This document shows, piece after piece, positions 1 through 64,000 of a DNA stretch of 64,000 bases. The DNA comes from a virus: positions 1 through 64,000 of the IMG/VR virus record IMGVR_UViG_3300031673_000019. One strand, given 5' to 3'. The translations under genes were made by a program, and so were the position numbers. Positions within the stretch are counted from its first letter, which is position 1. Every line of letters starts with the position of its first letter. The notes under the pieces are model-generated. The model did not search any database. It was not told the origin of the DNA and saw only the letters and a program-made list of their open reading frames with translations.

Positions 1-137
1 CGACGAGGGCCAAGGGTCAGGGGCCCACGAACCACAAGGTCATCTCGGTGGTGTTCGAGGGCTACGAGGATGTCTACAACCTCGATGTTGCCGAGTATCA
101 TAACTTTGCGATCACGGGCGGCGTTTTTGTCCATAAT
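1..137 (+). other. C-terminal segment of an intein inside the portal protein
   Basis: The frame reads N-H-K-V-I-S-V-V, then G-Y-E-D-V-Y-N-L-D-V, then Y-H-N-F-A and ends V-F-V-H-N before Ser. These correspond to intein splicing blocks F and G: a DVYNL strand, the HNF motif and the terminal His-Asn followed by a nucleophile (Ser) as the first C-extein residue. All visible C-terminal catalytic residues (His134-region codon, Asn 135-137, Ser 138-140) are intact, so splicing looks possible. Whether a homing endonuclease domain is present cannot be seen, because the N-terminal part lies upstream of the window. Confidence 0.9.
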
Positions 138-1082
138 TCCGGCAAGTTGGACCTAAAATTCAACCCGCTGTCGCAGGACGAAGATTTTTTTGTGCCCGTA
201 AGAAAGGGAGTCCAGCAAACCAAAATTGAGGTTGTTGGAAGTCCTGCATGGCAGCACATGGAGGATGTGGAGTATTTCAAGGACAAGCTGTTTGCTGCCT
301 TGAAGATCCCGAAGGTGTACTTGGGGGCGGAGGCGCCGCGCGCTAAGGGCTCGCTATCGCAGCAAGATGTGCGATTTGCCCGAAGTGTCCTTCGTTTGCA
401 GCGAGAACTGAGGAATGGGCTGAAGAAGATAGCTCGTGTGCACTTGGCGGCACTTGGGATTGATCCTTCGCGGGTGGAGTACGAGATCTACATGACGCCG
501 CCGTCGTCGATCTTCGAGCTAGCGCAGCTCGAAGTAAGGAACGCGAAGGCGGACTTTGCTGGCCGGATGAACCAGTTCGTGTCCATGCATTGGATATTAC
601 AGAAGGTATTCGGGATGTCGGATACCGAGATCGAATACATCATCAAGCAGCGCCACGAGGAGCAGCTGGCGGACGCGGAGGTTCAGGCCAAGGCTATGGG
701 CCTCCAGCTCGACACCCAAGGCAAGGCCCAGATGCAGCAGGCCGCGGTGCAGGGTCAGCTCCAGCTCCAGCAGCAGGCACAGGCAGCCCAGCTCCAGCCG
801 CCGCAGGCCGCGGGCGGCAAGCAGGAAGGCGCAGCGTCGGACGACCTGCGCAAACACTTGCGTGACTCGAATGCAATGTCCCAGATATGGCCGTTAATGA
901 GACAGCCGGGTCGATATAAGTCGATTACGGAGCAGGAATTGTTTAGCGGCAATCGGGAGCACGAGAAGAAGATGGAGGAGCAGCTTGAGCAGCTGATGGA
1001 GGGCAATACTGGTTTAGGTAAGAAGCTCAACGAGTTACGAGAACTCATGAGTGATTTGAAAATGACGATGCCGAGGCACTGA
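1..1082 (+). CDS. Portal protein (T4 gp20-like), C-terminal part, interrupted by an intein
   Basis: The reading frame is open from the left edge, so the 5' end lies outside the window. The first 45 codons are the tail of an intein. The extein resumes at the Ser codon at 138-140 and continues for 314 residues. The extein has the layout of the T4 gp20 portal family: an acidic EDFFVPV segment like the gp20 MLEDFWLPRR region, then VEYFKDKLFAALKIPKVYLG and an RFAR-x-V-LRLQRELRNGL helix. The portal dodecamer sits at the unique capsid vertex and carries DNA during packaging and ejection. The C-terminus has a Gln/Ala-rich tract (about 705-800) and a charged helical end. The family call rests on motif recognition, since only the C-terminal half is visible. 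Confidence 0.85.
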   Translation, partial: TRAKGQGPTNHKVISVVFEGYEDVYNLDVAEYHNFAITGGVFVHNSGKLDLKFNPLSQDEDFFVPVRKGVQQTKIEVVGSPAWQHMEDVEYFKDKLFAALKIPKVYLGAEAPRAKGSLSQQDVRFARSVLRLQRELRNGLKKIARVHLAALGIDPSRVEYEIYMTPPSSIFELAQLEVRNAKADFAGRMNQFVSMHWILQKVFGMSDTEIEYIIKQRHEEQLADAEVQAKAMGLQLDTQGKAQMQQAAVQGQLQLQQQAQAAQLQPPQAAGGKQEGAASDDLRKHLRDSNAMSQIWPLMRQPGRYKSITEQELFSGNREHEKKMEEQLEQLMEGNTGLGKKLNELRELMSDLKMTMPRH

Positions 1083-1143
1083 TATCTGATCAGAGTCGCT
1101 TGACACTGATCCGTATATCTACCTAGTATCGCCCGAACAAAGG

Positions 1144-2145
1144 TTGGCCAAGCTCGTGGCAGGAAATCTTATCAATATCGACGGCCGGGCAGTCCCGGTC
1201 GAAGTGATTCAGCGTCTCGTCGAAGGATCTGTGGAGCAGTTCACGTCTCTTCTTGACGAGGCGGTGGAAAGTCACGCCGGCAACCTTGGGTTGGTGGAAG
1301 GCGAGACGGCCGGACGTCTCGCGACCTTTGACGACCGGGTCATCGTGGGAACGTCGGCAGGCCGGTACTTCGAGGTTCCCTTCAAGGTCGAGGGTGATGG
1401 CTTCAGCTTTGGCGAAGCGAAAGACCTGGACGTTCCTGTCGTGGAGGATGTGGCTGATCTGAGCAACGTCCGCAGCTACACGATGAGCGTCGTCGACTCG
1501 ATCTTGTCCGAGGGCGTCGAGCAGGCAGCAACCAAGCTTCTGGGACTCACGGCATTGCACGAGCGATACGCTCGTTCGAAGCGCGACTATGTCTCGGAAG
1601 TGGCGGCGGCGATTGCCGGCGAGCGCCCTTGGCGTCAAGTCTACCATGAGCAACGTGCCGATATTTATCGGCACGTTGTGGATCAGATCGAAGGGATTCG
1701 AGAGTCTCAGCTGGAGGCGAAGTATGCGCCTTTGTATGAGACGGACGATATTCCTGAGGAGAGGTTCGAGGACTTTCGCGAGTCGGCCGAGTCTGATCTG
1801 TCCTTGCTAGCGCACCGACTTGAGTCGGTACACCACGATGTAGAGACGGCCTATTTTCCGTTTCGTGAGTCCATTGACTTGGACGCGTTGGACGAGGATG
1901 AGGACGTCGTCGGTCACTTCTGCTTTTTTGCGGAAGATTTGATGGAAGACCTGCAGGAGCTTCGGCAGCTAGTCGCTGAGGCGATGCAGCATGAGCAGTG
2001 CGTCATGTGCCTTGGTCAGATCTATGACTCCATCGCGGAGTCGTTGGCCGACTACGAAATCGCGGGGGCCTTCGTCGAACGGATGGTGAACGCCTCCGAA
2101 GGCAGCGCAAAGTCTGAGGCCCCGTACACAGGAGACGTTCGATGA
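1144..2145 (+). CDS. Unknown acidic protein of the head gene cluster
   Basis: A 333-residue acidic protein lies between portal and the poly-Asp protein. No family was recognised. The N-terminus (LVAGNLINIDGRAVPVEVI) is mixed, and residues 180 onward look helical and rich in Glu and Asp, including a DALDEDEDVV stretch. Three Cys residues (CFF, CVMC) lie near residues 260-285 but do not make an obvious metal site. The start is uncertain: TTG at 1144 directly abuts an AAAGG sequence, while GTG at 1156 lies about 12 bases after it. The gene overlaps the next start by ATGA (2142-2145), so the two are probably translationally coupled. Position suggests a prohead core or internal head role, which is inference. 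Confidence 0.7.
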   Translation: MAKLVAGNLINIDGRAVPVEVIQRLVEGSVEQFTSLLDEAVESHAGNLGLVEGETAGRLATFDDRVIVGTSAGRYFEVPFKVEGDGFSFGEAKDLDVPVVEDVADLSNVRSYTMSVVDSILSEGVEQAATKLLGLTALHERYARSKRDYVSEVAAAIAGERPWRQVYHEQRADIYRHVVDQIEGIRESQLEAKYAPLYETDDIPEERFEDFRESAESDLSLLAHRLESVHHDVETAYFPFRESIDLDALDEDEDVVGHFCFFAEDLMEDLQELRQLVAEAMQHEQCVMCLGQIYDSIAESLADYEIAGAFVERMVNASEGSAKSEAPYTGDVR

Positions 2146-3392
2146 TCCACAGGTATCCACGTATTTTGACCACCATGGAAGAGGACTTCCGTGCGATTGG
2201 TCTATTGCCAGCGCAGGAGCTGCACGAGGTAGATTCGCCGCAGAATCCCCGTGACATTCCTTCCCCCGACCCGAGCACCCTCGGTGGCAACATCGACGAC
2301 AGCGAAAGCTCCGTCGAAAAGCGCGCTCGTCACAGCACGGGCAAGCAGCCCCGCCCGAAGCTCGGCCCTGACGCCCGCGACGATCATGACGACCCGGAAG
2401 ACGCGGGCGGAAACATGAAGAAGGGCAAGAACGCCGGCACCTATAACAAGGCGCCGAACTATCGCGAGTCGCGCGAGCGTCGCGTCGGCCGTGAGTATCG
2501 CGAGGCCGAGGAAGGCAACCCGCGCGCGAATATCGACGACGGCTACAAGATGCTCAAGAAGCGCATCTTGGAGAAGCCGTCCAAGGGTATTCACTACGAC
2601 GACGGCAAGGAGCCAGATGAGGCCGAGGGCCTGACGCCCGTCGGTACACATCTGCACATGAAAAAGAACACGGGCAAGGCCTACGAGTCTGCCTCGATGT
2701 CTCGTGCGCAGCAGCTGGTGCAGGAGGTCGACGACCTGCTGGCCGGTTCGGCGATGGACGAAGAGCTTGGTGAGCTGGAGCGCGGCTTTGCCCTGCTGGG
2801 CGAGAACGCGGTGCTCTTGGCCGACCGTCTGCTGCAGATCTCGGAGCACTTCGAGGTCGAGGAGCAGTACGCCGCGCTTGAGGCACTTGCCGACTACGCG
2901 CTGGAAGCCCTTGAGATTCTTGAGATGAAGGTCTCGTTCGAAAAGGACAAGGCCAAGTCGATCAAGAACGGCTCGTATCACTACGAGGACGAAGACGAAG
3001 AGGGCATCGCCGTCGAAGACATCCGTGATGCCTTCAGCGCAATGACGCTGCAGCTCATGGATTCCGTCGAAGTCTACGACGCCACTTTGGCCGAGATGGC
3101 CAAGGGTGACGACGACGATGATGACGATGATGACGACGATGACGACGACGATGATGACAAAGAGGAGATGCGGACCATCGATGCGCTCAGGAAGGGCAAG
3201 ACGCCTTCCGACCGCACGATGAAGAAGTCCGTAGCCGATCTGACTCGTTACGGCCGCGCCCAACAGCCCCCCTCGGTTGCAAAGGCGACTGTCAGGGGCG
3301 TCGCGAAGAAGAAGGCAGCCAACGAGAGCGTGAGCGATCGGCTGAACCGCCTCCGCGAGCATCGCTCCAGGTACGACGGCCGCCCTATCTGA
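2142..3392 (+). CDS. Unknown head-cluster protein with a 17-residue poly-aspartate tract
   Basis: This 416-residue protein starts in an ATGA overlap with the previous gene. The first 180 residues are low-complexity, charged and rich in Asp, Arg and Lys, and look disordered. Residues about 185-330 form a helical region (LVQEVDDLLAG, LLGENAVLLADRLLQISEHFEVEEQ, ALEALEILEM). A run of 17 Asp follows, then a basic C-terminus rich in Arg and Lys. The family was not recognised. Its place between portal and protease matches where T4 carries small prohead core proteins (gp67, gp68), so a core or internal protein is plausible but unproven. The acid tract next to a basic tail is unusual. Confidence 0.7.
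   Translation: MIHRYPRILTTMEEDFRAIGLLPAQELHEVDSPQNPRDIPSPDPSTLGGNIDDSESSVEKRARHSTGKQPRPKLGPDARDDHDDPEDAGGNMKKGKNAGTYNKAPNYRESRERRVGREYREAEEGNPRANIDDGYKMLKKRILEKPSKGIHYDDGKEPDEAEGLTPVGTHLHMKKNTGKAYESASMSRAQQLVQEVDDLLAGSAMDEELGELERGFALLGENAVLLADRLLQISEHFEVEEQYAALEALADYALEALEILEMKVSFEKDKAKSIKNGSYHYEDEDEEGIAVEDIRDAFSAMTLQLMDSVEVYDATLAEMAKGDDDDDDDDDDDDDDDDDKEEMRTIDALRKGKTPSDRTMKKSVADLTRYGRAQQPPSVAKATVRGVAKKKAANESVSDRLNRLREHRSRYDGRPI
3108..3158 (+). repeat. GAY trinucleotide repeat encoding 17 consecutive Asp
   Basis: Seventeen uninterrupted GAC/GAT codons lie near the C-terminus of the 2142-3392 gene. The codons are mixed rather than a pure repeat, which would limit slippage and suggests that the amino-acid tract itself is maintained. 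Confidence 0.95.
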
Positions 3393-3393
3393 G

Positions 3394-3416
3394 CCTCAGC
3401 CGGCTCACGGTTGAGG
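3394..3416 (+). other. Intergenic hairpin after the poly-Asp gene (gap 3393-3621)
   Basis: CCTCAGCCG (3394-3402) can pair with CGGTTGAGG (3408-3416) across a 5-base loop, with one G-U pair. No T-run follows, so it is not a classical terminator; it may be an RNA processing or mRNA-stability element. The remainder of the 229-base gap up to 3621 shows no convincing gene or promoter. Confidence 0.5.
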
Positions 3417-3621
3417 AACCACGAGGGCGACGAACAGCCTACTCATCGGGTCGCAAGGAACTGATCGGAATCGAACCACGTGATGGCTTTGGAAAATCAA
3501 CACTTCTTCCAAAACGGCGCAAGAAAAAGCCGGAATGGAGCACGGAGTATGATGTCGAGCCATTTGCGTCACAGATTGCCCGAACCGACTTGCGCGGCGA
3601 TTTTCGATGGAGCCGTAAGTA

Positions 3622-5232
3622 ATGTCCGGGAATAAACAACTTCTAGTCGACACGATGTCCTTTAGGTGCACGCGCCTAGAGGAAAGCGCGGCGGGTCCCG
3701 GCAAGTACATTGCTCGCGGTGAATTCGCCAGGGCTGATCGAGCCACTGAGAACAAGCGTCTGTACACGCACCGTCTTTGGGAGCGTGAGCTTACGCGGCT
3801 CAATCGGCAGCTCGAAGAGAACAAGGTGTACGGCGAGCTGGATCACCCGATGGACGGGCGCACTCAGCTCAAGCGGGTCTCTCACATCGTGACGGATCTG
3901 AGGCTAGAGGGCGAAGTCGTGGTTGGCACGGCGCACATCTTGGATACCGACTCGGGGCGCAACCTGAAGGCGATCCTAGATGCGGGCGGCGCGGTAGGCG
4001 TGTCGTCGCGCGGCTTTGGCACGACGAAGCCAAACATGAAGGGTGAAGACGTCGTTCAGGACGATTACAAGCTGATGACGTTTGACTTTGTCGCTGAGCC
4101 CGCTCAGCAGACAGCATACCCGGTAGTCTCCGTGGAAGATCGGGACACTGGACCGGCTGAGAATCGTCTCGATTCACAGCCACAGGAGGCAGCTATGGGT
4201 GGGAGCACGAGCTGGAAAGAGTTCAGGGCTCAAAACCCAGAGCTTGCTGAGAGCTTTTGGGATGATGCGGAGCGCGAGTGGGAATTGAAGGCGGCGGACA
4301 TCTGGGCAAAGAAGATTACCGCTGCCAAGCAGGAGACTGCTGACAACCTTCGCGCTGAGTTCGCAGAGAAGCTTGAGGCGGCGCTGGGAACGACGAAGCG
4401 AGAGATTGAGGAGTCTGTCCGTGAGCAGCTCATGGCAGATCCGTCTGTTGCCGGCGCGAAGGCAGCTCTCGACGAGGTCAGGCGAGTTCTGCGTCCTCAT
4501 GTGATTCCTGAGGACGTGGAGTCGGTTGTTCGCGAGCGAGAGGAGATCATCGAGGAGCTGGAGAGCCGGCTTGCCGACAAAGATCTGCAGATGGCGAACC
4601 TTGCGCGCGAGAACGAGCAGCTTGCTGGCATTGCGCGTGAGGCTGGGTATCGATTCCACATGGAGCAGCAGCTCCATGGTGTTCCAGATGCCTCGTTCGT
4701 ACGTGAGCTGATGGGCGACGTTCGTCGCTTTGGATCTATCAAGGAGATGGATCAGACGCTTGCGTCAATCGTGGAGGATGTCGAGGCGAAGCTTGCTGAG
4801 GAAACGAAGCGGGATTCGGAAATCGAAAGCCTTCGCGAAGAGGTGGGTCGTCAACGAGTGGCGACGGAGAAGGCTCTGGAGGCCGCGAAGCATCTGGCTG
4901 CACAGGTTTACCTGGAACAGAGGCTTGCGAACCATCCTGAGGCCGGCCTCGTGCGTTCTCTGATGGAGAACCGCCGCCCGGAGAGCAAGGAAGAGGTCGA
5001 TCGGATTCTGTCGGATACCCGTAGGGCTCCGATGGTGCAAGAGGACATTGAGGCGGCCCGCGCCCGTGTTCGCGGCATTCTTGGAAGCTCGACCAGGGAG
5101 TACCTGGAAGAGAACGAGATTCCTCGAAATGGTAATGGCAGGGCAGCACAGGATTACAACGGGCTCGGAGCGAACCTCGGAGATATCCGTGCCCTTGCGG
5201 GGATGCCTGATGGCGGCGCCCAAAATAACTGA
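3622..5232 (+). CDS. Prohead protease fused to a coiled-coil scaffold domain (gp21/gp22-like)
   Basis: Residues 1-175 have the fold pattern of S80 prohead proteases (T4 gp21). GELDHP places a likely catalytic His at residue 75, and GVSSRG places the likely catalytic Ser at 128 or 129, followed by a DFVAEPA segment. Residues 192-536 are a different, highly charged helical and coiled-coil region with many Glu-Arg-Lys heptads, as in prohead core scaffold proteins. The protease cleaves scaffold and capsid precursors during head maturation. In T4 the two activities are separate genes; here they are in one 536-residue frame, and the scaffold part also has its own internal start at 4195. The capsid gene follows 20 bases downstream. 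Confidence 0.88.
   Translation: MSGNKQLLVDTMSFRCTRLEESAAGPGKYIARGEFARADRATENKRLYTHRLWERELTRLNRQLEENKVYGELDHPMDGRTQLKRVSHIVTDLRLEGEVVVGTAHILDTDSGRNLKAILDAGGAVGVSSRGFGTTKPNMKGEDVVQDDYKLMTFDFVAEPAQQTAYPVVSVEDRDTGPAENRLDSQPQEAAMGGSTSWKEFRAQNPELAESFWDDAEREWELKAADIWAKKITAAKQETADNLRAEFAEKLEAALGTTKREIEESVREQLMADPSVAGAKAALDEVRRVLRPHVIPEDVESVVREREEIIEELESRLADKDLQMANLARENEQLAGIAREAGYRFHMEQQLHGVPDASFVRELMGDVRRFGSIKEMDQTLASIVEDVEAKLAEETKRDSEIESLREEVGRQRVATEKALEAAKHLAAQVYLEQRLANHPEAGLVRSLMENRRPESKEEVDRILSDTRRAPMVQEDIEAARARVRGILGSSTREYLEENEIPRNGNGRAAQDYNGLGANLGDIRALAGMPDGGAQNN
4184..4189 (+). promoter_or_regulatory. Internal Shine-Dalgarno site for the nested scaffold gene
   Basis: A perfect AGGAGG lies in frame inside the protease-scaffold gene, five bases before an in-frame ATG at 4195. 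The site sits exactly at the junction between the protease and scaffold regions. Confidence 0.8.
4195..5232 (+). CDS. Nested scaffold protein, internal in-frame start of the protease-scaffold gene
   Basis: ATG at 4195 (codon 192 of the long frame) has a consensus ribosome site at ideal distance and would yield a 345-residue scaffold beginning MGGSTSWKEF. Its sequence is nearly all charged helix with predicted coiled coils (residues about 110-200 and 205-300 of the short form), as expected for a prohead core. Nested scaffold genes inside or fused to proteases are established in other tailed phages (lambda C/Nu3). The long form would supply a few protease-bearing copies and the short form the bulk core. 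Expression of the short product is inferred from the ribosome site and the domain boundary. Confidence 0.75.
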   Translation: MGGSTSWKEFRAQNPELAESFWDDAEREWELKAADIWAKKITAAKQETADNLRAEFAEKLEAALGTTKREIEESVREQLMADPSVAGAKAALDEVRRVLRPHVIPEDVESVVREREEIIEELESRLADKDLQMANLARENEQLAGIAREAGYRFHMEQQLHGVPDASFVRELMGDVRRFGSIKEMDQTLASIVEDVEAKLAEETKRDSEIESLREEVGRQRVATEKALEAAKHLAAQVYLEQRLANHPEAGLVRSLMENRRPESKEEVDRILSDTRRAPMVQEDIEAARARVRGILGSSTREYLEENEIPRNGNGRAAQDYNGLGANLGDIRALAGMPDGGAQNN

Positions 5233-5252
5233 AGGACACGGAGGCTAAGAAG

Positions 5253-6731
5253 ATGGAAGCGCGACAGCTAATGCTGACCGAGAACCGTAGGTCGATCGCC
5301 GACAAGGGCTTTATCCAGGGCCTGATTGGCAAGTGGGGCGAGCTGCTGGAAGGGATTGAGAATCCCTATACCCGCGGTGTCACTGCGATGCTCATGGAGA
5401 ATGAGTCGCAGTGGCTTCAGGGCCTGGAGGAGGAGACCAAGACGATCAACGTTGGTTCCTTCACCAAGTTCATCTTCCCGGTCTTGCGCCGGGTGTTCCC
5501 GAACTTGATCGCCAATGAGATCGTGTCGGTTCAGCCGATGACGGCTCCCGTTGGCGCGGTGTTCTTCTTCGATTACAAGTATGGGTCGAACAAGGGCGCG
5601 ACGCAGGCGGGCGCGATCTTCCCCCGCGACTTCGATCGCGACTACTCGTCTGAGTTCGTGAACAACGAGCAGCTCACAGCTGGCGATGGCACGAACTTCG
5701 GCGGCGCTGGCGCAGCGCTCAACGCTGTTCTTGCGTGGACCCCGGTCCGCCCGCTGAACGCGTCGCTGGGCTTCTCCGTGTCGATCGTCGAGGTCGATTC
5801 GGCGGGTGCTGATGCGCAGACGGCGACGGACAATGGCACCGGTGGCTTCACGGGTGACACGACTGCGGGCGCCATCAACTATGGCTCGGGCGCGGTCACC
5901 GCGTTCAAGTTCACGGCAGCTCCTGCCGCGGACAGCACCGTGGTGGCGCGGTACTACTACGATGGCGAGCTGAACACGAAGATCCCCCAGGTGAACCTGG
6001 ACATCACGCGTCAGCCGATCGAGGCAGTGCCGCGTCGTCTGAAGGCGCTCTGGTCGTCTGAGGCAGCGGAAGACCTTCGGGCCTTCCACGGTCTGGACGC
6101 CGAGACCGAGCTGGTCTCGGGTATCGCCCAGGAAATCGCGCTCGAAATCGACCGCGAAATCATCAACGATCTGTTCGTGACGTCGGCCTCGGGTCGTACG
6201 GACACGTTCAGCTTCTCGCCTCCTGCTGGTATCAGTGAAATCGATCACCTGCGATCGATGATCACGACGGTCAGCAAGATCTCGAACTTCATCCACAAGG
6301 ACACGCTGCGTGCTCCGGCGAACTTCCTCGTCACCTCTCCTGAGGTGTCGGCGAGGATCGCGCAGCTGACCACGCATGGCGACTTCCGTCCGCTGTGGGT
6401 GTCTGGCGGTGCGTCGCCCTACGGTCCGGCTGATATGCCGCGTCCTTTGACGCAGCACGGTCAGTTCGGCATCTACAAGGTCGGCACCCTCATGAACAAG
6501 TGGGTGGTCTATGAGGATCCGTTCTTCGATTCCGACAAGATGCTTGTTGGTCTCAAGGGCGCGAGCTTCCTGGACGCCGGCTATGTATGGGCTCCGTACA
6601 TCCCGTTGCAGGTCACTCCCACGTTCCTCGACCCGGCAGACTTCTCCTTCAGGAAAGGTCTGCGTACGAGGTACGGCAAGAAGGTCCTTCGTAGTGAATA
6701 CTACGGACGGATCACGTTCACTGGTCTGTAA
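5253..6731 (+). CDS. Major capsid protein (T4 gp23-like)
   Basis: The 492-residue product follows the protease-scaffold gene after a GGAGG-type ribosome site. It has the gp23-type order: an N-terminal helical region with ENRRSIADKGFIQGLIGKW, then FTKFIFPVLRRVFPNLIANEIVSVQPM, FFFDYKYGS and a C-terminal region ending in LRTRYGKKVLRSEYYGRI. The protein forms the HK97-fold hexamers of the shell. Candidate [LI]-x-E prohead cleavage sites are present in the N-terminal 70 residues (for example LMLTE and LMEN), consistent with processing by the upstream protease, although the actual site is not determined. A strong terminator follows, as expected for a very highly expressed gene. Confidence 0.92.
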   Translation: MEARQLMLTENRRSIADKGFIQGLIGKWGELLEGIENPYTRGVTAMLMENESQWLQGLEEETKTINVGSFTKFIFPVLRRVFPNLIANEIVSVQPMTAPVGAVFFFDYKYGSNKGATQAGAIFPRDFDRDYSSEFVNNEQLTAGDGTNFGGAGAALNAVLAWTPVRPLNASLGFSVSIVEVDSAGADAQTATDNGTGGFTGDTTAGAINYGSGAVTAFKFTAAPAADSTVVARYYYDGELNTKIPQVNLDITRQPIEAVPRRLKALWSSEAAEDLRAFHGLDAETELVSGIAQEIALEIDREIINDLFVTSASGRTDTFSFSPPAGISEIDHLRSMITTVSKISNFIHKDTLRAPANFLVTSPEVSARIAQLTTHGDFRPLWVSGGASPYGPADMPRPLTQHGQFGIYKVGTLMNKWVVYEDPFFDSDKMLVGLKGASFLDAGYVWAPYIPLQVTPTFLDPADFSFRKGLRTRYGKKVLRSEYYGRITFTGL

Positions 6732-6765
6732 GATCTTGTGATTCAATATCCCAGCAATGGGATCT

Positions 6766-6802
6766 AAAAGGGGCGGGCCTGAACAGGTCCGCCCCTTTTT
6801 CG
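6766..6802 (+). terminator. Rho-independent terminator after the capsid gene
   Basis: AAAAGGGGCGGGCCT pairs with AGGTCCGCCCCTTTTT across a GAAC loop with one G-U pair, followed by a T-run. It ends the capsid transcript. The rest of the 229-base gap to 6960 shows no gene and no clear promoter, although one must lie in or before it. Confidence 0.92.
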
Positions 6803-6960
6803 TGAAGGACTGGGAGGCGAAAAAGGGCGGAAGAGTAGATTCGTCTCGCCGCGATGAGCGACTGTTTGTGATCGCGCGGCAGGCGTGATCTGGAGCAGCC
6901 GTGGCGTGTGGTATTGTTCTCTGACTGATCTGCCCTGACGGGCCTTGATGATGAGGACTC

Positions 6961-7248
6961 ATGCTACGACTTTTAGGCGGTTGTGATGAGAGTGCGGTTG
7001 ATGTAGTAGGCGGGGGCGTTGAGGTGGGGATGAGGGAGCCTGTGCTGCGCGGGCTGTATGTTTTGGCGGACATCGAGGAGCTAGCGGATGTGATGATGTC
7101 GCTCGTGGACGAGGTTCGTGATAGAACTATGCAGATCCGCGGGCGAATGGACGCGATGGATCGTAACGCAGCACGAGCAACACCCCGCCGGGCGCTGGGT
7201 CAACACGAGGGAATTAGACATGGCGAAGAGCTATCGCAAGGCAGATAA
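6961..7248 (+). CDS. Small unknown protein after the capsid terminator
   Basis: A 95-residue frame starts with ATG four bases after a GAGG site. Residues 1-60 are acidic and hydrophobic with a helical stretch (LYVLADIEELADVMMSLVDEV); the last 30 residues become Arg-rich and overlap the next start by 29 bases in another frame. No family was recognised. It might be a small head or neck accessory protein. The ribosome site supports it, while the long overlap makes the C-terminal end less certain. Confidence 0.5.
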   Translation: MLRLLGGCDESAVDVVGGGVEVGMREPVLRGLYVLADIEELADVMMSLVDEVRDRTMQIRGRMDAMDRNAARATPRRALGQHEGIRHGEELSQGR

Positions 7249-7645
7249 TTGTGGGCCCGTTCCTTACCCGTCCGACCCGGAGAAGATGCTTCAAGAGGGC
7301 GAGACGGTAACGGGGGACGAGTGGGAGCCGCTTGTTGCGCTTGGCTTCGTCGTGGCTGTAGAGGATGGCTCCGAAACTGTGGAGGAGCCGAAGACAGAGC
7401 CTGAGCCCGAGTCGAAGTCCGAGCCTGAGTCGACGCCTGAGCCTGAGGCTCCCGAGGCTGAAGCTGCCCCTGTCTCGGAGGACGTGTCCGATCCGAAGCA
7501 AGGCGAGGAGGTAAGCGACGATGGCATGCGAGAGGCTGATGAGCGAAGCGGAGCTGAAGGAGTGGATACTCCGACGGCTGGGGAGCCCGGTGGCGAGGGT
7601 GTGTCTGGACGAGCTACAGCTCGACGACGCAGTCGACGAAGCTAA
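7220..7645 (+). CDS. Acidic Pro-Glu-rich protein with a small N-terminal domain
   Basis: ATG at 7220 follows a GAGGG site and gives 141 residues. The first 50 residues (GPVPYPSDPEKMLQEGE, GDEWEPLVALGFVVAVEDG) look like a short beta domain. Then comes a Pro-Glu-Ser repeat region (EPEPESKSEPESTPEPEAP) and a short Arg-rich end. Similar small proteins with acidic tails sit next to capsid genes in many phages, but no family is claimed. The last 125 bases overlap the next gene in a different frame; the ribosome site of the next gene (GAGGAGG) lies within this frame, so the overlap seems real. Confidence 0.6.
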   Translation: MAKSYRKADNCGPVPYPSDPEKMLQEGETVTGDEWEPLVALGFVVAVEDGSETVEEPKTEPEPESKSEPESTPEPEAPEAEAAPVSEDVSDPKQGEEVSDDGMREADERSGAEGVDTPTAGEPGGEGVSGRATARRRSRRS

Positions 7646-8255
7646 GCGCTGGTTCGCGGCTAAAAAAGGGGTCGATCGTGACATAACGATCGACCTATAC
7701 GCAGGGCAGGTCGAGTACACCATGCCCGACGACTGCGACGCCGTCATCGACGTGTCGTTTCAGGTGAGCCCGCTCGACATCTCCCTGATCTTCGCTCCGC
7801 ACATCATTGCGGACGAGAAGATTCCGTACAACGCGTTTGCAGCCCCCAGCTCTGTGGGGCTTTACAGCTCGTTCACGCAGGCTCTTCAATACGTGGAGAT
7901 GGCCAAGCGCACGCTGAACGCGGAGCGCAATTGGTTTTATTACCCGTACAAGAAGATCTTAGTGACGCTGCCTGACCCGAAGGGCGGCGGCAAGGCATTC
8001 GTCGAGTACAAGAGCACCTGCAACAATATTGAGCAGCTGCCTGAGAGAGATCATGACTTGGTCAAGCGCTATGCCCTTGCGTTGGCGAAGCAGGACCTTG
8101 GCATGATTTACAGCAAGTATTCGGTGTGGCCTACGGCGCAGGGACAGGTTCAGCTTAACGGAGATCAACTGCTTCAGCAGGCGGAAAAAGAGCGAGAGAG
8201 GCTGGAAGATGAGATCTACGAGAGCGCTAAGCCCATGCCGTTCTTTGCCATGTGA
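7521..8255 (+). CDS. Head-neck connector protein (T4 gp13-like)
   Basis: The 244-residue product starts after a strong GAGGAGG site. It has the pattern of neck proteins found between capsid and tail genes: an N-terminal helix pair (EAELKEWILRRLGSPV, LDDAVDEAKRWF), a beta core ending in NWFYYPYKKILVTLPDPKG, and a C-terminal helix region with YALALAKQDLGMIYSKY followed by GQVQLNGDQLLQQAEKE. This C-terminal layout recurs in gp13-type connector proteins of T4-like and jumbo phages. It would join the portal vertex to the tail after packaging. The family call rests on recognition of pattern and position. Confidence 0.65.
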   Translation: MACERLMSEAELKEWILRRLGSPVARVCLDELQLDDAVDEAKRWFAAKKGVDRDITIDLYAGQVEYTMPDDCDAVIDVSFQVSPLDISLIFAPHIIADEKIPYNAFAAPSSVGLYSSFTQALQYVEMAKRTLNAERNWFYYPYKKILVTLPDPKGGGKAFVEYKSTCNNIEQLPERDHDLVKRYALALAKQDLGMIYSKYSVWPTAQGQVQLNGDQLLQQAEKERERLEDEIYESAKPMPFFAM

Positions 8256-8264
8256 GAGATCGCT

Positions 8265-8585
8265 ATGAATCGAAAGTCCTTGATGGAAGCTGGATACATC
8301 TCGCCGGCCAGTTTGGTAGCTCTTCACGAGGAGACGTCTGAGCTGGAGAAGCGTTGCATCTATGACGTGATGCAGAAAAACAAGGACGGCTCGAAGTCCG
8401 AGCGGCTAAGCCGCGCGTATGCGATCTGCCGTGCCAGTCTCCAGAAGGCCAAGAAGATGAATCCTGGCACGGAGAAGATGACGAAAAAGGGTGCAGCGAC
8501 CAGCGCGGCCAAGGCCAAGAAGGATGATCATGGCGCCAAGGTCAAGGGCTTCGAGAAGGCCGTGAAGGCCGCGAGGAAGGGCTAG
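8265..8585 (+). CDS. Small lysine-rich protein
   Basis: A 106-residue protein begins 9 bases after the connector gene. Residues 1-65 are mixed with a helical SRAYAICRASLQKAKKM region; the last 45 residues are strongly basic (KKGAATSAAKAKKDDHGAK, KAVKAARKG). Such a basic tail could bind DNA or act as an internal head protein, but this is inference from composition. The family was not recognised. Confidence 0.65.
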   Translation: MNRKSLMEAGYISPASLVALHEETSELEKRCIYDVMQKNKDGSKSERLSRAYAICRASLQKAKKMNPGTEKMTKKGAATSAAKAKKDDHGAKVKGFEKAVKAARKG

Positions 8586-8587
8586 GC

Positions 8588-8980
8588 ATGTTCAAGGACA
8601 TTATTCGTGAGTGGGACGACTACTTGCACATGGTCGATCGGCGAGCGAAGGCGCTCGATGAGGCCGAGGACGATGAGTTGCTGCATACGCGATCCAAGAA
8701 AGCGCATGACGACTCCCATCTTCTACAGCATGTCGCTCGCAATTTTCATGCGAGATACGTCAAAGGTGACCTGAGTCCAGGGGAGTCACCTCCTTCGAGG
8801 AAGGAGGCGGAGGCGAATAGGCAGCGTATTGCCGGCCAGCTTTCCGCTCATCAGAAGAACCATAATGACCTGGCGCATGCGCACATGTCGTCGGGGAATT
8901 ACAGCGACGCCACGAAGCATGTCAAACACTCAACGAAGTTGGCCGGGCTTAGCCGCGCCTTGTCTAACCCGCTAAAATAG
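8588..8980 (+). CDS. Unknown His-rich helical protein
   Basis: A 130-residue protein starts 2 bases after the previous stop. It is mostly helical by composition and has unusually many His residues (HDDSHLLQHVARNFHARY, HQKNHNDLAHAHMSSG, KHVKHSTK). The paired His could bind metal, but no known site is recognised. It sits within the connector gene string and probably belongs to the same transcript. Confidence 0.6.
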   Translation: MFKDIIREWDDYLHMVDRRAKALDEAEDDELLHTRSKKAHDDSHLLQHVARNFHARYVKGDLSPGESPPSRKEAEANRQRIAGQLSAHQKNHNDLAHAHMSSGNYSDATKHVKHSTKLAGLSRALSNPLK

Positions 8981-8982
8981 TA

Positions 8983-9501
8983 ATGGGTAAGGTCCTCGAC
9001 GATAGTGAGCTTGAGCTGTTCGACTGCATCAATCAGGACCTGATTGAGCTTGCAGGAATCGACATCAACTACTATGGCAGCGACGTGGGTGGCAACCCGC
9101 GTGCTCCTTTAGAAAGCCGTCGTCGAGTCGACCCTTTGTACGGAGAGAATACTGAGCGGACGATTAAAGGTCCGTTCAGGATCCCAGCCTTGGTTAAGTA
9201 CCCGGAGTATACGGTGCTGGCGGAGGAGTCTGGGTTTGGGCGCGAGTGGGATGCCCAGGTGACGATCAGTCGTGCCCATCTTGACGAGAAGAACGCGCCG
9301 TACCCATCTGAGATGGATATCATCGAGATGTGGCGAACGCCGTATCATGATACGTGGTCCCTTGGTAAGGGTATGTTCTTTGACGTGATCAAAGCGAAGC
9401 ATGATGGTCATATCAATGACACGCCCACGTTTACGCAATTTGTCTTGACGCTGAAGAGGCGCAGCCAGTTCGGCGCGGAGCGTCGAATCACGCCCCCATA
9501 G
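8983..9501 (+). CDS. Neck or head-completion protein (T4 gp14-like)
   Basis: A 172-residue protein starts 2 bases after the previous gene. The N-terminus LFDCINQDLIELAGIDINYYG and the following beta region (VKYPEYTVLAEESGFGREWDAQVTIS) fit small neck proteins that close the head and form the tail docking site. A terminal PTFTQFVLTLKRRSQFGAERR strand is typical of the group. The position between gp13-like and tail-completion genes supports this. The identification is by pattern only. Confidence 0.6.
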   Translation: MGKVLDDSELELFDCINQDLIELAGIDINYYGSDVGGNPRAPLESRRRVDPLYGENTERTIKGPFRIPALVKYPEYTVLAEESGFGREWDAQVTISRAHLDEKNAPYPSEMDIIEMWRTPYHDTWSLGKGMFFDVIKAKHDGHINDTPTFTQFVLTLKRRSQFGAERRITPP

Positions 9502-9519
9502 GATAGGAGCTAGCTCACG

Positions 9520-11964
9520 ATGTCGACATGGATGATGCCCGGACCTGGAATGGCTTGGTACTTGGGTGGCGGCGTATCGCCTGGGCAGGCGTACGTGCCT
9601 GACGAGGTGGCCAAGCAGCTCGTGAAGGAGTCGGGCCTGCGCAAGTCGGACACGGTTCCGAAGCGGGTGATCGTGCATTACCTGGAGACGATGGGGCTAT
9701 CGCCTGGCCTTGCGCCGGACGTTGCGATGGTGCTGCGAAACAACTACGGGATTCAGCCCACCTTTGACGAGTCGGCCGATACGTTCGGCGCTTCGTTGCT
9801 AGAGGAGCTTCGAGGCACATTGCCCGAGAGCTTCGCGATGCCGTTTCGGGTGGATGCCCCCCAAGTCCTGACGGAAGAGCAGCTGCTCGATGACCTATCG
9901 GGTAGGTTCTTTGGCCCTTTCGTGGAGGGCTGCGAAGAATCCGTAGCAATGCTGGAAGGTTGCGAGTTCTCCCAGCTCATGGAGATGGTTGAGTTCTCCG
10001 ATCTAGTTGGGCAGGAAGGCCTCCGCTACATCGAGGACATGGCCCGGTACGGCCCCGATGGGTTCGCGGAGGCCGTGGTGGACGCGTATGTCGATGGCAT
10101 CAACGGCCGCTACATGTCCGAGGACGTGTCCGACGATGTCTATGAATGGGCGGTAGGACTGCATGAGATCGCAGTTGCCGCACCTGCTGCCGCCCCCGCG
10201 AAGCGCAACCCTGAGATCGATAGGGTTTTTGGGAAGAAGAAGGATCCCCCTGCCGCCGCTCCCGCCAAGAGAAACCCTGAGATAGACAGGGTTTTCGGAA
10301 AGAAGAAGTCATCCCCTTCTGAGATGACACCTGATCAGCGCAAGCAGCGCCTTGCGACGATGGGCAAGACCGGCGCCCTTCTGCAGAAGCAGGACAGGAA
10401 GGAACTGAAGAGGGACTTGCGCAAGCATGGCCAGGAAACGCCTGGCCCCGACACGCGTACGGCGTCGGAAAAATACCTTCCTGCCATTCGGAAAAAGCAA
10501 GCCGATCAGGCTGCGGCCAAAGGTGCTGCGGCGGATGCTGCCAGGAAAAGGCAGCAGAGTGCGGTTCCCGACGATAAGAAGCAGATGAAGCGTGCGGCCA
10601 AGGACCGCCTCGCGGGGCAGGTGGATCCGCTCCAGAAGAAGGCAGCGGACAAGGCGGCTGGCAAATCAGTTGCTCCAGCATCGAAGCCGGCCGATTCGGG
10701 AGAGAAGAAGCCGGGCTTGCTCAAAAGGGCAGGCCAAGCGATCGCCGGCATCTTCAAGCGCAAGTCGCCCGACGCTGACTCAGCCCCAACGGGTATGGCG
10801 GCCGTGTCTGCCGCGCAAAAGTCCGCGAAACAGGGATCTCTCGGGAATATCAAAGCCCAAACAACGCATGGAAATGCAGTGCCCGATGCGGCGCCGCCTC
10901 CGTCCGCCTCCAAGTCGGCTGCACCTTCTAGCTCGGCCGGGCCGTCTTCTGGCCCAGGGGCGGCATCGCCCTCGTCGGGGACGGCTCCGGCAGCGACACC
11001 GCCTGCTGCTGCACCATCGGCAACACCGGCGGCAACACCGGCGGCGGGAGCTGCTCCGAAGCAAAAGACGTCATTGTCTACGAAGTTGGGCCGTGCGACT
11101 GGAGCCGGAGCTGCTGGTGTCGTGAACTTTTTCGGCAAGGCGAAGCAAGGGTATCAGCAAGCGCGTCAGCAGCATGCGAACGAGCCTGCTGCGGCGCCAA
11201 CGGCGAAGAAGCGTGTGGGCGCTGTCCCTCTGTCGAACTCGTTGCAGCTTCCGTTTAGGCAAGCGGCGCTGCTGGACGAGCTTCGGGTGCATGTCTCGGG
11301 AGAGGTGATCGACGTCGGCGAGTCGTTCATTCCTGAGCCGGCTGATGTCGTCGCCATGTTTGAGGCGTCGACGCTTGTCGAGCAGGCGATAGCGGAGACG
11401 ATCGCCGACCTATCGTGGGACGAGGTATGCGAGGCTGCTCGGTTCATTGCGATCGATCCGTCGTATGCCATCGAGCTTCACCAGGCATACGACCAGGGCG
11501 TTCGCGCGTTTCGCGATCAGTGGTCGGTGCTGGAGTCCGAGGGAAGCCTGCCTCGTGGGGTCAAGGCAGCTCACTTTGTTCGGATTGCTGAGCGAACGGG
11601 AGACGCGAGCGTGTTGCCCGCCTTCGTGTTCTGGGCTGCGCGGACGCTGAGCGAGGCCGGCCGTGACGTCATGGAGGCTGTGCTGGAATCGTACCCGGAG
11701 CTTGGGAAGACGGTGTACGGGCCTGCGGGTGACCCCAAGAGAGGTCCGATTCTTGCCAAGGCATACCTTTCGCCTGAGAACATGACGCCGAGGATGTTTC
11801 AGGATCCGAGCGAGCGGGACGCGAGGAGGAGGGTGGGATATACCGCGGCAGTGAAGGCGATTGGGTCGATGGAGATGGCTGCGGCGGACGCTGGGGTACC
11901 CCCTGAGGGCATGTTCTTGAACGTATACAGGGACATGCATCGAGAGAAGATTCGCTACAGCTGA
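9520..11964 (+). CDS. Large low-complexity protein with two globular ends
   Basis: The 814-residue protein starts after a GGATAGGAGC ribosome site. Residues 1-215 form a folded acidic domain. Residues 220-580 are low-complexity: two copies of a 20-residue Lys/Ala-Pro repeat, then long Ala-Ser-Pro-Lys stretches. Residues about 585-814 form a second folded helical domain (AFRDQWSVLESEGSLPRG, RTLSEAGRDVMEAVLESYPEL). No family was recognised. Because it is encoded between neck proteins and a small zinc-type protein, it may be an internal or ejected virion protein. The basic linker could bind DNA; both ideas are inference. Confidence 0.7.
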   Translation: MSTWMMPGPGMAWYLGGGVSPGQAYVPDEVAKQLVKESGLRKSDTVPKRVIVHYLETMGLSPGLAPDVAMVLRNNYGIQPTFDESADTFGASLLEELRGTLPESFAMPFRVDAPQVLTEEQLLDDLSGRFFGPFVEGCEESVAMLEGCEFSQLMEMVEFSDLVGQEGLRYIEDMARYGPDGFAEAVVDAYVDGINGRYMSEDVSDDVYEWAVGLHEIAVAAPAAAPAKRNPEIDRVFGKKKDPPAAAPAKRNPEIDRVFGKKKSSPSEMTPDQRKQRLATMGKTGALLQKQDRKELKRDLRKHGQETPGPDTRTASEKYLPAIRKKQADQAAAKGAAADAARKRQQSAVPDDKKQMKRAAKDRLAGQVDPLQKKAADKAAGKSVAPASKPADSGEKKPGLLKRAGQAIAGIFKRKSPDADSAPTGMAAVSAAQKSAKQGSLGNIKAQTTHGNAVPDAAPPPSASKSAAPSSSAGPSSGPGAASPSSGTAPAATPPAAAPSATPAATPAAGAAPKQKTSLSTKLGRATGAGAAGVVNFFGKAKQGYQQARQQHANEPAAAPTAKKRVGAVPLSNSLQLPFRQAALLDELRVHVSGEVIDVGESFIPEPADVVAMFEASTLVEQAIAETIADLSWDEVCEAARFIAIDPSYAIELHQAYDQGVRAFRDQWSVLESEGSLPRGVKAAHFVRIAERTGDASVLPAFVFWAARTLSEAGRDVMEAVLESYPELGKTVYGPAGDPKRGPILAKAYLSPENMTPRMFQDPSERDARRRVGYTAAVKAIGSMEMAAADAGVPPEGMFLNVYRDMHREKIRYS
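10183..10308 (+). repeat. Duplicated 20-codon unit in the 814-residue protein
   Basis: Two copies of the 20-residue unit PAAAPAKRNPEIDRVFGKKK (residues 222-241 and 244-263) are separated by Asp-Pro. The DNA copies differ at synonymous sites, so the duplication is not very recent and the peptide seems constrained. Confidence 0.9.
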
Positions 11965-12371
11965 TGCCGATTGATCTGAAAAAGGCGGTGATGGCGGCCG
12001 GTGACGGCCTCAGTGTCGTGTGCTCTACCTGCGAGAAGTATTGGGCAGGGATTGACCGCGGGCTGGGTCGTTGCTTGGCCGTGGACGGCTGCGGGTCGCC
12101 GATGGCAGGCGACGTTTTTCATGAGTACCGCGGCCCGATGACGAACTTTGCGGCCTTTTGCTTTGTCTGCGGCGGCAAGGCGACGCATGTGGTGCGTGTG
12201 GATAACAACGTGCGTGCTATTGGCGTCTGCTCGGACCATGTCCGTACGGTCAAGACGTTGAAGCCCGAGGGGAAACGTGCTCCCAGCGTCGTGCTTATCT
12301 CGAAGGATGGCGAGAGGCTGGTGAGCGAGGATGATCCTCCTGAGAAGATGGTGCTGCGATTTCGGAGCTAG
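11964..12371 (+). CDS. Small Cys-rich, probably zinc-binding protein
   Basis: A 135-residue product whose ATG overlaps the previous stop (TGATG). Cys pairs occur as C-S-T-C near residue 20, C-x-V-D-G-C near 37-43, C-F-V-C near 66-69 and C-S-D-H near 89-92. This spacing suggests two zinc knuckles. The rest is a beta-rich segment (ATHVVRVDNNVRAIGVCSDHV). No family was recognised. Its place among completion genes suggests an assembly factor rather than a transcription regulator, but either is possible. Confidence 0.65.
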   Translation: MPIDLKKAVMAAGDGLSVVCSTCEKYWAGIDRGLGRCLAVDGCGSPMAGDVFHEYRGPMTNFAAFCFVCGGKATHVVRVDNNVRAIGVCSDHVRTVKTLKPEGKRAPSVVLISKDGERLVSEDDPPEKMVLRFRS

Positions 12372-13220
12372 ATGGGGCGCTTCGATAAATTCGTAGACAT
12401 TACCCAAACCTCCAGGGATCGAAATAACTGGAGGATGGTAACGGAGGAGCTGAAGGAGAGGACGCGCGCGGTGATGCGTGGTACGGCGTTTGCGGCGGCG
12501 CAGGCTGCGTACGAGGAGGTGCTGGGAAGCATCCCTAACACGGGCGAGTATCGCGAGCTTAGGTCGTCGCTCAAGATCAGTGAAATTGGCGGGGTGCCTA
12601 AGGACGACGGCGGGGCGTTTGCTGTGCATGTGCCCACTCGCGGGCGTCGGATCAGCAAAGTCGATGTGGGGAGGACGGTCATTTACGTAAGAGCCAAGAA
12701 GAGGCTCCGTAAGAACCGTAAGGACATCACGTATCTTGAGGACCATGGTCCGTGGACGGCGGACACGATTCCGTTTTGGCCTTCCTATAAGGAAGCTGTT
12801 GTGGTGCAGCGGAAGGTATCGAAGCGAGAAGCTGATGCGGTTGCGAAGTCTCAGGAGAGGGTGGCGCTGAAGGTAAGACGCGAGTTGAACGGGCTGGGCA
12901 AGAAGGTTGCTTCGAAGAAGAAGAACGCTGAGGGCGGCGTTAAGAGGAATCAGCGCAAGGCTGTTCCAGATGTGGCGATGCAGGCTTTGAACTTGGAATT
13001 CGGGTTGGAAGGGAGTCGGGCCAGGCCTGTGTTTCGCACTGCGTTGCGCAGGGTCAAGCAGCGAGCTAAGAACTTTGGCGGCGAACATCCTGCGCTCCGG
13101 GAGGCGCTGACGGATCCGAACTCGCAAAAGTGGAAGACTTGGCCGAAGAGGCACGATAAGATCTCTTCGTCGCGAGCGAACGAGTTCGCAGGGTTTCACA
13201 AGCGTCTAGGGTATTCATAG
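12372..13220 (+). CDS. Tail completion or head-tail connector protein (HK97 gp10-like)
   Basis: A 282-residue basic protein. The decisive feature is the C-terminal segment LEFGLEGSRARPVFRTALRR, the pattern (L-x-F-G-t ... a-R-P-F-l-r-x-A) found in HK97 gp10-like and related minor tail proteins. The N-terminal part has a helix with many Arg and Glu and a YLEDHGPW segment. Such proteins attach to the top of the tail and complete its join to the head. A helical Lys-rich insert (residues 150-200) makes it longer than most family members. Confidence 0.7.
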   Translation: MGRFDKFVDITQTSRDRNNWRMVTEELKERTRAVMRGTAFAAAQAAYEEVLGSIPNTGEYRELRSSLKISEIGGVPKDDGGAFAVHVPTRGRRISKVDVGRTVIYVRAKKRLRKNRKDITYLEDHGPWTADTIPFWPSYKEAVVVQRKVSKREADAVAKSQERVALKVRRELNGLGKKVASKKKNAEGGVKRNQRKAVPDVAMQALNLEFGLEGSRARPVFRTALRRVKQRAKNFGGEHPALREALTDPNSQKWKTWPKRHDKISSSRANEFAGFHKRLGYS

Positions 13221-13222
13221 CC

Positions 13223-13930
13223 ATGGTTTTGTCAGTAGACAACGATCGCACGGGCGACGTCTGGATCACGGACTTTGATCGTGGCGTTATCGAGACGCTT
13301 GGCGCAGTCGTGAATACCGCCGGAGATATTTACGTTATCAAGGATATCCCAGGGGTGTGCCCGCCTCCAGAGTATGAGGGTGTGCCTGTCTATTTTGCGT
13401 TCCCGGACGAGGTGATTGATCTGAAGATCATGCCGTCGTTCATTGTTCGGCGGGATGATACGTCGCCCGCGATGAGTCGCTGGCACCTGGGGAACCAGCA
13501 GTATCAAATTCCTGCACCCGGCGCAGGCGCGGTGACAATCACGAACCCCAGGACGGGGAATCTGATTGCGTCCGGCTTTGATTCGTACGAGGAGAAGGCT
13601 CAGGCCGTCCCGTTCGACATTCTGTACACGATCCAAATACGTGCTCGGTATCGTAACAATTTGAAGGTGGAAGCCATGAAGATGCTCCACTACACGCTGA
13701 AGAAGTACCCGCCGTACACGACGGTGTACCTCAGGGACAGCGAAGACCAGCTGCGCAGCTACACGGCGTTCATGGAGAGCCCCTCTCCGCAGGACACTCG
13801 TGGTGATGTCGCTGGACGCGAAACGAATTTCAACGTCTCCCTCCGGGTAGAGGCAGAGCTTGACCTGAACGATCCGGTCGCCCGCCAGGCCCTTACGAGC
13901 CTTCCGACGACGACTATCGAGATCTTTTAG
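13223..13930 (+). CDS. Tail terminator or sheath completion protein (T4 gp15-like)
   Basis: A 235-residue protein encoded just upstream of the sheath gene. It is beta-rich with an internal FDILYTIQIRARYRNNLKVEAMKMLHYTL region and a C-terminal strand ENFN-type segment (ETNFNVSLRVEAEL). Its size, order and the long helix flanked by beta strands match tail terminator proteins that cap the tail end of contractile phages. No catalytic motif is expected or seen. The name is a positional and pattern call. Confidence 0.6.
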   Translation: MVLSVDNDRTGDVWITDFDRGVIETLGAVVNTAGDIYVIKDIPGVCPPPEYEGVPVYFAFPDEVIDLKIMPSFIVRRDDTSPAMSRWHLGNQQYQIPAPGAGAVTITNPRTGNLIASGFDSYEEKAQAVPFDILYTIQIRARYRNNLKVEAMKMLHYTLKKYPPYTTVYLRDSEDQLRSYTAFMESPSPQDTRGDVAGRETNFNVSLRVEAELDLNDPVARQALTSLPTTTIEIF

Positions 13931-14046
13931 CTCCCATCCCGCCACTCCCGTTCACTTGCGGTATCGCGCTGCATATGAGCGCAACGCCCAGAGTCTACCT
14001 CCAGTCATCATCATAGATGCCGTGCTAGTGTGATCAGCATCTTAGT

Positions 14047-14123
14047 CAGGTTTTTCGTCGGCGAAAAAAGAAGAAAAAGCCGATAAAAATCAACCTGATC
14101 CATAAGAGGCGGAGACTCCGCCT
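14047..14123 (+). other. Intergenic hairpins before the sheath gene (gap 13931-14135)
   Basis: The 205-base gap holds a long imperfect hairpin at 14047-14097: CAGG...GTCGGC pairs with GCCGAT...CCTG around a purine-rich loop (GAAAAAAGAAGAAAAA). A second, compact hairpin at 14107-14123 pairs AGGCGGA with TCCGCCT. A GTCAGGAGGGATGACATTG region then carries the ribosome site for the sheath gene. These may punctuate or stabilise the transcript. No T-run follows in standard form, so a classical terminator is not claimed. Confidence 0.5.
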
Positions 14124-14135
14124 TCGTCAGGAGGG

Positions 14136-16988
14136 ATGACATTGGCAGAGTATCTTTCGCCAGGCGTATTCATCGAAGAGGTCAACACCAGCGGCCAGCA
14201 GGTCGAGGCGGTGGGTACTTCTACGATGGCGATTGTCGGTTGGACCGAGAGGGGTGCATCCGATACGGCCACGATCGTCACGAGCAGTGACGACTTCTTC
14301 CGCAAGTTCGGCGAGTACACGAACGACAGCCGTGTACCCATCTCGATTCAAGCGTTCTTCGGCAACGGTGGCACTCGTGCATACGTTGTGCGCGTCGTCC
14401 CTACCGACGCGGTGGCTGGCGACTCGCTGATCGCGAACGCGGTGACCGGCGAGGTCATCGAGGAGGCCGACGGGTCGGACCCCTTCACGGCGAACGGGAC
14501 GCTGGCGGAGGCGTCCGCGGAGACGCCGATCACGCCGGGGTCGGTCGTGGTGTCGTGGAAGAATAACCCGGCAGGCTCGATCTCTGCTGAGGACCCGACG
14601 TTCTCGCCCACGGAGGACCCGGACGACGTCGGTCCGTACGAGGCGACGCTCGCGAATACGACTCTTACCGACGACGTCATCACGATTGACTGGACCGAGT
14701 CGATCCAAGCCGTTGGCACATTGACGCTTACGGGCAACATCACGAACGGTGATCAGGTCGAGCTTGGCGGCAAGACCTACACGTTCCAAACGGTCCTGAC
14801 GGATGTTGATGGCAACGTGTTGGTCGGCGGCACGGCTGAGGCGTCCATCGACAACCTTGTGGCGGCCATCAACCTCGCGGCTGGATCAGGGTCTACGTAC
14901 GCTGCCGCGACGACGGCTCATCCGAACTCGGGTGCCGTGAAGTTGACGGCTTCGACGATGCGCGGCTACGCCCTTGCCGGCGGTACAGCAGGCAACGCTC
15001 TCACGACGACTGATCCGGTCGACACTGGCACTGCCATGTCATGGGGCGCTGGCGTCCTCTCGGGAGGCACCGACAATGACGCTGCTACGGCAACGCTTAC
15101 GGGTGCTTCGACGGTGGGCGGCTCGGAGGCAGCGCGCATTTCTGCGGCCACGATCGATCGAGACACGGGCGAGCTGAGCATCACGTTCGTAGCCAAGACC
15201 ATCGGCACGAACAACGGCCCCGACGCTGATTCGATCACCGTCGACTACGACTTCGGCGGCACAGCACAAACAGTCACCGACGACGGTGCAGGCGCCTTCT
15301 CGACCACCACCACTGGGTCGACGGTTATTACAGGGACGGTCGACTACGACACGGGTGCTATCAGCGTCACGTTCACCGGCGGCACTGACATCCCGTTCGA
15401 CGGCAATGACGTGTCGGCGTCGTACGAGAGCCGCCTCTGGGAGCTGGCAGCGGCGAATGAAGGTGCCTGGTCGTCGAGGATGACGTTCAGGCTGACAGGT
15501 AACTCCGACTCGTTCATTTACGGGACGCAGGCTACCGCGAATGCCGGAACGTACGGCAGCTTTGACGTGACGGTTCTCCTGGAGAACACGTTCACGCTCG
15601 AAGACGAAGTCAAAGAGACCTACGAGGAACTGGTCTTCGGCGACACGACGGATGCCCTCTATTTCGCTGATGTCATCAATGACAACAGCGACTTCGTGAC
15701 GGTGACGGACCTGGGCGCTCTCGCGCCACCGTCTTCGTTCTCCGGCGTCGATCGCACGGAGTCGATGGGGACCGGCGACTCTACGCCGACGCTTACGTTC
15801 ACGGGTACCTTGACATGGGCAGCGCTTGTGAAGACGTCGCTCGTCATCACGTATACGCCCGTTGCTACAGGAACTCGTACATTGACGGCTGATTCGGCCG
15901 GCAATATTACGGGCACCGGCCTCGACACAACGAAGACGAACTCGATCAACTATACGACGGGTGCGTTTACGTTGAACTTCCTGAGCGGCTCGGACGCTCC
16001 GGCGGACACGACCGATATCTCGGGTGCGTACATCTCGATGCCGGCGACTTCGTCGGTCGACTACACGTTCTCGAACGGCGCGGATGGAACGCTGTCTGGG
16101 GCGACGTTCGATAGGACCGTGTTTAGCAGCCCGATTTTGTCTACGGACAAGCTCGGGATGTACGCGCTGGACCGAGTCGACGAGGTGATGCAGCTGATCA
16201 TCCCCGACTTTGCGGGCGATACGGTGGTGATGGGAGACATGATCGATTACGCGGAGCTGCGTAAAGATCTGTTTCTGATCATGACGACGCCGGCAGGGTA
16301 CAGCGCTTCGAGGGCGGTTGACTTCAAACGCATCGACTTCCCACGGCGCACCAAGTACGCAGCGTACTACTGGCCGTGGATTCGGGTAACCGACCCGACC
16401 AATGCCGCAAAGACGCTGACGGTGCCTCCTGTGGCGCACGTGGCAGGCATCTACGCGCGGACGGACTCGACCAGGAACGTGGGCAAGGCGCCAGGTGGCG
16501 TGGTCGATGGGGCCCTTCAGTTCCTCGTGGGCTTGGAGACGAACCCCGACAAGGGTGAGCGCGACACCGTGTACCCGGCACGCATCAACCCGCTGATCAA
16601 TACACCGCAGACCGGGCTGGCCGTATGGGGCGTGCGTACGTCCTCTGTGACCAACGACGTGCTTCGGTATGTCAACGCGGTGCGCCTCTTCCAGTTCGTC
16701 GAAAAGTCGATTTTCAATTCGACGCAGGGATTCGTGTTCGAGTCGATCACGTCTAACCTGTACAGTCAGATCAAAACGACGGTCGACAGTTTCCTGCTCA
16801 ACCTGTTCAATACGGGTCACTTTGCAGGGTCCACACCTGACCAGGCGTTCTTCGTGATTGTCGATTCAACGAACAACCCGGTCGAGGTAATCAACCAGGG
16901 CCAGGTCGTGGTCGACATTGGCATTGCGCCGAACCGCCCTGGGGAATTTATCAGATTCAGGTTCGCCCAAAAGACGCTGACAGCGTAG
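14136..16988 (+). CDS. Tail sheath protein (gp18-like) with large beta insertions
   Basis: The 950-residue product opens with EYLSPGVFIEEVNTSGQQ, the classic sheath N-terminus, and has the family C-terminus (RTDSTRNVGKAPGG, VWGVRT, RYVNAVRLFQFVEKSI, GQVVVDIGIAPNRPGEF). The sheath surrounds the tube and contracts to drive injection. T4 gp18 is about 660 residues; here extra domains are inserted. Residues about 194-315 form an LTLTG-type module (GTLTLTGNITNGDQVELGGK), followed by further Ig-like repeats and another insertion near 540-660. These would sit on the outer tail surface. The gene is preceded by hairpins and ends 58 bases before the lectin-like gene. Confidence 0.95.
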   Translation: MTLAEYLSPGVFIEEVNTSGQQVEAVGTSTMAIVGWTERGASDTATIVTSSDDFFRKFGEYTNDSRVPISIQAFFGNGGTRAYVVRVVPTDAVAGDSLIANAVTGEVIEEADGSDPFTANGTLAEASAETPITPGSVVVSWKNNPAGSISAEDPTFSPTEDPDDVGPYEATLANTTLTDDVITIDWTESIQAVGTLTLTGNITNGDQVELGGKTYTFQTVLTDVDGNVLVGGTAEASIDNLVAAINLAAGSGSTYAAATTAHPNSGAVKLTASTMRGYALAGGTAGNALTTTDPVDTGTAMSWGAGVLSGGTDNDAATATLTGASTVGGSEAARISAATIDRDTGELSITFVAKTIGTNNGPDADSITVDYDFGGTAQTVTDDGAGAFSTTTTGSTVITGTVDYDTGAISVTFTGGTDIPFDGNDVSASYESRLWELAAANEGAWSSRMTFRLTGNSDSFIYGTQATANAGTYGSFDVTVLLENTFTLEDEVKETYEELVFGDTTDALYFADVINDNSDFVTVTDLGALAPPSSFSGVDRTESMGTGDSTPTLTFTGTLTWAALVKTSLVITYTPVATGTRTLTADSAGNITGTGLDTTKTNSINYTTGAFTLNFLSGSDAPADTTDISGAYISMPATSSVDYTFSNGADGTLSGATFDRTVFSSPILSTDKLGMYALDRVDEVMQLIIPDFAGDTVVMGDMIDYAELRKDLFLIMTTPAGYSASRAVDFKRIDFPRRTKYAAYYWPWIRVTDPTNAAKTLTVPPVAHVAGIYARTDSTRNVGKAPGGVVDGALQFLVGLETNPDKGERDTVYPARINPLINTPQTGLAVWGVRTSSVTNDVLRYVNAVRLFQFVEKSIFNSTQGFVFESITSNLYSQIKTTVDSFLLNLFNTGHFAGSTPDQAFFVIVDSTNNPVEVINQGQVVVDIGIAPNRPGEFIRFRFAQKTLTA

Positions 16989-17046
16989 GCTCGCGCACCA
17001 GATCCTAGGTCTGTCAAATCAATAAGGTTGAAACAGGAGAAAGCCC

Positions 17047-17529
17047 ATGTCTGTTAGCGTAGTGATCACGAATCTTTCCGCGTCGCCTGTCTCGCTGAGC
17101 GACCTGTACGTAACCCTTGGCGCAACAGGGTCGGCCACGGAGGCCGTGACGATTACTCGTAGCGTTTCCGAGCTGGACTCGATGAACGCGCTCAAGGAGC
17201 TTGTCAGCGCTGGCACTGTCAGTGTGGTCCCGACGCAGTCGGGGTCGAATGTGGACCTTTTGTCCGTGCCGCTTGAGCAGCATGGCGTTGAGGCCGCCCT
17301 CGACGTTGGGTCGATCGCCCTACTAACGGCCACCATTACGTTTGCGGAGCCATTTCCGGCAGGTGTTGTGCCTGTGGTGACGCTGTGCGTGGACAAGACC
17401 GACGGGCCCGATGCGCGCGGTGAAGTCTGGGTGCAGGACATCACCAATGCTGGGTTTGATTACTACTACGATGTGACGACGGCGGATGCCGGCGCCACGA
17501 ACGACCTCAACTGGAAGGCTACCTACTAG
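17047..17529 (+). CDS. Beta-rich protein with H-type lectin-like C-terminus
   Basis: A 160-residue product follows an ACAGGAG site. Residues 1-65 form a small beta-helix module beginning VVITNLSASPVSL with SVSELDSMNALKELVSAGTV. Residues about 95-160 fit the H-type lectin pattern: ITFAEPFPAGVVPVVTL, an EVWVQDITNAGFDYYY segment and a final LNWKATY strand. H-type lectin domains bind sugars. It lies between the sheath and tube genes, an unusual place for an adhesin, so it could decorate the tail surface. The N-terminal module resembles the N-terminus of the tubulin-like protein at 45422 and the small protein at 56725. Confidence 0.65.
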   Translation: MSVSVVITNLSASPVSLSDLYVTLGATGSATEAVTITRSVSELDSMNALKELVSAGTVSVVPTQSGSNVDLLSVPLEQHGVEAALDVGSIALLTATITFAEPFPAGVVPVVTLCVDKTDGPDARGEVWVQDITNAGFDYYYDVTTADAGATNDLNWKATY

Positions 17530-17590
17530 CATTCGCGCTGATACTTCCAGCGTGATACGGTAGGATCCATCCATTACGTGAGGGGCATCT

Positions 17591-18157
17591 ATGGCTCGAC
17601 CGAAATCTACTGACTTCCTGCACAACTTTCGATTCCACGTTCTTGTGCAGGGCTTTGGCGAAGCTGGTGACACGCAGCTGAAGACGGGCGGCACCAAGCC
17701 AGACGCCGGCTTCAATTCGGTCAGCACGCCTGAGGCCCAGCACGACGCGGTGGAGTATCGCGAGGGGCACTACATCTATACCCAGAAGTACGTTGGTATT
17801 CCGACGATTTCGGATATCAGTCTGCAGCGCGGGGTCGCGCTTCAGGACGGCACCTTCTGGGCGTGGATGAAGGACGTCATCGAGGGCAACGCTGAGTATC
17901 GTGCGGACGTGAGCATCTATCACTTCCACCGTGACTCGAAGCCGAACACCTCGACGATCCCTGGCTCCCCGAATACGCAGCAGTCGATCATTGCTGGACC
18001 GGATGACCCTGGCCTTATCGAGTATCGATTGGGCCAGGCTTTTCCGATTCGTCACAAGGTGGCAAGCGACTTGGACGCGACAGCCAGCGAGGTGGCTATC
18101 CAGGACATTGACCTTGCCATCGAGCACTTCGACGTCATCGACCACGGCCCAGCGTGA
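17591..18157 (+). CDS. Tail tube protein (gp19-like)
   Basis: A 188-residue product. Family features are the N-terminal FRFHVLVQGFGEAGDTQLK-type strand, the central segment VEYREGHYIYTQKYVGIPTISDISLQRG, GTFWAWMKDV and the C-terminal strand ASEVAIQDIDLAIEHFDVI. The tube proteins stack as hexameric rings inside the sheath and form the conduit for DNA. It lies immediately downstream of the lectin-like gene, after a small hairpin (17536-17552) and a GAGGGG ribosome site. Length is typical of the family. Confidence 0.88.
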   Translation: MARPKSTDFLHNFRFHVLVQGFGEAGDTQLKTGGTKPDAGFNSVSTPEAQHDAVEYREGHYIYTQKYVGIPTISDISLQRGVALQDGTFWAWMKDVIEGNAEYRADVSIYHFHRDSKPNTSTIPGSPNTQQSIIAGPDDPGLIEYRLGQAFPIRHKVASDLDATASEVAIQDIDLAIEHFDVIDHGPA

Positions 18158-18169
18158 TACGTTGAGGCC

Positions 18170-18883
18170 GTGAGTCGAAAGCGGCTAGACGACTACCTCC
18201 AGAGTCATCTCTTCTGGGCGTTTGATGCGACCCAGAGCAATGGGATCCCCGTGTTTAACCCGCTCTTCGGGTTCTCTAGGATCACGTCGCCTGAGATTAA
18301 TCTGGAGGTAGAGCAGTTCAAAGACGGGACGTTTCTGTATAACCGTTCCGTCGTGAAGGCTGGATCGGCGTCGTCCGTCATGTTTGAACGGGCGGCGTCT
18401 ATGTTTGATTCGGACTTCTACGACTGGATCATTCTTGCGCTTCACGGCAACAAGGACTTTGAGGCCGCCGGAACGCTTGGCAAGATAGCTTCGTTCGGTG
18501 CGAATGCGCTAACAGGCGGTGGAAGGTCGAACCCGCGAAGAAGCCTGCTGATCATACAGTTCACTCGGATCAATATGAGTGATCCGAGCCCGGTCAACGC
18601 CGTGAACGGCGTAGCTGCTGCGGCTGCTATTGGTGGCATCCTAGGGTCGAGCGTCTCAGGCGCTCTCACAGGGGGCGGCTTGGCCGCCGCATTCATGTTC
18701 GGCCTGGGCCCCTTCGAGTTTGCGAAGAGGCTGCCCGGTAGAGCATGGCTGCTTCATGATTGCCTGCCGTTGCGATATAAGTCGGCGTCTGATTTTGATG
18801 CGAACTCGGGGCAGGTCTCTATGCAGGAGATCGAGGTACAGCCAGAATATATTGAGGAGTACAGTCTCGGGATCAAACCATAA
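18170..18883 (+). CDS. Second tube-type protein with a hydrophobic Gly-rich insert
   Basis: GTG at 18170 after TTGAGG gives 237 residues. It shares the tube-family plan: an N-terminal beta segment with GTFLYNRSVVKAG, a YDWIILALHGN segment, and C-terminal YKSASDFDANSGQVSMQEIEV. Residues about 148-180 are an Ala-Gly-rich hydrophobic insert (AAAAAIGGILGSSVSGAL) unusual for a tube protein. It may be a minor tube, initiator or cap component. A role in the membrane is conceivable because of the insert, but this is inference. Confidence 0.65.
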   Translation: MSRKRLDDYLQSHLFWAFDATQSNGIPVFNPLFGFSRITSPEINLEVEQFKDGTFLYNRSVVKAGSASSVMFERAASMFDSDFYDWIILALHGNKDFEAAGTLGKIASFGANALTGGGRSNPRRSLLIIQFTRINMSDPSPVNAVNGVAAAAAIGGILGSSVSGALTGGGLAAAFMFGLGPFEFAKRLPGRAWLLHDCLPLRYKSASDFDANSGQVSMQEIEVQPEYIEEYSLGIKP

Positions 18884-18893
18884 GAGGTGACTG

Positions 18894-19094
18894 ATGGGCC
18901 GGTCTAAGGATGAGCTGTTTCAGATTGCAATAGGTGCTCGGGCCAGCCTTGACGTGATTAAACTTGATGACATGTCCGTTCTGTTTGTTATCTCGGAACG
19001 AGAAGACATCCAGCGTCGGACCGTGGTTCAGATCAGCAAGGAAGACGCGATCAACCTCGTGAAGTTCATCGTAGGGATTGAGGAAAAGCAATGA
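18894..19094 (+). CDS. Small unknown protein
   Basis: A 66-residue product with an AAGAGGTGACTG ribosome region before its ATG. The C-terminal helix KEDAINLVKFIVGIEEK follows a short beta segment. No family was recognised. The ATGA overlap with the next gene suggests translational coupling. It is located between the tube genes and the chaperone, so a tail-assembly role is possible. Confidence 0.55.
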   Translation: MGRSKDELFQIAIGARASLDVIKLDDMSVLFVISEREDIQRRTVVQISKEDAINLVKFIVGIEEKQ

Positions 19095-19279
19095 GCAGCG
19101 AATGGAATACGCCGGATATTGAAGGCATGCTTGCGGCCCTTGCCCAGGGCACGCAGTCCTCGGATGAAGTGTGGAGCAATGGCGTTGAGCTGGCCGGGGG
19201 GCACCAAACGGGGCCAGGAGAGCACGTCGTGGGCGATATCCAATGGCTAACGCCGGACGATCTAGACTGGTTCAGATAG
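19091..19279 (+). CDS. Small acidic unknown protein
   Basis: A 62-residue acidic product starts in the ATGA overlap with the previous gene. It has many Trp (EWNTPDIEG, DIQWLTPDDLDWFR) and no recognised domain. It is followed by a hairpin-rich gap. Confidence 0.55.
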   Translation: MSSEWNTPDIEGMLAALAQGTQSSDEVWSNGVELAGGHQTGPGEHVVGDIQWLTPDDLDWFR

Positions 19280-19299
19280 AGCCATATCGAACGTAATAT

Positions 19300-19359
19300 C
19301 TCCAGGAGTCTTCACCTGGAGCTTGACATAGCTATCCAGCTAGAGGTATGGCTGGATAG
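19300..19359 (+). promoter_or_regulatory. Two hairpins before the HNH-like gene, second one around the start region
   Basis: CTCCAGG (19300-19306) pairs with CCTGGAG (19315-19321). CTATCCAGC (19332-19340) pairs with GCTGGATAG (19351-19359), with a GAGGT sequence and an ATG in the 10-base loop. The ATG opens only a 3-codon frame ending TAG. The likely start of the next gene, GTG at 19361, lies just after the second stem. The arrangement could restrain translation of the gene; this is inferred. Confidence 0.5.
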
Positions 19360-19360
19360 C

Positions 19361-19948
19361 GTGGATCGAAAAGAGCCCAAGGTCATCGTCTTCGAGCCGC
19401 ATCCGGGGCCGATGTCGGACGTGTCCGACCTGAGGGATTGGAAGACGAAGGTACTGGCCCGTGACGCGGGGCGCTGCGTCAACTGTGGGTCGGGAGAAAA
19501 GGTCGCGGCGTGTTTTGTGATCCCTCCTGAGGTGGGCGGCCACCTTCGGGTCAGCAATGGGGTCTCGATATGCCGGTCGTGCAGGCTTGCGGCTGATAGC
19601 ACGCGCGTTCTGCCCCAGCGTATCGATAACAAGACGCCGATCAACTTTCTGATCAGCAGCACGTTGCATCGCAGCGTGCATCAGTACGTGCGCAATGGCT
19701 CGAAGTTCGGCAGCGTTTCTGCGCTGATGCGAGCGATGATCGCCAGTTTGATTACGCAGCCTGAGCAGTACGAGGACCTCACCTTGTGGCAGGACGAGGG
19801 GTCCGACGTCAAGGTGAACGGCTGGGTTGATGGGCAGCAATACGAGGTGTTCAAGGGCATGTGCCGTGCCCGCGGCATCAGCTACACGGACGCCCTCAAG
19901 GGGCTGCTGTTGGTAGCCGTGGAAGGGTACGACGTTGGCAAGCACTAG
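19361..19948 (+). CDS. HNH-like protein with degenerate catalytic residues
   Basis: The 195-residue product has the HNH/zinc-ribbon layout: WKTKVLARDAGRCVNCGSGEK, then an AACFVIPPE segment, NGVSICRSCRLAAD. The two CxxC pairs fit a structural zinc site, but the usual first catalytic His (A-H-I-x-P position) reads Cys-Phe and the last His after the second CxxC reads Arg. Nuclease activity is therefore doubtful. The C-terminus is helical. HNH-like genes in phage structural regions are often mobile; here it sits between tail genes and is preceded by hairpins. GTG start chosen since no ATG is in frame. Confidence 0.55.
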   Translation: MDRKEPKVIVFEPHPGPMSDVSDLRDWKTKVLARDAGRCVNCGSGEKVAACFVIPPEVGGHLRVSNGVSICRSCRLAADSTRVLPQRIDNKTPINFLISSTLHRSVHQYVRNGSKFGSVSALMRAMIASLITQPEQYEDLTLWQDEGSDVKVNGWVDGQQYEVFKGMCRARGISYTDALKGLLLVAVEGYDVGKH

Positions 19949-19960
19949 GATGAGGTTCTG

Positions 19961-20737
19961 ATGAATCCTGAAGTAGAGAAATCGAAGCCATCCCTCGACG
20001 AGTTCGAGCTTCCGTGTGGCTACCTGGACCGTGACGGGAACCTTCACACGTCGGTGACCGTGAGGGAGTTGACAGGGGAGGAAGAGGAAATCCTTGCCAC
20101 CCGCAACATGTCTCCGATCAAGAAGATCAATCGGATCTTAGCTCGCTGCACCGAGTCCATCGGTGCCGTCCAGGGAAGCCTCGTTGACACGGTTATCCCT
20201 GACTTGACTCAGGGCGACCGCGTGTTTTTGCTGATAGCAATCCGCCGGGCGAGCCTTGGCAACGACATGCCAGTGCTTACGAAATGCCCAGGCTGCGAGC
20301 GGGAGTCGAGGTTCATCTTCGACCTGTCCGAACTTGAGGTTAAGCCTATGCCAGACCCTCTCGTCCGCTTTTACGACCTGGAGCTGCCGAAGTCGGGGCA
20401 AAAGGTGCGGATGAAGGTGTTGACGGGGCGAGGCGAGGAAGCCATCAGCAAGGCGTCCAACAAGGGCGTGGACATCGTCTCAACGGCGATCTTCGTTCGC
20501 ATCGACTCCCTCAATGACAAGCCAGCCACGATCAAAGACCTGAAGTCGCTCTCGCTGTCCGACCGAAACTTCCTAAGAGAGTCATGGGAAGATCACGAAG
20601 GCGGCGTCGACACAACCCTCGAAATCGAATGCCCTAGCTGCTCCCGCGAGTACGAGACGGAGTTGGATATTTCCCAGCAGGGTTTTTTCAACCCCTCGGC
20701 GACGTTAAAGAACTGGAAGACCAAATATTCTTTCTGA
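19961..20737 (+). CDS. Tail assembly chaperone, upstream frame (lambda G analogue)
   Basis: The 258-residue product precedes the tape measure gene, the classic position for tail chaperones. It has two CxxC pairs (CPGC near residue 111 and CPSC near 226) that could form a zinc ribbon. A T TTT TTC heptamer at 20683-20689, in frame, would allow a -1 shift into the downstream frame, giving a longer chaperone of 308 residues. The protein resembles the T4 gp26/gp51-type baseplate-hub assembly group in its zinc motifs; the exact family is uncertain. It ends with a TGATG overlap onto the second frame. Confidence 0.75.
   Translation: MNPEVEKSKPSLDEFELPCGYLDRDGNLHTSVTVRELTGEEEEILATRNMSPIKKINRILARCTESIGAVQGSLVDTVIPDLTQGDRVFLLIAIRRASLGNDMPVLTKCPGCERESRFIFDLSELEVKPMPDPLVRFYDLELPKSGQKVRMKVLTGRGEEAISKASNKGVDIVSTAIFVRIDSLNDKPATIKDLKSLSLSDRNFLRESWEDHEGGVDTTLEIECPSCSREYETELDISQQGFFNPSATLKNWKTKYSF
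20683..20689 (+). promoter_or_regulatory. Slippery heptamer T TTT TTC for -1 frameshifting
   Basis: The heptamer lies in zero frame as ...GGT TTT TTC AAC. After a -1 shift the reading continues CAA CCC CTC and remains open through 20886. It fits the consensus X XXY YYZ. This is the region where lambda-like and many other phages shift between the two tail chaperone frames. Confidence 0.75.
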
Positions 20738-20886
20738 TGGAGAGTTGGCGGGGGCTAACGTACGAATCGATCATGAAGATGCCTGCGACGCGTCGCATAC
20801 GGATGATTATCAAGAAGAGCGACTTAGAGACAGAGCGGCGTCGCAACGAGGAACGGTCCCTCTCTCGCGCGAAGCGAGGAAGGTAG
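20737..20886 (+). CDS. Tail assembly chaperone, downstream frame (lambda T analogue), reached by -1 shift
   Basis: The frame opens upstream of 20689 and, read from the slip site, gives a 65-residue extension (QPLGDVKELEDQIFFLMESW, then GLTYESIMKMPATRRIRMII). From its own ATG at 20737, overlapping the previous stop as TGATG, it gives 49 residues. The LTYESIMKMPATRR pattern is like the T domain of tail chaperones. The frame is in the -1 register relative to the upstream gene, exactly what a slip at 20683 requires. A shift fusion of 308 residues is the likely product; a separate 49-residue protein is an alternative. Confidence 0.7.
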   Translation: MESWRGLTYESIMKMPATRRIRMIIKKSDLETERRRNEERSLSRAKRGR

Positions 20887-20915
20887 CACCTGCGCAAACG
20901 CTTGCGTGAGAAGGC

Positions 20916-20952
20916 AAAACGGGGGCATGGCGGATGCTATGCCCCCGTTTTT
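20916..20952 (+). terminator. Rho-independent terminator after the tail chaperone
   Basis: CGGGGGCAT (20920-20928) pairs with ATGCCCCCG (20939-20947), flanked by AAAA and a TTTTT run. The stem can be extended by the A/T flanks. It separates the sheath-to-chaperone transcript from the tape measure transcript. Confidence 0.92.
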
Positions 20953-21023
20953 CATGGAGTGGAACCGATCTGGGATTTGCGATACTCTCAGCTCTACCTC
21001 ACGCGGTAGGTAGGCTCAGGGTG

Positions 21024-21068
21024 ATGGCAGCGACGATCGTCTGGCAAGAAAGTCGGGTAACGAGATGA
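21024..21068 (+). CDS. Possible 14-codon leader overlapping the tape measure start
   Basis: ATG at 21024 (preceded by GTG at 21021 and a CAGGG) encodes MAATIVWQESRVTR and its TGA overlaps the tape measure ATG as ATGA at 21065-21068. The tape measure gene has only a weak site of its own (GGTAACGAG), so coupled translation from the leader would explain its start. It is short and could be chance. Confidence 0.35.
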   Translation: MAATIVWQESRVTR

Positions 21069-24046
21069 ACTTCCTCGGGCTAGGGCTCAACTTCAGCTCA
21101 CAAGACAAAGGCCTGAAGGGGTCGATCACCGACATCACTGCCGGGATGACCAACATCACGAAGTCCATCGTGAGCGCCTCCGTTGCCTCAGCCAAGATGG
21201 TGCTCAAGCCACCGAATTTTGGCCCAGCGGTTGCGATGGCCCAGCACCTTGCCAGCGACGTCAAGGTTACTACCACATGGTTCGAAGCGTTCGGTGTACA
21301 GGTTGACAAGGTCACTAGCTCGACAATGGCCGGCCTGAACCTAACAGACAAGCAGCTCAAAGCGAACCAGCGAGAGGTGAGCCGAACAGCGTTCGCGATG
21401 AACATTGACATCGGGACTGTGACGGACTCGATGACTGCACTCGCTCAGTCCGGCGTCAAGGCGTCTGAGGTTGGCTTTAAATCCTTCCAGGAATTCCAGA
21501 AGGTCATGACAGTGACCGGGACGGACAGCAAGCAGTTCGCAGCAACGCTTGCTGGAATGGGCAATCAGCTGGAGTTCACAGGGGATGAGATAGGTAAGCT
21601 CCTCAAGCACCAGGCCGCGCTGGGGAAAAAGTTCAACCGTGGCCGCGAGTCGATTAGCAGCTTCTCCTCGTCGATGGAGCTGCTGCTCCAGCACGCCGCG
21701 AGATTCCCGGAGACGTTTACGAAAGCTGATGTTGTCAGCTTCGTTCAGGGCACTGAGATCGCAGCGGGCGCTTTGATGAAAATCGGCGCGACGGCGGATG
21801 AGGCAACGCAGACATCTCAGAAGTTGACGGAACAGCTGCTGAAGGGGCAGCAGGGTGTTGCCGACGTTCTGTCTGGCGTTTCAGACAACCTGGGTATTGA
21901 CATGAAAACGTTGCTGACGCACTTCGGCGGCAGCACTGAGAAGGCTTTTGAGTTGCTGTCTAAGTCGCCTGATGAGTTCATTGGGAAAATTGGCGAGGTC
22001 ACTGCCCAGGCGAGAAAGATGGGTGCGACTGACGCTCAGCTCGATATGTTCCGTTCTCAGATGGAGCAGACGTTTGGAACGGGCGTTCTCCGTGCCATCA
22101 ATAACTACGATCAGCTGGGTGAGCATTTGGCGGATGGGCGCAAGGAGATCAAGCTCACGGGTGATGAGGTGACAGACCTGGCAAAGAAGCAGAAGGATGG
22201 TCGCACAGCTGCGGAGCGGTTCAACCTTATTCAAGATCGGATGGTCACTGATTGGAAGAGAATCAATGGCGTGATGTCCGATCAGGAGTTCCTGAAGTCG
22301 TACAAGCGGCAGACGGAAGATCTGACCAAGACGCTTACGAAGTGGGCTGGTAAGGGCGGCATCGTAGGCACTGCAACCAAAAAGCTCATTGAGTTTCGGA
22401 CGTTTGGTATTGGCGGCGCACTGGGGGCCGGCAGCGAGATGGGGCTGATGCTGTCCGAGATGTTCAAGCAGTTTCAGCCGATCTTAGCTGTCCTTCCTGG
22501 CATCGCTGCGGCCTTTGCGGCGCTGGCAAGTCCCGTCGTGCTGGTAGCTGCGGCTATCGCTGGCATCACGTTTGCCATCAAGGACTTGTCGAGCGGCGGC
22601 GACAGTATCATTCGTCCGTTCCTTGACCGTCTGTCGACGGATGGGCCGATGCTGCTGGACAAGCTGTTTGGGTGGTTTGAGGAGTCGCTGACGAAGGTCG
22701 CGAATTTGATTGTGGAAGTCTGGTCTACGGTAGACTGGGCTGCGGTGGGCGACTACTTAGGGATGATGTTCACTAAGATCATGGATTGGCTTGCCAAGAT
22801 GATCTTAAATCTCTTCAGCAAGATGCTCGATTTCGTCGCGTTCTTTCATTCGCTTGATTGGACCGCGATCGGCAAGGCCGTCGGGCGTGGCCTGGGCAAG
22901 GCTATTTCATGGGCGTTTGGCTTCGTCTATGACTTGGTCAAAATAGCCCTCGACCGACTCCCCGGGCTGGTTGTGTCTGGCATGCAGGCACTCGCGAAGT
23001 TTGTGTGGGGATTCGTTGGCGACCTGTATGCCGAGGTGGTCGACAAAGTGTCCGAGATGCTCGACTTCTTCGATAGCGACTCGGTGGGGGTCAAGGACGA
23101 GATTACGGCGGCGCGAGCTGCCGTGGCTCAGGGGAAGACGCCTGAGCAGGCGGAGAAGGAGAAGGCGGCGGCGCATTCGGCGGCGCAGCGCAGCGAGATG
23201 GAGAAGCTCAACGCGGAGGCGATGGAGCTGACGAAGAAGGGCGTGGACGACCAGGTGGACGTGATGATCAAGAGCGTGGAGGCTCGTGGCACCGACGTCG
23301 CTGGCATGACGGAATCGATTGCAGGGATTAACCCGCGCCATTTCAAGCGCAACGTGCGGGTCATCGAGAAGGAGTTCGTGGGTTTCATGGAGACCATGGA
23401 AGGCACCGCGAAGAACCTGGTGAATGCCACGAGCAAGTCGCTGGACAAGTTCTGGGAGACGTCTCAGAAGGGATGGCAAAACCAGACTGATCTGATCAGG
23501 CGGTGGGCAGCGGATGCCGGTGTGCACATTCAGAAATACTGGACGTCGTCGATCTTCGAGTCCGCGAAGGCGATGTACGAGATGCAAAAGATGGTCACAG
23601 CAATGTTCGACCACCTGAAGGTCCTGTCCAGCACGTTCAATATAATGGACATCCTTGCGTCCCCGGATCAGATCACACAGTGGGCAAACATGGTCGTGGC
23701 CGCACTCGCGAACGCCTTCCGGTCGGGTGCACACATGGATGCGATGTTCTCCGCGTCGTACCAGAGAGCCCTCCAGACGGCCGTTCAGATGCAGAACCAG
23801 GCCGGGCCTGCAACTCCAGGGGTGACGCCCAGTGCATCCCCTATCGTCCGTGACCCGGAGGCGCGCTCAGCGGCAGAGGCTCTCTCAGCGGCATTGAACA
23901 CGCCGAGCTGGACGCAGGAGGGTATCATTGTGGACAACCTGAAGAAGCAGACGGAGCTTCTTCAGAAAGTGCACGTCGCGATAAGCGCTAACCGTACGAC
24001 GCGTCCCGCGAAGACCATTAATGCCAATACGGGCGGGGTGGACTAA
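21065..24046 (+). CDS. Tail tape measure protein
   Basis: The 993-residue product follows the chaperone and its terminator. It shows typical tape measure composition: long helices with periodic Ala, Gln and Lys, and a membrane-like segment around residues 472-508 (PGIAAAFAALASPVVLVAAA). The C-terminal third is a long charged helix. The protein sets tail length and is ejected with the DNA; at about 0.15 nm per residue its length predicts a tail near 150 nm, a rule of thumb. No peptidase or lysozyme motif was recognised. Confidence 0.92.
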   Translation: MNFLGLGLNFSSQDKGLKGSITDITAGMTNITKSIVSASVASAKMVLKPPNFGPAVAMAQHLASDVKVTTTWFEAFGVQVDKVTSSTMAGLNLTDKQLKANQREVSRTAFAMNIDIGTVTDSMTALAQSGVKASEVGFKSFQEFQKVMTVTGTDSKQFAATLAGMGNQLEFTGDEIGKLLKHQAALGKKFNRGRESISSFSSSMELLLQHAARFPETFTKADVVSFVQGTEIAAGALMKIGATADEATQTSQKLTEQLLKGQQGVADVLSGVSDNLGIDMKTLLTHFGGSTEKAFELLSKSPDEFIGKIGEVTAQARKMGATDAQLDMFRSQMEQTFGTGVLRAINNYDQLGEHLADGRKEIKLTGDEVTDLAKKQKDGRTAAERFNLIQDRMVTDWKRINGVMSDQEFLKSYKRQTEDLTKTLTKWAGKGGIVGTATKKLIEFRTFGIGGALGAGSEMGLMLSEMFKQFQPILAVLPGIAAAFAALASPVVLVAAAIAGITFAIKDLSSGGDSIIRPFLDRLSTDGPMLLDKLFGWFEESLTKVANLIVEVWSTVDWAAVGDYLGMMFTKIMDWLAKMILNLFSKMLDFVAFFHSLDWTAIGKAVGRGLGKAISWAFGFVYDLVKIALDRLPGLVVSGMQALAKFVWGFVGDLYAEVVDKVSEMLDFFDSDSVGVKDEITAARAAVAQGKTPEQAEKEKAAAHSAAQRSEMEKLNAEAMELTKKGVDDQVDVMIKSVEARGTDVAGMTESIAGINPRHFKRNVRVIEKEFVGFMETMEGTAKNLVNATSKSLDKFWETSQKGWQNQTDLIRRWAADAGVHIQKYWTSSIFESAKAMYEMQKMVTAMFDHLKVLSSTFNIMDILASPDQITQWANMVVAALANAFRSGAHMDAMFSASYQRALQTAVQMQNQAGPATPGVTPSASPIVRDPEARSAAEALSAALNTPSWTQEGIIVDNLKKQTELLQKVHVAISANRTTRPAKTINANTGGVD

Positions 24047-24050
24047 GTAG

Positions 24051-24365
24051 ATGCCCGTCAATATACGAAGCTCGTCGCGACTGTCGTTCGGTAAGCTACT
24101 ACTGATTGACGGGGTTGAGCATTGGGACACGCTCGTGCTACCTGATCAGTCGCCTAGATCTGACGACATTATCCATGTTGTGTCGTCGGCCGACAGGATT
24201 GATCTGATAGCCTACAGGTATTACCAAGATGCTTCCTTGTGGTGGATCATAGCTTGGGCGAACGACATGGAAGTTCTTCCGACAGACTTGAACGCGAATG
24301 ATGAGATTCGGATCCCTTCCAAGTCGTATGTCGAGCAGGCGTTCCTGAACAGGAAGCGAAGGTAG
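24051..24365 (+). CDS. LysM-like baseplate protein (gp53/gpX-type)
   Basis: A 104-residue product. The central segment (DRIDLIAYRYYQDASLWWII, AWANDMEVLPTDLNANDEIRIP) fits the LysM-like domain found in T4 gp53 and Mu gp43-type baseplate proteins, including the Trp pair and the terminal R-I-P. It is placed between the tape measure and hub genes as expected. Such proteins connect hub and wedges. Confidence 0.8.
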   Translation: MPVNIRSSSRLSFGKLLLIDGVEHWDTLVLPDQSPRSDDIIHVVSSADRIDLIAYRYYQDASLWWIIAWANDMEVLPTDLNANDEIRIPSKSYVEQAFLNRKRR

Positions 24366-24368
24366 CCG

Positions 24369-25964
24369 ATGGCCCTCGATTTTTACGGAGTCAGGATCGA
24401 AGGGAGGATCCGTCAGTTTCCGCGAGGCAATCTTCCTGAGCGCACTGTAGAGCTTTGGGTGGAGCCGCAGGAGTCGCAGTTGACCGTGTTCAACACGGCG
24501 CTTGCTTTTCTGTCCCAGATTGATGTGACGCTGAAGCTGGGGGAGGTGGCTCAGATTGCCATGGTGCTGACACCTCCGTTTGAGGAGGGGTTGCAGCTGA
24601 TCAATTCAGAGCTGATTCGGCAAGGGACGGGGCGTATCGAAGTCAACATGTCGTACACGACAGGGATTGACGACGGTCGCGGTCTTTCGAATTCGGTGCT
24701 GCCGTTTTCTGGATTCCTTCAAAAGCCAGACGTGCAGGTTGGTCAGGACATCGTGATCACCCTCATAGGCCTTGGCGCTGGGTATGCGTTGACCAACGCG
24801 GCCGGGACGGATTCCGAGCATTTTGGCCCGGACAAGTCCGTCGCTGACGTTGTGCAGGATATATTTTCTAAATACCGGATCGACAATGGGGATAGCTTCA
24901 CGTTGGATACGTCGAAGCTGTACTCTCGCATCAAGCCGCAAAGGTCAGGGCCCGACGGAGAGTACAATGTCATGGATCCGAAGAAGGGGGACCCGTTCTT
25001 CAGAAGGCCGCCCGTCATACAGGGGCAGCTGCTGAAGGAGGGGGAGAAGAAAAAGAGGGGCGCGGACGACTTTGGCGTGACGCTTATACGCGGCCCGCGC
25101 AATGATTGGTGGCTGGTCCGGGAGCTTCTCGACGACTATGGATACGACATGGTCTTGGAGGCGAACAAAGTCTTCATCGTCGACAAGACGGAGTGGCTGG
25201 CGGATGCCTTTACGAGAGACCCGGCTAACAGGAAGAAGTTTCTTATCCGTGGGAATACTGATCCGACAAGGAACATGTATCCGGCGTTGACGTATTCGTC
25301 GCCCACAGATGGGGCATGGGTTGGCCCTGGGCTGGGAAGAGTGGTCGGCAAGGACTACGACGACAGCAAGAAGGAAGACAGCGAGGTTGTCGCCGACCCT
25401 GAGAACCCAGGAGAGGCTCCGACTCTCTCGAAGGAACAGTCGTATTACGATCCCGACAACAAGGATGCCGGGATTGCTGGGCCGCAAGACGCGGCAAAAA
25501 ACCTTCCGGGAGATCCAAACGACCCTGCGTATGTGCGGAAGATGCGGGCGGAGTGGAAGCAGTCACTCATGGATCATGGCATCAAGTGCCAGGTCGAATC
25601 GATCGGAGTGCCAAACCTAAAGCCAGGCGACGTCGTGGATATCACTGGGTTCGAGCCATACGGAGAGAATCCGGCGGACGAGAAGTACCTGTTCAATGGT
25701 CCCTATGGCGTGTTCGAGGTGAGGCATAGCGTTGGCATAGGCGGATGGACTACGTCGTTCACAGGGGTTATGAACGTGTGGCCGTCTGAGATGGGGCAGG
25801 CAACGCAGGGCGCTGCGGCGGGCGTGTCGGAGCAGCAGCCGATCCCCGAAGCGGATGCGGTGTCAGGGGCAGGGTCCGCAACCGAGACAGTGTCCCCCGT
25901 CCAGGAGGAAGCCGCGCCTGGCGCTGATGAACAGGCTGTGTTGGATCAAAGGCGCGGACGGTAA
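24369..25964 (+). CDS. Baseplate hub protein (gp27/gpD-like)
   Basis: A 531-residue product with the hub order: an N-terminal beta domain (FYGVRIEGRIRQF), a central region with LPFSGFLQKPDVQVGQDIVIT and SVADVVQDIFSKYRI, a YDMVLEANKVFIV segment, and a C-terminal WTTSFTGVMNVW strand. The disordered end is acidic. Together with the spike it forms the centre of the baseplate through which the tube passes. The match is to the late control D/VgrG-type hub family by pattern. Confidence 0.75.
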   Translation: MALDFYGVRIEGRIRQFPRGNLPERTVELWVEPQESQLTVFNTALAFLSQIDVTLKLGEVAQIAMVLTPPFEEGLQLINSELIRQGTGRIEVNMSYTTGIDDGRGLSNSVLPFSGFLQKPDVQVGQDIVITLIGLGAGYALTNAAGTDSEHFGPDKSVADVVQDIFSKYRIDNGDSFTLDTSKLYSRIKPQRSGPDGEYNVMDPKKGDPFFRRPPVIQGQLLKEGEKKKRGADDFGVTLIRGPRNDWWLVRELLDDYGYDMVLEANKVFIVDKTEWLADAFTRDPANRKKFLIRGNTDPTRNMYPALTYSSPTDGAWVGPGLGRVVGKDYDDSKKEDSEVVADPENPGEAPTLSKEQSYYDPDNKDAGIAGPQDAAKNLPGDPNDPAYVRKMRAEWKQSLMDHGIKCQVESIGVPNLKPGDVVDITGFEPYGENPADEKYLFNGPYGVFEVRHSVGIGGWTTSFTGVMNVWPSEMGQATQGAAAGVSEQQPIPEADAVSGAGSATETVSPVQEEAAPGADEQAVLDQRRGR

Positions 25965-25969
25965 CGGCT

Positions 25970-26632
25970 ATGCCTCTTAAGTATGGACGTAGTGGGCTCG
26001 ATATTTTCCTGGAAAAATTCCAGCGCTGGGGTGCTGAGTATTATCGGAGGTATTACGGCCCGTACAAGGCAAAGGTTGTCTCGAATCGAGACCCTGATGG
26101 CCGAGGCAGGATCATCGTCGAATGCCGAAGGGCGCGACTGCCTCCTGGCAATGCAAGCTGGGTTTTGCCCATGATGCATGGCGCTGGTAACGGGCATGGG
26201 GTGTTCTGGCCTCCAGAGCAGGGCGACTTCGTTTGGATATTCTTTGAGAACGGTGATCCGACGAACCCGGCGACGTACATGGGCGGCTGGTATGCCCTCG
26301 ACGAGGTTAGCTCAGAGCATGACCCAGAAGAGGACGGGTCGCCTAAGAAGCGCGGATTCAAAACGCCAGGCGGCCACTCGATCACACTTTCCGACGTGGA
26401 CGGAGCGGAAAGAGTCACAATTCGGCACAAAGATGGTGCGATCGTCGAGTGGACGTCGGACGGCAAGGTCCAGATGGGCACAGAGGGCGGTTCGTTCGAG
26501 CCGATGATGAAGGGCACAACGGTCAAGCAGTGGCTGGAGACGCACACGCATCCCCATCCATGGGGGCCTACGTCTCCTCCGTTGCAGCCATTCCCCGTGA
26601 ATGGCTTGTCAGATGACACGGAGACGAGCTAG
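25970..26632 (+). CDS. Baseplate spike or OB-fold protein (gp5/gpV-like)
   Basis: A 220-residue product with an OB-fold segment (YYGPYKAKVVSNRDPDGRG, then SWVLPMM, GVFWPPEQGDFVWIFFENGD, ATYMGGWY), the plan of gp5 and gpV spikes. A C-terminal beta part (HSITLSDVDGAERVTI) and HTHPHP lead to the end. It would form the trimeric needle base at the tail tip. There is no lysozyme domain as in T4 gp5. The His-rich HTHPHP may bind metal. Confidence 0.8.
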   Translation: MPLKYGRSGLDIFLEKFQRWGAEYYRRYYGPYKAKVVSNRDPDGRGRIIVECRRARLPPGNASWVLPMMHGAGNGHGVFWPPEQGDFVWIFFENGDPTNPATYMGGWYALDEVSSEHDPEEDGSPKKRGFKTPGGHSITLSDVDGAERVTIRHKDGAIVEWTSDGKVQMGTEGGSFEPMMKGTTVKQWLETHTHPHPWGPTSPPLQPFPVNGLSDDTETS

Positions 26633-27093
26633 TGCCGCTGCAGCTCCCTGCGCTTCGTGCACGGCTGGACAAGGTGTTCAACGAGCAACTCGAAAGCCAG
26701 CAGAAGATCGCTCAGAAGATCGCTCAGGCGTACCAGGAGTATGCTCAGGCAGCGATTGCCCCGCCTGGGGCCACACTTGTTTTCAAGGGCTCCGAAGCGA
26801 AGCTTGTGGAGTTAGCTCTGCTTACGGTCATGAAGGGCCGCCTGCTGCCTCCAGACGCCGCGCAGCTTGTCGGGAACGCCGTGATGGCGTTCTGGCTGGT
26901 GCCGCCGGTGCTTACGTCTGCAGGAGGAGCGGTGACGCTGGTAGTGCCTACGGCAGGAGTCGCGAGGTTGCAGGCAGTCAAGGCGAATACAATTTCTCAG
27001 GCCGCGCTCGCGCTTGCGCAAGCGTTTGACCTGATGACCCGGACCGTGTTTGTTACCAACACGCCTCCCGTTCCCTCGGGGCCGATCTTCTGA
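26632..27093 (+). CDS. Small unknown baseplate-region protein
   Basis: GTG at 26632 overlaps the spike stop by one base and gives 153 residues. The N-terminal half is an amphipathic helix rich in Gln and Ala (QQKIAQKIAQAYQEYAQAA); the C-terminal half is hydrophobic and Ala-Val-Pro rich. No family was recognised. Its position among baseplate genes suggests a small structural or chaperone part. Confidence 0.55.
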   Translation: MPLQLPALRARLDKVFNEQLESQQKIAQKIAQAYQEYAQAAIAPPGATLVFKGSEAKLVELALLTVMKGRLLPPDAAQLVGNAVMAFWLVPPVLTSAGGAVTLVVPTAGVARLQAVKANTISQAALALAQAFDLMTRTVFVTNTPPVPSGPIF

Positions 27094-27479
27094 TGGCCGG
27101 ATCACGTATACGAAGCATTGCGTTCCCTTTCCGCAAGGGCACCTTGGCGTTTCCGAAGCAGTCGGAGAACGCTGAGGCCATTCGTGGGTCGGTGATTCAG
27201 ATCATCACAACCAACAAGGGCGAGCGCGTGATGCGTCCAGACTTTGGATGCAATGCTTTCTCGTTCGTCTTTGAGCCGAACTCTGAAGACTTTCGGGGTG
27301 ACGTGGAGCGAGAAGTGAGGCGATCCCTTGCTCGATGGGAGCGCCGTATCCGCGTTGACTCGGTCACGGTTGCACCGGAGAACAATGTGACGGAGCCAGG
27401 GCAGATTATCATCTCTATATCCTATACGATCGTCACGACTGGCGAGGTCGACTCAACGACCATTGCGGGGGGTGTCTGA
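27093..27479 (+). CDS. Baseplate wedge protein (T4 gp25/P2 W-like)
   Basis: A 128-residue product with the gp25-like plan: SENAEAIRGSVIQIITTNKGERVMRPDFG near the start, then a FVFEPNSEDFRGDVEREVRRSLARWERRIRV helix and a final beta strand. The family core segment (TxxGERxMrPdfG) is clear. It overlaps both neighbours by one base or ATGA-type joins and precedes the gp6/gpJ-like gene, the usual order. Confidence 0.9.
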   Translation: MAGSRIRSIAFPFRKGTLAFPKQSENAEAIRGSVIQIITTNKGERVMRPDFGCNAFSFVFEPNSEDFRGDVEREVRRSLARWERRIRVDSVTVAPENNVTEPGQIIISISYTIVTTGEVDSTTIAGGV

Positions 27480-29638
27480 TGGCCTCGACGATTACGCGGG
27501 TTCGGTACGCAGGACTTGACTTCAATACACACGAAGACGAGCTGCTTGCTCGGCTTCAGGTCAAGTTCGCGTCCGTCTACAACGATTTTGCGGCATCGTC
27601 GCTGGGCATCATGCTCGTCGACATCTTTTCGTTCGGGCTTGACACGCTTTCGTTCTATTTAGATCGCCGTGCTACGGACAACTTCCTTACGACGTCCAGG
27701 ACGCTATCGTCCGCGGCCCGCGCAGCCCGTCAGCTTGGGTATAAACCAGGTACGGCGAGCGCATCGAGCGTGGACATGGAAGTGAGTCTTGGTGAGGCGT
27801 ACTCCTTCACTGTGACGCTTCCGGCTGGGTTTCAATTCTTGGGCCCCAACGGGCTGATCTTCGAGGCCCAAGAATCTGCGACGTGGCTTGCAGGAGACAC
27901 GTCAACAAAAACCGTGCTTGCATCTGAGGGGCAAACGTTGACGGCCGTATTCTTCTCCAACGGAGAGGCAAATCAATCGTTCGACGTCAGCAACGTGCCC
28001 GCTTCTAAGTTTATCGTCGGCCCGGGGACGGAGAATGTCTCCCAGGTGACAGTGACGGTTGGCGGCGATGCCTGGGAGGAGAACGAGTTTCTTCAGTTCG
28101 GCGCCACGAACCAATTCGAGATGGGCTACAGCGATAGCCCCCCGACGGTTTCGTTTGGCGATGGCATTGCGGGCAACATCCCCGAGAGCGGCACAGAGAT
28201 CTCGGTAACCTACTTTGCGTCGTCCGGCGTATTGGGTACGGCTACGGCGGGGACAATCACATCGGCTGTTAGCCAGCTAGTCGTCGGCTTTGATGTGATT
28301 GACCTTGTGATCAACAATCCACAGGGCGCAAGCGGTGGCGCTGATCCAGAGACAATCAACAGCATCAAGGCGAACGCTCCAGGGTTCTTCCGCAGCCGCG
28401 GCGTGAACGTCACCTTGGACGACTACAAGGCGAGGGCCCAGTCGTTTGTAGACCCCGTCCTTGGGTCTATCGCGGTGGCGCGAGCTATCAACGTTCGTGG
28501 TTCGTCCGACGATGCGTTTTTGAATTCGAACATCGCAACGATACAGGCGTTGTCGAGCAGCTTCGTGACGGCGTCGGATGCCGGGGTTGCGGGGGTTGAA
28601 GTAGCCCTTGATTCGATCGACGCCTCGGTTGCCGCAGCCATCGTCGACGACACGGCCCTCGCGACAGACCTAGTCACGATTGCCGACGAGGAAGTGACTG
28701 TTCGCGCGTCGAGCGAAGATATCCGCACGGCCGCCAACATCATTTCGGTCAACTCTACAGGGGTTTCGTCGTCGCTGTCGTCGCTGACTTCGGTAGTCAG
28801 CGGCTATCCGGTTGCGGGGACGACTCAGATCACGTCAGCGGACTTGAATACACTGCTGAATGCGATCAATAGAGCCACGGCACAAAACAACGAGATATCG
28901 ACGCAGGCCGCGACAATATCTTCTGAGGTGACTACGATCACGTCATCGCTTGATGAGATCGACGCGAACGCGGACTCTGCGGAGACGCGTCGCGCCGGCA
29001 TACGCGTGGACATCGACTCGATCTCGGCGAACAGCACCATCGCGAGAACTGCTGTAGTTACGCTTGGTTCCGACATTTCGAGCATCGACAACAGTATCAG
29101 CACAAATCTGTCGGAAATCGACGAGCACGTGGACGGATTCCTGTCTTCGGAGTGTCAGGCGAACCTGATCGAGGTGCCGGTGTTGGCGTTGGACTCTGAG
29201 GGGTTCTATGTTGTGCCGTCCAACGGCTTGCAGAGGAGCTTGCAACGCTACTTGGACGCAGCGAAGGAAGTGACGCAGGTTGTTCGTGTCGTGGGTGCAT
29301 CCAACCTGCTGGTGGCGGCTGATATTACCGTCACGGTAGGCGTTCTTACGGGATACAACGAGGCGTCGCTCCGGTCTCAGGTAGAGGCGGAGATCCTAGG
29401 AGTGCTCCGGGGGCGCAGGTTCGATGCGGACCTACGGCTATCTGATCTGTATGCGCCCATCGCGCCGGAGCCGGACCGGATTACCATCGAAGGTGTTGAG
29501 TGGGTCATCATCAAAATCGTTGGCCCGTCCGACAGGATTGATTCCGACGGCAACCTTCCGGTCAGCCAGTACGAGGTCGTCACACGTGGAACGATCACCG
29601 TCACGTCGACTGTCGTAACCGAATCGAACTTCAACTAG
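27479..29638 (+). CDS. Baseplate wedge protein (gp6/gpJ-like) with a helical insertion
   Basis: A 719-residue product. The N-terminal LVDIFSFGLDTLSFYLDRRA and the C-terminal FDADLRLSDLYAPIAPEPDR segment match the baseplate J/gp6 family. Between residues about 340 and 560 there is an extended low-complexity helical region rich in Ser, Ala, Thr and Ile (for example ISSEVTTITSSLDEIDANAD) that looks like a coiled coil. Family members without it are about 300-600 residues. The insertion may project from the wedge as a fibre attachment arm, an inference. Confidence 0.85.
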   Translation: MASTITRVRYAGLDFNTHEDELLARLQVKFASVYNDFAASSLGIMLVDIFSFGLDTLSFYLDRRATDNFLTTSRTLSSAARAARQLGYKPGTASASSVDMEVSLGEAYSFTVTLPAGFQFLGPNGLIFEAQESATWLAGDTSTKTVLASEGQTLTAVFFSNGEANQSFDVSNVPASKFIVGPGTENVSQVTVTVGGDAWEENEFLQFGATNQFEMGYSDSPPTVSFGDGIAGNIPESGTEISVTYFASSGVLGTATAGTITSAVSQLVVGFDVIDLVINNPQGASGGADPETINSIKANAPGFFRSRGVNVTLDDYKARAQSFVDPVLGSIAVARAINVRGSSDDAFLNSNIATIQALSSSFVTASDAGVAGVEVALDSIDASVAAAIVDDTALATDLVTIADEEVTVRASSEDIRTAANIISVNSTGVSSSLSSLTSVVSGYPVAGTTQITSADLNTLLNAINRATAQNNEISTQAATISSEVTTITSSLDEIDANADSAETRRAGIRVDIDSISANSTIARTAVVTLGSDISSIDNSISTNLSEIDEHVDGFLSSECQANLIEVPVLALDSEGFYVVPSNGLQRSLQRYLDAAKEVTQVVRVVGASNLLVAADITVTVGVLTGYNEASLRSQVEAEILGVLRGRRFDADLRLSDLYAPIAPEPDRITIEGVEWVIIKIVGPSDRIDSDGNLPVSQYEVVTRGTITVTSTVVTESNFN

Positions 29639-29648
29639 GGGACGGCCC

Positions 29649-30074
29649 GTGAGTATTTCAAGCACTAGCTCGAACATCTCGAAGAGTTCGAATACGATCG
29701 AGTTGTTCAAGGGGGAGAGCAAAGACCTAGTGGTCACGGTGACTCAGCTCTCTGAAGCGGCCAGCGACAATGAGTGTGTTGACGTTTATGACCCTGTTGA
29801 CCTAACGGGGGCAACAGTATTTTTTACGGTAAGGAAGAGCGTCAAGGAAGCGCTGTCCATTCTTGAGAAGGATTCCACGAACGCCCTTGAGATAGAGGTG
29901 TCGTCTCCTGCGACGACGGGAGTGGCGACGATCTACATCACGTCTGGGGACACCGTGGGACTCGACGCAGGCACATATGTTTTTGATATCTGGGTTGAGC
30001 TGTCAAGCGGCAAGAGATCTCCCGTCATTGAGATTTCCGAATTTATTGTGAGAGATGCTGTCAAGAGGTGGTAG
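29649..30074 (+). CDS. BppU-like N-terminal domain protein
   Basis: GTG at 29649 gives 141 residues. After a Ser-rich leader comes an Ig-like beta domain: IELFKGESKDLVVTV, DLTGATVFFTVRK, LEIEVSSPATTGVATIYI and GTYVFDIWVELSSGKRSPV. This is the pattern of baseplate upper protein (BppU) N-terminal domains that dock adhesins on baseplates. It lies between the wedge gene and the metallopeptidase candidate, consistent with an adaptor role. Confidence 0.6.
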   Translation: MSISSTSSNISKSSNTIELFKGESKDLVVTVTQLSEAASDNECVDVYDPVDLTGATVFFTVRKSVKEALSILEKDSTNALEIEVSSPATTGVATIYITSGDTVGLDAGTYVFDIWVELSSGKRSPVIEISEFIVRDAVKRW

Positions 30075-30097
30075 GCGAAGGCTTGCGGTAGATAGTC

Positions 30098-30961
30098 ATG
30101 ACTGATCGTGAATTATACGAAGCTGTGGCGACAGCGATTCGCAAGGGTCATCCTTCGATGGAGGTGCGCTACAAAAACGAATCATGGTTTATGCAGTTGC
30201 TAGGGCTATTGGTATACCCGTTCAATCAGGGGTACATGGACAGGCTTACGACGACCATTGGTTCGACGGTGTACTTTCCTGCGCTGTATATTGTGCGGGA
30301 AGACTTTGAGCGGTACGCGCGGATTTTGGCTCACGAAGGCGTCCACATCTTCGACAGAGAGCAGGAAGGATTTAGGTTCTTCATCAAGTACCTGATGCCT
30401 CAGGCTCTGTTCGTGCCGTTGATGGCAGCCTTTTTTGTATTGGGCGGATGGCTCGCGGGGTTGGTGCTCATAGGGGGGCTGATTACGTCCTACGGCGCCT
30501 TGCTCGCAGCAAGTATGGGGCTGGAGACAGTGAAGGCTCGGCTTGGCGTGTTCTACAGCCTGGCTGGGCTTACGATGCTTGGGTTCTTCGGGGCTGCCGT
30601 GACCACTACTGGGTGGTTGACCGCGCTGCCCGTGATGGCGCTCATGGCGTTAGCCCCGTGGCCTGCGAGATGGCGGGCGGAATACGAGTATCGCGGATAC
30701 GCGATGGGGATTGCCATCTCTTGCTGGAAGTATGGAACCTATTCTGATGATATGATCGCAAGGCGTGTGCAGACGTTCGCCGGGTTCGAGTATTATCGGA
30801 TGGATCCGAACAAGAAAGCGGTACGCGTTCGGCTAGAGCAGATCCGTGAGATTTGCAAGACTGGCGCGATTCTGAAGGGTGCTACGGCGCAGCCGTATCG
30901 ACGAATTTACGATGTGTATCGCAACGCGGGCCGCGTGATGCCTGGGGTCAACTATGCCTAA
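30098..30961 (+). CDS. Membrane-embedded HExxH metallopeptidase candidate
   Basis: A 287-residue product. Residues 79-83 read HEGVH, an HExxH zinc-peptidase motif (ILAHEGVHIFD). Residues about 105-190 form three to four hydrophobic segments (LFVPLMAAFFVLGGWLAGLV, ARLGVFYSLAGLTMLGFFGA). A later segment WRAEYEYRGYAMGI (Glu 195 and 197) resembles the third-ligand pattern E-x-x-A/Y of short metallopeptidases. The N-terminal domain is soluble. The gene overlaps the next fibre gene (ATGCCTAA) and follows a BppU-like gene, so it is in the tail operon. A role in host envelope penetration or in processing tail proteins is possible; the catalytic role is inferred from motifs only. Confidence 0.6.
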   Translation: MTDRELYEAVATAIRKGHPSMEVRYKNESWFMQLLGLLVYPFNQGYMDRLTTTIGSTVYFPALYIVREDFERYARILAHEGVHIFDREQEGFRFFIKYLMPQALFVPLMAAFFVLGGWLAGLVLIGGLITSYGALLAASMGLETVKARLGVFYSLAGLTMLGFFGAAVTTTGWLTALPVMALMALAPWPARWRAEYEYRGYAMGIAISCWKYGTYSDDMIARRVQTFAGFEYYRMDPNKKAVRVRLEQIREICKTGAILKGATAQPYRRIYDVYRNAGRVMPGVNYA

Positions 30962-33900
30962 TACGACGAAGATGCTCTGGCCGTTTCCGGCCGAGGACCA
31001 GGATCCGTGGTACGAGACGTTTGCGTCGATGGTGTCCGCTATGGACGCCTCTGCGTATGCCGCTCGTGAAGATCGGCAGTTGTTGTTGGGCGGCGGCGGG
31101 ATTATCTCGTTTGATGCGTCGTCTGGACTGTTGACATGGTCGGCTGACTTCGAGATTTTTTCGACGATCTCAGGTTTCCTACTGTCGATTCCGGCAGGGT
31201 CGGTAACGCTGGCCGACGGGCAGATGGCGTACACGGTCGTGACGCGGTCGCCTACGCAAGACCTTACGCTCGGGTTTACGGTTGCGGATACGGCTCCTAG
31301 CACGGACGGGGCGCTCGTATTTGTGTTTCGCCGCGGGTCGGCGGTCTACTGGCGCAACGGAGCGAAGATTGACGATGGCATCCCTGGCGACATCTTTGCC
31401 GGGAGCGCTGGCGGAACGGACGCGAATGCGATCCATGTCAACGCAGGCGGCGAGATCAACGGCTTAACCGCCAAGGGCACGCCCGTTGCGGCAGACATTG
31501 TGGTCATTGAGGACAGCGCCGACTCTTTTAGCAAGAAGAAAATCACGCTCACCGACCTTCTCGGCGGCGGAGGCACACTGGATGATGCTTACGGCGCAGC
31601 GGGTGCGGGAAGGACGATCGACGTCGACGGGCCTGGGGTTCTTTTTAACAACTCCAATGACAACGCGAACGACGTTTTCTTTGTAACGAAGTCTCCGCCA
31701 TCAGGGGTGAGGGCAGGCGACGGCATATCAGTTTTTTTGGATACGGATGCTACAGGTGATAGCATCTATATTGCGCATGACGGGACGGGCGGTTATGCGA
31801 TTGACATCGATCAGTCGGCAGCCGCGGGCGGCGGCATCCTGGTCTTGGTTGCGGGCGGATCGAATCCCGGGATTACTGTAGATAATACTGCGGGGAGTGG
31901 AGCTTCCGCTGTTTTTGATGGTGGAGCCGGCGTGCAGCTATCTCCCGTTTTGCACCTCACGTCGGAGGCGGCTGCCGTCCCCGGGGGAGTGCCTGCGGCA
32001 GGAGAAGGCAAGCTTTGGGTCAGGAATGATATTCCGAACGTTTTGGTGTTTACGGACGACGCCGGGTCGGACACGGTCCTTGGTGCTGGCGGTGGCGGAA
32101 ATACGCTTGATGGGGCGTATGACCAGGGTGGGGCAGGTGTTGGTCGTGCGATTACAGCGGATTCTGGCGCTGTCACGGTCACAAGTTCTGCGGCGGACAC
32201 AAACAACGTCGTCGAGGTAACAAAAAGTCCTGCCGGGGCACAGGCTGGTATTGGCGTTCTCGTGACAATGGGTGCGAACACGACGGGTGCAGGCCTGAGC
32301 GTGGCGCAGTCTGGGACGGGCGCTGCAGCTATTTTGGCAGGCGGGTCAGGTGTACAGCTATCTCCCGTTATTCACATTACGTCGGAGGCATCTGCTGTCC
32401 CCGGAGGGGCCCCATCTGCAGGCCAGGGCAAGCTATGGGTTAGGGATGATATTCCGAACGTCCTGGTGTTTACGGACGACGCCGGGTCGGACACGGTCCT
32501 TGGTGCTGGCGGTGGCGGAAATACGCTTGATGGGGCGTATGACCAAGGTGGGGCAGGTGTTGGTCGTGCGATTACAGCGGACGCTGGCGCTGTTACTGTC
32601 ACGAACTCTGCGGCGGACACAAACAACGTCGTCGAGGTAACAAAAAGTCCTGCTGGGTCGCAGGCTGGTATTGGCGTTCTTGTGACAATGGGTGCGAATA
32701 CGACAGGCGCAGGCCTGAGCGTGGCGCAGTCTGGGACGGGCGCAGCCGCCATTTTGGCAGGTGGCGCGGGCGTGCAGGTAAGCCCTGTCGTTCATTTTAC
32801 GAGCGAGGCGGCGTCGGTCCCTGGAGGGTCGCCCTCGGCAGGGCAGGGCAAGCTATGGGTGCGCAGTGATGCGCCGAACGTTGTGGTGTACACCGATGAC
32901 ACGGGTGTGGACACTGTTCTTGGCTCGGGTGTCGCTGAGGCCTTGGCGACGACGGGGGCCGATGTCGATGTGGCGGCGGCTGCTCCGCCTGAGGTTGGGC
33001 AGGTGCTCAAGGCGACGAGTGCCACGACGGCGACGTGGCAGAGTCCTCAGGCTCTCTCTTCGGCGCAGGGCGACTACATGCTAGCCCAGCTTGCCGCAGA
33101 TCAAAGCGCAGGGCTTTTGGTCGGGGATCCAGTCCGCTTCGCTTCGGTATTCAATTCCCGCGGGAGCATCGCTCTCGACGCGGGGACGTACCAGTTCACT
33201 CTCAAAGTGGGACGGACATACTTCCTGAATGCCTATGTTCGCAGGGTGGGCACCCGCATTAACTTTGCCTGGTATGACGTTACCAACGGCGCGCCCCTTG
33301 GCTCCGACGGAGAGGGCTCAAGCTCTGCCAGCAATAGCAACGCCGTCGCAACCGTCACCCCCACGACAGACATTCTTGTAGAGGTGCAGATCACCGACGT
33401 CAGCGCCGTCACGAGCCTTGACGCTGAGGTGACCGCCGGATACCCGTCCACCTACGCGAGCATTATCGAGATCGGCGCCGTCCAGGCCAACGTCATCGGC
33501 GGCCTGGAGTTCGTGGATGAGATTGTCGTCGCATCTCCGGGGCAAGATTTCTCGTTTGGTGCGGCGGGGGACGGCCTCTTCCAAAGGGCTCTCGACGGTG
33601 ACGTCGATGACGAGTACGTCATCATCGGCGATGTCGTGAAGGGGACAGACACCCTCCAGGATATATCGATCGAGCCCAACGCGCTAACGACGAACCAGCT
33701 CTCAACCCGGTATCGATTCATCGACGCATCTTCGACGATAAACATCTCTCAGGATGCCTACCTCACCGCCGCAAACACGGGCACATCCTTCGGCATCGGC
33801 ACGGTGATTCACTTTGAGGCTACGCTCCGCGCCAAGACAGGGCAGGGGCGGGGCTTCTTTTCATCCTTTGGGGCCGACGATGGGACCAACACCCTCGCTG

Positions 33901-34904
33901 GTCACTCAGGTGGCAGCTGGGATGAGTCGGCCACCGTCATCACGTCACTTGGCATCCACTCAGAGGATGCAGGCGGCATCGATGCTGGGTCACGCTTTTG
34001 CCTGTACCGCCGCACCCGCAACAACGTCCGCGCCGACAGCGCGAACACCGCGCGGGAAGTTCGCCGCATCTCGGTGGCCGATGGCGATGCAGGCCCGACC
34101 GCCTACAACCTGTCGCAGACGGCCTTCGGTGGATCGGTCGTTGGTATCTCTCTGCTCACCGATGCAGCGGTCACCGCTGGAACCCTGACCGCTGAGGTGA
34201 AGGTCGGTGGCGTGTCCATGGGCTCGCTCGCCCTCAGCACCACCTACCCCACCGGCCGGCGAGCGACCTATGCGATCGGCCTGAACACCTTTGGTGGCAA
34301 CGAAGCCATCACGGTGGAGATCACCACGGCAGGCAGCTTCGTCGCAGGCGGGCCGACTGAAGTCGCCGTCGCCGTCGAGCTGCAAAACGCCGCACTCTTC
34401 CAGGGGCCGGCGGGCGGCAAGCAGCACATCAAGACCTATCGGATTGAGAACACAACTCCTACCACGGTTACGTTTAGCGACCTCGATGGAGACGTTGACG
34501 AAATCTATGTCCTTGAGTGGGATATCATCACGGCCGCCGGCACCGTGGCCACGCTGCAGCCTAATGCGCTGGCCACCAACCAGGGGAGCGTGCGTCTCGC
34601 GGGTGGCACCGAGACGGACTATGCGACGCTCAGCATTCTCAACACGTCCGCTGAGCGCGCCTCTGGATCGGTTCAGTTCCGTGCACGGACCACCCGCAGA
34701 AGAACGTACATTTCAACGGCGATGATTGCATCCTCGCCGTATGCGGCGGCAAACGTCACTGCCCAGTTTTACACGGGTATCTGGAATGAAACGTCGACAA
34801 ATATCACCTCGCTCGTGATCGACTCAACGAACGCTCTCCTCGCCGGATCCGAGTTCCGCCTGTATCGCCTGACTGAAACCGCAGGCGCGGTCGAAGAGCT
34901 GTAA
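30954..34904 (+). CDS. Large tail fibre protein with tandem repeats
   Basis: A 1316-residue product. The N-terminal 120 residues may attach to the baseplate. Residues about 326-660 hold a tandem repeat of 140 residues (GKLWVRxDIPNVLVFTDDAGSD ending in TVLGAGG-type units), two nearly identical copies and a diverged third. Residues about 850-1316 hold two beta domains that look like repeats of each other, each with a DGDVDxxY-x-x-xxD, QPNAL-x-TNQ and a terminal F-x-LYR-x-T. It likely forms a trimeric fibre. Function as an adhesin is inferred from repeats and locus. Confidence 0.8.
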   Translation: MPNTTKMLWPFPAEDQDPWYETFASMVSAMDASAYAAREDRQLLLGGGGIISFDASSGLLTWSADFEIFSTISGFLLSIPAGSVTLADGQMAYTVVTRSPTQDLTLGFTVADTAPSTDGALVFVFRRGSAVYWRNGAKIDDGIPGDIFAGSAGGTDANAIHVNAGGEINGLTAKGTPVAADIVVIEDSADSFSKKKITLTDLLGGGGTLDDAYGAAGAGRTIDVDGPGVLFNNSNDNANDVFFVTKSPPSGVRAGDGISVFLDTDATGDSIYIAHDGTGGYAIDIDQSAAAGGGILVLVAGGSNPGITVDNTAGSGASAVFDGGAGVQLSPVLHLTSEAAAVPGGVPAAGEGKLWVRNDIPNVLVFTDDAGSDTVLGAGGGGNTLDGAYDQGGAGVGRAITADSGAVTVTSSAADTNNVVEVTKSPAGAQAGIGVLVTMGANTTGAGLSVAQSGTGAAAILAGGSGVQLSPVIHITSEASAVPGGAPSAGQGKLWVRDDIPNVLVFTDDAGSDTVLGAGGGGNTLDGAYDQGGAGVGRAITADAGAVTVTNSAADTNNVVEVTKSPAGSQAGIGVLVTMGANTTGAGLSVAQSGTGAAAILAGGAGVQVSPVVHFTSEAASVPGGSPSAGQGKLWVRSDAPNVVVYTDDTGVDTVLGSGVAEALATTGADVDVAAAAPPEVGQVLKATSATTATWQSPQALSSAQGDYMLAQLAADQSAGLLVGDPVRFASVFNSRGSIALDAGTYQFTLKVGRTYFLNAYVRRVGTRINFAWYDVTNGAPLGSDGEGSSSASNSNAVATVTPTTDILVEVQITDVSAVTSLDAEVTAGYPSTYASIIEIGAVQANVIGGLEFVDEIVVASPGQDFSFGAAGDGLFQRALDGDVDDEYVIIGDVVKGTDTLQDISIEPNALTTNQLSTRYRFIDASSTINISQDAYLTAANTGTSFGIGTVIHFEATLRAKTGQGRGFFSSFGADDGTNTLAGHSGGSWDESATVITSLGIHSEDAGGIDAGSRFCLYRRTRNNVRADSANTAREVRRISVADGDAGPTAYNLSQTAFGGSVVGISLLTDAAVTAGTLTAEVKVGGVSMGSLALSTTYPTGRRATYAIGLNTFGGNEAITVEITTAGSFVAGGPTEVAVAVELQNAALFQGPAGGKQHIKTYRIENTTPTTVTFSDLDGDVDEIYVLEWDIITAAGTVATLQPNALATNQGSVRLAGGTETDYATLSILNTSAERASGSVQFRARTTRRRTYISTAMIASSPYAAANVTAQFYTGIWNETSTNITSLVIDSTNALLAGSEFRLYRLTETAGAVEEL
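31930..32940 (+). repeat. 420-base tandem repeat in the fibre gene
   Basis: Positions 31930-32349, 32350-32769 and 32770-about 32940 align with an exact 420-base offset. The first two are close to identical over long stretches; the third is more diverged and truncated. The period is 140 codons. Recombination between copies could vary fibre length. Confidence 0.85.
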
Positions 34905-34923
34905 TTTCTGAGCTTACTGGAAC

Positions 34924-35415
34924 ATGGCCTCGCGAACATTCATACGCCAGGACAAACAGGTCCGCCCAAGCGAGGCGTACGACGACACAGTACCGCATGG
35001 CGTCGCTCTTGAGACTGACGCTGAGAACCTGCAAGATGATGTAAACGCTCTTCGATCTCAAATCCGACGCATCCTCGGAGAGGACAACTGGTACGACGCA
35101 CCTGTTGTGTCGCTTGCTGATGTGGCCGACGGAGGCGGTTCGGGCTCGGGGTTTCTGTATACGAACATCGTTCCATCTGGTGACATCGATGATGCGAACG
35201 ACACATTCATTGCGCCGACGTATTTTGAGAGCGACTTGGCTGGGGTAATGGGCCCACAGGTTTACGTTAACGGGATCCGTCAGCAACTAAGTGTGCATTT
35301 TTCTGTCGCAGAGAGCGGCGGCCCTGGCTCTGGATACGATACTATAATTTTCGCCGGGGATTGTATACCAGAGGTGGGCGATATCGTCACCATGGACTAT
35401 GTTTTGGCGGTTTAG
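34924..35415 (+). CDS. Small fibre-type protein with YDDT/NWY head module
   Basis: A 163-residue product. Residues 1-60 hold RPSEAYDDTVPHG, LQDDVNALRSQIRRILGEDNWYDAP, a module that recurs in the next gene and at 38369. Residues about 115-163 hold a VYVNGIRQQLSVHFSV module shared with several other proteins here. It may be a short adhesin or adaptor attached to the baseplate. No enzyme motif was seen. Confidence 0.6.
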   Translation: MASRTFIRQDKQVRPSEAYDDTVPHGVALETDAENLQDDVNALRSQIRRILGEDNWYDAPVVSLADVADGGGSGSGFLYTNIVPSGDIDDANDTFIAPTYFESDLAGVMGPQVYVNGIRQQLSVHFSVAESGGPGSGYDTIIFAGDCIPEVGDIVTMDYVLAV

Positions 35416-35420
35416 CGCTT

Positions 35421-36680
35421 ATGACTCTTAAAATCAGCCAGGGCCAGATCAAGAAAAGCCGAGTATACGACGATACAATACCGTCGGGAGATGCTGATCT
35501 TGAGGTAGCCTCGGCGTCTGCCCTGGATGATCTTAACGGTCTTCGCTCGCAGATTCAAAGAGTCATCGGGGAGGGCAATTGGTGGCGAGACGCACCTATT
35601 TCACTGCGTGCAGTAGCGGCCTATCTGGGAGGGTTTCGGAAGAATCAATCCGTAACTCCGCCGACCGACGGGGCCGAGGTCATATTTTTCACCCCGGAAA
35701 CGTTCCTGTATTCGGCTGCCGTCGATCAGAGCTTTTTAAATCCGTCCGTCTATCTCAACGGCCATCGCCTTGAAGAGGTTAGCGATTATATACTCAACGA
35801 GTCTGGAGGAGTTGGGGCTGGATTTGATTCGATCGATTTCACGCCGGGAGGCGCGCCCAGGACGGGCGATGTCATTGCTGTTGATTATTTCATTTCGACT
35901 GGGACGATACCGCCACCCGCGGGCGGCATCGGGGTCTACGACGAATCCGTCCTCGTTGCTGTTCGGCCTGCGATCAACTTCATTGGCTCAGCCATCCAGG
36001 CAGTCGATAACATTGGCGCCAACAGGGTAGATATTACGGTGCAGATCACACAAGACGACATACTCCCCGCCTTTGTGCCGTCGATTGTAATGTCGCCTGG
36101 CGGCCCTTTGGAGATTGGCGAGACGGTTACCAACCCTGCGTTTACTATCACTGCGTCCGGTGGCGTTATCGCGACCTATAGTGTGACGGATTCAGATGCC
36201 AACGGGCCCACTGCAGGCATTGGGCCTGCAGTGGCAGGCATCACTCATCCATTCGCGTTTGTGAAGAGCGCCAACGGTGCCACGGTTTCATTTACTGCTG
36301 AGGTGGTAAGCGATGCCGGCGTTACCAAGTACCCTGTGGACTCGCTTGTGTGGAGGCCTCGGGTTTACTATGGCGACGCAGCGCCCGGGACCATCGACGA
36401 GGCCTTTGTGGAGAATCTTGGAGGCAGCGGGCTCGCCTCTAGCAGGACCCGGACGATCGCGTTCAGCAGTGGAAGTGGCGAGAAGAGCTACTACGCGTTC
36501 CCGACGGCATATGGCGGTGGTACGCCAACTTTTAAGGATGCCGACACGGGATTCGACGCAGGCTTTTCGCAGGCGGTAGCGAGCGTTTCTATTACCAACA
36601 GTTTTGGCGTCTCGCAGACCTACGAGGTCTGGGCTAGCGATACGGCTGCCTTGGGCTCTTATTCGGTAAATGTGACCTGA
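35421..36680 (+). CDS. Fibre-type protein with YDDT/NWW head and Ig-like repeats
   Basis: ATG at 35421 gives 419 residues; upstream frame extension to 35361 lacks a ribosome site and overlaps the previous gene. The head module is SRVYDDTIPSGDADLEV, LNGLRSQIQRVIGEGNWWRD. Then come a VYLNGHRLEEVSDYIL module, an Ig-like domain (about residues 225-320) and a terminal domain with YYAFPTAYGGGTPTFKD, a form found at the ends of several phage fibres. It likely belongs to the same adhesin complex as its neighbours. Confidence 0.7.
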   Translation: MTLKISQGQIKKSRVYDDTIPSGDADLEVASASALDDLNGLRSQIQRVIGEGNWWRDAPISLRAVAAYLGGFRKNQSVTPPTDGAEVIFFTPETFLYSAAVDQSFLNPSVYLNGHRLEEVSDYILNESGGVGAGFDSIDFTPGGAPRTGDVIAVDYFISTGTIPPPAGGIGVYDESVLVAVRPAINFIGSAIQAVDNIGANRVDITVQITQDDILPAFVPSIVMSPGGPLEIGETVTNPAFTITASGGVIATYSVTDSDANGPTAGIGPAVAGITHPFAFVKSANGATVSFTAEVVSDAGVTKYPVDSLVWRPRVYYGDAAPGTIDEAFVENLGGSGLASSRTRTIAFSSGSGEKSYYAFPTAYGGGTPTFKDADTGFDAGFSQAVASVSITNSFGVSQTYEVWASDTAALGSYSVNVT

Positions 36681-38275
36681 TGACGATTCCCATCAATGCC
36701 AAGTTCGCACGCCGCAACGCAGCGGACACGCCGCTTCTCGACAACACGGATGTCCTCGGCGGATGGATGACTGTGGCCGACAATGCCGAGCGGGATGCCA
36801 TTATCGGATCGGTGCGTGTTGAAGGGCTGCATGTGTGGTCGGCCAACGCGGCGACTTTGTACCGACTCGATGCCGATCTTATCACGTGGACCGAGGTAGA
36901 TCTGGGCAGCGAGACTGCATCCAATGTGCAGACAGAGGATGGCGGAGCGCAGGAGATCATTATTTATGCAAGCGCGGGCGGTAGCGACACGACAGGGGAC
37001 GGCACGGTCGGCAACCCCTATGCCACAATCTCCCGTGCGTATGCCGATGTTCCCATTTTCATTTCTAATGCGTTCTATGTGATCAGGTGCACGGGTGTGA
37101 CGGAATCGCGCACGACACCTATCGTCCTGAGGCCACATATTGGAACTGGCGGGTCGAAGTTTACGATCTCACCTACTGATCCGCTAACGTTCACTCGTCG
37201 CAACGTGACCTTTGAGGCGGTGTCTACGATCGTAGACACGATCTCTGGGGGCGAGCTTACGGGCCAGGTCGCGGCGCCTACGACGGGCCTGCGCACCTTG
37301 CAGACGACGAAGAATTATACGCTCGATGAGCACAAGGGTCGCTTCCTCATTACTGACAACGCTTCGGGTAGCCCGTACGGCGCCATCGTTGGTAATTCGG
37401 CTGGTCCCAACAGCGAGATATACGTCGCGCGTAACAGCGCGTTCACGGCACCGCTGAACATTGTCGAGCCGGGCGCGGAGATTATTAACGCACTTGGCGG
37501 CGCAGGGTTCACTGACACGGCCGCGATTGATATATCGCAGGGCTTTTTCTCGTTCGGAGCGACAGGAATTCGCTTTACGTCTACTTCGACTAGCAGCTTT
37601 GCTTGCGCCGTTGTGATGCGCGGGATGCAGCAGAGCCCTGGTTTTGTCGCGTGTCAGATCGACGGTATCCAGATGGAAGATAGCACGGCTGCGGGGAATC
37701 TTTCGGCGTGCTCTGTGGGGCGAAGATTTCAGACTGTAGGCGGGTCTCTTGGCTGCACGTATTCGTTGCTATGGCGCGACCCTGCGTCGGCATCTGTTAC
37801 CATGTTTTTGCAGGCACGTATGACGGGCATGCAACGGGACGCTCCTCAGATATTTTCAACCGTCATGGACACTCCATCCTCGACGTTTGGGGCGACCGGC
37901 AGTGAGCAATACAACCGCTACTCTATGCTGATGCAGAACTCATTGATTAGATCTGCAGCCGCCAACGGGGTTAAGGTTTCTGTTGGGGGGTTGTTACGCA
38001 TGGTGAGTTGCGAGATCAGCAGCTCAGGGAGCGACGCTGTCTTGGTGGACGGGGGGTTCGCTGAGCTTTCTGGGGTTATTGGCTCGGGTAACACGGGCGT
38101 TGGAGTGCTTGTGCAAAATAATGGCCGTGTCAGACGGATCAGTAGCACACTTGTAACGGGGTCCGGCGGTGACTACCAGGTTGGTGGAAACACGGTTGGC
38201 ACGTGGGGCACGTTCTCGGGCAACGAGAACGACTTGGCGTCTGGCAGTCCTCAGTTTGCGCGTATGCATGCTTAG
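36680..38275 (+). CDS. Probable beta-helix tailspike-like protein
   Basis: A 531-residue product. Residues about 94-115 hold SAGGSDTTGDGTVGNPYATI, the entry motif of right-handed parallel beta-helix spikes (G-S-D-x-x-G-D-G-T-x-x-N-P-x-a-T-i). The following 400 residues are Gly-Ser-Thr-rich short strands as in such helices. These proteins often bind or hydrolyse polysaccharides. Candidate catalytic Asp or Glu residues cannot be assigned by eye. It overlaps the previous gene's stop by one base. Confidence 0.65.
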   Translation: MTIPINAKFARRNAADTPLLDNTDVLGGWMTVADNAERDAIIGSVRVEGLHVWSANAATLYRLDADLITWTEVDLGSETASNVQTEDGGAQEIIIYASAGGSDTTGDGTVGNPYATISRAYADVPIFISNAFYVIRCTGVTESRTTPIVLRPHIGTGGSKFTISPTDPLTFTRRNVTFEAVSTIVDTISGGELTGQVAAPTTGLRTLQTTKNYTLDEHKGRFLITDNASGSPYGAIVGNSAGPNSEIYVARNSAFTAPLNIVEPGAEIINALGGAGFTDTAAIDISQGFFSFGATGIRFTSTSTSSFACAVVMRGMQQSPGFVACQIDGIQMEDSTAAGNLSACSVGRRFQTVGGSLGCTYSLLWRDPASASVTMFLQARMTGMQRDAPQIFSTVMDTPSSTFGATGSEQYNRYSMLMQNSLIRSAAANGVKVSVGGLLRMVSCEISSSGSDAVLVDGGFAELSGVIGSGNTGVGVLVQNNGRVRRISSTLVTGSGGDYQVGGNTVGTWGTFSGNENDLASGSPQFARMHA

Positions 38276-38297
38276 GCGGCAAGCTGCTTACTTGTGA

Positions 38298-38347
38298 CTA
38301 CAGTGAACTCAGTCACCGATCGGTGATAGCGTTGTTTTCAACTGTAG
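38298..38347 (+). promoter_or_regulatory. Nested palindrome in the gap before the next fibre gene
   Basis: CTACAGTGAA (38298-38307) can pair with TTCAACTGTAG (38337-38347) with one bulge, and a perfect 14-base palindrome TCACCGATCGGTGA lies inside (38313-38326). A GTATAAGG sequence follows. It might be an operator or an mRNA element. No T-run is present. Confidence 0.55.
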
Positions 38348-38368
38348 CCGTATAAGGAAAGGCATAAC

Positions 38369-40330
38369 ATGGCATTCGTAACGCTGAGCAGGCAGGAGAC
38401 GCAGATCCGAAACTCGGATCTGTATGATGACACCATCGCGCCAGCCGAGGCCGCATTCGAGACCAATCCGATCAACATTGAGCAGGATTTAAACAACCTG
38501 CGGTCGTTGGGGCACTCGCTCCTTAGTAACCAGGCTGGAAATTGGTGGGATGGGCTGGTCACCCCATCGGCCCTGGATACTGGGTCGGCTCGTGGCGTCA
38601 ATGATCTTAACACGGACCTCCATGCCGTGGAGCGGAAGCGCGTCCTTCGTGATGTCTTTAGCTTGGTTGATATTTCTGTCGACGATGACGTCTCAGCGAC
38701 CGGCACGCTCACTCTCACGGGTAACGCGGCCAATGATGAAACGGTGACTACGGGGACGGACGTCTATACGTTCAAGACGGCGCTGACGCCCACAGCGGGC
38801 GAAGTGCTCATTGGTGCCACCGCCTCCGACTCGCTTGATAATCTGATTGCCGCTATCAACCTTGATGCTGGTGCGGGCACGCTTTATGCGGCCGGCACGG
38901 TTGCGAACAGCTTTGTGTCGGCTGCAGCAGGCGTCGGCGACACGATGGACTTGACTGCGCTTGTACCTGGTACTGCAGCCAACTCTACCGCCACGACGGA
39001 AACGCTCACCAACGGATCGTTTGGTAATGCTACTCTCTTGGGTGGCGTGGATGCCAAGAACTACGTCATCCTTGGGGCCGGTGAGTTGCCGACCAATACG
39101 ACAGCCGCGGTAGGCGCGGTTACAACGCTGGGTACCCTGGTGGCAGCGCATGGGGGCACCTTTGGTACTCACGCGCTGTCGGAGATCACGGGTGGTAACG
39201 CTATCAGTCCGCTCAACCTGATGAGCGTCGTCGATGGGTCGACTCGTGACCCGATTCTGTCGAGCAATCGGGTCATATGGGGGCTGCTTCAGGGCGAATC
39301 GGGTGTAACGGATGGCGTCACGATCACTGATACGACGGCTACACGCGTGCAGATTTCGTTTGTTCGTGTCAATGCGACCGGCGATGATTTGGAGGCGGTT
39401 CCTGCGGCCGACGTTGGTGGGGCTATAGTCAACTATTCGACCCGTGAGCGTGTTCCGCTTGAAAGCCTCACCGAGTATGACTTTCTTCGAGGGGCAGTCG
39501 TGGACGTTCCCCCGTCTGGAGCCACGGTTGATCTGCAGACGACTCTCAATAACCAGGGCGCGACACCGGTCGATGTAACGACCAATATTACCATCGACCT
39601 GGAAGGCCCAGGCCTTGAGTGGTGCTGGCGTGATGACCTGGAAGCTAATCTGCTGTGCATTGTTGAGGGTAGCGCGGGCGGCAATAGCACGATTGAGGTT
39701 GGAACTGACGTAGACGTATTCGAAGTCAATGCGATTGTTAGCGATTTTAACAATGGTGCGAGCTTTGATACTGGGGCTGCCGGCACGACGATCAATGTTG
39801 GCGTCACTGCTAATCAGATCGATTCTGGAGGAGCCCTTTCGGTACTCTCTGGAGGCGGCGCTGATTTGAATCTGGCTGCCGCACTCGAACTCAACCTTAC
39901 GGACAGCTATCGGGCCGGGTCGACGTGGTCTCTGGTCGACGGCATTCAGCTTGCTGCGTCTTCGGGGGAGTGGGACGCCTTCGAGGCAGCCTACGGCGGC
40001 GAGGTGTCGCTCCTCAGCGCGCTGACTACCGCGGCGACATCGATCCAGCGGACGAAAGTATATTCGACCGTGACAGCAAACGTGGCAGCAGACGTGGACA
40101 TTTCCGGTCCATCGGACGACAATAACCTCGATACAGATCTGGGAGATCTGTCGTCGGGTACATTCGTCGACGACTATGATATTTACCTTAATGGCAAGCT
40201 TCTTTACAACGGCGTCGACGCTGCGGCGAATAAGGATGTTTATCCTGGCACGTCGCTGGCCAACGGGCAGCTCAAGCTTGAGGACAAGGTAAAGATCGGC
40301 GATGTGATCGCAGTTATCGGCTGGGCCTGA
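38369..40330 (+). CDS. Fibre-type protein with YDDT/NWW head and LTLTG module
   Basis: A 653-residue product after an AAGGAAAGG ribosome site. The head module is NSDLYDDTIAPAEAAFETN, LNNLRSLGHSLLSNQAGNWWDG. Residues about 110-232 hold the LTLTG module (GTLTLTGNAANDETVTTGTD, YTFKTAL, GATASDSLDNLIAAINLDAG), strikingly like the sheath insertion at residues 194-315. Later comes a DIYLNGKLLYNGV module near the C-terminus. It is likely an adhesin or fibre subunit. Confidence 0.7.
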   Translation: MAFVTLSRQETQIRNSDLYDDTIAPAEAAFETNPINIEQDLNNLRSLGHSLLSNQAGNWWDGLVTPSALDTGSARGVNDLNTDLHAVERKRVLRDVFSLVDISVDDDVSATGTLTLTGNAANDETVTTGTDVYTFKTALTPTAGEVLIGATASDSLDNLIAAINLDAGAGTLYAAGTVANSFVSAAAGVGDTMDLTALVPGTAANSTATTETLTNGSFGNATLLGGVDAKNYVILGAGELPTNTTAAVGAVTTLGTLVAAHGGTFGTHALSEITGGNAISPLNLMSVVDGSTRDPILSSNRVIWGLLQGESGVTDGVTITDTTATRVQISFVRVNATGDDLEAVPAADVGGAIVNYSTRERVPLESLTEYDFLRGAVVDVPPSGATVDLQTTLNNQGATPVDVTTNITIDLEGPGLEWCWRDDLEANLLCIVEGSAGGNSTIEVGTDVDVFEVNAIVSDFNNGASFDTGAAGTTINVGVTANQIDSGGALSVLSGGGADLNLAAALELNLTDSYRAGSTWSLVDGIQLAASSGEWDAFEAAYGGEVSLLSALTTAATSIQRTKVYSTVTANVAADVDISGPSDDNNLDTDLGDLSSGTFVDDYDIYLNGKLLYNGVDAAANKDVYPGTSLANGQLKLEDKVKIGDVIAVIGWA

Positions 40331-40332
40331 TT

Positions 40333-40989
40333 ATGAATGATCCGAGCAGTGAAGTTCAGACAGCCCTCGAAGCGCAGGCCAGGAAGGCGGACGATCTCGC
40401 GGCGGCCATGACGCGAGATCGTTCTGAGCATGTGGGTGCAGAGAAGGCATTTTTGCTTATCGCAAAACAGATGCCGGAACTGGCTAAGAGCTTTGATGCT
40501 CGGGTTGAGCGGGACGATCAGGTTGGTGCAGCGCTGGAACAGGTACGGCGCTATGTTCACAATGTCATTGCCCATGTCCAGGGGCTCTGCGAGTCCTCGG
40601 CTCTTAAGCAAAAGAGTGAGATTCTTTTGTGCGAGGGGCGTGCGCAGACGGCGCAGATGATGGCCCAGACGATGCGTAAGGAGATCGAGGCGGTTGGTCG
40701 GGTGCAAGCGGCGCATGCTGCCCGTGTGGAGCAGCGTACTGAAACAGTCTTTTCGCGTGATGAGCCGGATGGGGGCGCCGTGATTAAGACGGCCCCTGCT
40801 CCTGCATCGAAGGGCGGCCGTCGGGTCCTTCGTTCGGTACCGGTGCCGGCGCCGGTACCGGTTGATGAGTCATCTCCCGAGGTGCGCAAGGCGCAGTCGG
40901 AGGAGACTCGTAGGGCTGCGAAGGCAGAGCGACGTGCGCAGGTTGCCCGTGCGCAGCGTGCTCAGGGTGGAGATAAGAATGACGTTTAA
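40333..40989 (+). CDS. Helical protein with Pro/Arg-rich C-terminus
   Basis: A 218-residue product. Residues 1-130 are amphipathic helix with many Gln, Ala and Arg; residues 145-218 are rich in Ala, Pro and Arg (RSVPVPAPVPVDESSPEV). No family was recognised. It sits in the fibre locus; helical chaperones for fibre folding are encoded in such places in many phages, but this is only a positional idea. It overlaps the next gene by 11 bases. Confidence 0.55.
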   Translation: MNDPSSEVQTALEAQARKADDLAAAMTRDRSEHVGAEKAFLLIAKQMPELAKSFDARVERDDQVGAALEQVRRYVHNVIAHVQGLCESSALKQKSEILLCEGRAQTAQMMAQTMRKEIEAVGRVQAAHAARVEQRTETVFSRDEPDGGAVIKTAPAPASKGGRRVLRSVPVPAPVPVDESSPEVRKAQSEETRRAAKAERRAQVARAQRAQGGDKNDV

Positions 40990-41308
40990 GACGCCTGACA
41001 GATCTCCGGGGCCGGCGGATGAGGAGGAACTTGCTCTCGAAGATCGAACAGCCGACGGAGACCCAACGTCCGAGGGCGCGATTCGTCGCCTCGGAAGTGT
41101 TCTTCGCTACTATGTTGGCGGCGCGGTCACCCAGATTGCCCGCTGGAAGAACCCTCCTGTTGGCTTTGACGGTGTCGACATGGGCACCATTTCGGATGGG
41201 CAGGGGCTGGCCTATAACGACACGAGCAAGCAGTTCGAGCCCGTGACTCTTTCCGTGACTCTTTCCGACCGATCATGGCGGCGCCACTTTCTGGTTATGG
41301 GAGGCTGA
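40979..41308 (+). CDS. Small unknown fibre-locus protein
   Basis: ATG at 40979 after a GGAGAT ribosome site gives 109 residues. The N-terminus is charged (RSPGPADEEELALEDR), followed by GSVLRYYVGGAVTQIARW and a beta segment. No domain was recognised. The overlap with the previous gene points to coupled translation. Confidence 0.55.
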   Translation: MTFKTPDRSPGPADEEELALEDRTADGDPTSEGAIRRLGSVLRYYVGGAVTQIARWKNPPVGFDGVDMGTISDGQGLAYNDTSKQFEPVTLSVTLSDRSWRRHFLVMGG

Positions 41309-41311
41309 CGG

Positions 41312-41641
41312 GTGGCCGAAGTTCTCAAGGTGTTGGGGCAACTTGACCCCGTGGCGACAACGTTGACAGCGCTTTATACGGTGCCTGGAGCGACGTCCGT
41401 GACAGCCTCGACTGTCGCCATCTGCAATCGCACTAGCTCCAATAAGCGCGCGCGCGTTTCGATCGCCGTGGCAGGCGCGTCCGATTCGCTTGAGCAATAC
41501 ATCTACTATGACGTGCTTGTGCTCAAGAACGACACCATCTTCGCGACCATCGGTGTTACGCTGGCGGCGACGGATGTGGTGCGTGTTTACACGGATGCCG
41601 TGGGGCTGTCTTTCAGCCTGTTCGGGGTTGAGGTGAGCTGA
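41312..41641 (+). CDS. Small beta protein of the fibre locus
   Basis: GTG at 41312 gives 109 residues. The sequence (VLGQLDPVATTLTALYTVPG, VAICNRTSSNKRARVSI, FATIGVTLAATDVVRVYTD) is a beta-sandwich pattern that appears repeatedly as small fibre-tip or attachment proteins in phages. Function as an adhesin or decoration protein is inferred. Its stop overlaps the next start as TGATG. Confidence 0.55.
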   Translation: MAEVLKVLGQLDPVATTLTALYTVPGATSVTASTVAICNRTSSNKRARVSIAVAGASDSLEQYIYYDVLVLKNDTIFATIGVTLAATDVVRVYTDAVGLSFSLFGVEVS

Positions 41642-42792
41642 TGAGCGCTACCAAGGCTCTGCAGGGCGTGGTCCTTCTTGATGCTGATGGCAACGAGATC
41701 ACGCTTGACGATGGCGCTACTATCGGCTCCGCTGAAGGGGTCATCATCGCCGGGCAGGACGGTGCTGTGGCCCGCTTTGTGCGTGTCGCTGATGATGGCA
41801 CGGTCCGCATTGATCCGACAGGCACGACCACGCAGCCCGTTGGGCTCCGAGACGTTGAGCATGGACAGTCCGCTCAATTCTCGGTTTTCGGGCTTCAGAA
41901 ATTCGCGCAGGAATCCCTCCTTGCCGATCTAAGGTTTGATAAACAGGCCCTGGTAGAAGACTGGGACATCACACGCGTGAACGGTGGCAACTACCAGCCC
42001 GAGATCGGCGGTGTTGGCATCAAGCTGTTCACGAAGGCGCAGATCGGTAGCAGGGTCGAGTTCGTTAGCAGGAGAAAATTTCGCTACCAGTCCGGCCGCG
42101 GAATGCTTCTGAAGATGTCAATCGTGCTCGGCGATGCAGGGGTCGCCGGGAATGTTAGACAGTGGGGCTTCAAAAACACCAACGGCGACGCGCTCTACCT
42201 TGAGATGAACGGAACGACGCTCCAGTTCGTGCACAACCGAAACGGGAGCAACGTTTCAACAACCGCTGCATCCGCATTTGATACACCCGTGACGGCCGAT
42301 GCCAACGGCCACATCTGGTTTATTCAGTACCCGTGGCTCGGGGTGGCAGACATCTTCGTCCTGTACGACAACGCAGTCGTTCACCGAAGCGTGTACATCG
42401 GGACGTCGCAAGAGTTTTCGCTCGGCGATCCCGACATGCATGTGTTTCTCTCGGTGGAGAACGTTTCAAACGCAACCAGCGTTTTCATGAAGTCGGGCTG
42501 TGCGTCCGTAGTTATTGAGGGCGGCAATCTTGTTGCAGGACTTGTTAGCGGCGAAGGGGACGGCGTCGTCCGTAATATCTCCGTCAACAATGCTGGGGCA
42601 ATCTCCACTGTAATCCGGGATAGTGACACCCACCAGAGCCCGGAGGTGTACCGGGACAACCGTTCCGAACTGTCCATTCGAGACGACATTTCACACGATC
42701 TCCTGCGCAGCATCTTTCGTGAGATAAAGACTTTGCGAATTCAGATGGGGCATGCGACAGAGGTCGATTTTGACGGCGAGGACGACCAATGA
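41641..42792 (+). CDS. Fibre-locus protein with lectin-like domain
   Basis: A 383-residue product. The N-terminal part holds DGAVARFVRVADDGTVRIDP, the same layout (I/V-x-D...A-x-V-x-x-D-G-x-L-x-V) found at the starts of the next three proteins. The centre is beta-rich with YPWLGVADIFVLYDN and VHRSVYIG, a jelly-roll-type composition. The C-terminus is helical. Start ATG overlaps the previous stop. Adhesin function is plausible. Confidence 0.6.
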   Translation: MSATKALQGVVLLDADGNEITLDDGATIGSAEGVIIAGQDGAVARFVRVADDGTVRIDPTGTTTQPVGLRDVEHGQSAQFSVFGLQKFAQESLLADLRFDKQALVEDWDITRVNGGNYQPEIGGVGIKLFTKAQIGSRVEFVSRRKFRYQSGRGMLLKMSIVLGDAGVAGNVRQWGFKNTNGDALYLEMNGTTLQFVHNRNGSNVSTTAASAFDTPVTADANGHIWFIQYPWLGVADIFVLYDNAVVHRSVYIGTSQEFSLGDPDMHVFLSVENVSNATSVFMKSGCASVVIEGGNLVAGLVSGEGDGVVRNISVNNAGAISTVIRDSDTHQSPEVYRDNRSELSIRDDISHDLLRSIFREIKTLRIQMGHATEVDFDGEDDQ

Positions 42793-43367
42793 GTGACTTC
42801 ATTATTCGCAATGGGAGAGGGAGCGGCGAACGAGCCCGTGTCGACGAAGACGGCAGGCTTTGGGTTGATGCGCTGACAGCTGCCCAGGTGTCAGCGAGCA
42901 CGGAAGATGGGACACAGTATGTGTTTCCTGTTGGAAGGCGTTCGGTTACCACGACGGCTACGGAACACTCGGTGCTTCGCATCAATCCGAACTCGAATAC
43001 GAAAAAATTTCACCTTCAGCGCTTGTTCGTGTCGGTGCTGAATTCGACGCCGATGCTGTTCCGCCTCTATAGAGGGTCGTCAGCGCCAACCGCGAACAAT
43101 GTTTCGTTCTCGCCAGGCAACGCGAACACGAACTCCGTGAATGCGGGGTCGTTTGACGCTGATGTTTGGGACGGCGTTGGTACCGGCATGACGGTCGCGA
43201 CCAAGGGGACGGAGGCATTCGCGGGCTACTTTGGGCCGGGCGCTTTTGATGTGCCCGTTGAGGGCGGGCAGATCTGGGGGCTGAACGCAGCGATTCTTGT
43301 CACTGTTGAATGCACTGTTGCCAACCTATTTACGGCGGTTGTTACAGGCTGGGAGGCGGCCGTCTAA
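42789..43367 (+). CDS. Paralogous small fibre-locus protein
   Basis: A 192-residue product starting in an ATGA overlap. The N-terminus IIRNGRGSGERARVDEDGRLWV is shared with its neighbours. The rest is beta-rich (HLQRLFVSVLNSTPMLFRLY) with Gly- and Asn-rich loops. It ends with a TAATG join to the next gene. Likely a receptor-binding or decoration protein. Confidence 0.55.
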   Translation: MSDFIIRNGRGSGERARVDEDGRLWVDALTAAQVSASTEDGTQYVFPVGRRSVTTTATEHSVLRINPNSNTKKFHLQRLFVSVLNSTPMLFRLYRGSSAPTANNVSFSPGNANTNSVNAGSFDADVWDGVGTGMTVATKGTEAFAGYFGPGAFDVPVEGGQIWGLNAAILVTVECTVANLFTAVVTGWEAAV

Positions 43368-43942
43368 TGGCGTTTGAAATCAGAGATGGTACTGGGTCAA
43401 CCAGCACCGCCAAAGTCACTGTAAACAACCAGCTCTCTGTCGCATCCGATGCGATGCCGCGGGCAGGGCGAGCCTGTTTTGATGGGTTTCTGCATGCAAT
43501 TACAACCGGGCCCTCTCTTGCGCTGACGACAACCGGCAGCTATAACGGCTTGCTATACATTCTGAACACCTCCCCGACGCCAATTTATATCTGGGCGGTG
43601 GAGTTGTTTGCGACCGTGGCGTCGCGTTGGCAGGTCGTCAAAAATCCTACGACGGGAACGCTGATCTCTGCGGGTACGACCGTTACAGCAACAAACATGA
43701 ACTTCGCCAACACGTACAGCTTGGCTGCAACGATCAAGAAAGGGGCAGCCGATGGTCAGACGATCACAGATGGGACATCGCTGGTATACCTCGGCAGGCC
43801 GGCTTATGACTCTGCCCGCAGTCTCGATGGAAATCTGATTATCCTTGGGCAGTCTGATTCGGTCGCCTTTTTGTGCCGCCCGTCGGCCTCGTGCGATGCG
43901 ACAGTTTCTGTCAGCGTATCCCAGGAAGATCTGGATCTGTAG
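43367..43942 (+). CDS. Paralogous small fibre-locus protein
   Basis: ATG at 43367, overlapping the previous stop, gives 191 residues. The N-terminus FEIRDGTGSTSTAKVTVNNQ fits the shared head pattern; the rest is beta-rich (SYNGLLYILNTSPTPIYIWAV). An upstream frame extension exists but lacks a ribosome site. Confidence 0.55.
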   Translation: MAFEIRDGTGSTSTAKVTVNNQLSVASDAMPRAGRACFDGFLHAITTGPSLALTTTGSYNGLLYILNTSPTPIYIWAVELFATVASRWQVVKNPTTGTLISAGTTVTATNMNFANTYSLAATIKKGAADGQTITDGTSLVYLGRPAYDSARSLDGNLIILGQSDSVAFLCRPSASCDATVSVSVSQEDLDL

Positions 43943-43951
43943 GAGCCGCCC

Positions 43952-44584
43952 ATGGCGATGCCCATCTACATCCAGGACCCGGCGACGGGGCGACGTCTTC
44001 AGGTCAGCCCAGACGGAGCCCTGCGCGTTGAGATTCTTGAAGGTGCTGCCGCCGAGCTTCCTGTCGAGGTCCTGACGCGCCGCAAGGTTCTTCGCGATTT
44101 CTTGCGCGATCAGGCAAGCGCCATAGACCTTGCGGTGGACGGGTCTTCGACGCCTGTTGAGTTTCGTGAAGAAGCAGATACTGAGCGTACAAAGTGGATT
44201 ACGAGTGCACGAGTCCTCTTCAACGGCGCCAACATGGAGATGAACACCAACGACTTCCGTCGGTTCGGGGCAGCGACGGCGTCGCAGACTCCACTCAACA
44301 ACGGGCTGGAGTTTTTCGTTATCCAGGGCGGTGTCCAGTCCAACTTCTTCATCTCCCCCATCGTTCGTATGGGTGATTTTTTTGACTACGCAGACGGCTA
44401 CCTCAATATTGTGAACGCCGTTAGCGCTCAGTCAGACTTCCTGTACTTCGATTTCCGGTTCGAGCAGCCTGTCGTTATCCCGCCGAGCACGACCGACCGC
44501 GTGGTTATGCGTGTCAGTGACAACCTGACGAGCATCGATGTTTTTCATGTGATCATCCGCGGCTACCAGGAGCTTATTGAGTAA
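43952..44584 (+). CDS. Paralogous small fibre-locus protein
   Basis: A 210-residue product after an AGGAGCCGCC site. The head reads IYIQDPATGRRLQVSPDGAL, like its neighbours. A beta-rich body (WITSARVLFNGANMEMNTND, FFVIQGGVQSNFFISPIVRM) follows. The stop overlaps the next start (TAATG). Function inferred as attachment. Confidence 0.55.
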   Translation: MAMPIYIQDPATGRRLQVSPDGALRVEILEGAAAELPVEVLTRRKVLRDFLRDQASAIDLAVDGSSTPVEFREEADTERTKWITSARVLFNGANMEMNTNDFRRFGAATASQTPLNNGLEFFVIQGGVQSNFFISPIVRMGDFFDYADGYLNIVNAVSAQSDFLYFDFRFEQPVVIPPSTTDRVVMRVSDNLTSIDVFHVIIRGYQELIE

Positions 44585-45066
44585 TGGGGCAGATCATTAC
44601 ACCCGCTGAGCCCCGAACCGACGAAGGTGTTCGGGTCATCGCGCCGACGTTTGAGAGCACTGGAGGTCTTCATCCACAGTGGAAAGGTTATCTGTATAAC
44701 GTCACGGCAGGGATGACCAATATATTCGACGAGCTTGTGACCTTCGAAAAACAGCTCCGTGGTGGCTGGTACGAGCTGATGGACGGCAACGCGATAGTCG
44801 GGGACTATATCGAGGAAGCTGTCGTAGACAAGGACGACGTGCTCGGTTTGTTCTCGACGTACGGGCTGACCGTCGGGGTCGACGTCTTGGAACTCAAGAA
44901 ATACGTTAGGACCGAGTACGTTAACCCGGGCACAGCAGGTGAGCGACAGGTATTTCTTGCGAACTCAACCTTCGTCGTTCTTGCGGGCCTCTACATGCGC
45001 ATTATTTATGAATCGACGGGCGTCGATGATCTCAAGCTGAAGGTGACAACTTTTGCCTACCAATAG
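44584..45066 (+). CDS. Unknown fibre-locus protein
   Basis: A 160-residue product with a beta-rich fold (WKGYLYNVTAGMTNIFDELV, FLANSTFVVLAGLYMRIIYES). It ends the string of small paralogous proteins. No family was recognised, and its C-terminal strands resemble those of the 43952 gene product. Confidence 0.55.
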   Translation: MGQIITPAEPRTDEGVRVIAPTFESTGGLHPQWKGYLYNVTAGMTNIFDELVTFEKQLRGGWYELMDGNAIVGDYIEEAVVDKDDVLGLFSTYGLTVGVDVLELKKYVRTEYVNPGTAGERQVFLANSTFVVLAGLYMRIIYESTGVDDLKLKVTTFAYQ

Positions 45067-45088
45067 CGACAGGAAGAAGGATGTTCTG

Positions 45089-45181
45089 GTGAACGGCAAC
45101 AAGGAGCCGCCGCTCAGAAAATTTGCCTTACCTCTTGATGTGGACTGGACGCGACTCATTAAAGAAAAGCAGCAGCAATGA
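45089..45181 (+). CDS. 30-residue peptide, possibly coupled to the next gene
   Basis: GTG at 45089 after an AAGG site (8 bases away) encodes a 30-residue peptide (MNGNKEPPLRKFALPLDVDW...). Its TGA overlaps the next ATG as ATGA at 45178. The overlap and ribosome site are the only support. It might serve mainly to couple translation of the membrane protein. Confidence 0.4.
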   Translation: MNGNKEPPLRKFALPLDVDWTRLIKEKQQQ

Positions 45182-45375
45182 GTCCTGATGCTGTCATGGT
45201 CATGATGGTTGTGTTGGCCGTCGTGATCATCGCTGCCGACGTTGCCCTGGCGATGGATAGGCGGCGCGGGAATACGTATTCCGAGATCTTGCGCGCAGCC
45301 GGGGCAAGGTGGAAGCCTCTAATTTTTATGATCATTTTCGGGATGGGTCTGCTCACGGGCCATTGGTGGTGGTAG
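45178..45375 (+). CDS. Small membrane protein, two transmembrane segments
   Basis: A 65-residue product with two hydrophobic segments (about residues 4-25, AVMVMMVVLAVVIIAADV, and about 48-64, PLIFMIIFGMGLLTG) separated by a basic loop (RRRGNTY...). It ends with three Trp. Size and topology fit a holin-like or membrane-anchor protein, but no family is recognised. The tubulin-like gene begins 46 bases downstream, so a shared role is possible and unproven. Confidence 0.6.
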   Translation: MSPDAVMVMMVVLAVVIIAADVALAMDRRRGNTYSEILRAAGARWKPLIFMIIFGMGLLTGHWWW

Positions 45376-45421
45376 TTCTGGATCGGGCTGTGGCTAAAAG
45401 TTTCGGCTAAGCTGGCATTGA

Positions 45422-47023
45422 ATGTATAGTGCCGGCAGAGTGCTTGTATCCGTAAAAATAGCGAACACAGGCAGGCGGACGATTCAAAGGTCGGGAGGTG
45501 TCGAGCTTCCGCCTCCGTTCCATCTGCTCGTAATTTCTCCGGGGCAGTCCGCGGAGATGGTTTGTACCAAAGGTCAGATCGAAGAGCGGTGGCCTCATGA
45601 TTCTGGGTTTCGCGTAGCTGACCTACTTCAGCAGCTTGTCCAGTGCGGCATGATTACGATTGATATCTCTCCCTACAGCGACACTATTCTGCCAGTGGGA
45701 GCGGTTGATGTTGATTTGGCTAAGACGATCGGTCAAGATGCGCCCGGCTCGCTATATAATGAGTCGGGCGAAGGAGATGTGATGGGACCTAAGGACGACT
45801 TTCCTGATTTCTTGGATCCGCTGTACAACGCGCCTGCAGAGAAGAAATCGCCCAGCCGAAAGCCTGTGCGCAGCGAAGAGCCTGTGGAGAGGGCGCCGTC
45901 GGACCCTCTCTCGACCGGAGTCGACCTTCCCGACCCTGGGGAGCTTCCGTATGCGTCTAAGAAGAAGGACGACCAGAAGGATAAGTTCGATTCCGCGGTG
46001 AAGATGGCGTTCGTAGGAGCAGGCCAGGGCGGAGGCAGGATTGCCCAGTCGTTTTACGACATGGGCTATCGACGCGTGTGCTGTGTGAACACGACCCAGC
46101 AGGACCTGTCGTCGCTTTCGATCGAGAACAAGCTGGTGATTGGTCACGATCGCGGCGGGGCAGGCAAGGACCCTGAGCAGGGCCGCCTTGCCGCCAAGGA
46201 GTCGTTCGAAGACATCATGGATTTGCTGATGCGATCCTGGGGTCAGGGCGTCGAGCAAATGTGGGTGTGCGTGGGCGCGGGGGGCGGCTCGGGCACAGGG
46301 AGCTGGCCCGTGCTGGTAAAGGCGATGAAGGAATTCGGCGATTCCACGAATGTGGAAAAGCCCATCGAGAAGCATCTTGGCATCATTATGACGATGCCAA
46401 AGAGGAGTGAGGGGTCGCGCGTTCAGAAGAACGCTCTCACTGCATTGCAGCAGGCCGTGGAGCTGGTTGAGGCGAAGAAGATTAGCTCGCTCGTCATTGT
46501 GGACAATGCGAAAATCCACGAGCTGTACCCTGGCCTGCCTGTGAAGAAGTTCTGGGGTGCTGCTAATCAGAACTTTGCAGCGATCCTCCACACGTTCAAC
46601 CTGCTTGCAGCGCAAGACAGTCCATACAACACCTTCGACAAGGCCGATTTTCGGTCTGTGATTCGTAATGGGATCATGATCTTCGGCATGGCCCGCGTCC
46701 AAGACTGGGAGCACAAGGAAGACGTCAGTATGGCGGTGCGCCAAAACCTTGCCGGGTCGCTGCTCGCTGATGGGTTCGACTTGTCCAAGGCCAACATGGC
46801 AGGAGCAATCGTCGTGGCGCACGACGATGTGCTCGAAGAAGTCCCGATGGAGAACATTGACTACGCCTTCAACAGCCTGGGCCGTGCGCTAGGCAATGAA
46901 GGGGTCACTCTGCATAGCGGTATTTACGAATGGAACAAGCCGGGGATGATGGTCTTTACTATCGTGAGCGGCTTGCAGCCTCCGCAGACGCGTTTCGACG
47001 AACTTGAGCGGCTAGCAACGTAA
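45422..47023 (+). CDS. Tubulin/FtsZ-family GTPase with an extra N-terminal domain
   Basis: A 533-residue product. Residues about 194-533 show the FtsZ/TubZ order: an N-terminal nucleotide loop FVGAGQGGGRIAQSFYDMGY with a CVNTTQQDL strand after it, RGGAGKDPEQGRLAAKES, the tubulin signature VGAGGGSGTG (residues 284-293), an LGIIMTMPKRSEG strand, a SSLVIVDNAKI strand, and the T7 loop NTFDKADFRSVIRNGIMIF with the acidic pair Asp406 and Asp409 that completes GTP hydrolysis in the family. Residues 1-80 are a separate domain (VKIANTGRRTIQRSGG, HDSGFRVADLLQQLVQCG) and 120-190 an acidic and basic linker. Tubulin relatives polymerise with GTP; PhuZ of jumbo phages centres the phage nucleus. Here the gene lies inside a structural operon. 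The start region has only a weak ribosome site. Confidence 0.92.
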   Translation: MYSAGRVLVSVKIANTGRRTIQRSGGVELPPPFHLLVISPGQSAEMVCTKGQIEERWPHDSGFRVADLLQQLVQCGMITIDISPYSDTILPVGAVDVDLAKTIGQDAPGSLYNESGEGDVMGPKDDFPDFLDPLYNAPAEKKSPSRKPVRSEEPVERAPSDPLSTGVDLPDPGELPYASKKKDDQKDKFDSAVKMAFVGAGQGGGRIAQSFYDMGYRRVCCVNTTQQDLSSLSIENKLVIGHDRGGAGKDPEQGRLAAKESFEDIMDLLMRSWGQGVEQMWVCVGAGGGSGTGSWPVLVKAMKEFGDSTNVEKPIEKHLGIIMTMPKRSEGSRVQKNALTALQQAVELVEAKKISSLVIVDNAKIHELYPGLPVKKFWGAANQNFAAILHTFNLLAAQDSPYNTFDKADFRSVIRNGIMIFGMARVQDWEHKEDVSMAVRQNLAGSLLADGFDLSKANMAGAIVVAHDDVLEEVPMENIDYAFNSLGRALGNEGVTLHSGIYEWNKPGMMVFTIVSGLQPPQTRFDELERLAT

Positions 47024-47037
47024 ACGTTTGAGCGGGT

Positions 47038-47265
47038 ATGGATAGGTCTGTCATTGAGAGGCTTGTCGGCTCCGTGGACGGAGCTAACGTGAACTTCGAG
47101 ACGAAGTACGAGTATCAGCCGGGTAGCGTTCGCGTATTCATCAATGGGATCGTGGCTCGCCAGAACGACGCCGACGGATGGACGGAGGTCGGCTTCAAAC
47201 GTATTCGTTTGGATGAGGCACCCGGAGACGGCGAAGTAGTCTCAGCGTACTATGTAGCTGTCTAG
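47038..47265 (+). CDS. Small VFING-module protein
   Basis: A 75-residue product, only 14 bases after the GTPase gene. It is a single module: VIERLVGSVDGANVNFETKY, then VRVFINGIVARQNDADGW and DEAPGDGEVVSAYYVAV. The same module occurs in the next gene and in fibre proteins at 34924, 35421 and 38369. Single modules of this kind may attach to fibres or to the baseplate. Confidence 0.65.
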   Translation: MDRSVIERLVGSVDGANVNFETKYEYQPGSVRVFINGIVARQNDADGWTEVGFKRIRLDEAPGDGEVVSAYYVAV

Positions 47266-47280
47266 CCGCGCAGTTGCACG

Positions 47281-47300
47281 ATACCTCCAATTCGAGGTAT
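47281..47300 (+). other. Hairpin before the second VFLNG protein
   Basis: ATACCTC (47281-47287) pairs with GAGGTAT (47294-47300) across a CAATTC loop. The GAGGTATAGG part recurs before the gene at 52858. It may mask a ribosome-binding-like sequence or act as an mRNA element. Confidence 0.45.
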
Positions 47301-47315
47301 AGGTAGATCGGAAAC

Positions 47316-47780
47316 ATGGCGAGGTTCGAGAATGCGACCGGGGTCATCGATGGGGTGAACCGTGACTTCACGGTGCTCTACCCCTATGAGCCTGGTAGCG
47401 TGGCCGTGTTCCTGAACGGTATCTTGCAGACAAGGACGTTTGCAGATGGCTGGGTCGAGACCGACCCAGCCAGTGGCCTTGTTACGCTAAACGAGGCGCC
47501 AAGGGCGCTGGGGCTGCCGGGCGTCAGTCCTGACGTGGTTCAGATCTTCTATCGCGACAGCTCCTCCGCGACCCTCCCGTCAGGTCAGATCGTGCGCCTT
47601 ACGGGCCGACTTTTGCTTGCCCGGGAGAGCGGACTTTCCGGGTCGATTTTGTCGCCCACCTTCCGAGCGGTGGTGGGCGGAGGCGTGAGCCTGCGTGGCG
47701 TGGTTACAGGCCAGCAGGGGCTTACTGCATTGGTCAGCATGCCCTCCGGGCTACGAGGGGTCATTGCCGACTGTGGATAG
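47316..47780 (+). CDS. VFLNG-module protein with beta tail
   Basis: A 154-residue product. Residues 1-75 hold the module (GVIDGVNRDFTVLYPYEPGS, VAVFLNGILQ, LVTLNEAPRALG). The rest is Gly-rich beta (SGSILSPTFRAVVGGGVSLR). It likely joins the adhesin set. Start ATG is preceded by GATCGGAAAC and the hairpin at 47281. Confidence 0.6.
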   Translation: MARFENATGVIDGVNRDFTVLYPYEPGSVAVFLNGILQTRTFADGWVETDPASGLVTLNEAPRALGLPGVSPDVVQIFYRDSSSATLPSGQIVRLTGRLLLARESGLSGSILSPTFRAVVGGGVSLRGVVTGQQGLTALVSMPSGLRGVIADCG

Positions 47781-47799
47781 AAAGAGGGGGCGGTAGGCT

Positions 47800-50340
47800 T
47801 TGCCAGGCTTTGGTTCAGGACCCTTTGGTAAGGGGGCCTTCGGCGAGTGGCCGTGGGCTTCTGAGTCGATCGTCGACGGCATCCCTGCGGTCTACAAGGA
47901 ACAAGACGAAGGGGCTGGCAACGGTACCCTGAGTGCACTGCTTGAGGGTCTCGTCCCGTCACTTGAGTCACTGCGGCGCAAGATTCGCGACTACGATATC
48001 CTGCGAAACCCGCTGCTCGCCCCTGTCGACACGTCCTTCCAAACGACACAGTCGATTTTAAGAAGCGAGAACCTGGGCGACGGAACGTCGCGCGTCTTCT
48101 TGAGCGCAGGCTCCGACGGAGATAACCTGGACGGCCTCCGCGTAGGGATGGTGCTCATCGATTCCCGCGGGTATCGATTCACTATTTGTTCCGTGGCAAC
48201 GTCGACCTTGGCCGCCGACGTTGACGACCCGCCGGTGGATCCGGCGACGGGCGCCCTGACAGGGCGATACGTCATTGTCAATAATATCGGCCAGGTAAGC
48301 ACAGAATTCATCCCGTTCGTATCGGGGACAATCGTCGAGGACGAAGATCCTCTGGCTGGTGCGTTCCCGAACAGCCCAAACGACATTGACGATGGCGCAG
48401 AGCCCCCGCCCTACATCTTCAACGTGGAAGGTTCGTACCTTAGCGGCGACGACATCGCGTTGAACCGGGTCACGGTCACGTGGGAGGAAGGTGGCGACCC
48501 AAAGACCGGGTTTTTTGTCAATACCGGTAACCCTGGCGGAGATCTGGCGGACACTAGCGAAATCAACTATGACGTAGCCTCTACGGCGACAGGGCAGATC
48601 GTTCTATATACGGCGTCAGGTGCGACGATTGATGCGGACACGATTCGCGTCTCGTACACGAGGTCGGGCGGGGCCCTTGTTGAGGATGCCGAGGTTCGCG
48701 CGCAGAACATTTTGGCATTCCTTGCTGCCGACCGAGCGATTTCGCTAGACCTGAATGACCCAGAAGTCTACCAGCGCTCGTTCACAAACAGCGCTTTCAA
48801 GATATGGGAGATCAAAGGCACCGCGAACGGCTATCGCTACATGGGCGAGCTGGGCGGCTATTTTGTTGAAGCAATCCCCCTGTACGCGATCCCGTCGTCG
48901 CTAGCAGTCACGCTCGACCCTGCCACGGTCATCGCGAACCCAGAAGGCGAGTACGCCTCCGGGTCGATTGCGGCAGTGCCCGTAGCGTCGCTGGTTGACG
49001 GCGAAACGTTTACGCTAAGCGATGGAGAGAATCCTCCTGTCACGTTTGAGTTCGACACAGCTCCCATCTCAGTGACCGCCGGGAATGTCTCTGTGGACAT
49101 CAGCGCGGCAACCACAGCGTCCGATGTTGGTTCCGCGATGGCAACGGCCATCAACGGGGCGACGTTTCTGAATCTTGCCGCGGTGGGCGGTAGCACTGTC
49201 ACGGTCACGAATACAGTCGAAGGCGTCGTCGGCAATGTTACGGACTGGAGCGATACGGTTTCTGACCCGAACTTTATGATCAGCCAGCCTACCGGCGGAA
49301 TAGACCCGGTCTGGTTTACGATCATTGCTCCGACGCGGCTGCTGTTCGACGAGGTGATCGCCGACATCATTCCTCTCGACACGTTGTGCTCCGAAGACAC
49401 GTACCCCGGCGCGGTTCAAACGATCACCGTAACGGAGGTCGTTGCCGGCCAGGACCGAGGCAGCGAGACGGGATACACACTGACCGTGTCGACGGCGGAG
49501 ATGTACTTGTCTTTCGGCACGTTTGGCGAGCTGACCGACGCGAACGCGAACCTCTTTGACGTTCTTTCGTACACGCGCCTTACGGCATCGACGTTTGAGG
49601 TGGAAGTTGCATCGTCGCAAACGCCCGTCGTGGGAGCAGGGTCGATCGACTGGAGGGTCCTGCGGTTTACCGCTCCGAATACGGTGACCATTACGGGCAT
49701 CGGAACGGACGTGGAGGATCTTGGTCGCCAGACGGTGGGGTATTCGGGCCGGCGTTACCGTGTCACAAAGACATTCACCGATCCTCCGTTGGCCAGCATC
49801 GGCAACTGGCTTTTTATCGACGCAGATGGCGTCGCGTCGTACATCGAGCGGTTTGAGAACATTCCGTTGACGTCCGACTACGAGATTGAATTCGTGTCAG
49901 AAACTGTTCCGGCGGCAGGAACGGCGAATGTCTATGCAAGCTGCTCTCTGCAACCTAGCTGTGATTTCTGTGCGGCAAGCTCTGTGATCATTCGTGTTGT
50001 AGCTACAGCGATCAACGGGTACCCGGAAGCTATTGATTCTGGGTCGTTCGATCGGATCAGCGGCCGGGTGCTGCGCATGGTTCCAGGCCATGTAAAGCCG
50101 ATCATTCTGGGTATCGTCGACCCGCCAGAGCTTCTGTCGATTACGCCTGGGGACGGGACGAATACGCTGACATGGACAGACGTGGATGGCGCGGTGTCAT
50201 ACAACGTGTACTGGGATACGTCGCCAGACGTGTCTCCCTCTACTTCAAACAAGATTACTGGGGTGGTCTCTCCTTATCTGCACGGCGGTTTAACAAATGG
50301 TGTCACGTACTACTACGTCGTCGTGGCAGTGGGGATCTGA
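47800..50340 (+). CDS. Tail protein (gpI-like region) with LTLTG-like module and FN3
   Basis: TTG at 47800 gives 846 residues. Residues about 295-360 hold LAADRAISLDLNDPEVYQRS, NSAFKIWEIKGTANGYRYMG, the P2 I-type baseplate pattern. Residues about 385-500 hold a beta module (GSIAAVPVASLVDGETFTLS, ATAINGATF) related to that in the sheath and the 38369 protein. Residues about 774-846 are a fibronectin type III domain (GTNTLTWTDVDGAVSYNVYW, GLTNGVTYYYVVVAV). The gene is separated by 18 kb from the gpJ-like gene. Its stop overlaps the next ATG. Confidence 0.6.
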   Translation: MPGFGSGPFGKGAFGEWPWASESIVDGIPAVYKEQDEGAGNGTLSALLEGLVPSLESLRRKIRDYDILRNPLLAPVDTSFQTTQSILRSENLGDGTSRVFLSAGSDGDNLDGLRVGMVLIDSRGYRFTICSVATSTLAADVDDPPVDPATGALTGRYVIVNNIGQVSTEFIPFVSGTIVEDEDPLAGAFPNSPNDIDDGAEPPPYIFNVEGSYLSGDDIALNRVTVTWEEGGDPKTGFFVNTGNPGGDLADTSEINYDVASTATGQIVLYTASGATIDADTIRVSYTRSGGALVEDAEVRAQNILAFLAADRAISLDLNDPEVYQRSFTNSAFKIWEIKGTANGYRYMGELGGYFVEAIPLYAIPSSLAVTLDPATVIANPEGEYASGSIAAVPVASLVDGETFTLSDGENPPVTFEFDTAPISVTAGNVSVDISAATTASDVGSAMATAINGATFLNLAAVGGSTVTVTNTVEGVVGNVTDWSDTVSDPNFMISQPTGGIDPVWFTIIAPTRLLFDEVIADIIPLDTLCSEDTYPGAVQTITVTEVVAGQDRGSETGYTLTVSTAEMYLSFGTFGELTDANANLFDVLSYTRLTASTFEVEVASSQTPVVGAGSIDWRVLRFTAPNTVTITGIGTDVEDLGRQTVGYSGRRYRVTKTFTDPPLASIGNWLFIDADGVASYIERFENIPLTSDYEIEFVSETVPAAGTANVYASCSLQPSCDFCAASSVIIRVVATAINGYPEAIDSGSFDRISGRVLRMVPGHVKPIILGIVDPPELLSITPGDGTNTLTWTDVDGAVSYNVYWDTSPDVSPSTSNKITGVVSPYLHGGLTNGVTYYYVVVAVGI

Positions 50341-52823
50341 TGTCATACGAGAGCTTTCCAAGCAATGAACTTGATGGAGCACCGGAGTCGGGGCTCGACA
50401 CGCCTGTTCTCTCGATTGCGGGGCAGGGGGATGGCTACATTGACCTTTCCTGGGGCGCCGTCGCGGGCGCCGCAAGGTATTGCGTCTTCTACTCGTTCAC
50501 TCCAGGAGTCACGACAGACGCCGCGTCGCTGGCGTCTCTGAGCCTTGTCCTCAACCCTGGATCGGGTTCTAACCTTAGAATTGCTGACATAGATCAGACT
50601 GGCCTTGATATTACGTCTAATATCACGGTCGAGTGCTGGGTCAAGTTTGTTGGCGATATCTTCAATGACGATATCGACTTGGTTGCGAAAAATTCAGTCG
50701 TTTCGTCAGGTAGCTACGCCTTTCAGTTCCTGTACGGAGGAGGTGTACCGTCTCTGTCGTTTGCTTTGAGCGATGATGGAACGACGTTTGTGGATGTCAC
50801 GAGGGCGTGGTCGCCGGTGGCAGACACCTGGTACCATCTCGCCGCGACCTGGAACAGCTCGCCTGACAGGGCGCGGATCTACGTAGACGGCGTACAGCTA
50901 GGGGCCGACGAGGTCCTTGGAATTGCTTCTGTCTTTGATGGGACCTCCGACTTCAAGATTGGCCTCGGCGGTGCCGGCGTGTACACGTTCTATCTTGACG
51001 ACGTGAGGGTTTGGGACGTCGAGCGTACGGCTGGTGAGATCTCTTCCAACCGCAGCGTTCAGCTAGACCCTGCCTCCGAGGCTGACCTGCAAGGTTACTA
51101 CACGATGAGCGTCGTCGGGCGTGACGCGACGGCTAACGGCAATCATCTCTCCGAAGTTGGCTCGATTGCCTATGATGGCGATGTTCCGTTTGAGATCACT
51201 GGCACGTCGTTCAGGCACCTTGGCCTAGAGAGCGGCGCGCAGGTCTATTACATCATGGTGGCCAGGACGGCGGCAGCCGGGCGGTGCGGCTTTGGGGCAG
51301 GCACCGGCGTCTCTGCGGCCAGCGACGAAGAGAGCGGAGTTGCGCTAGGGGCTCCGACGTTGTCTGTGGCGGCCGGGGATGGCGAGAACGTTGTGACATT
51401 CACTTTTGTGGCTGGCGCAACCTCTTACAATCTTTACTTTGGGGCGTCTGGGGCAGGCCTTGGTGGAACTAAGATTACAGGCGCCACGACGCCGTACACG
51501 CATACGGGCCTCACGAATGGAGTAGAGGTTTGCTATGTGGCGACGGCGGTTGTCGGCGGATCCGAGTCCGATGCATCGAACGAAGACTGCGGCACCCCGG
51601 CGGCCGTTGGGGGTACGGAAGATATTGTTTTGCTAATGGGCGGAGTTGTTGGCACCAACGAAGTGAACATGGCCGCTCTGTATGATACCGGCGCAGGGAC
51701 CTGGACGTCGGGGGTCAATATGCCCATCGGCAGGGACGGCGCGTTCATATGCAAGCCGGAATCAGAGTATGCATTCTATATAGCGGGGGAGACACTGTCT
51801 GCCATTCAAAGCACTGGTTATTTCTATAACCATGACCTGGATGTGTACGGGGCTATCCCAGCTTTCCCGGAAGTGCGTAACGCTGCGTCCGCGATTCATG
51901 TTCCTGGCAGCGTTCACCCAAGCGGGACCGATCGTTTCTTTATTATGCTGGGAGCGGACGCCCTGGGCACCGGCGGCGCGACGAATACATCCTATGTGAT
52001 TGATCCGAATTCGGGATATGCATCGTCGGCATTGGCTGTGTTCCCTTATGCGAATGGGTACCGTAGTGCCTGGGTTGGCTTAACGTCCAAGACGACCGAT
52101 GGGAATCCGAAGCTCGTGATTATCTCAGGTGAGATCAGTAGCTCAGATCCGAACTACCCTTCGTGCACAGGTGACGGCGAGGACAAGGTGTTTATTTACG
52201 ATATAACAACCGACACCTGGAGCCAGGGCGCTGATATATCAGGGTTCACCACTGGCGGTGGAGTTTGTGCGTTTGACAGCACGTTAGATGGTCATTCGAT
52301 GATCGTCATGGATGACGGAAGGATATTGACGGTCGGAGGAAAGTGGGAAAGCACCACGCCTTCGTTTGGTGCATTGGCAGACTGCTTGATATATGACGCG
52401 GAGCTTGACACGTGGACAGCCACTGGTCCGCTGTCGGCGCCAAGGATGAGTGCATCTGTTTTGAGGTTGGCGAATGGAAAAATCATGGCCGTTGGCGGGC
52501 AGAATACCGCCAATACTTCAGTGGCGACGTGTGAGCTGTACGATCAGGCGCTCGGCACATGGACCACAGCCGCACCAATGTCGATTGCAAGGGAAGCTCC
52601 TTTTGCAATTTTGCTGTCGAGTGGAAAAGTTCTCGTGGCTGGCGGGAAGACGGGGGGATCGACGGCGACGAGCACGTGCGAGATATACGATCCTGACTTG
52701 GACACGTGGACTGCCACAGGCGCCCTGCCGACGGCGGCGGATCGCGGTGACGCAGACATCAGATCCGGCGTGCCAATGGGTGGCGGCGGGATGAATGGTC
52801 TTATGATTGTAGATACTTACTAG
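50340..52823 (+). CDS. Modular adhesin: FN3 interrupted by a LamG-type lectin, second FN3, and Kelch propeller
   Basis: ATG at 50340 gives 827 residues. An FN3 domain begins at residue about 18 (GYIDLSWGAVAGAARYCVFY) and its second half resumes at about 280 (FRHLGLESGAQVYYIMVAR), so a LamG/ConA-like lectin domain (residues about 65-275: LDITSNITVECWVKFVGD, DTWYHLAATWN, ARIYVDGVQLG, FYLDDVRVWDVERT) is inserted within it. A second FN3 lies at about 337-417. Residues 425-827 hold Kelch-type repeats (CLIYDAELDTWTATGPLS, GKIMAVGG, CELYDQALGTWTTAAPMS, CEIYDPDLDTWTATGALP). It is likely a carbohydrate- or protein-binding tail adhesin. Confidence 0.8.
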   Translation: MSYESFPSNELDGAPESGLDTPVLSIAGQGDGYIDLSWGAVAGAARYCVFYSFTPGVTTDAASLASLSLVLNPGSGSNLRIADIDQTGLDITSNITVECWVKFVGDIFNDDIDLVAKNSVVSSGSYAFQFLYGGGVPSLSFALSDDGTTFVDVTRAWSPVADTWYHLAATWNSSPDRARIYVDGVQLGADEVLGIASVFDGTSDFKIGLGGAGVYTFYLDDVRVWDVERTAGEISSNRSVQLDPASEADLQGYYTMSVVGRDATANGNHLSEVGSIAYDGDVPFEITGTSFRHLGLESGAQVYYIMVARTAAAGRCGFGAGTGVSAASDEESGVALGAPTLSVAAGDGENVVTFTFVAGATSYNLYFGASGAGLGGTKITGATTPYTHTGLTNGVEVCYVATAVVGGSESDASNEDCGTPAAVGGTEDIVLLMGGVVGTNEVNMAALYDTGAGTWTSGVNMPIGRDGAFICKPESEYAFYIAGETLSAIQSTGYFYNHDLDVYGAIPAFPEVRNAASAIHVPGSVHPSGTDRFFIMLGADALGTGGATNTSYVIDPNSGYASSALAVFPYANGYRSAWVGLTSKTTDGNPKLVIISGEISSSDPNYPSCTGDGEDKVFIYDITTDTWSQGADISGFTTGGGVCAFDSTLDGHSMIVMDDGRILTVGGKWESTTPSFGALADCLIYDAELDTWTATGPLSAPRMSASVLRLANGKIMAVGGQNTANTSVATCELYDQALGTWTTAAPMSIAREAPFAILLSSGKVLVAGGKTGGSTATSTCEIYDPDLDTWTATGALPTAADRGDADIRSGVPMGGGGMNGLMIVDTY

Positions 52824-52857
52824 GGCAACGCTCTAGATTGAGGTATAGGAAGATTTT

Positions 52858-55278
52858 ATGCCGGTCGATCAGCAAGCCCTTGACTCCTCTGCCATTGCCA
52901 CGAGATGGAAGGAGCCGTACGTCTCGGCGTCCGTCAATCACCGTGGTGTCGGCATCCTTGCGCCGGGAATCTATCGGGGGCTAAAGCTCGCGGAAGACGG
53001 CGGCGCAGGAGATCGCACTGTCATCGTAGAGGACGATGCGGACTACGGCGACCACGTTGCCGGGTACGAGACGAGCGATGGGTACTTCATCCACTATCGC
53101 GATGCCTCAGCTGGCAACATTACCCTGACCCTGACGGATTATTCCAGCCAGACGGTCGTCGTAGCGATTTACATTGAGTACGCAATCGGTTCAGATACGA
53201 CGGGCGTCTTCCGTACGTACACGGTTGCCGAATTTGATGCGCTCTCTGCTTCAGCACGAGGAGAGCTGGTCGTTCTTGGGACAGTCGTCGTCCCGGCGTC
53301 TGGTGCGATTGTGGCGGCGAGTATCACGGCTGACCGGAGAACATCCGCGTCGGCCAATCGCCAGCGTGGCACGGTTCAGGCCGCTCCTATTGTACGAAAC
53401 CCGAGCTTTGAATTCGGCGTATCAGGAGATGCATACGAGCATTCTTCGCTGTTTTGGAGGAAAAAGTCTACGCTTGGTACTGGCACGTGGACTACGACCA
53501 CGGCGACTGCGAATGTGGGCGCCAAGTCAGTTCTGCTCAGCGTAGCGTCGGGCCCGTTCTCAGGAGAGCTGATCCAGTCGATAGGCGCAGCGACGCGCGA
53601 GGGAGAATCCCTTATCTGCCAGCTGTTCGTCCGTCAGGTGCAAACGATATCCTCAGGCTCGATTGAAGCGTTCGTGGAGTTTGCTGACGCTGACGGGCGT
53701 GCGATGACGAGATCTACGGTTACGCTTGACGGAGGCGCAGCCGATGGGTCATTCCGTGAAGTTAGCTTTACGCTTACGGCCCCAGCGACAGCTACGTCTA
53801 TTCGCACGCTAGGCATTCAGGCCGTATCCTTGGATCCGACGGCGCCGGGCGATGTTATATACATCGATGATTTTACGGCGTTGATCGACGTCGAGGATAC
53901 CAGGCTCTATAATCCGTATGATCAAAACTGGCGTCAGCCTGTCAACGTTGAATCGATCGTGCTGCAGCAGCAGGACGACACAGAGTGGAACGATAATACG
54001 GCTTTAATCGAGTATGATGGTGCATCGCCGAGCACAGAAGGATCTGTAAAAATTGGATCGGGGTCTTCGTCGCTGCCGCCGGCTCTTGCGATTTTCGGCA
54101 GAATTCTTGGTATTGGTTCCGGCCTGTCGGACAGTTTGTCCAATGGGCTGAAGCCACGCATCCAGGCGGATGCTGCTACGACGTATACCGAGTACACGCC
54201 CATGTACACGATGGACGTGGCAGGGCAGGGGTCGGGACGCATCTACTCCCGCGACGATGGGTCCCTCGTCATGACCGTAAACGCTCGGTGGGATGGCTCG
54301 ATTTGGAACCAAGACGTTGCAGATGACTCCTCGCGACTTGATCTGAAAACCTCCGGCGTCGAAGTTCTTTTGAAAACGTCGACAGCAAGCTGGGCGGATG
54401 GGGCGTGGACATCAACGGCGGTCAGCGTAGGCACCGATGCTACGACATTGACAGACTTGATCGTGACCAGCCTGGGCGGGTCACGGATTAGCTCAGATGT
54501 CGAGTCACTCCAGCCGCGCCTTGAGGGGCCCGTCCGAGCCCTTGGCACCGAAGATGACTACACGCTGATCTGGCGGTTCGGCACACCCAGCCTGAAGCAG
54601 TTCCGAATGTTCGTGAGCCCCACGGGGCGAATGTTCGGCACAGTCAACGCCGTCTATGACGGCACCGATTGGACCAAGGACGTCAACGGCGAAGAGGCTA
54701 TTGCCTTGGAGATGAGCGGCGGCGCCACGGCTGCAGCTACGATTTACATCCAAGAGACAGGCACGGACACATGGTCCGACGGCGCATGGTCCGACACGGT
54801 TGCTTCGTTTGACGTCGGATCTCGATATAAGACGATCCCGCTATTCGCCGGGCGGGATGACGGTGCAGACTGGGGCCTTGTTGTAAGCGCAACAGCTCCA
54901 GGAATTTATTGGTCAACAAATACAGGATCTGGAAGCTCCCTCTTCATACCCATACCTGTAGAATCGGGGGAGGTTATTGAATCTGTTACGGCGATAGTCG
55001 ACAACCACATCGCCGGGACCAGCGGCGCCATGACTCTAGACATGGAGGTCCTCCAGTACGCCCACGGCGTAACGGCGGCGACGGTGACATCGTTTGGCAC
55101 GGACTCGATAGTGGATCTCGCAGACACTTTTGCTATCATTGCGTCCGTCAACTTGTCTTCGCATGTCGCGAGTGCAGTGAGCAACTCTTACTACATGCGT
55201 CTTGCTACTGGAGCAGGCGCCGCCGAGCGACGGGTTTCTGCGGCTTTCTACAAGTACAAGAAACCATCCTGGAGCTAG
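52858..55278 (+). CDS. Large beta-rich tail protein with a CBM-like domain
   Basis: An 806-residue product. Residues 1-160 form a beta head (YVSASVNHRGVGILAPGIYR, DGYFIHYRDASAGNITLTL). Residues about 178-345 look like a carbohydrate-binding module (IVRNPSFEFGVSG, ELIQSIGAA, GDVIYIDDFTALID). The C-terminal half is rich in Ser, Thr and Asp beta segments. It probably is a fibre or baseplate adhesin. No enzymatic motif was recognised. Start ATG follows an AGGTATAGGAAG sequence. Confidence 0.6.
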   Translation: MPVDQQALDSSAIATRWKEPYVSASVNHRGVGILAPGIYRGLKLAEDGGAGDRTVIVEDDADYGDHVAGYETSDGYFIHYRDASAGNITLTLTDYSSQTVVVAIYIEYAIGSDTTGVFRTYTVAEFDALSASARGELVVLGTVVVPASGAIVAASITADRRTSASANRQRGTVQAAPIVRNPSFEFGVSGDAYEHSSLFWRKKSTLGTGTWTTTTATANVGAKSVLLSVASGPFSGELIQSIGAATREGESLICQLFVRQVQTISSGSIEAFVEFADADGRAMTRSTVTLDGGAADGSFREVSFTLTAPATATSIRTLGIQAVSLDPTAPGDVIYIDDFTALIDVEDTRLYNPYDQNWRQPVNVESIVLQQQDDTEWNDNTALIEYDGASPSTEGSVKIGSGSSSLPPALAIFGRILGIGSGLSDSLSNGLKPRIQADAATTYTEYTPMYTMDVAGQGSGRIYSRDDGSLVMTVNARWDGSIWNQDVADDSSRLDLKTSGVEVLLKTSTASWADGAWTSTAVSVGTDATTLTDLIVTSLGGSRISSDVESLQPRLEGPVRALGTEDDYTLIWRFGTPSLKQFRMFVSPTGRMFGTVNAVYDGTDWTKDVNGEEAIALEMSGGATAAATIYIQETGTDTWSDGAWSDTVASFDVGSRYKTIPLFAGRDDGADWGLVVSATAPGIYWSTNTGSGSSLFIPIPVESGEVIESVTAIVDNHIAGTSGAMTLDMEVLQYAHGVTAATVTSFGTDSIVDLADTFAIIASVNLSSHVASAVSNSYYMRLATGAGAAERRVSAAFYKYKKPSWS

Positions 55279-55287
55279 GAGGTTGGT

Positions 55288-55593
55288 ATGGGCGACCGTA
55301 CAGGGACGGTGAGTGATGGAATTCCACGGGAAGTTGTTGATGAGATCACTGACCGCCTAGCCTCGGCATACGGCAACGACACGCCTTCCGACTCTGTACC
55401 GGACGGCCTTGCTGCGACGCTGGACGAGGTGCTGCTCTCGTTCGAGAGAGATCTGATGAAGCTAAATCGCAGGCTTCGCAGGGAGACGGATGATATACTG
55501 CATCAGATCCGTGATGAGTATGCGGAAACGAGCGAAGCCATTAGCGAACTGAATGCGGAGCTTGATAGTGTCGTCAAGGGGAACATCGGATGA
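55288..55593 (+). CDS. Small coiled-coil protein
   Basis: A 101-residue acidic product after a GGAGGTTGGT ribosome site. Residues 45-100 form a strong amphipathic helix (LNRRLRRETDDILHQI, SEAISELNAELDS). No family was recognised. It overlaps the following gene and may form a complex with it. Confidence 0.55.
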   Translation: MGDRTGTVSDGIPREVVDEITDRLASAYGNDTPSDSVPDGLAATLDEVLLSFERDLMKLNRRLRRETDDILHQIRDEYAETSEAISELNAELDSVVKGNIG

Positions 55594-56122
55594 GGCGGCG
55601 CTTTCTGTTCTAAATCAGATCAATCAGACGCAAAATCTCATCCAGTCGCTGCTCAAAGAGATGCGGGATGGGTCTGCGGAGCAGGCTTCGCTCAAAGCCG
55701 AGCTGAAGCAGCTGCGGCACAGCGTCTTGATTCTTTCAAATATCATCCGCGGCGGCGACGGCCACAGCAAGCCTCTTCTTTCTGAGGTGGAGGTCCTCAA
55801 GCACTCTGACCTTCACCTTGACAAGCGGATCTCAACAGTCTCAGATGTTCTTGACTCTGAGATCGACGAGGTTGCGAACGCCCTCTCGAAGCAGATGGAC
55901 GAGCTGAGGCGCCAGCACGAGGTGTCGATTAGGTCACTTGAGGAAAAGGTTGAAGCGTACAAGAAAGAGAAAGATGCGCAGGCAGTTGTTGCGATGCAGC
56001 TGCAGCACGATGAGCGCAAGGATTTGCGGCTCAATAAACGCCAGCTGTTTCAGGTCTGGTCCACGATCATCATTGCCGTCATCGCGTTCATCTCGTCGGC
56101 GATCTCGCTTTTTCGAGAGTGA
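55568..56122 (+). CDS. Coiled-coil protein with a C-terminal transmembrane anchor
   Basis: The likely start is GTG at 55568 after a GGAG site, giving 184 residues; the frame also opens at ATG 55553. Residues 15-150 are coiled coil with many Leu, Glu and Gln (MDELRRQHEVSIRSLEEKVE). The last 25 residues form a single transmembrane segment (LFQVWSTIIIAVIAFISS). The layout resembles XhlA-type or spanin-like membrane proteins. A lysis role is an inference from topology. Confidence 0.55.
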   Translation: MSSRGTSDEAALSVLNQINQTQNLIQSLLKEMRDGSAEQASLKAELKQLRHSVLILSNIIRGGDGHSKPLLSEVEVLKHSDLHLDKRISTVSDVLDSEIDEVANALSKQMDELRRQHEVSIRSLEEKVEAYKKEKDAQAVVAMQLQHDERKDLRLNKRQLFQVWSTIIIAVIAFISSAISLFRE

Positions 56123-56220
56123 CTACACTCCTCGGAGTATCAAACATTTTCGGTGGACAGGCGAACGTAGTTGCGCTGGCGAAGGATGCCCAGTGCTTGG
56201 ATCTGAGCTAAGGAGCTATC

Positions 56221-56613
56221 ATGGCAGTTCGGGTATCCTTTGAAATTGATCTGCGTGTTTCTGAAAATACGCAAGCACTAAGCGAGCTGGGCAAGACACC
56301 CCCGTGGAAGGGAAAGTCAGACGTCCTCGACAACGGGGGCTCCTGGCGTCAGCGCATCCTGGCGGGCGCAACCGACGTCGCCATTGACCTGAACGGCTTG
56401 TCGAACGGCAAGCTTGTCGCGATCAAGACGACGCAGGAAATTTCCATCAAGAAGAACGACGCAGGCGGCGAAGCGTGGATCATAAGCCCGCTTGGCGTGG
56501 GCGCCGTCGAAGGCGTCTTCGTTGTCACGACAGATGCCATCACGGCTCTTTACGTTACGAACGACGGAGCGCTCGATGCCGAAGTCACCTTTTCGATCGC
56601 AGGATTGGTGTAG
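56221..56613 (+). CDS. Small beta protein
   Basis: A 130-residue product after a TAAGGAGC ribosome site. The sequence is beta-rich with VSFEIDLRVSENTQAL, VAIDLNGLSNGKLVAIKT and a terminal LDAEVTFSIAGLV strand. Its composition fits small virion decoration or fibre-type proteins. No family recognised. The 98-base gap upstream (56123-56220) shows nothing clear. Confidence 0.55.
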   Translation: MAVRVSFEIDLRVSENTQALSELGKTPPWKGKSDVLDNGGSWRQRILAGATDVAIDLNGLSNGKLVAIKTTQEISIKKNDAGGEAWIISPLGVGAVEGVFVVTTDAITALYVTNDGALDAEVTFSIAGLV

Positions 56614-56724
56614 CTCCAATATTCCTAGTCGCTTGCGGATCTTGATCAAAAACGGTAGGTTCGGTGTGGCCGATCCTGATCGGCGAAGACATAGTTGGGC
56701 CGTGTGGCCCGCACGGAGGACGAC

Positions 56725-57015
56725 ATGCTTACGTTGAACATCACGAACACATCTGGCACAGACATCGCTGCGGGCGACGGCGTTCTTCCCAGCGCATTGA
56801 GCTGGGTTGACCTGGCCGACACTGCCAACGTCGACGTTGTGATTCAGGTCGGAGACCTCGCGAGGGTCGAGACCAACCACTCGGGCTTTACGTTTGGAGA
56901 GCTTCTCCAGCAGCTCAAGCAGCGTGGCATCTGCACGTACAACGTCACCGACCTCGGCGACGACGAAGATGACGGCAGCGTGGCGGACCACGCCGTCGCA
57001 ACCGCAGCGGCGTAG
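56725..57015 (+). CDS. Small protein sharing the N-terminal module of the tubulin-like protein
   Basis: ATG at 56725 after GGAGGACG gives 96 residues. The sequence LTLNITNTSGTDIAAGDGVL followed by NHSGFTFGELLQQLKQRGI and a CTYNVTD strand aligns by eye with residues 7-83 of the 45422 product (HDSGFRVADLLQQLVQCG). Eleven of 25 residues in that segment are identical. The C-terminus is acidic with an Ala-rich end. It may be a structural protein carrying an interaction domain. The 111-base gap upstream shows no gene. Confidence 0.7.
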   Translation: MLTLNITNTSGTDIAAGDGVLPSALSWVDLADTANVDVVIQVGDLARVETNHSGFTFGELLQQLKQRGICTYNVTDLGDDEDDGSVADHAVATAAA

Positions 57016-57021
57016 CTTTGA

Positions 57022-57056
57022 CTCAGGGGCCCCGGCCACAAGCTTGGGCCCCTGAG
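57022..57056 (+). other. Strong 11-bp hairpin without T-run
   Basis: CTCAGGGGCCC (57022-57032) pairs perfectly with GGGCCCCTGAG (57046-57056). No U-tract follows, so it may be an RNA processing or pausing element rather than a terminator. Confidence 0.65.
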
Positions 57057-57087
57057 CGCGTTTGCACGAAGGCTCGCGAGGTCTGTG

Positions 57088-57405
57088 ATGGCATCAGATT
57101 ATCTGAAAGAATACAAAAGGCTTTCCGTCCCGCTCCTGCAGCAAATTGCAGAGCAGGGCGCGATGCCCATGGGCGGACAGGCAGATCTGACTCCCATCAA
57201 GAACAGGGCTCGCGAAGCGGTTGAAGCGCTCAACGACGCGCAGCGCGCGTGCGATGCCGGACGCACCGAGGATGCGATGGAGGCGATGCGTCGTGCACGA
57301 TCGGTGATCGACATCGCGCTGGGAGCATCGCTTGGCACTCATGGCGCAGCGATGCCGTCCGGCGCGGGCGGCGCTGCTGGCTCTGGTGGTTACGGAAGGT
57401 ACTAG
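57088..57405 (+). CDS. Small helical protein with Gly-rich tail
   Basis: ATG at 57088 (GTG at 57085 is an alternative) gives 105 residues. Residues 1-80 are helical (DYLKEYKRLSVPLLQQIAEQ, ALNDAQRACDAGRTEDAMEA) and the C-terminus is Gly-Ala-rich (SGAGGAAGSGGYGRY). No family was recognised. The stop overlaps the next GTG. Confidence 0.55.
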   Translation: MASDYLKEYKRLSVPLLQQIAEQGAMPMGGQADLTPIKNRAREAVEALNDAQRACDAGRTEDAMEAMRRARSVIDIALGASLGTHGAAMPSGAGGAAGSGGYGRY

Positions 57406-57824
57406 TGGCCTCCGACTGGGATCGAACGTTACCTGATGAGGCGTTTGAGGCGCCGCCGGTCCTTGGCGCCGACGCGCATCAGATTACGATTCGGCAATGT
57501 CAGTTGGTTCGTCGCAGGCTGGTGACACGGGGCGATAGCAGAACGATGTCGCTACATGACGCGGTGAGTAAGTTGGCGCCGACGAGGACGCCACGAGCCA
57601 TGACTAACGTGGCACGGTTACGTACTGGTCAGTACATTGGGATCAGAAAAAAAGATCGGGCCAACTTTGTGATTGTGAACCCAACCAAGGATGGAGATAT
57701 CCGGTGGTTGCTTGCGCAGCGCCCTGATATGGCAAACCAGATCTCAGAGGTTTACCTTGTCGAGGGTGTTGTGATACGCAGAAGTGTCATCGACTTGCCG
57801 GTACTCGGCGCTGACGGAGCATGA
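57405..57824 (+). CDS. Unknown small basic protein
   Basis: GTG at 57405, overlapping the previous stop (TAGTG), after a GGAAGG site gives 139 residues. The protein is mixed alpha-beta with a VARLRTGQYIGIRKKDRANF and an AQRPDMANQISEVYLVEGVV segment. It contains no recognised motif. Confidence 0.55.
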   Translation: MASDWDRTLPDEAFEAPPVLGADAHQITIRQCQLVRRRLVTRGDSRTMSLHDAVSKLAPTRTPRAMTNVARLRTGQYIGIRKKDRANFVIVNPTKDGDIRWLLAQRPDMANQISEVYLVEGVVIRRSVIDLPVLGADGA

Positions 57825-57825
57825 T

Positions 57826-58464
57826 ATGAGCAGGCGGGCTACCAATCTCCTCGAAGAGATGCAAACCATTTTCGGCTCCGAGTTCGGCGCTGGTCGCGAA
57901 AGCTTGACCGAAAGCGTCGACGAGCTAGGCGAGGCCCGCGGACGCGGGATGCAGCGAGGCGCAAGGAGCGGCAAACAGAGCCGTGAAAAGCAGGCTGATG
58001 GCGATCGGCGTTCAGCCAGGTCGATTCAGGACATTGCACGGCGCACCGCTGGCAAGTCGAACGACAAGAGCAACAGCGATGCCGAGGGCAAGCTTGCTAA
58101 GTTCCGGGCTGTCCGAGACAAAGCGCCTGCCAAGGAGCCGGAGAAGGCCTCAGCTGGCAAGGCTGCAAGCAAGGCGTCGGCAGGGGCAGCCAGTTCGGGC
58201 AGTGGCGAGCGTCACTTCCCGTTCAAGCGCAGCTCCGACCTGGGGCCTGGGCCTCGTGAGCAAAAGCTCAAGCAGACGAAGTGCTGGAAGTGCAAGTGCG
58301 CTGGCATCTACAGCAGCGGTTGCACGTGCGTTGCCGTTGGCAAGGGCGAGAATTGCCCGACCGGCAGCAAGAAGAAGCTGAAGTACAACAAGGGCTACAA
58401 GACGAAGTACAACAAGGACTATCGTCAGTGGCGCGCTGATAAGTTCCACTCGCGCAGCAAGTAG
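57826..58464 (+). CDS. Basic protein with a C-terminal Cys cluster
   Basis: ATG at 57826 gives 212 residues. The N-terminal 140 residues are low-complexity and basic (Ala, Arg, Lys, Ser). The C-terminus holds a Cys cluster CWKCKCAGIYSSGCTCVAVG with a further Cys near residue 178, then KYNKGYKTKYNKDYRQWRADK. Five Cys in 21 residues suggest metal binding. It may bind DNA or be packaged; this is inferred from composition. Confidence 0.6.
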   Translation: MSRRATNLLEEMQTIFGSEFGAGRESLTESVDELGEARGRGMQRGARSGKQSREKQADGDRRSARSIQDIARRTAGKSNDKSNSDAEGKLAKFRAVRDKAPAKEPEKASAGKAASKASAGAASSGSGERHFPFKRSSDLGPGPREQKLKQTKCWKCKCAGIYSSGCTCVAVGKGENCPTGSKKKLKYNKGYKTKYNKDYRQWRADKFHSRSK

Positions 58465-58510
58465 CCGCGCTGCGGCACTTCCCTGGGTCGACTAAACAAG
58501 GACGAAGACG

Positions 58511-58723
58511 ATGGATATTTCTCGGGTAAACGGTCTCCTCGATCAGGTTCGTGTCAGGCTTGAGTCTCTGGACGAAGACACGATGGAGCTTCAGGTCGGT
58601 GCGGATTATGAGAATAATCCTGATCGGCTTGCTGTCGCGAAGGGACGTCTGGACCATCTGATGCAGAAGCTTCGCGCAGGTCGCGAGAATTCGAATCAGA
58701 TCCAGGCATACGGAACTCGCTAA
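58511..58723 (+). CDS. Small helical protein
   Basis: A 70-residue product after an AAGGACGAAGACG region. The sequence is helical (VNGLLDQVRVRLESLDEDTM, RLAVAKGRLDHLMQKLRAG). No family was recognised. Precedes the 327-residue gene by 31 bases. Confidence 0.55.
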   Translation: MDISRVNGLLDQVRVRLESLDEDTMELQVGADYENNPDRLAVAKGRLDHLMQKLRAGRENSNQIQAYGTR

Positions 58724-58754
58724 GAGCTTGCCCTTTTCTGGGCCAGGAGCGGGG

Positions 58755-59738
58755 ATGTCCTACATACCTCCGACCGTAGAGCGTGTAGCCAAGCAGATAG
58801 CTCGCGTCCCAGGCGTTGAGCTATCTGCTATTGCACGTGATGGAGCGGTTGATGCTGTTATTGAAGGCGGCTACAACCGTCCGCTGCGAGAGCAGCTCCT
58901 GGGGATGGGGCATCGCCAGATGGTCCCCGTTCGCGTGTTCTATCGGATGTCCGATGGGCGAGCGATCGGCGAGTCGGAGGCACGCTCGTACGAGGAGGCG
59001 CTAGAGGACTACTACACGGACGTGCACGTGTCCGGGTTTGTTGGTTCTCGCGTTGATCCTGACCCGAGCGAGTCTGGCGGTGACGCCTATGGGTCGTGGT
59101 CGGCAAAGGCCGACGATGACCGCGATGCCGTGGGGCAGCTGAAGCTCTGTCGTATCCGCCAACGGACGCGCGGGCGCCCTGTGGTGGGCTGGCGATACGG
59201 GGACAAGGCTGTCCGCAAAGGGGATAAGATCAAATTCAACCGGCCGGCCACATTGCAGTGGACGATGGGTAGAACGGTCAACGTTCGGCCCGGGGCCGAG
59301 GCTCACGTCGCCGACATGTCGTCTCGGACGCCCATTCTGTACGCGAAGATGGGTGGGCGGGACCAGATTGAGGTTCCAGTGCATGCGCTGGGGCATATCT
59401 ACGACGTGATGACATCGCCAAGGCTGGAGCAGGTTGAGGCGAAGAAGCGTTCTGAGCTGCCCCCGGAGTTCCAGCGGCTTGTGATGGCCGTGGGCTTTGG
59501 ACGCTTGCCTGGCATTGACGATACGCCTACGAACACCAAGCATTTCAAGGGCCCCAAGCTTCCTGATCTGCATGGCTACGCAGGCGTCGGCGAATCAAGC
59601 GAGTCGGAAGAGGACAAGCTGGTTGCGCCGCCCGAGAAGGCGGACACGATCAAGATTCGGAAGGGCGGAGAGGTCAAGCAGGTACTGCTCGGCCGTGACG
59701 ACCACGTCAAGACCTTCTCAAGGAAGCGTCGATCGTAA
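58755..59738 (+). CDS. Unknown protein, basic C-terminus
   Basis: ATG at 58755 after an AGGAG site (5 bases spacing) gives 327 residues; a TTG start at 58728 is less likely. The protein has a mixed N-terminal domain (AKQIARVPGVELSAIARDGA), a YEEALEDYYTDVHVSGFVG segment, a beta segment with VNVRPGAEAHVADM and a C-terminus with HVKTFSRKRRS. No family recognised. Its position before the tube-adaptor gene suggests a tail or baseplate role. Confidence 0.6.
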   Translation: MSYIPPTVERVAKQIARVPGVELSAIARDGAVDAVIEGGYNRPLREQLLGMGHRQMVPVRVFYRMSDGRAIGESEARSYEEALEDYYTDVHVSGFVGSRVDPDPSESGGDAYGSWSAKADDDRDAVGQLKLCRIRQRTRGRPVVGWRYGDKAVRKGDKIKFNRPATLQWTMGRTVNVRPGAEAHVADMSSRTPILYAKMGGRDQIEVPVHALGHIYDVMTSPRLEQVEAKKRSELPPEFQRLVMAVGFGRLPGIDDTPTNTKHFKGPKLPDLHGYAGVGESSESEEDKLVAPPEKADTIKIRKGGEVKQVLLGRDDHVKTFSRKRRS

Positions 59739-59749
59739 ACTGAGCGTCG

Positions 59750-60550
59750 ATGGCCGCTGTCAACTCACTGCTGAGCGCATTTCGCGGAGGGCTCAACCCG
59801 AAGCCCGCGCGCGCGTATATCATTCCCCTTGATATACATCACGGTGACGAGCCGATCTTAGCTGAGCGAAGATCGTTTCAGTATTTTCCTCAGTCTATTT
59901 CCGATCAGCGTGCAACGAACTATCAGGCGAAGGTCATCCCTGGGCTGAGCCATCCTTTGTATCAATGGACATCTTCGGGTGCGAGAACGATCTCGTTCCA
60001 GGCTGTCTTCTCTCGCGATCGCAGCTATACTAAGGCCGAGAACGATTCGATCGAGGCGGGGGTTACGTCTTTGAGCAACCTGGGCGGAGACGCCCGAGGC
60101 TCACTGGCTGCGCAGGCAGATTTCAGAAATAGGAACAATGGCGTTAATGGCTCTGGGTCTGAGTCGAGAAATGTTGATATTCCTAGCGCCATTGCATGGT
60201 TGCGGTCGTTCTTGGACCCCGAATATTCGTCTGATGGCCACTCTACCTACGGGACGTCGCCAGCGCGTCCGCGCCCGCCTCGCAAGATGATCCTTGGGTT
60301 CCCCAACGTTCGCATTAACTGGGGCGTGCCCGAGCTTAAAAAAGACGAAGTCTATTCGATCATGACTCAGTGCGACGTCAGCTACGAAGGGTTCTTTGCG
60401 AACGGGGCGCCAAGGTTTGCGCGTGTTGATCTGTCGTTCGCTGAAATCATCCAGATTGGTGGCGGGATCAGGGTTCATGACGCTCTCAATAAGAGGCGGG
60501 TTGCATATGCCGGGTACGGCCTAAACGACCAGAGCAACAAGGGTACCTGA
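59750..60550 (+). CDS. Tube or hub adaptor protein (contractile-injection tube-like)
   Basis: A 266-residue product. Residues about 180-240 read MILGFPNVRINWGVPELKKD, YSIMTQCDVSYEGFFANGAP and FARVDLSFAEIIQ, a pattern of CIS tube/hub proteins that carry a beta fold with an FxxVRxxxG-type strand. The N-terminal part (RAYIIPLDIHHGDEPILAER) may dock on the tube. It could be a tube initiator or a T4 gp48/gp54-type part. Call by pattern. Confidence 0.55.
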   Translation: MAAVNSLLSAFRGGLNPKPARAYIIPLDIHHGDEPILAERRSFQYFPQSISDQRATNYQAKVIPGLSHPLYQWTSSGARTISFQAVFSRDRSYTKAENDSIEAGVTSLSNLGGDARGSLAAQADFRNRNNGVNGSGSESRNVDIPSAIAWLRSFLDPEYSSDGHSTYGTSPARPRPPRKMILGFPNVRINWGVPELKKDEVYSIMTQCDVSYEGFFANGAPRFARVDLSFAEIIQIGGGIRVHDALNKRRVAYAGYGLNDQSNKGT

Positions 60551-60553
60551 TCG

Positions 60554-60799
60554 GTGTCTGTGGCCAAGAAGGGCTTTGGCAAAGGTCGGTCGCCTACAAA
60601 GTTCTCGTTCACGTATGAAGACTACGCCGGGCTTACGGGTCTATCTACGGAGGCCGTGAGAAAGCATGCGCAGCGTGGGAATTTTGATCCAGAGGATTTG
60701 GTTTCTGTACTTGAGTTCATTCAGGAGCGGCTGAAACGCAGGGGGCAGAGCGACGAGATCGAGGCTTTGCTGCGGGAGGCGCGCGAGCCTGCTAGATAG
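60554..60799 (+). CDS. Small HTH-type protein
   Basis: GTG at 60554 (or 60560) gives 81 residues. The segment YEDYAGLTGLSTEAVRKHAQ is a helix-turn-helix of MerR/excisionase style, followed by a second helix (DPEDLVSVLEFIQERLKRRG). It could regulate late genes or be a structural DNA-binding protein. No operator-like site is evident. Confidence 0.5.
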   Translation: MSVAKKGFGKGRSPTKFSFTYEDYAGLTGLSTEAVRKHAQRGNFDPEDLVSVLEFIQERLKRRGQSDEIEALLREAREPAR

Positions 60800-60810
60800 A
60801 GAGGGCGTTT

Positions 60811-61095
60811 ATGGCATGGGAGTGTGTGCGTTGCCGTAAGAAGATCTTCGCCCCCCGGGAGCACGCGACGAAGTTTGCGGTGACCTGGAGTTTCGCCAAG
60901 GGCACGAAGACACTGAACGTTGACATCAAGAACTTGCGGAAAGTCAAGCCGCGAGCTACCGTTACACACATCCACTGCTCAGAGCCAGACGTGCCTGGAT
61001 TCGAAGAGCGGATCAGACGCGCGCTGGGGCTGCCGAAGGCTTACAGCCATCCGCTCATTGAGGAGCCGGCGGTTTTGGATACGAACGCGGCCTGA
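60811..61095 (+). CDS. Small protein with N-terminal zinc knuckle
   Basis: A 94-residue product beginning MAWECVRCRKKIFAPREH, a CxxC that could pair with a His and a Cys (HIHCSEPD) to bind zinc. The rest is mixed. Probably a virion or regulatory small protein; family unknown. Confidence 0.55.
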   Translation: MAWECVRCRKKIFAPREHATKFAVTWSFAKGTKTLNVDIKNLRKVKPRATVTHIHCSEPDVPGFEERIRRALGLPKAYSHPLIEEPAVLDTNAA

Positions 61096-61119
61096 GCGCA
61101 AGGATGAAGGAAGATCGAC

Positions 61120-61302
61120 ATGAGTGATTTCAACTGCCCGAAGTGTACGGCGAAGGTTCATGCTCGGCCCAATGAGGTTGGCTGCCCAGCATGTGGGTTT
61201 AACCGCCCGCATACGCATGAACAGGCGCCGCTGCCTCGTGAGCCTCAGCAGGTAGAAGCGCCTCCAGGCTATCGAGGCAAGTACCTCACCGAAGACCTGT
61301 AG
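61120..61302 (+). CDS. Small zinc-ribbon protein
   Basis: A 60-residue product with C-P-K-C near residue 6 and C-P-A-C near 26, a typical zinc ribbon, then a Pro-rich tail. Follows an AAGGAAGATC site and is the last gene before hairpins and a terminator. Role unknown. Confidence 0.6.
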   Translation: MSDFNCPKCTAKVHARPNEVGCPACGFNRPHTHEQAPLPREPQQVEAPPGYRGKYLTEDL

Positions 61303-61315
61303 GTCTTGAAAATAG

Positions 61316-61343
61316 CCTGGTGCGACTGTATGGTCGCGCCAGG
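61316..61343 (+). other. Hairpin after the zinc-ribbon gene
   Basis: CCTGGTGCGAC (61316-61326) pairs with GTCGCGCCAGG (61333-61343) with one wobble. It lies just upstream of the terminator at 61354 and may strengthen it or act as an RNA end. Confidence 0.6.
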
Positions 61344-61353
61344 ATGCACAAAG

Positions 61354-61382
61354 GCGGTCCCACACAAGGGGCCGCTTTTTTT
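61354..61382 (+). terminator. Rho-independent terminator before the helicase gene
   Basis: GCGGTCCC (61354-61361) pairs with GGGGCCGC (61368-61375), one wobble, followed by TTTTTTT. It ends the structural transcript; the helicase gene starts at 61403. Confidence 0.9.
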
Positions 61383-61402
61383 GTTGGGGGCGCTAAAGAT
61401 CT

Positions 61403-62656
61403 ATGGCTGATTTTACGTGGAACAAGGGACAGCGCGAGGCTATCGATCGGATCAGGGGATGGGCGGATAAGACGGCGGAGGGGATGGAGCTGTCGTTGAC
61501 GGGGCCGGCCGGATCGGGGAAGACCAGTCTGCTGAAGGCGATTGTCCCCTTCCTGTCTGGCCAGAAGGTTGCCTGGACGGCTATGACGGGGCGGGCCGCT
61601 GTTCGGCTTAGAGATCTGACGAGCGAGCCGGTATCCACGCTGCACAGCGTGCTGTACGACAGGCCTCGCGAAGACAGGAAGGGCAAGCTCTGGTTTAACA
61701 GGGTCAAGCCTCCTGATTTCAAGTTCCTCGTGGTTGACGAGGCCTCGATGATGGGTCCCAAGATTTACAATGATCTGAGGGAGTTCATCATGCAGGGCGT
61801 GCGAATTCTTTTCGTTGGAGATGGGTATCAGCTCCCGCCTGTGCTCGACTATAAGGAGATTAAAGATCACGGAGAGGACTTTTCCGTGTTCCGTGAGGTT
61901 CCAGGCTGCGCACTCACCCAGGTGATGCGAAGCGACGATGGCATCATCAGGGTGGCGACACAGCTTCGGTGCGAAAATCAGGTGCCGAAGAAGTGCATGG
62001 AAGGCTATTCGATCCGAAGGTCTAAGACGCCTGGCACCGAGGCGGTCGAAGAGTTCCTGATGGATAACGACGACCACTTCGTGATCACATGGAGGAATCG
62101 CCTTCGGATGCAGGCCAATCGCCTGGTCCGTAAGCGCCTGGGAATGGATGGGCTGTTGCCGAAGCCGGGGGAGCCGGTGATGATGTGTCGCAATGGTCAG
62201 AGCGACGGGTCGCCGCCGGAGTTCGTTCTAAACGGCGAAATTCATTGGGGTTCCGGGTGGGATCGTGGGCCGAGCCTTGGGCCTGAGGTGCAGACGCAGT
62301 GGTTCTATACGGACCATGGGATTCGCGTCCTGGTCAACACGCAGGGCAAGGATGAGCCGATGGATGGCTTCATGCCGCACGTGGAGGACTGGAAGAAGTA
62401 CATGTCTGAGCGCCGAATCAGCCGGACGCCAGAGATCGTACCCATTACATATGGCTACATTGGCACGGCGCACAAGGCCCAGGGCGACCAGTACCGCAAG
62501 GTTACGATCTTCCTCTCGCGTGAGGACTTAGCCAATGACAAGTTCCGCAAGGATACATACTTGCCCGACGGGTCGACGATGTCGTTCGCTACCCGTTGGC
62601 TATATACTTCTTTAACTCGGGCACAAAAAGAGGTTACACTGATTTTGGGGTCGTAG
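61403..62656 (+). CDS. SF1 helicase, RecD/Dda-like
   Basis: A 417-residue product with all SF1 motifs: Walker A GPAGSGKT (residues 34-41), Walker B VVDEA (110-114), motif III GDGYQLPPV (about 140-148), motif V-region YGYIGTAHKAQGDQY (about 350) and motif VI YTSLTRAQKEV (about 401-411). It is the size of Dda-type helicases. These unwind DNA for replication or recombination. It is the only clear DNA-metabolism gene in the window and is flanked by terminators on both sides, so it is probably transcribed on its own. Confidence 0.92.
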   Translation: MADFTWNKGQREAIDRIRGWADKTAEGMELSLTGPAGSGKTSLLKAIVPFLSGQKVAWTAMTGRAAVRLRDLTSEPVSTLHSVLYDRPREDRKGKLWFNRVKPPDFKFLVVDEASMMGPKIYNDLREFIMQGVRILFVGDGYQLPPVLDYKEIKDHGEDFSVFREVPGCALTQVMRSDDGIIRVATQLRCENQVPKKCMEGYSIRRSKTPGTEAVEEFLMDNDDHFVITWRNRLRMQANRLVRKRLGMDGLLPKPGEPVMMCRNGQSDGSPPEFVLNGEIHWGSGWDRGPSLGPEVQTQWFYTDHGIRVLVNTQGKDEPMDGFMPHVEDWKKYMSERRISRTPEIVPITYGYIGTAHKAQGDQYRKVTIFLSREDLANDKFRKDTYLPDGSTMSFATRWLYTSLTRAQKEVTLILGS

Positions 62657-62678
62657 CTTGCCCCGCTTTCCTCCTCCA

Positions 62679-62712
62679 GGCGCCCATGCTCCCCGGCATG
62701 GGCGCCGCTTTC
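62679..62712 (+). terminator. Terminator after the helicase gene
   Basis: GGCGCCCATGC (62679-62689) pairs perfectly with GCATGGGCGCC (62696-62706) across a 6-base loop, followed by a CTTTCGTTTC pyrimidine stretch. The stem is strong and the T-run is only partial, so the efficiency is uncertain. Confidence 0.75.
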
Positions 62713-62777
62713 GTTTCGGGGCTTGGTGCGATCGGTGTCGGTGGCAGGAATCTCAGGGATGTTGTAGTGTTGCCGAG

Positions 62778-63041
62778 GTGAGATCGCTGGCCCAGCTATG
62801 CGAAGACATTCGTGACGCCGTCGACGATGAGGGCGGCGGGCGTTGCTTTGACCGGTCCCTTGAGGCCTTCCAGAAGGAGACGGGGCTTCCTGTGGATGGG
62901 CTTTGGGCAGTTGTTGATGGAGTGGTTGCTGGTGCAAAGCCGGCTAAGCTTTTGAATCGCTTGCATAAGAGCTGGGGTGGCGACATGAAAGACTGGATTC
63001 GCTGGTACAAGCTTGCGGCAACGAAGCCGGACTGCTCATGA
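62778..63041 (+). CDS. Small unknown protein
   Basis: GTG at 62778 gives 87 residues (RSLAQLCEDIRDAVDDEGGG, GDMKDWIRWYKLAATKPDCS). It is mixed helical and carries three Cys. The ribosome site is weak (GCCGAGG overlaps the start). The ATGA overlap with the next gene supports it. Confidence 0.5.
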   Translation: MRSLAQLCEDIRDAVDDEGGGRCFDRSLEAFQKETGLPVDGLWAVVDGVVAGAKPAKLLNRLHKSWGGDMKDWIRWYKLAATKPDCS

Positions 63042-63307
63042 AGGAGCTGATTCTAGTAGCGCTCGGAGCGGCTGTCACAGTTATCGCGTTTTTGCTCACG
63101 AAGAGCTTCGGTAGCAAGACCGTGGCTCCGGCAGTCGATACGCCTGAGACCATCGAGGCAATCGAGAAGGCTTCGGAGTTGATGGGTCAGCGCGTGGTGG
63201 CGGAGACCTCGTCGGAAGAGGTTAGGACGAGGGTCGAGGCGAAGTTGAATATACCTGATCCGCGTAAGCGGCTTGAGGCCATCGCGGCTGAGCTGAAAGA
63301 TCTGTAG
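63038..63307 (+). CDS. Small protein with N-terminal transmembrane segment
   Basis: ATG at 63038 overlaps the previous stop. The 89-residue product begins MKELILVALGAAVTVIAFLL, a single N-terminal transmembrane helix, followed by a Glu- and Lys-rich helical tail. The topology (N-in or N-out) cannot be resolved. Possible membrane-anchored phage factor; no family recognised. Confidence 0.55.
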   Translation: MKELILVALGAAVTVIAFLLTKSFGSKTVAPAVDTPETIEAIEKASELMGQRVVAETSSEEVRTRVEAKLNIPDPRKRLEAIAAELKDL

Positions 63308-63316
63308 GTAGCGATT

Positions 63317-64000
63317 ATGTCAATCAATCATCTTTTGGAACAGAAGACGCGTCCAGCCCGTGTTGACACGATGGATGCGGATCGCATCAACGCCATTGTT
63401 GAGCGCAAGTCTGGGGTGAATCCCAGCAAGCTTGCTGCACAAGTGACGGGCGAGCCTGTGCAGGAGCAGCGTGAGTCTGCATACGACGGGAGCATCCCCC
63501 GAGGGGCGGGCCCGGCATTCGATCTGATGCAGGCGCGTGGCGGCGGTGAGGAGCAGCGTCTTGCGGAGCGGGTGAGGGTGCTGGAGCAGCGCCTTGCTCA
63601 ATACGAGGATGGCGAGGCTCGCGACGGTTCTCCGATGGGGTGGCCGCGTTCTGCGGAGCAGTCGACGTATGCCCCTCGTATCAACAATCCGAAGGCAAAG
63701 AAGCAGTCGCGCAAGATTGCGCGAAGGCAGGGCACTGAGCCCGATCAGGCTGACGGTAAACCAGATCCGATGCCAAAGATAGGCGCCGGCCAGAACGTGA
63801 ATGCGGAGGGTAGAATGTCTGCGAACGAAATGAACATGCTTGGCCTTGAGATGACTGAATGGCGTCGGCTCGCTGGGCTCGAATCGCCTTACGTGAACCT
63901 TGTCGAGACTCGCCCTGCGGCTGGGTACCTCGCTGAATCGCAGGAGGCCTACGACGACGAGTACGATGATGACTCCGTCGAGGCAAGCGAGATGGAGGAC
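63317..64000 (+). CDS. Unknown protein, partial at the right edge
   Basis: ATG at 63317 opens a frame that runs through the end of the window with no stop (228 residues visible). The sequence starts MSINHLLEQKTRPARVD, is Arg-, Gln- and Glu-rich with an AERVRVLEQRLAQYEDGEAR coiled-coil-like segment, and includes EMTEWRRLAGLESPYVNLVE and an acidic YDDEYDDDSVEAS region near the visible end. No family recognised. It might be an internal or head-associated protein. Confidence 0.65.
   Translation, partial: MSINHLLEQKTRPARVDTMDADRINAIVERKSGVNPSKLAAQVTGEPVQEQRESAYDGSIPRGAGPAFDLMQARGGGEEQRLAERVRVLEQRLAQYEDGEARDGSPMGWPRSAEQSTYAPRINNPKAKKQSRKIARRQGTEPDQADGKPDPMPKIGAGQNVNAEGRMSANEMNMLGLEMTEWRRLAGLESPYVNLVETRPAAGYLAESQEAYDDEYDDDSVEASEMED

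Follow-up and report, generated by a model that had tools for sequence, protein, structure and literature searches.

The window analysed here, a 64,000-nucleotide stretch that makes up most of a virus record of 76,157 bases, encodes a protein that by its sequence is a genuine member of the tubulin superfamily with the GTPase fold; the GTPase activity itself is predicted. It belongs to a clade of nine phage proteins that is not previously described in the sources searched, and it is probably a phage tubulin of the TubZ/PhuZ type, forming filaments in a GTP-dependent manner, that would make its partner contacts through its N-terminal part, where an additional N-terminal domain (NTD) would act as an adaptor. 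The features of the gene and its surroundings are collected in Table 1.

Table 1. Positions of the fused tubulin gene, its parts and associated features (window coordinates unless a relative is named)
Feature	Position	Strand	Remarks
Small protein (two hydrophobic segments) immediately upstream of fused gene	45178..45375	+	L001: 41%, same place
Fused tubulin/FtsZ-family gene	45422..47023	+	533 aa; open ORF
NTD, residues 8-86, small alpha/beta	45443..45679	+	fused in window, L001 and L002 only
AAGGAG, Shine-Dalgarno-like, ahead of internal Met121	45771..45776	+	duplex -8.8 kcal/mol
Internal ATG (Met121)	45782..45784	+	aligns with the start codons of stand-alone relatives; second start possible
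Motif A DPLYN, residues 132-136	45815..45829	+	8/9 members; ~10-26 residues past start
Motif B VDLPD, residues 167-171	45920..45934	+	9/9, loose pattern; 28-35 residues before GTPase
GTPase domain, residues 196-369	46007..46528	+	Pfam Tubulin E 9.8e-15
T4 tubulin signature GAGGGSGTG, residues 285-293	46274..46300	+	
C-terminal activation domain, residues 392-519	46595..46978	+	Pfam TubZ-like_C (PF22453)
T7 catalytic loop NTFDKAD, residues 403-409	46628..46648	+	invariant N..D..D
Stand-alone NTD paralogue	56725..57015	+	separate small protein in window
Second stand-alone NTD paralogue	159903-160145		in relative G002
Winged-helix-like proteins	L006 9538-9858; L008 7541-7756; L010 8755-8994; L013 7225-7518		

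The earlier note on this DNA had recognised the core from its tubulin signature and from an acidic pair in the T7 synergy loop, and both observations are borne out. The Pfam Tubulin profile matches the domain that carries the signature, and a phmmer comparison of the window protein with the PDB finds FtsZ as the best match (E 1.6e-18) and Bacillus cereus TubZ at 5.9e-15; a profile built from eight family members reaches 6e-21 against the PDB, and the family profile matches 4XCQ at 3.8e-11. In the AlphaFold model the GTPase half (pLDDT about 65-92) finds FtsZ and TubZ in Foldseek with E values of 1e-14 to 1e-17, the fold comparison that the earlier note had proposed; model confidence in the C-terminal half is low (pLDDT <50). 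A chance match of the signature is ruled out by these Pfam, PDB, family-profile and fold matches. The window protein scores 27.7 bits against TubZ-like_C (cut-off 26), and L002 is the sole member under that cut-off, at 21.1 bits. Motifs T1-T7 are kept in all nine members, with a T7 loop of the TubZ form FD..[DE] in which N403, D406 and D409 are invariant; with the GTP-binding loops and the catalytic T7 loop intact, the GTPase site that is completed between subunits is retained. As judged by codon comparison, the tubulin core is under strong purifying selection (dN about 0.09-0.11, with synonymous sites near-saturated).

The family comprises the window protein and its counterparts on eight distinct phage contigs from scans of IMG/VR (L001, L002, L006, L007, L008, L009, L010 and L013; L011 repeats L002 and L012 repeats L007, and neither was counted). 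Core identity to the window protein is 87% for L001 and L002 and 62-68% for L006-L010. The nine members form one clade (support 97/97), which groups with plasmid TubZ with support of 76/69 and long branches; the family thus probably lies on the TubZ side of the tree, with a grouping with FtsZ staying compatible (p-AU 0.24), and PhuZ is too divergent to be placed. The contig scan found no relatives in the bacterial genome collection, and about 50,000 phage records held no convincing one (hit H3 was left out of this reading). Two hits labelled "Acinetobacter phage" (H1 and H2) were rejected as host DNA, the flanks read in H1 being murG-murC-ddlB-ftsQ-ftsA-ftsZ-lpxC, and a faecal "Bacteriophage" entry (H4) was set aside as host-like, its FtsZ sharing a stretch with MurG. 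The record L019 (CAKLQH020000013.1), deposited as an Acinetobacter phage, carries a bacterial division and cell-wall cluster on a stretch that looks like mislabelled host DNA. The contig of the near relative G012 (197 kb) stops short of the homologous region, and the other records that share baseplate J are mostly short fragments, so the lack of a tubulin in these records carries no information.

The core and synergy loop are held in common with FtsZ (E 1e-18), and some phages attack FtsZ; a tubulin decoy that poisons the host's FtsZ ring is nevertheless very improbable. Such a decoy would have no need of a fully conserved catalytic loop, the window protein fails the NCBI FtsZ equivalog model (95 bits against a cut-off of 295.2), and the FtsZ-type C-terminal linker with its conserved partner peptide is missing, the disordered, motif-bearing linker of this family being N-terminal instead. 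The equivalog score and the separate clade in the tree also rule out an FtsZ acquired from the host.

The closest relatives outside the family are the TubZ proteins of large Bacillales plasmids (for example in Pontibacillus, Planococcus and Alicyclobacillus), each encoded with a small upstream gene; B. cereus TubZ (4EI7) is a solved structure of this kind. The plasmid proteins are about 23-29% identical to the family and have the same fold, G-loops, FD..[DE] T7 loop and TubZ-like C-terminal domain, but the family differs from them in lacking the H11 extension and C-tail, in its long N-terminal linker with two motifs, in the NTD fusion of three members and in having no TubR or tubC that could be found adjoining. 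This kinship would suit a TubZRC-type partition system serving a phage genome that is plasmid-like or pseudolysogenic, as would a small protein, winged-helix-like by eye, that lies 0-2.3 kb upstream of the stand-alone tubulin genes of L006, L008, L010 and L013 and could be a TubR counterpart. We nonetheless consider partition improbable: no iteron array was found near the tubulin gene at the seven members tested, the sequence examined for the window, L001 and L002 has no copy of the winged-helix-like protein, the window gene has no tubR-like neighbour, and the family has no C-tail, which is the site of partner binding in known TubZ. Among phage proteins, phrog_17961 (E 4.9e-6) and the partition-type TubZ structures 3V3T and 4XCQ match the GTPase half alone, and the known partition-type member has a 50-residue C-tail (PMC5322520).

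PhuZ (phiKZ TubZ, PHIKZ039) is likewise a tubulin encoded by a contractile-tailed phage, but its sequence is distant from that of the window protein; the PHROG PhuZ profile gives E 0.069 and tblastn finds no match in phiKZ-like phages, which rules out orthology. At its C-terminus PhuZ also has a helix and an acidic knuckle of its own, and its N-terminus is not significantly extended (PMC3678025). The earlier note had further separated the two by genomic region, virion against early, and this distinction fails, as a structural head gene lies 2.6 kb upstream of PHIKZ039. Compared with the nucleus-forming PhuZ phages, no chimallin match was found in ten partial records, a search that had no positive control and so carries small weight, and the role of PhuZ in a "phage nucleus" may not apply here. 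PhuZ is dispensable, and about one in three nucleus-forming phages lacks it (PMC10299810), so that patchy presence of a tubulin would be no argument against a PhuZ-like role. Phage tubulins are on record for jumbo phages and for huge phages (PMC7162821, PMC7824862); in literature represented mainly by titles and abstracts, no tail-less, N-terminally extended or NTD-fused phage tubulin is described.

The window protein ends in RFDELERLAT, and all nine members stop a few residues past R.DEL or R.EEL, the point at which the tails of TubZ, PhuZ and FtsZ begin. The claim that the protein has no typical C-terminal tail thus extends to the whole family: helix H11 and the flexible C-terminal tail of TubZ are missing from all nine, and so, in the alignment of the nine, is the acidic knuckle of PhuZ. 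This lack is striking because the published tails serve assembly and partner binding; in dilute solution TubZ needs its C-tail to assemble, and the same tail binds partner proteins (PMC5322520), and the PhuZ knuckle stabilises the filament (PMC3678025). It also argues against a filament, in that the natural tail-less form alone might not polymerise, since TubZ with its C-tail truncated failed to assemble in dilute solution (PMC5322520). At the opposite end, the members have a hydrophobic-poor N-terminal linker of 67-108 residues, which in the window protein is of low complexity (AlphaFold pLDDT ~25). The linker bears motif A (DPLY[DN]) and motif B ([VI]x[IL]P); in 2000 runs with shuffled linkers at most one sequence had either motif, a test that overstates the contrast with the real counts of eight and nine, since the patterns were picked post hoc and the members are related. 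Motif A occurs exclusively in the tubulin-family protein within the sequence examined.

Upstream of the linker, the window protein carries the NTD, as do L001 and L002 (46-56% identity). The earlier note had described a separate domain of about 80 residues and a charged linker ahead of the GTPase and had called the domain novel, and it does indeed lack matches in Pfam, PHROG and the PDB by sequence and fold searches; the best viral matches in the fold search are small uncharacterised phage proteins (E >= 0.014). The isolated NTD is modelled with a pLDDT of 81.5, and its coding constraint is real, if weaker than that of the core. Stand-alone paralogues of it are encoded in the window and in G002. 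A small protein encoded after the sheath gene (window 17047-17529) had seemed related by eye, but hhalign gives this kinship a probability of 7%; the same protein has an H-type lectin match (5.8e-5) just under the Pfam cut-off.

The statement that this is not a stand-alone tubulin gene, with the prediction that related phages keep the same fusion, holds true of the window and the two relatives nearest to it and does not extend to the other six members, which are stand-alone proteins of 408-448 amino acids (757 in L013, with the insert described below) that begin near the equivalent of window Met121. As the stand-alone members start there, with DPLY[DN] near the start in all but L009, the NTD fusion looks like a lineage-specific addition ahead of a complete older gene. 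The fused gene likely starts at GTG 45440 or ATG 45422; the ribosome sites at both (ATG1 and GTG7) are poor, and the starts of the relatives fall at residue 7-8. The best ribosome site within its 5' part is the AAGGAG ahead of Met121, equalled at 4.4% of 996 internal start codons; being better than the sites at ATG1 and GTG7, it suggests a second start at Met121. In L001 and L002 the sites preceding the Met121 equivalent are weak or ordinary, so the internal-start signal is confined to the window and an internal start as a trait of the whole family is unsupported by this comparison.

The window gene lies within a tail block, as the earlier note had it, with sheath, gp25-like and baseplate J genes upstream and, next to it, genes for a virion structural protein and for a fibre-like protein of Kelch/laminin-G type; its neighbours are tail- or fibre-like wherever any match exists. 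One of them (window 50172-52823) has a laminin-G/concanavalin-like domain and Kelch repeats and is probably a receptor-binding propeller. The window shows that this lineage has a T4-type portal and a contractile tail. Sheath and baseplate J are common to the records with virion genes and are 64-67% identical to those of the window in the fused relatives and 41-44% in most others, including L006, L007 and L010; a partial G008 sheath match is at 55%. The small protein encoded directly upstream of the fused gene is kept in L001, but no counterpart was found in G002, and it was dropped as a conserved membrane partner.

This setting would fit a virion-linked GTPase, a tail component, structural or ejected, that the NTD anchors: each of the three fused members has its gene in the tail/fibre block, and downstream of that block comes the NTD paralogue. 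That reading is also improbable, however, as the NTD is missing from six of nine members and the tubulin is far better conserved than its neighbours, whereas one would expect a component of the virion to evolve as they do. The position of the gene varies as well, from directly after baseplate J in L007 to tens of kb away from the virion genes in L006 and L010; because the tubulin outconserves sheath and baseplate proteins and shifts position, the tail location is not defining.

Three members (L001, L002 and L013) carry an in-frame insert of 340-346 amino acids in the T7 loop, between N403 and T404 (46630/46631); the window copy is without it. The insert starts with C[VL]DA[ED]TEALT.RGW, has an internal TP[DN]HRWLVT block and two stretches that are LAGLIDADG-like by eye, and ends in TGN before Thr. 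The pattern for intein splicing is thus present (first residue Cys, last residue Asn before Thr/Ser/Cys, and homologues without the insert); Hint_2 gives E 0.011, below the cut-off, and the PDB contains no significant match to the insert. The splice-site pattern of the insert, together with the clean lack of the insert elsewhere, is why we consider it intein-like. It is independent of the NTD fusion, since L013 is a stand-alone member. Inteins are typically found at conserved, functionally essential sites, and if this insert is one, GTPase competence would hinge on protein splicing. In L002 a free-standing ORF of LAGLIDADG-like, homing-endonuclease type (by eye; 13050-13880) lies 0.8 kb downstream of the insert-bearing tubulin gene. 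At window 48-140, the portal gene (T4 gp20-like) starts inside an apparent intein C-terminal end (...NFAITGGVFVHN|S), which the beginning of the record cuts. Several essential genes of this phage lineage may contain inteins. No natural intein in FtsZ or TubZ is described in the literature covered, again mainly titles and abstracts.

For the filament-forming phage tubulin that we favour, the subunits would assemble head to tail and hydrolyse GTP in the manner of TubZ and PhuZ, giving a cytomotive filament that binds partners through the N-terminus. The NTD, kin to a separate phage protein, could be an adaptor that joins the filament to a phage component, possibly the tail or assembling particles, and the internal start at Met121 may yield mixed subunits with and without it. 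Late in infection, such a filament would likely serve to place progeny particles or DNA within the host. A more specific version, in which the partner and bracing parts have shifted to the N-terminus, the internal start makes the adaptor sub-stoichiometric and the filament is coupled to tails or particles, is put forward tentatively and seems rather unlikely as a whole.

The finding would widen the range of phage cytoskeletons to phages that have a T4-type portal and yielded no chimallin match. The NTD fusion would offer a physical handle for finding the filament's cargo, and a conserved, naturally tail-less clade with its motifs at the opposite end would test how general the C-tail rule is.

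Follow-up and report, generated by a model that had tools for sequence, protein, structure and literature searches.

A tail-cluster protein combining FN3 domains, a LamG-type lectin domain and a Kelch propeller, encoded next to a gpI-like baseplate gene

In the window, a 64,000-base stretch within a 76,157-base virus record, we found an ORF encoding a protein, here called P0001, with an unusual domain arrangement: two FN3 domains, the first of which appears to be split by an inserted LamG-type lectin domain, and a Kelch-type propeller at the end. The parts are known phage building blocks. What makes P0001 a new variant is their combination, the placing of a lectin within an FN3 domain, and a further FN3 domain that seems to straddle two genes. 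The same architecture was found in no record of the collections searched. On balance we lean towards viewing P0001 as a host-recognition extension of the baseplate, that is, as a swapped C-terminal end of the P2 gpI-like protein encoded just upstream, separated from the rest by a change of frame. The features concerned are the following.

47800..50340, + strand: P2 gpI-like baseplate protein (a distant relative, see below), 846 aa, with an FN3 domain cut short at its C-terminus (Tail_P2_I family; FN3 profile)
50134..50337, + strand: truncated FN3 of the upstream protein, residues 779-846, without strand G (identity with FN3-2; FN3 profile)
50338..50342, + strand: TGATG overlap of the upstream stop and the P0001 start (sequence)
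50340..52823, + strand: P0001, 827 aa, FN3 with putative LamG insert, FN3 and Kelch (ORF and translation; domain searches)
50340..50387, + strand: P0001 residues 1-16, similar to the strand G missing from the upstream FN3 (FN3 score gain; motif ESxxSNExxxxP)
50394..50513, + strand: first half of FN3-1, early strands, residues 19-58 (profile positions 6-33)
50535..51164, + strand: LamG, apparently inserted in FN3-1, residues about 66-275 (Pfam Laminin_G_3; model)
51183..51344, + strand: second half of FN3-1, late strands, residues 282-335 (profile positions 39-66)
51357..51605, + strand: FN3-2, residues 340-422 (independent FN3 profile; pLDDT >90 in most of it)
51621..52820, + strand: Kelch propeller, probably seven-bladed, residues 428-827 (Pfam Kelch; model; galactose oxidase match)
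52858..55278, + strand: fibre-like protein encoded downstream, 806 aa (in relatives, homologues come after the gpI-like gene)

The ORF of P0001 is real: it starts with the ATG at 50340, its stop ends at 52823, and LamG, FN3-2 and Kelch, all named in the preliminary description, were recovered. An alignment over all 827 residues was abandoned because the Kelch and LamG rows were misplaced in it. In the alignment made for LamG (A2), three near-duplicate LamG fragments were left out, and in the one made for Kelch (A3) we used 26 of 33 Kelch fragments, dropping short or near-duplicate ones.

The early strands of a split FN3 domain had been placed at about residues 18-60 and the late strands at about 280-320, and these ranges turned out to be right within a few residues. 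We used a profile for which FN3 domains were taken exclusively from three other viral contigs (L037, L051 and L038). Residues 29-56 of P0001 align with its positions 6-33, residues 282-309 with positions 39-66, and residues 341-422 with positions 2-84 (i-E 1.9e-9). The last match is FN3-2, the second FN3 that was said to follow the split one. Thus, the two outer pieces, ~220 residues apart, correspond to adjoining segments of a single FN3. With the lectin removed and the halves of FN3-1 fused, the score is 27.6 bits with this independent profile; when either half was shuffled 1000 times, no shuffle reached this value. Additionally, the best of 1515 tested excisions in the N-terminal region removed residues 58 to 278, which is LamG. 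The insertion point lies in what we take to be the C'-E region of the FN3 topology.

The joined halves were also aligned with hhalign to profile A4, composed of the three-domain profile and FN3-2 (probability 95.7, E 1e-8). A4 itself matches solved FN3 structures (3mpc with E 5e-26, titin and tenascin-R), and the FN3 fold label is therefore sound. Pfam fn3 (PF00041) gave no match for FN3-2, joined FN3-1 or the upstream FN3; L038, one of the profile's own members, reaches 24.1 bits against the Pfam cut-off of 25.

These comparisons support the claim that LamG sits within FN3-1 of P0001, whereas structure prediction gave the claim no support. In the AlphaFold model of residues 1-430, LamG and FN3-2 are well modelled and the two halves of FN3-1 have pLDDT 30-40, since almost no alignment row covered them. 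Among the LamG loci, we recognised no other protein with LamG inside FN3, as judged with a narrow FN3 profile. One locus (L014) has stretches that look FN3-like by eye and were missed by the profile; they stand in tandem with LamG, which does not lie inside them. A limited literature search, which says little about print overall, found neither LamG in FN3 nor an FN3 split over two phage genes.

In the lectin domain, Laminin_G_3 (PF13385) matches residues 78-235 with 67.2 bits, against a curated cut-off of 27.6 (E 2.4e-18), and the model, with pLDDT mostly >80 from residue 80 to 230, has a pentraxin / PAPP-A-like fold (Z about 17). The LamG domains nearest to that of P0001 (phmmer E to 2e-32), in L086, L094 and L095, stand ahead of a long serine/alanine/proline repeat, which in one of the three is followed by a glycine-rich domain. 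In another locus (L004), a frame of 2307 aa carries LamG and then dozens of short degenerate repeats of the F-S-G-D-A-S-L type.

The Kelch-type propeller proposed earlier is supported by Pfam, Foldseek and VIA-align. Pfam recognised four stretches each for Kelch_6 (E 2.2e-24) and Kelch_1 (E 1.9e-22), mainly in residues 590-800, with scores above the curated cut-off (78.8 and 85 bits for PF01344 and PF13964). The repeats LDTWTATG and LGTWTTAA lie where they had been described. By sequence, the closest solved relatives are designed and human Kelch domains. Foldseek likewise ranked designed Kelch proteins and KLHL20 first among Kelch structures (top E 4.6e-17).

The model of residues 425-827 has a pTM of 0.69, with pLDDT mostly >90 in much of its second half and <50 in residues 466-531; the pLDDT of blade 2 is low. 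It aligns end to end with galactose oxidase (VIA-align Z 27.1, rmsd 2.6 over 297 residues, top rank), ahead of the six-bladed Kelch domains (about Z 23). Galactose oxidase propellers are seven-bladed, and the Kelch domains compared here six-bladed. A Kelch-blade profile recognised blade 1 and the last four blades by sequence (five in all, one weak) and detected no motif in blades 2-3. Seven blades are likely, though not proven.

As galactose oxidases are the best structural matches of the propeller model, one might ask whether it is an active enzyme of that kind. We hold this to be most improbable. The adjacent tyrosine and histidine copper ligands of AA5 enzymes are absent: residues 425-827 contain no Tyr-His dipeptide, while the active site of galactose oxidase includes the adjacent Tyr495-His496. 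Without such a pair, oxidase activity is not expected. Moreover, the match of Glyoxal_oxid_N to P0001 has an E of only 0.098, and the protein has no sequence beyond the propeller from which a third domain could come.

In the preliminary description, P0001 was treated as a self-contained ORF. It is instead probably a continuation of the upstream baseplate protein, whose ORF ends inside an FN3 domain. Tail_P2_I matches 5 of 8 members of the upstream protein's family (E up to 1, best 7.6e-5), and one member has a Big_1 domain. The window's own protein misses the Tail_P2_I cut-off (11.6 bits versus 20.6, E 0.26), and with this reservation we consider it a distant, P2 gpI-like relative. Its C-terminal FN3 is 50% identical to FN3-2 of P0001. 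Residues 780-844 cover positions 3-66 of the 86 positions of the FN3 profile, and strand G is missing.

P0001 begins at the TGATG overlap, in the -1 frame. Its initial sequence, MSYESFPSNELDGAP, fits the strand G pattern ESxxSNExxxxP. With the first 24 residues of P0001 appended, the upstream FN3 scores 43.0 bits instead of 36.5, a modest gain that 2 of 1033 N-termini of other ORFs and 11 of 1000 shuffles also achieved. The motif was absent from all 1041 ORF N-termini searched for it, and every other occurrence in the collected ORFs is directly after strand F of an FN3. The first ~16 residues of P0001 thus look like the missing strand G of the upstream FN3. Taken together, the truncated FN3 and the strand G-like start suggest that both ORFs were probably once one chain.

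The surroundings are those of a tail protein, as had been proposed. The window encodes a portal, a head protease, a major head protein, a sheath, a hub, baseplate V and a baseplate wedge, and the virus is a large, uncultured, contractile-tailed phage with T4-like head and tail parts. A scan with the major head protein yielded 243 relatives, and the 78 loci kept include contigs of up to about 200 kb, which suggests that the 76,157-base record is probably a fragment. We searched 46 of the 78 loci (long and hand-picked, the other 32 being left out) for P0001 and for the upstream protein. P0001 was found in none of these 46 long relatives, as expected of a swapped module, and the gpI-like protein in 11. 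Relatives of the upstream protein were found neither in viral_contigs nor in annotated phages.

Seven of the 11 matching records were read; the other four had one partial match each. In all seven, the gpI-like gene is followed, directly or past one or two small genes, by a fibre-like gene homologous to the window's downstream one, and the place of P0001 within the contractile-tail module, between the distant Tail_P2_I relative and the fibre-like gene, supports its assignment to the tail. In two loci (L203 and L204, records G009 and G042), the fibre-like gene occurs as three tandem paralogues behind the gpI-like gene.

The C-terminus of the gpI-like protein differs among the seven. In three relatives it is a stretch of about 210-260 aa, jelly-roll-like on visual inspection; one has a TIG domain (E 9e-10), one has short hydrophobic repeats, and in two the protein stops soon after the conserved core. 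P0001 occupies the place of these variable ends and is most readily understood as another case of an exchanged end.

The host-recognition extension that we favour would work as follows. A P2 gpI-like baseplate protein would have a variable C-terminal end that is exchanged between relatives; here this end would be a chain of an FN3, an FN3 with LamG in its C'-E loop, another FN3 and the Kelch propeller. The FN3 domains might serve as spacers, with LamG held out sideways and the propeller forming the tip, and the LamG and Kelch faces might bind a glycan or protein of the host surface. A frame change inside the first FN3 would split the chain into two ORFs meeting at TGATG, so that the distal part would be a coupled second protein or the product of occasional frameshifting, unless the split is an assembly error. 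The order of the domains, the match of the split FN3 by sequence, the genes around P0001, the different ends in relatives and the likeness to strand G are observed. We infer the presence in the virion, the binding of a ligand and the way in which the two ORFs are joined; position and domain types are what point to host binding.

How the ORFs are joined may be explained in several ways. A single base missing or extra in the assembly would turn the gpI-like protein and P0001 into one ORF. This is possible, though we would not bet on it: the junction lies at a GGGG run, and in the relatives read the gpI-like core and the variable C-terminal stretch share one ORF, but a run of four bases is short for an indel error. 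Rather unlikely, in our view, is programmed -1 frameshifting near 50330-50350, which would give a long protein with a complete FN3 and place the extension on part of the baseplate copies, as in SPP1. It would fit the continuation of strand G in the -1 frame at the P0001 start and the P0001 frame being open back to 50037 (an open frame of 928 aa), and a passage of PMC9022992 describes programmed frameshifts that add Ig-like and FN3 domains in phages. Against it, no XXXYYYZ slippery heptamer occurs in 50030-50350, just the GGGG run at 50331 (non-canonical sites are possible), and the junction coincides with an ATG, as it would in ordinary coupled genes. Moreover, P0001 has no counterpart in the relatives searched, and thus no conserved frameshift signal can be compared. 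Both the frameshifting and the assembly-error readings are compatible with a role in host recognition. We give still less credit to the idea that the N-terminal strand of P0001 docks in trans as strand G into the upstream FN3, plugging a receptor-binding arm into the baseplate.

A different kind of explanation would place P0001 outside the virion altogether, as a Kelch protein of its own, surface-acting or of the lysogeny type, whose position in the tail cluster is accidental. The Kelch proteins of phages Jimmer2 and D6 do stand outside the tail module. Nevertheless, this is very improbable for P0001, which lies between baseplate and fibre genes, overlaps the baseplate gene at TGATG and has FN3 in common with it.

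If a host-recognition extension is indeed what P0001 forms, it illustrates how the end of a baseplate protein differs between related phages, in this case through a lectin-type domain set into FN3 and a terminal Kelch propeller. Should the gene boundary within FN3 prove genuine, frameshifting and strand complementation could be tested here as ways of attaching a tail appendage. The finding also strengthens the case that Kelch propellers are a recurrent part of phage baseplates.

Kelch propellers had been called rare in phage virion proteins, a view that holds in part. A passage of PMC5259590 calls Kelch unusual in phage and reports one Kelch protein, CBB_552, in the CBB virion. On the other hand, a strict DNA pattern for Kelch found 40 viral stretches. 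Of these records, 35 have Kelch_1 and 15 Baseplate_J (E up to 0.01). In three (G061, G068 and G083), a single ORF of 2315-2340 aa contains both Kelch and Baseplate_J, and in another three (G002, G054 and G087, the last two of which look like one family) Kelch lies within about 4 kb of Baseplate_J. In the other nine Baseplate_J records, Kelch is further off or the listed Kelch is elsewhere. Tail_P2_I was found in none of the 40. A single Kelch query against annotated phages matched 10 of 50,697 records; the Kelch genes of Mx1 and phiERICV are in the tail cluster, and those of Jimmer2 (near a recombinase) and D6 (among tRNAs) outside the tail module, so that Kelch alone does not mean virion. Kelch domains in phages are uncommon but not exotic.

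Several of these proteins invite comparison with P0001. The 'kelch repeat protein' of Mx1 (OR576727), encoded directly after baseplate J, and that of locus L003, in a baseplate cluster, are also phage Kelch propellers. However, they have a different N-terminal part, a search of them for LamG or FN3 gave no match, and the gene after Kelch is not detectably related to the window's downstream gene. Because L003 and Mx1 are themselves related (46%), they do not count as two independent cases. The 'phage structural protein' QHZ54126 of phiERICV likewise has Kelch repeats and is encoded directly after tail protein I, but it is smaller (a 606-aa frame) and without a LamG match. In the IMG/VR records G061, G068 and G083 Kelch is attached to a baseplate protein too, albeit another one and within a single ORF. 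CBB_550/552/554 of the contractile jumbo phage CBB have Kelch-type propellers as well; they are likened here by description and not by sequence, and the passage of PMC5259590 that describes them does not mention LamG in FN3. In SPP1 gp17.1*, according to a passage of PMC9022992, a tail protein gains an FN3 by way of a frame change, as we suppose for P0001. That protein is a tube protein with a +1 shift, whereas in P0001 the frame change would fall within FN3 and is perhaps not programmed.

Another gene of the tail cluster (45422-47023, + strand) encodes a GTPase of the tubulin/FtsZ family (Pfam Tubulin E 9.8e-15, TubZ-like_C E 3.1e-6) with about 190 extra N-terminal residues. In annotated phages it has only four matches, all of them partial. 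Its residues 8-87 (45443-45682) resemble part (56725-56961) of the ORF at 56695-57015 (28% over 80 residues, pairwise E 8e-7), which suggests that the tubulin-like GTPase may carry a domain in common with a small neighbour among the tail genes.
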